Part shown: positions 1 through 10,760 of the stretch, one piece after another
How the letters are laid out: the number at the start of each line of letters is the position of its first letter
Numbering within the stretch: the stretch's first letter is position 1
Origin: an uncultured Intrasporangium sp.
GTDB lineage: Bacteria > Actinomycetota > Actinomycetes > Actinomycetales > Dermatophilaceae
Direction: 5' to 3'
Length of the DNA stretch: 10,760 nt
NCBI GenBank assembly: GCA_937873285.1
Contig: CALMNV010000205.1
Location: 1 to 10,760 of the forward strand
Program-made: the position numbers and the translations under genes
Notes under the pieces: model-generated
What the model saw: only the letters and a program-made list of their open reading frames with translations
Told to the model about the DNA's origin: nothing
The model's database searches: none

Positions 1-3000
1 CCCGCGCCGGAGGGCGAGCGACGCACGCGGCTGGTCTACGTCTCGCCGCTGAAGGCGCTCTCCTACGACGTCGAGAAGAACCTTCGCGCCCCGCTCAAGG
101 GCATCGGCGGCGACGTGACCGTGGCGATCCGGACCGGCGACACGCCCCAGAAGGAGCGCCAGGCGATGCTGCGCACGCCGCCGGACGTGCTGATCACCAC
201 ACCGGAGTCGCTCTACCTGATGCTCACCTCGCGGGCGCGCGAGTTCCTCGTCGACGCCGAGGCCGTGATCGTCGACGAGATCCACGCGGTCGCGCGCACG
301 AAGCGCGGCGCGCATCTCGCGCTCTCACTCGAGCGCCTGGAGGAGGTGGCGGGGCGGCCGCTCCAGCGGATCGGGCTGTCGGCGACGCAGCGACCGCTCG
401 AGGAGGTGGGGCGCTTCCTCGTCGGCGCCCGCCGCGAGTGCACCGTGATCGACGCGGGCGTGCGCAAGCCGCTCGACCTGAAGATCCACGTGCCGGTGGA
501 GAACATGCGCGAGCCGGACGCGCACGACGTGACCGACCCGGCCGTGGGCGGGATGGGCACGGCGGCGGGCGGCGGCGACCTGGTCGGCGACGGCCTCGGC
601 GGAACGGCGCCGGGCGCCACGACCTCGCGCTCGATCTGGCCTGCGATCTACCCCGAGCTCCTGCGCCTGATCCGCGAGCACCGTTCCACGATCGTCTTCG
701 TCAACAACCGCCGCGGCGCCGAGCGGCTCGCCGTGAGGCTGAACGAGCTGGCCGCGGAGGAGGCGGAGGCCGGCGCGCCCGCCTACGTCGCGCGCGCCCA
801 CCACGGGTCGCTCGCCCGCGAGGAGCGGCTCGTCGTCGAGGACCTCCTGAAGTCGGGCGAGCTGCCCTGTCTCGTCGCCACCTCGTCGCTCGAGCTCGGC
901 ATCGACATGGGCGCCGTGGACCTGGTGATCCAGGTGGAGTCGCCGAAGTCGGTGACCGCGGGGCTTCAGCGCATCGGCCGCGCCGGTCATGGCGTCGGCG
1001 AGGTCTCGCGCGGGCGCATCTTCCCCAAGTTCCGCGCCGACCTGCTCGAGTGCGCCGTGGTTGCGCGCCGCATGCGCGACGGCGACATCGAGCCGACGGT
1101 CGTGCCGCGCAACCCGCTCGACGTGCTCGCGCAGCAGGTCGTCGCCATGGCCTCCTCCGAGGAGGAGCTGAAGGTGCCCGCCCTGCACGAGACGATCCGG
1201 CGTGCGTACCCCTTCGCCGAGCTCTCGCGCGAGCTGCTCGACAGCGTCCTCGACATGCTCGACGGCCGCTACCCGTCAGACGAGTTCGCCGAGCTGCGCC
1301 CGCGCATCGTCTGGGACCGCGTCACGGGCACGCTGTCGGGGCGGCGGGGAGCGCAGCGCCTCGCCGTCACGAGTGGCGGCACCATTCCCGACCGTGGGCT
1401 GTATGCCGTCTTCCTCGCCTCGGGGGACGGGCCGGGGCGGCGGGTCGGCGAGCTCGACGAGGAGATGGTCTACGAGTCGCGCGTCGGCGACGTCTTCACC
1501 CTCGGCACGTCGACGTGGCGGATCGAGGACATCACCCACGACCGCGTCCTCGTCACCCCGGCTCCGGGCTCTCCAGGGCGGCTGCCCTTCTGGAAGGGCG
1601 ACCAGCTCGGCCGACCGGCGGAGCTGGGTCGCGCGGTGGGGGCCTTCCTGCGCGAGGTCGTCGGGCTCACCCCGGCGCGGGCCCGCGAACGGGTGCTGCG
1701 CGCCGGTCTCGACGAGTGGGCCGCGGACAACCTGCTCGGCTACCTGCAGGAGCAGCGCGAGGCCACCGCGCACGTGCCTGACGACCGGACCATCGTCCTC
1801 GAGCGCTTCCGCGACGAGATCGGCGACTGGCGGGTGGCCGTGCTGTCGCCCTTCGGTGGCCAGGTCCACGCCCCGTGGGCCCTGTGTGTCGCGGCGCGGA
1901 TGCGCGAGCGCTTCGGCGTCGACGTGCAGGCCATGCACGGCGACGACGGCATCGTCTTCCGGCTTCCCGACCTCGAGTTCGACGACGGCACGCCGGCCGG
2001 GCAGATCGGCCAGCAGCTCGTCGAGCTCGTGACGCTCGAGCCGGACGACATCGCGCCCCTCGTGACCGGCGAGATCGGTGGGTCCGCCCTGTTCGCAGCA
2101 CGGTTCCGCGAGTGCGCCGCACGGGCGCTGCTGCTGCCGCGGCGGCGTCCCGACCGGCGGCAGCCCCTGTGGCAGCAACGCCAACGCGCAGCCCAGCTGC
2201 TCCAGGTGGCGAGCCAGTATCCGTCCTTCCCCATCGTGCTGGAGACGGTGCGCGAGTGCGTGCAGGACGTCTTCGACGTGCCGGGCCTCGTCGAGCTGAT
2301 GGCCGACGTGCGCTCCCGACAGGTGCGCGTCGTCGACATCGAGTCGGCGTCGCCGTCCCCGTTCGCCAAGTCGCTGGCCTTCGGCTACGTCGCCCAGTTC
2401 CTCTACGAGGGCGACTCGCCGCTTGCCGAGCGGCGCGCGGCGGCGCTCGCGCTCGACCCGAGCCTCCTGTCCGAGCTGCTCGGCCAGGGCGAGGCGCTGG
2501 CCCTGCGCGACCTTCTCGACCCGCAGGCCGTGGCCCGCACCGAGGCCGAGCTGCAGCGGCTCACCCCCGAGCGGGGATGCCGCGACGCCGAGGACGTCGC
2601 GGACCTGCTGCGCGCCCTGGGACCGCTGTCCACCCGTGACATCGTGGCCCGATCGGCCGAGGCGTTTGCTCGGGTCGACAGCGTGACCACCGCGCTCACC
2701 GGGCTGCAGGCTGCCCGCCGGGTCATCGCCGTGCGCGTCGGTGGCGAGGACCGCTGGGCCGCGGTGGAGGACGCCGGACGCCTGCGTGACGCACTCGGCA
2801 CCGCTGTGCCGATCGGCATACCGCAGGCGTTCCTCGACCCGGTGCCCGACCCGCTGGGCGACCTCGTCGCCCGGTTCGCCCGCACCCACGGGCCGTTCGC
2901 CGCGCCCACGGTGGCGACGTGGTGGGGGGTCGGGCCGGCGGTCGCGGCCGACGCACTGCGCCGGCTGGTGTCCGCCGGTCGGGTCGTCGAGGGCGAGCTG

Positions 3001-4542
3001 CTCCCGGTCGAGAACGGCGGCGGCCACGGGCCCGAGTTCTGCGACGCGGAGGTGCTGCGTCTGCTGCGCCGGCGCTCGCTGGCCGCCCTGCGGCACGAGG
3101 TGGAACCCGTCGCCCAACCCGACTTCGCGCGGTTCGTTCCCCAGTGGCAGGGCGTGGGAGGCGGGCTGCGAGGACGCGAGGGCCTGCTGCGCGCCGTGGA
3201 GCAGCTCACCGGGGCGGTGCTGCCGGCCAGCGCGCTCGAGACGCTCGTGCTTCCCGCACGCCTCGCCGACTACCGGCCGGCCCTGCTCGATGAGGTGATG
3301 AGCACCGGTGACGTGCTCTGGCGCGGTCACGGCGCGCTGGCCGGCGACGACGGCTGGGTGAGCCTGCACCTGGCCGAGACGGCCCACCTGACCCTGCCGC
3401 CGCCCGAGGAGCGCGACCTGACGGACGCTGAGAAGGCGGTGCTCGACGCGCTGGACGGTGGCGGCGCCTACTTCTTCCGTCCCCTCGCTGAGCGGCTCGG
3501 CGCGCTCGACACCGATCTCCTGGCTGCGCTGTGGTCGCTGACGTGGTCGGGTCGTCTCACCAACGACACGATCGCGCCGCTGCGGGCCACCCTCGCCGGC
3601 GGTCGCACCGCGCACCGACGCGCGAGCACAGCGCCACGCTCGACACGGTATGCCGGCAGGCGAGGCTCGCTGGGTCGGTTCGGCACCCTGCGTGGCGCCC
3701 TTGCGGGGGCCGCGACGGGCTCGCTACCCGCCGCCGAGCAGGTGGCGGCGGAGGCAGCGCTGCGGGTCGGCGCGGCGGCCCGGTCGGGGCCCCCCGCCGG
3801 CGTGGGGCGCTGGACCGCGCTCCCCCGTGCCGAGACCGACCCCACCGTCCGGGCGGTGACGAGCGCCGAGCTGCTGCTCGACCGCTACGGCGTGCTCACG
3901 CGAGGCTCGGTGGCCGCCGAGGACGTGCCGGGCGGCTTCGCGGCGGTCTATCGCGTGCTCGCCGCTGCGGAGGAGGCCGGCAAGGTCCGCCGCGGCTACT
4001 TCGTCGAGTCGCTCGGCGCCTCCCAGTTCGCGACGACCGGTGCGGTGGACCGGCTGCGCGCCGCCGCGCGGTTGCCCGATGACCAACGCGCCGCCGCGCG
4101 GTTGCCCGATGACCAACGAGCCGCCGCGCGGCATACGCTCGTGCTCGCCGCGAGCGACCCCGCGAGCCCATGGGGGGCCGCGCTCGCCTGGCCGGAGCGG
4201 CCGCTCGCGGACGCGGGCGATGCCGAGGCCGGTCCCGAAGCCGCTCGGCGGGGCCACCAACCCGGCCGCAAGGCCGGTGCCCTCGTCGTCACCGTCGACG
4301 GTGCGCTCGTGCTCTATGTCGAACGGGGCGGTCGCACGATCCTCTGCTGGGCCGACGACGCCGAGGCCCTGCAGGCGGCCGCCGATGCGCTCGCGCTCTC
4401 CGTCCGCGAGGGCGCCTTGGGCCGGCTGACCGTCGAGAAGGCCGACGGAGCATCGCTGCTCGGCTCGGGCCACCCGCTTGCCACGGCGCTGGCCAACGCC
4501 GGCTTCCACATGACCCCCCGGGGCCTGCGCCTGCGCCGCTGA
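1..4542 (+). CDS. lhr: ATP-dependent DNA helicase Lhr (DEVH-box, superfamily 2), 5'-truncated by the window edge
   Basis: Large actinobacterial Lhr, a 3'-5' ssDNA translocase and helicase linked to DNA repair. The frame is open from base 1; a GTG at 115 lies inside the conserved helicase core and is not the start. The fragment has 1513 residues. The Q motif and Walker A (GxGKT) lie upstream, so roughly 70-90 residues are missing by comparison with the family. Visible motifs, numbered from base 1: Ia (YVSPLKAL, about 13-20), TTPES, DEIH Walker B at 92-95, SAT at 127-129, IVFVNNRRG (motif IV), ATSSLELGID (motif V) and QRIGRAGH at 323-330. After the two RecA domains come the winged-helix and beta-barrel Lhr-core region (to about residue 850), then a long C-terminal extension typical of the long Lhr type. 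It ends in the family tail with LVLYVERGGRT and AGFHMTPRGLRLR. The linker at about 175-205 is unusually Gly-rich. A 10-residue tandem repeat lies near residue 1354. nei follows 87 bp downstream. Confidence 0.96.
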   Translation, partial: PAPEGERRTRLVYVSPLKALSYDVEKNLRAPLKGIGGDVTVAIRTGDTPQKERQAMLRTPPDVLITTPESLYLMLTSRAREFLVDAEAVIVDEIHAVARTKRGAHLALSLERLEEVAGRPLQRIGLSATQRPLEEVGRFLVGARRECTVIDAGVRKPLDLKIHVPVENMREPDAHDVTDPAVGGMGTAAGGGDLVGDGLGGTAPGATTSRSIWPAIYPELLRLIREHRSTIVFVNNRRGAERLAVRLNELAAEEAEAGAPAYVARAHHGSLAREERLVVEDLLKSGELPCLVATSSLELGIDMGAVDLVIQVESPKSVTAGLQRIGRAGHGVGEVSRGRIFPKFRADLLECAVVARRMRDGDIEPTVVPRNPLDVLAQQVVAMASSEEELKVPALHETIRRAYPFAELSRELLDSVLDMLDGRYPSDEFAELRPRIVWDRVTGTLSGRRGAQRLAVTSGGTIPDRGLYAVFLASGDGPGRRVGELDEEMVYESRVGDVFTLGTSTWRIEDITHDRVLVTPAPGSPGRLPFWKGDQLGRPAELGRAVGAFLREVVGLTPARARERVLRAGLDEWAADNLLGYLQEQREATAHVPDDRTIVLERFRDEIGDWRVAVLSPFGGQVHAPWALCVAARMRERFGVDVQAMHGDDGIVFRLPDLEFDDGTPAGQIGQQLVELVTLEPDDIAPLVTGEIGGSALFAARFRECAARALLLPRRRPDRRQPLWQQRQRAAQLLQVASQYPSFPIVLETVRECVQDVFDVPGLVELMADVRSRQVRVVDIESASPSPFAKSLAFGYVAQFLYEGDSPLAERRAAALALDPSLLSELLGQGEALALRDLLDPQAVARTEAELQRLTPERGCRDAEDVADLLRALGPLSTRDIVARSAEAFARVDSVTTALTGLQAARRVIAVRVGGEDRWAAVEDAGRLRDALGTAVPIGIPQAFLDPVPDPLGDLVARFARTHGPFAAPTVATWWGVGPAVAADALRRLVSAGRVVEGELLPVENGGGHGPEFCDAEVLRLLRRRSLAALRHEVEPVAQPDFARFVPQWQGVGGGLRGREGLLRAVEQLTGAVLPASALETLVLPARLADYRPALLDEVMSTGDVLWRGHGALAGDDGWVSLHLAETAHLTLPPPEERDLTDAEKAVLDALDGGGAYFFRPLAERLGALDTDLLAALWSLTWSGRLTNDTIAPLRATLAGGRTAHRRASTAPRSTRYAGRRGSLGRFGTLRGALAGAATGSLPAAEQVAAEAALRVGAAARSGPPAGVGRWTALPRAETDPTVRAVTSAELLLDRYGVLTRGSVAAEDVPGGFAAVYRVLAAAEEAGKVRRGYFVESLGASQFATTGAVDRLRAAARLPDDQRAAARLPDDQRAAARHTLVLAASDPASPWGAALAWPERPLADAGDAEAGPEAARRGHQPGRKAGALVVTVDGALVLYVERGGRTILCWADDAEALQAAADALALSVREGALGRLTVEKADGASLLGSGHPLATALANAGFHMTPRGLRLRR
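4061..4131 (+). repeat. 30-bp in-frame tandem duplication inside lhr
   Basis: Two adjacent 30-bp units, 4061-4090 and 4091-4120, differ at one base (gaccaacgcg against gaccaacgag). An 11-bp start of a third unit (ccgccgcgcgg) follows at 4121-4131. The unit is a multiple of three, so the reading frame is kept and the protein gains AAARLPDDQR twice followed by AAAR. It sits between two conserved blocks of the Lhr C-terminal region (GAVDRLR before, LVLAASDP after), where a variable loop is expected. The near-identity of the copies suggests a recent slippage or duplication event. An assembly artefact is possible but less likely because of the one-base difference. Confidence 0.9.
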
Positions 4543-4629
4543 CCGAGAGGGACCCGAGCTGGCCTCGCTCCGCCTCAGCCACGAGGATGGGCGGCAGCGC
4601 TCACGACGCTCCATGAGGAGGGCAGGGCT
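4543..4629 (+). promoter_or_regulatory. lhr-nei spacer with nei ribosome binding site
   Basis: An 87-bp non-coding gap. The clear element is AGGAGG at 4616-4621, 8 nt before the nei GTG at 4630, which decides that start. I see no convincing -35/-10 pair or terminator hairpin with a T-run, so nei is probably transcribed together with lhr. Confidence 0.6.
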
Positions 4630-5505
4630 GTGCCGGAGGGTGACACGGTGTGGCGGACCGCGCAGCGGCTGCACGCCGCGCTCGCCGGCAAGCCCATCAC
4701 CGAGTCGGACCTGCGGTGGCCCTCGATCTCGACGGTGGACCTCACCGGTCGGGCCACGCTGGAGGTCCGCAGCCGCGGCAAGCACCTCCTGCACCGCGTC
4801 GACGGTGGCCTCACCCTGCACTCGCACCTGCGGATGGAGGGGCAGTGGCGCCTCGAGGCGACGGCGACGCTGCCAGCTCGGTGGCGCCGGTCGAGCGACC
4901 TGCGGGCCCTGGTCGCGGCGGCGGACTGGGCGGCGCTCGGCCTGCGGCTGGGGATGCTCGACCTCGTGCCGACCGCCCGCGAGTCCGAGCTCGTCGGGCA
5001 CCTGGGTCCCGACGTCCTCGGCCCCGACTGGGACCGGGAGGTGGCCGTCGCCAACGTGCTCGCCTGCCCCGCGCCGGTCGGTCAGGCCCTGCTCGACCAG
5101 CGCAACCTGGCCGGCCTCGGCACCCTGTGGACCGCGGAGACGCTCTTCATCGAGCAGGTCCACCCGTGGGCCGTGCCGGCCGACCTCGGCCCCGACGTCG
5201 TGGGCCGGCTGGTCGACCGCGCCCACCGCCTGCTGGGCCGGGCGCGGCTTGACGCGGTGCAGACGAGCACGGGCTCGCGCCGGCCGGGGGAGACGGCATA
5301 CGTCCACGCCCGCAGCGGCCGGCCGTGCCGGCGCTGCGGCGGCCTCGTCCGGGTGGCGATGACCGGGCCGCCGACGCGGGAGCGCACCATCTTCTACTGC
5401 CCCGCGTGCCAGGGTGGGTTGGGACCGACCGACGACGGCGCCCGCCAGGTCCCGCTGGGCAGCCAGGCGCGCCGGCCGCCCGGCGCCAGTCGGAGGAGCG
5501 GCTGA
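4630..5505 (+). CDS. nei: Nei2-type endonuclease VIII / Fpg-family DNA glycosylase
   Basis: Bifunctional base-excision-repair enzyme of the Fpg/Nei family, 291 residues (usual length about 255-290). It removes oxidised bases and cleaves the abasic site by beta,delta-elimination. The GTG start gives MPEGDTVWR, so after Met removal Pro2 is the catalytic nucleophile with Glu3 beside it. Lys51 in RGKHLL matches the conserved beta-hairpin lysine. The helix-two-turn-helix region is at about 140-205 (LLDQRNLAGLG, 154-164). A C-terminal zinc finger uses Cys233, Cys236, Cys257 and Cys260, with Arg252 in the ERTIFYC turn. Where many family members have Asn in the LGN motif this protein has Thr165. The last 30 or so residues are a low-complexity Arg/Gly/Pro tail. 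Placement directly after lhr matches Rv3296-Rv3297 in M. tuberculosis, which supports the Nei2 assignment rather than MutM. Substrate preference cannot be read from sequence. Confidence 0.93.
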   Translation: MPEGDTVWRTAQRLHAALAGKPITESDLRWPSISTVDLTGRATLEVRSRGKHLLHRVDGGLTLHSHLRMEGQWRLEATATLPARWRRSSDLRALVAAADWAALGLRLGMLDLVPTARESELVGHLGPDVLGPDWDREVAVANVLACPAPVGQALLDQRNLAGLGTLWTAETLFIEQVHPWAVPADLGPDVVGRLVDRAHRLLGRARLDAVQTSTGSRRPGETAYVHARSGRPCRRCGGLVRVAMTGPPTRERTIFYCPACQGGLGPTDDGARQVPLGSQARRPPGASRRSG

Positions 5506-5522
5506 GAGGCGTGCTCAGCGCT
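5497..5522. terminator. Possible bidirectional hairpin across the convergent nei / exonuclease stops
   Basis: AGC-G-GCTGAG (5497-5506) can pair with CTCAGCGCT (5514-5522) around a 7-nt loop, giving nine base pairs with one bulged G at 5500. Both stop codons (5503-5505 plus, 5515-5517 minus) lie in the stem. The place is right for a shared terminator between converging genes. There is no T-run on either side, so an intrinsic terminator is uncertain. Confidence 0.35.
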
Positions 5523-6198
5523 GGAGCGCTCGCAGCGTCATGGCTCTGCCGCCGCTGAGGCGCGCGACCTGGGCGAGGTAGAGCTCCGCGGTGGCGAGGG
5601 CGTCGCCGAGCGCGCGGTGCTGGCGGTGCGCGGGCAGGCGCAGGTGGGCCCGGGCAGCCGGCAGCCGGAGGGCGCCGGGCGGGATCGCCCCCTCTGCCGC
5701 ACCGAGCACCCGCCGGTGCAGCTCCATCGTGTCGACGACCGTCGCGGGGAAGGGCACCCCGAAGGCACGCTGGGACGCCGCCGAGAGGAACCCCGTCTCC
5801 AGCGGCGCGTGGTGGGCGAGCAGGACGCGTCCGGCGAGCGCCGACGCGACGCGAGCCACGAGCTCGTCCGGCTCGACACCGGCCACCACCATGTCGTCGG
5901 TCAGCCCGTGCACCGCCGCGCTCTGCCCCACGGGCACCTCGGCACGGCATACGACCTCGTCGGCCCCGGACAGGCGCACGACGAGCCCGTCGACCGGCAC
6001 GAACCCGGCTGCCAGGATGGCGTCGCGGCGCGGGTCGAGGCCGGTCGTCTCGAGGTCGAGGGCGAGCAGTCGCAGCCGCGCGACAGCTGTCCCGGGGTCG
6101 GGCGGGGAGGTCTGCAGGTAGTCGCGCAGGGGGCCCCCAGGTGCCCGCTGGGCGAGGCGGTGGCGGTGCAGGTCGGCCGCGAGGCGGTGCAGGATCAC
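5515..6198 (-). CDS. DEDDh 3'-5' exonuclease (DnaQ/RNase T-like), second gene of the nucleotidyltransferase operon
   Basis: Predicted 3'-5' exonuclease of 227 residues. The start chosen is GTG at 6198-6196, which overlaps the TGA of the upstream gene (6197-6195) as GTGA, a typical arrangement for coupled translation. No Shine-Dalgarno is obvious, in keeping with coupling. Longer upstream extensions of the frame run through the neighbour gene in the wrong frame and are not supported. ExoI is LDLETTG with Asp48 and Glu50. ExoII is AHHAPLETGFL, with Glu134 where epsilon-type enzymes have Asp. ExoIII is HRALGDA with His194 and Asp199 (H-x4-D). The first 40 residues (MILHRLAADLHRHRL and on) form a short helical leader. 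Proteins of this type are commonly encoded beside cNMP/CBS/DUF294 proteins. The substrate (DNA, RNA or nucleotide) is unknown, and it is unlikely to be the replicative epsilon subunit. Confidence 0.87.
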   Translation of the reverse strand: MILHRLAADLHRHRLAQRAPGGPLRDYLQTSPPDPGTAVARLRLLALDLETTGLDPRRDAILAAGFVPVDGLVVRLSGADEVVCRAEVPVGQSAAVHGLTDDMVVAGVEPDELVARVASALAGRVLLAHHAPLETGFLSAASQRAFGVPFPATVVDTMELHRRVLGAAEGAIPPGALRLPAARAHLRLPAHRQHRALGDALATAELYLAQVARLSGGRAMTLRALQR

Positions 6199-8054
6199 GA
6201 GACGAACCCGACCGAGTGGGCCTGGGCGAGGGTGTGCTGCACGCCGCGCACCACGGCGAAGGCGTCGCGCAGGTGCCGCTTGTCGAACCCGCTCAGCTCC
6301 GCAGGTGGCACGAAGTTGTCCGGCGCCACGCCGGCCCGCACCTGGCGCGCCTGGTGGACGAGGCGGACGTGCCGGATGTACTCGTACGCGTCCCGCAGGT
6401 CGGCAGCGGACTCCGGCGCGATCGCACCGGCCCCGGCCGCCGCGGTGATGCGCATGGAGGTGCCGAGCTGCGGCAGCCCACGCGTGAGGGCGAGCGTGCG
6501 CGCGATCTCCACGACGGCGCCGACGCCGCCGCGCTTGAGGTCGAGCGTGTCCCGGTGCTCGCCCCGCCGCTCGAGCACGAAGCCGCGGAAGAAGCCGAGC
6601 GGCGGCTCGTTGCCCACCGCGTGCTTGGCCAGGTGCGCGAGGAAGCGCGTGCTCTGCGGCGCCGTCGCCTGGACCTGGCCCTGCAGCGTCCTTACGACCG
6701 CGGCGTCGCCGTGCACCGCTCGCATGTCGAAGAAGATGGCCGAGCGCAGCACCGCCTCGGGCACAGGCACGTGCAACCACTGCGCAAAGAGCCGGCGCCA
6801 CGTTGCGAGGGGCTGCCGCCACGCCGGGTTCGTGGCCATGACGTCGCCCGGGCACCGGGGGTATCCACACCGGGTGAGCCCGTCGACGACGAACCGGGAC
6901 AGGTCCGCGAACCACGGCGCGGCCTCGGGGCCCGCGTCGTCGGAAAGGATGAGGGCGTTGTCCTGGTCGCTGGCCAGGCCTTGCTCCAGCCGGGCCTGGG
7001 AGCCGAGCACGACCCAGCAGTATGCCGCCGGGGCCGGTCCCAGCGACTCCTCGGCGAGCTCGAGCAGCTTGCGGGTGATCGCGTCCCCGACCGCGGTGAC
7101 GATCCTGGCGACCCCGTCGGCGCTGGCGTCCGCCGCGACGAGCCGCTCGACGACGCCGGGCAGCCGGGCGGCGACCCGGGCGAGCCCGTCGACGTCACGC
7201 TGCTTCGCAGTCTCTCCCACGAGCGAGACCGGGTCGGCCTGCTCGAGCCTGAGCACGTCGGAGCTGGTCACCATGCCGACCGGCTCGTCTCCATCCACCA
7301 CGGGGACGTGGTGGATGGCCCGCGACGTCATCCGCAGCACGACGTCGAGCGCGTGGTCGTCGGGGGCCGCCACGACCGGGTCGCGGGTCATGATGGTCGC
7401 GACCGGTGCGGTGGGGTCGCGGCGCACGGCGAGCACCCGGTTGCGCAGGTCCCGGTCGGTGACGATGCCGACGAGCCGGCCGGCCTCGACGACGAGCAGC
7501 GAGGAGACCCCTTCGCGGGCCATGATGGCTGCCGCGTCCCCGATGGTCGTGTCGGCCGTCGTGCCGACGGGGGGTCGGCGCACGAGGTCGCCGACCCGGG
7601 TCTGGAGCGCGGCGTCTCGCTGCGCGAGGTTGACGGTCTCCACGGCCTGGCGCAGTCGCGTCGCGCGCTGCTGCGAGAAGTAGCCGTCCACGGCCGGATG
7701 CGCGGCGGTGACCTCGCGGAAGGCCGGTGCGGGCAGCACGAGGAGGAGCGTGTCCTCCAGCGCGGTGACCGCGAACCGCGACCTGGTGCCGTCGAGCGTG
7801 GTCGTGCCGAAGGACCCACCCTCGGCGCACCGCTCGACGAGGCGGCCACTGTCGTCGTCGACCTGCACCGCGCCCGACCGGACGACGAAGACCTCGTCGT
7901 TGGGCGCGCCCACGGTCATGAGGGCGGTGCCGCGCCGCGCGTAGCGGATGCTCATCCGACGGGCGAGCGCCCGCAGCTGCGCTTCCGACAGGACTGCCCA
8001 CGGCGCATGCTGGGCGAGGAAGTCGACCACCTCGGGGATCTCGACGTCGGGCAC
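6195..8054 (-). CDS. Cyclic-nucleotide-binding-like / CBS pair / DUF294 nucleotidyltransferase protein
   Basis: Predicted cytoplasmic signalling protein of 619 residues. Domain order: cNMP-binding-like beta-roll (about 12-125), linker helix, two CBS domains (about 155-212 and 218-272, with GIVTDRDLR and GMVTSSDVL), a GlnD-like DUF294 nucleotidyltransferase (about 300-430) and a DUF294 C-terminal helical domain (about 445-615). The transferase signature is G351-S352 followed by SDQDNALI, with metal-binding Asp363 and Asp365, so the catalytic site looks intact. The phosphate-binding cassette of the cNMP domain is degenerate: FGT instead of FGE, then RSRFAVTA. GTG at 8054 is preferred because the protein then begins MPDVEIPEVVDFL, just ahead of the first conserved helix. 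No strong Shine-Dalgarno precedes it. An in-frame ATG further upstream (near 8201) would run back through the divergent promoter and adds no domain. It is translationally coupled to the downstream exonuclease. The transferred nucleotide and target are unknown. Confidence 0.9.
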   Translation of the reverse strand: MPDVEIPEVVDFLAQHAPWAVLSEAQLRALARRMSIRYARRGTALMTVGAPNDEVFVVRSGAVQVDDDSGRLVERCAEGGSFGTTTLDGTRSRFAVTALEDTLLLVLPAPAFREVTAAHPAVDGYFSQQRATRLRQAVETVNLAQRDAALQTRVGDLVRRPPVGTTADTTIGDAAAIMAREGVSSLLVVEAGRLVGIVTDRDLRNRVLAVRRDPTAPVATIMTRDPVVAAPDDHALDVVLRMTSRAIHHVPVVDGDEPVGMVTSSDVLRLEQADPVSLVGETAKQRDVDGLARVAARLPGVVERLVAADASADGVARIVTAVGDAITRKLLELAEESLGPAPAAYCWVVLGSQARLEQGLASDQDNALILSDDAGPEAAPWFADLSRFVVDGLTRCGYPRCPGDVMATNPAWRQPLATWRRLFAQWLHVPVPEAVLRSAIFFDMRAVHGDAAVVRTLQGQVQATAPQSTRFLAHLAKHAVGNEPPLGFFRGFVLERRGEHRDTLDLKRGGVGAVVEIARTLALTRGLPQLGTSMRITAAAGAGAIAPESAADLRDAYEYIRHVRLVHQARQVRAGVAPDNFVPPAELSGFDKRHLRDAFAVVRGVQHTLAQAHSVGFVS

Positions 8055-8207
8055 GTCGACATCGTCGCACCGGTCGGCCGCCCAGGACCGGCGCCGTGGC
8101 GTGGATGCCCCACGGCCTACGGCCTCAATTGCGTCACGAGCATTGACGGCCGTATGCAGCGTCGCTATACATGCAGCGGACATCGTTGTCTCACATGGAG
8201 GTTCGAC
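8055..8207. promoter_or_regulatory. Divergent intergenic region between the DUF294 gene and the sugar ABC operon
   Basis: The only real intergenic stretch of the window, 153 bp, with a locally AT-richer core at about 8125-8175. It holds a rightward promoter, the FrcB-like ribosome binding site GGAGG at 8197-8201 (6 nt before ATG 8208), and several short repeats. GCCGTGG at 8093-8099 and CCACGGC at 8110-8116 form a hairpin with a 10-nt loop. TACGGCC at 8118-8124 and GGCCGTA at 8148-8154 form a second inverted pair around the -35 box. ATGCAGCG is directly repeated at 8154-8161 and 8171-8178, on either side of the -10 box. No leftward promoter for the DUF294 gene stands out. Confidence 0.6.
8143..8171 (+). 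promoter_or_regulatory. Sigma-A/70-type promoter for the sugar ABC operon
   Basis: TTGACG (8143-8148) and TATACA (8166-8171) are separated by exactly 17 bp. Each is close to consensus (TTGACA, TATAAT), in a background where AT-rich hexamers are rare. Initiation would fall near 8178-8180 and give a leader of about 28 nt carrying the GGAGG site. The flanking direct repeat ATGCAGCG and inverted repeat TACGGCC/GGCCGTA are well placed to be operator half-sites for a repressor, but they match no operator I recognise. Confidence 0.7.
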
Positions 8208-9302
8208 ATGACGCCAGCTCTCGCCGTCAGCCGTCGCCCCGGCGCCATCGCGGTGGCAACCGTCGCGGTCGCCGTGGTGCTCAGTGCCTGCGGAGGCAAC
8301 GGTGCCGGCGGATCGAGTGGGGGAGCCAGTGGCGGCGAGAAGATCGGCGTCTCCCTCATCACCAAGGACTCCTCGAACCCGTTCTTCGTGGCCATGCAGA
8401 AGGGCGCCAAGGAGATGGCCGCCAAGCAGGGCAACATCGACCTGACCGTCGCCTCCGGCAAGCAGGAGGGAGACGACCAAGGGCAGATCACGGCGATCGA
8501 AAGCGCCATCGCCAAGGGCGACAAGGGGATTCTCATCACCCCGATGTCCACCGGCGTGAACTCGGCGATCAAGAAGGCGCGAGACGCGGGCCTGTTCGTC
8601 ATCGCGCTGGACACTCCTCCCGATCCCCCCAGCACCGTGGACATCACCTTCGCGACCGACAACTTCAAGGCCGGCAAGCTCATCGGCCAGTGGGCCGCCG
8701 CGCAGATGAAGGGCAAGCCTGCGACCATCGCGCTGCTCGACCTGTTCAACGACAAGATCGTGTCCGTCGACTACAACCGTGACCAAGGCTTCCTCACCGG
8801 CATGGGGATCCCCACCAAGGATCCCAAGAAGAACGGTGACGAGGACAAGACCGGGACCTACTCCGGAGGCAGCTACACCATCGTCTGCAACGAGGCCGGC
8901 AATGGCGCGGAGGACGGTGGCCGGTCGGCGATGGAACGCTGCCTGACGAAGAACCCCGACATCAACCTCGTCTACACGATCAACGAGCCGACCGCGGTCG
9001 GTGCCAACGCCGCGTTGAAGGCCCAGAACAAGAAGGCGGTCATCGTGTCGGTCGACGGTGGCTGCGCGGGCGTCAGCTCCGTCAAGTCGGGAGTCATCGG
9101 CGCCACCGCTCAGCAGTACCCGTTGAAGATGGCGCAGCTGGGCATCAAGGCCATCTACGACATCGCGACGGGCGGCACCAAGCCCACCACCTCTCCCGGC
9201 CTCGACTTCTACGACACCGGGGTGGCGCTCGTGACCGACCAGAAGGTCAGCGGCCTCGACAGCATCACCAGCGACGAGGCCTCGAAGATCTGCTGGGGCT
9301 GA
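8208..9302 (+). CDS. frcB: Sugar ABC transporter substrate-binding lipoprotein (FrcB-like, probable fructose/ribose family)
   Basis: Extracytoplasmic sugar-binding lipoprotein of 364 residues that would deliver substrate to the permease encoded next. The ATG at 8208 has GGAGG 6 nt upstream. The N-terminus is a lipoprotein signal: a short Arg-containing n-region, a hydrophobic stretch at about 12-25 and lipobox L25-S-A-C28, with lipid attachment expected at Cys28, then a Gly/Ser-rich tether. The mature part is a periplasmic-binding-protein type 1 (Peripla_BP_4) fold. Recognisable blocks are SNPFFVAMQKGA, the ALDTP strand end, FATDNFKAG, TINEPTAVGA, VSVDGGCAG and the C-terminal LDFYDTGVALVTD ending CWG. 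These blocks resemble fructose-binding FrcB proteins more than ribose RbsB, but ligand specificity from sequence alone is tentative. It is the first gene of the operon, 1 bp before the permease ATG. It is visibly richer in Lys and Asn codons than the lhr half of the window. Confidence 0.92.
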   Translation: MTPALAVSRRPGAIAVATVAVAVVLSACGGNGAGGSSGGASGGEKIGVSLITKDSSNPFFVAMQKGAKEMAAKQGNIDLTVASGKQEGDDQGQITAIESAIAKGDKGILITPMSTGVNSAIKKARDAGLFVIALDTPPDPPSTVDITFATDNFKAGKLIGQWAAAQMKGKPATIALLDLFNDKIVSVDYNRDQGFLTGMGIPTKDPKKNGDEDKTGTYSGGSYTIVCNEAGNGAEDGGRSAMERCLTKNPDINLVYTINEPTAVGANAALKAQNKKAVIVSVDGGCAGVSSVKSGVIGATAQQYPLKMAQLGIKAIYDIATGGTKPTTSPGLDFYDTGVALVTDQKVSGLDSITSDEASKICWG

Positions 9303-9303
9303 C

Positions 9304-10347
9304 ATGACCTCCGCGACGACGGCCGGTGGATCGGGCCCGAGCGCTGCCCAGGCGGAGCTGACCAGAAGGGCTCAATCGCCGGCCCAGCGTGTCCAGCACC
9401 TCCTCCACGCTCACCCGTGGGTGAGCCCGCTCGTGCTGCTCATCATCACGGTCATCGTGTTCTCGGTCGTCAACCCGCGGTTCATGCTGCCGAACTCGCT
9501 GTCGCTGCTGGTGCAGCAGACGGCCGTGGTCGCTGCTCTCGCGCTGGGCCAGACCCTCGTCATCCTCACCGCCGGCATCGATCTGTCGGTGGGCGCGATC
9601 ACCATCCTCTCGACGATGATCATGGCCTCGCTCGCAGCGAACAACGGTGTCAACGGCGGCCTGTCGCTGCTTGTCGGCATCGCCTTCGGCCTCCTCGCCG
9701 GGTGGGTCAACGGCCTCCTCGTCACCCGGATCAACCTGCCTCCCTTCATCGTCACACTGGGGACGCTGAGCATCTTCACGGCCGTTGCCCTGCTCTACTC
9801 CGGGGGCTCCAGCATCCAGGACAACCGGTTGCCCGACGTCATCAACTGGGCCGGACAAGGGTTCTCCTTCCTGGGGTTCCGGCTGACCACCGGCGTCGTG
9901 ATCGTCCTGCTCATGTATGTCGTGGTGGGGTTCGCGCTGAGCCAGACCGCCTGGGGCCGGCACGTCTACGCCGTCGGGGACGATCCCGAGTCCGCGCGAC
10001 TGAGCGGCATCGCCAGCAAGCGGGTCCTGCTCTCGGTCTACTCCGTGGCCGGCCTGATCTTCGGCATCGCCGCCTGGGTGCTCATCGGCCGGTCCGGTGG
10101 CGCCACGCCGAACGCCATCACCGACGGCAACCTGCAGAGCATCACGGCGGTCGTCATCGGCGGCACCAGCCTCTTCGGAGGTCGCGGTGGGGTCATTGGC
10201 ACGCTCATCGGCGCGCTCATCGTCCAGGCGTTCACGGTGGGACTCTCACTGGCCGGCGTGGACCAGCAGTTCCGTGTCCTGGCCGTCGGCATCCTCGTCA
10301 TCGTCGCTGTCGCCATCGATCAGTGGATCAGGAGGGTGAGATCGTGA
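9304..10347 (+). CDS. frcC: Sugar ABC transporter permease (FrcC/RbsC-like, BPD_transp_2)
   Basis: Inner-membrane permease of 347 residues forming the sugar channel. A hydrophilic cytoplasmic N-terminus (about 1-38) is followed by multiple hydrophobic segments, with clear ones near 40-56, 67-90, 97-112, 119-139, 147-165, 196-213, 240-262, 279-312 and 324-341. Family signatures are GQTLVILTAGIDLSVGA (82-98), NGLLVTRINLPPFIVTLGT (136-154), the cytoplasmic coupling loop GRHVYAVGDDPESARLSGI (218-236) and GGTSLFGGRGGVIGT (286-300). The ATG lies 1 bp after the binding-protein stop with only a weak purine run (GGGG) upstream, so translation is probably coupled. Its own stop overlaps the GTG of the ATPase gene. 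Sequence alone cannot separate a fructose from a ribose or xylose permease; the FrcB-like partner favours fructose. Confidence 0.93.
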   Translation: MTSATTAGGSGPSAAQAELTRRAQSPAQRVQHLLHAHPWVSPLVLLIITVIVFSVVNPRFMLPNSLSLLVQQTAVVAALALGQTLVILTAGIDLSVGAITILSTMIMASLAANNGVNGGLSLLVGIAFGLLAGWVNGLLVTRINLPPFIVTLGTLSIFTAVALLYSGGSSIQDNRLPDVINWAGQGFSFLGFRLTTGVVIVLLMYVVVGFALSQTAWGRHVYAVGDDPESARLSGIASKRVLLSVYSVAGLIFGIAAWVLIGRSGGATPNAITDGNLQSITAVVIGGTSLFGGRGGVIGTLIGALIVQAFTVGLSLAGVDQQFRVLAVGILVIVAVAIDQWIRRVRS

Positions 10348-10760
10348 GCGGCGCGCGGCCTGAGCCTGCGGTGGGCGCGGCGAGCCCGGCGAGCGCGGAG
10401 GCGGGCAGTGGGGCCGGGCGCACACCCGTCCTGCAGGGCAGAGGCCTGATCAAGACGTTCGGCCGGGTCATCGGCTTCCCACAGTTCACGGCATCGGCCG
10501 ACGCGATCTCGGTCGCGGGCGCGCTGACCGGCGGCGTCTTCCTGCCCGTCGTGTTTCCCGTCAACATCGTCGACTGCGATACCAACGGCGACCTCGGGAC
10601 GGGCGAGATGAACTGGCAGATCAGCAATCCGGACGGTCCGGATGCTGACCTCAACCCGGAAGGCCAGGAATACATCGTGCCTCTATGCAAGACGGGTGGC
10701 GGATCCTTCATGATCCTCGACCTCGACGGCACGCCCAACAACTGCGACGACGAGGTCGCC
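10344..10760 (+). CDS. Chimeric open frame: N-terminus of sugar ABC ATPase (FrcA-like) running into unrelated sequence; incomplete at window end
   Basis: The GTG start at 10344 overlaps the permease TGA (GTGA) and has AGGAGG at 10330-10335, 8 nt upstream, exactly where the ATPase of an FrcBCA-type operon should start. Residues 1-28 are a low-complexity Ala/Gly leader. Residues 29-44 (VLQGRGLIKTFGRVIG) match the first strands and A-loop region of sugar ABC ATPases. The family would continue with LDGV-type sequence, then Walker A (GxNGAGKST). Instead, from about residue 45 (base 10476) the frame reads FPQFTASADAISVAG and on to a Cys/Asp/Asn-rich stretch, with no Walker A in the 139 codons visible. 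The frame has no stop up to the window edge. As it stands this product could not be a working ATPase. See the separate entry for the second half. Confidence 0.75.
   Translation, partial: MSGARPEPAVGAASPASAEAGSGAGRTPVLQGRGLIKTFGRVIGFPQFTASADAISVAGALTGGVFLPVVFPVNIVDCDTNGDLGTGEMNWQISNPDGPDADLNPEGQEYIVPLCKTGGGSFMILDLDGTPNNCDDEVA
10476..10760 (+). other. Foreign segment resembling a secreted Tad/Flp pilus (TadE/TadG-like) protein, fused in frame
   Basis: Residues 45-139 of the frame contain LPVVFPVNIVDCDTNGD, INW-like NWQISNPDGPD, GQEYIVPLCKTGGGSFM and LDLDGTPNNCDDEV. The paired cysteines, many Asp/Asn/Gly residues and a hydrophobic start are what I remember from the extracellular part of actinobacterial TadE/TadG-like pilus-assembly proteins. 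This is recognition from memory, not a search. There is no relation to nucleotide-binding domains. By hand count 10561-10740 is 60% GC and 10501-10560 is 73% GC; this alone does not mark the junction, since frcB has stretches near 63%. The segment continues past the window end. Confidence 0.5.

Follow-up and report, generated by a model that had tools for sequence, protein, structure and literature searches.

The open reading frame that runs off the right end of the contig analysed here, in which the start of a sugar importer ATPase gene (frcA) appears to be fused to part of a tadG-like gene, is very likely, rather than proven, to be a chimeric contig end, and so an artefact and not biology. 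The window, meaning the whole stretch of DNA that was analysed, is one entire contig (C205, 10,760 bp) with position 10760 as the contig end, and it belongs to a draft genome (344 contigs, 1.84 Mb) of 58% completeness. The tail of other origin occupies the final 285 bases of this contig and would have its origin in another bacterium, a member of a Chloroflexota lineage. Two observations characteristic of a chimera carry this reading: the two sides of the join occur elsewhere in separate, intact proteins (P0144 and P0001, respectively), and a short word is common to the sources at the join (TFGRVIG at the protein level, and 20 bases of DNA in one pair of relatives).

The sugar-import operon and its ATPase gene

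The right end of the contig carries a sugar-import operon in the order binding protein, permease, ATPase start, followed by the tail:

8100..9302, plus strand: frcB-like sugar-binding protein (Pfam Peripla_BP_4, 6.7e-41); frame given from 8100, exact start unsettled
9304..10347, plus strand: frcC-like sugar ABC permease (Pfam BPD_transp_2, 3.1e-32)
10344..10475, plus strand: opening 44 codons of a gene for an FrcA-type ABC ATPase, corresponding to residues 1-44 of the intact P0144
10455..10475, plus strand: junction word of 21 bases, coding for TFGRVIG, where the identities to P0144 and P0001 overlap
10476..10760, plus strand: probable contig end of other origin, a stretch from within a tadG-like gene of Chloroflexota type; together with the junction word it corresponds to residues 140-241 of P0001

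The frcC gene is 82% identical at the DNA level to that of G025, a genome of the same family and the closest relative found. A GTG start codon at 10344 overlaps the end of frcC (10347) by GTGA, and the frame that it opens stays open to the contig end, with 139 aa visible. When residues 1-44 were used in a protein search, P0144 was the lone strong match (E value of 7.4e-17, against 3.9e-3 for the runner-up). This protein is an intact ABC ATPase of 290 aa encoded on a contig of 2,617 bp, and the window is identical to it at 44 of 44 residues, counting the GTG as Met. Past residue 44, P0144 goes on as a normal ATPase with GDNGAGKS and LSGGQ motifs (ABC_tran, 4.6e-31), and it shares 81% identity with the ATPase encoded 3' of frcC in G025. 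Residues 1-44 of the window are thus the start of an FrcA/RbsA-type sugar ABC ATPase (ABC_tran, PF00005), set in the same operon order, and judged by its sequence the stretch 10344..10475 is a genuine continuation of the operon. Unlike ATPases of that type, the frame from 10344 has no Pfam match to ABC_tran and shows neither Walker A nor LSGGQ, as the real gene is not continued in the contig.

The gene is present in full in related genomes. An intact frcA lies after frcC in the locus of G025 (L003) and, in the comparison with close genomes that the initial annotation had proposed, frcC was followed by an intact ATPase frame that includes Walker A and LSGGQ in 18 of the 19 loci of the best relatives. 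These loci are the best matches of a search with the frcC region, which matched 46 of 58 genomes, the window's own included. Walker A lies 136-280 bases beyond the end of the permease match in the 18 loci, and the one locus without an ATPase (L021) had entered the set through a match of 239 bases. A broken ATPase gene is therefore not the general condition of this lineage.

No remainder of frcA was found in the draft genome itself, where, outside the window, the G025 ATPase has its best-scoring match at 43% identity. A test of whether a different contig of the draft carries the remaining part of the gene gave no support for this idea, although the 58% completeness weakens this absence. A search of the draft with P0001 returned a sole further match, a weak one (33% identity over residues 2-67, E value of 0.007). 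A draft with neither the rest of frcA nor a strong tad piece would fit, if only weakly, a contig that is broken within frcA and carries a stray end.

The tail and its relatives

The 94 residues of the tail matched 453 of 513 candidates at an E value of at most 0.001, and the best match was P0001 (8.9e-56), an intact protein of 371 aa from a contig of 4,959 bp. Window residues 38-139 and P0001 residues 140-241 are identical over all 102 positions. The identities to P0144 on one side and to P0001 on the other bear out the initial annotation, which had described a frame that opens as an FrcA-type ATPase and then becomes, without loss of phase, a Tad-like protein. The switch that it had placed near 10476 is also where the identities put it, within codons 38-44 (10455-10475), the first purely foreign base being at about 10476. 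For the full-length parent its Tad label is correct, as P0001 carries PF13400 (Tad) at residues 11-56, outside the piece present in the window; the 94-aa tail alone gave no family match in Pfam, NCBIfam or PHROGs at an E value of up to 1. The window therefore holds an internal stretch (residues 38-139) of a TadG-like Flp pilus-assembly protein (PF13400). Unlike the full protein, this piece is without the N-terminal PF13400 segment, no match to which was obtained in it, and it does not by itself qualify as a TadG.

The relatives of the tail point to Chloroflexota. The two relatives that carry an organism's name among the best 120 of the 453 matches are TadG-related proteins, one of a Chloroflexota bacterium and one of a Candidatus Limnocylindrales bacterium, and all three tail loci in the genome collection belong to MAGs titled Chloroflexota or Chloroflexi. 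Of 148 other genomes from the family to which the window belongs, 8 matched the tail at an E value of at most 0.01, all with 25-33% identity. Set against the Chloroflexota relatives, these low identities indicate that the two sources are distant from each other. The donor DNA was not reached when a close tadG relative was sought at the DNA level in 126 genomes from the order of genome G171 and in 177 from its class; the same 9 genomes passed in both sets, and the best DNA identity to tadG was 70%. The join is unmarked by composition, the GC content of 10460-10739 (0.646) being within the range of the adjoining stretches (0.625-0.711).

The shared word and the probable origin of the join

The identities to P0144 and P0001 overlap by seven residues, TFGRVIG (10455-10475), and the parents diverge right after them, with Leu in the ATPase and Phe in both the Tad protein and the window. 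It follows from this overlap that the join is inside a word of at most about 21 bases that the two genes read in a common frame. We infer from the protein identity and from the relatives that the two parent genes would be identical over the full 21 bases. At the same position, an exact word of 20 bases is common, in frame, to two genes from two other genomes, frcA of L005 and tadG of L043, and each of these genes contains 18 of the bases of the junction word. This was the longest word among 72 pairs (18 frcA loci with 4 of the 9 tadG loci), 27 of which share at least 12 bases. The DNA word is not general, however: the longest run in common with 10441-10500 is 13 bases in G025 (L003) and 10 bases in L032 and L033, and L031 has no run of 10 bases or more.

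At the protein level, a word of at least seven residues was shared by 4 of 5,000 shuffled P0144/P0001 pairs. TFGRVIG is present in 26 of 26 FrcA proteins, a biased count as the word was in the query, and in 66 of the 143 Tad proteins listed. It occurs in 58 of the best 120 tail matches (of 453), for which the scored region excluded the word. As TFGRVIG is found in many TadG-like proteins and near the starts of FrcA-type ATPases, false joins of this kind may also be present in other assemblies. No copy of the 21-base word was found by a scan of viral contigs, a result that is neutral either way.

A length of 21 bases is about the smallest k in common use in short-read assemblers. The assembler would have followed the genuine sugar-import operon into frcA up to the word of about 21 bases (10455-10475) and, the word being also present in the tadG-like gene of the other organism, would have taken the wrong branch there until the path ended. 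The 95 codons that follow are so clean because they belong to a genuine gene, which was entered in phase by way of the common word, and the appearance of an in-frame fusion is explained by the agreement in frame of the two genes over TFGRVIG. The initial annotation was thus right that the frame is too clean for chance, although it is the word common to both genes in phase, and not selection, that keeps it so.

Chimeric contigs from short-read metagenomes likewise join the sequences of two organisms at a short shared word. A passage of PMC7299287 notes, for closely related species, that graphs linked by shared k-mer sets can give chimeric contigs. The present contig differs from these in that its parents are distant and its word is in frame in both genes, which makes the join mimic a protein fusion. 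In PMC3901335 the results section has the common ancestors of chimeras tending to low taxonomic levels, while the discussion section places most of them at the class, order and phylum levels; as these two sections differ, the distance between the parents speaks clearly neither for nor against a chimera.

The false join was probably made in the k-mer graph of the assembler rather than in the library. A chimeric molecule formed by amplification or ligation and then assembled seems a very improbable source: template switching uses short shared words in the same way, but such molecules are, as a rule, individually rare and would seldom yield a contig end.

The initial annotation had offered two readings, a chimeric contig and a recombination event that joined two genes and destroyed the motor subunit of the importer. 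The former is strongly supported by the intact parents and by a join at a shared word near the contig end. The latter would have a fragment of a Chloroflexota tadG joined to frcA within a cell through microhomology of about 21 bases, with the importer losing its ATPase, and is more improbable still. Although the join leaves the frame open and a short shared word could have served recombination as well, an intact ATPase with an identical 44-residue start exists (P0144), the Tad parent is on another contig, and the tad piece extends to the very end of the contig. The donor piece is moreover unchanged over 102 residues, which would demand a very recent event between distant lineages. Recombination that recent, between lineages that distant, in a single strain of the population and fatal to the ATPase is a combination to which we give hardly any credence.

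Nor was a fusion seen among the proteins listed. The same fusion was not found in independent sequence by a search across the join span (best 120 of 134 matches), in which the maximum coverage of the span was 93%, by a protein of 377 aa with a Tad domain (P0025). A pattern search of protein starts revealed no ATPase-like start among the 143 listed Tad proteins from the tail and join-span searches, which also counts against recombination. Inspection of the starts of the 11 listed Tad proteins shorter than 330 aa gave none like that of an ATPase.

Taking the join as an assembly artefact leaves the biology unchanged and provides a worked case of an assembly join that resembles an in-frame protein fusion. 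The word that misleads an assembler can at the same time have a common phase in the two genes, and claims of gene fusion near the ends of draft contigs should be checked for a shared word and for intact parents.

Other genes on the contig

Upstream of the operon, positions 1-4542 hold a gene for an Lhr-type helicase (DEAD_assoc and WH_Lhr domains), the 5' end of which is cut by the contig start, and an Fpg/Nei-type DNA glycosylase gene follows from 4630. The minus strand encodes a cNMP-binding/CBS/DUF294 protein (6198-8066) and an RNase T-like exonuclease (5518-6915); the two frames overlap as searched, and their true starts are unsettled. Within the lhr-type helicase gene, a unit of 30 bases is present twice as an exact tandem repeat (4057-4116), duplicating a stretch of ten residues.
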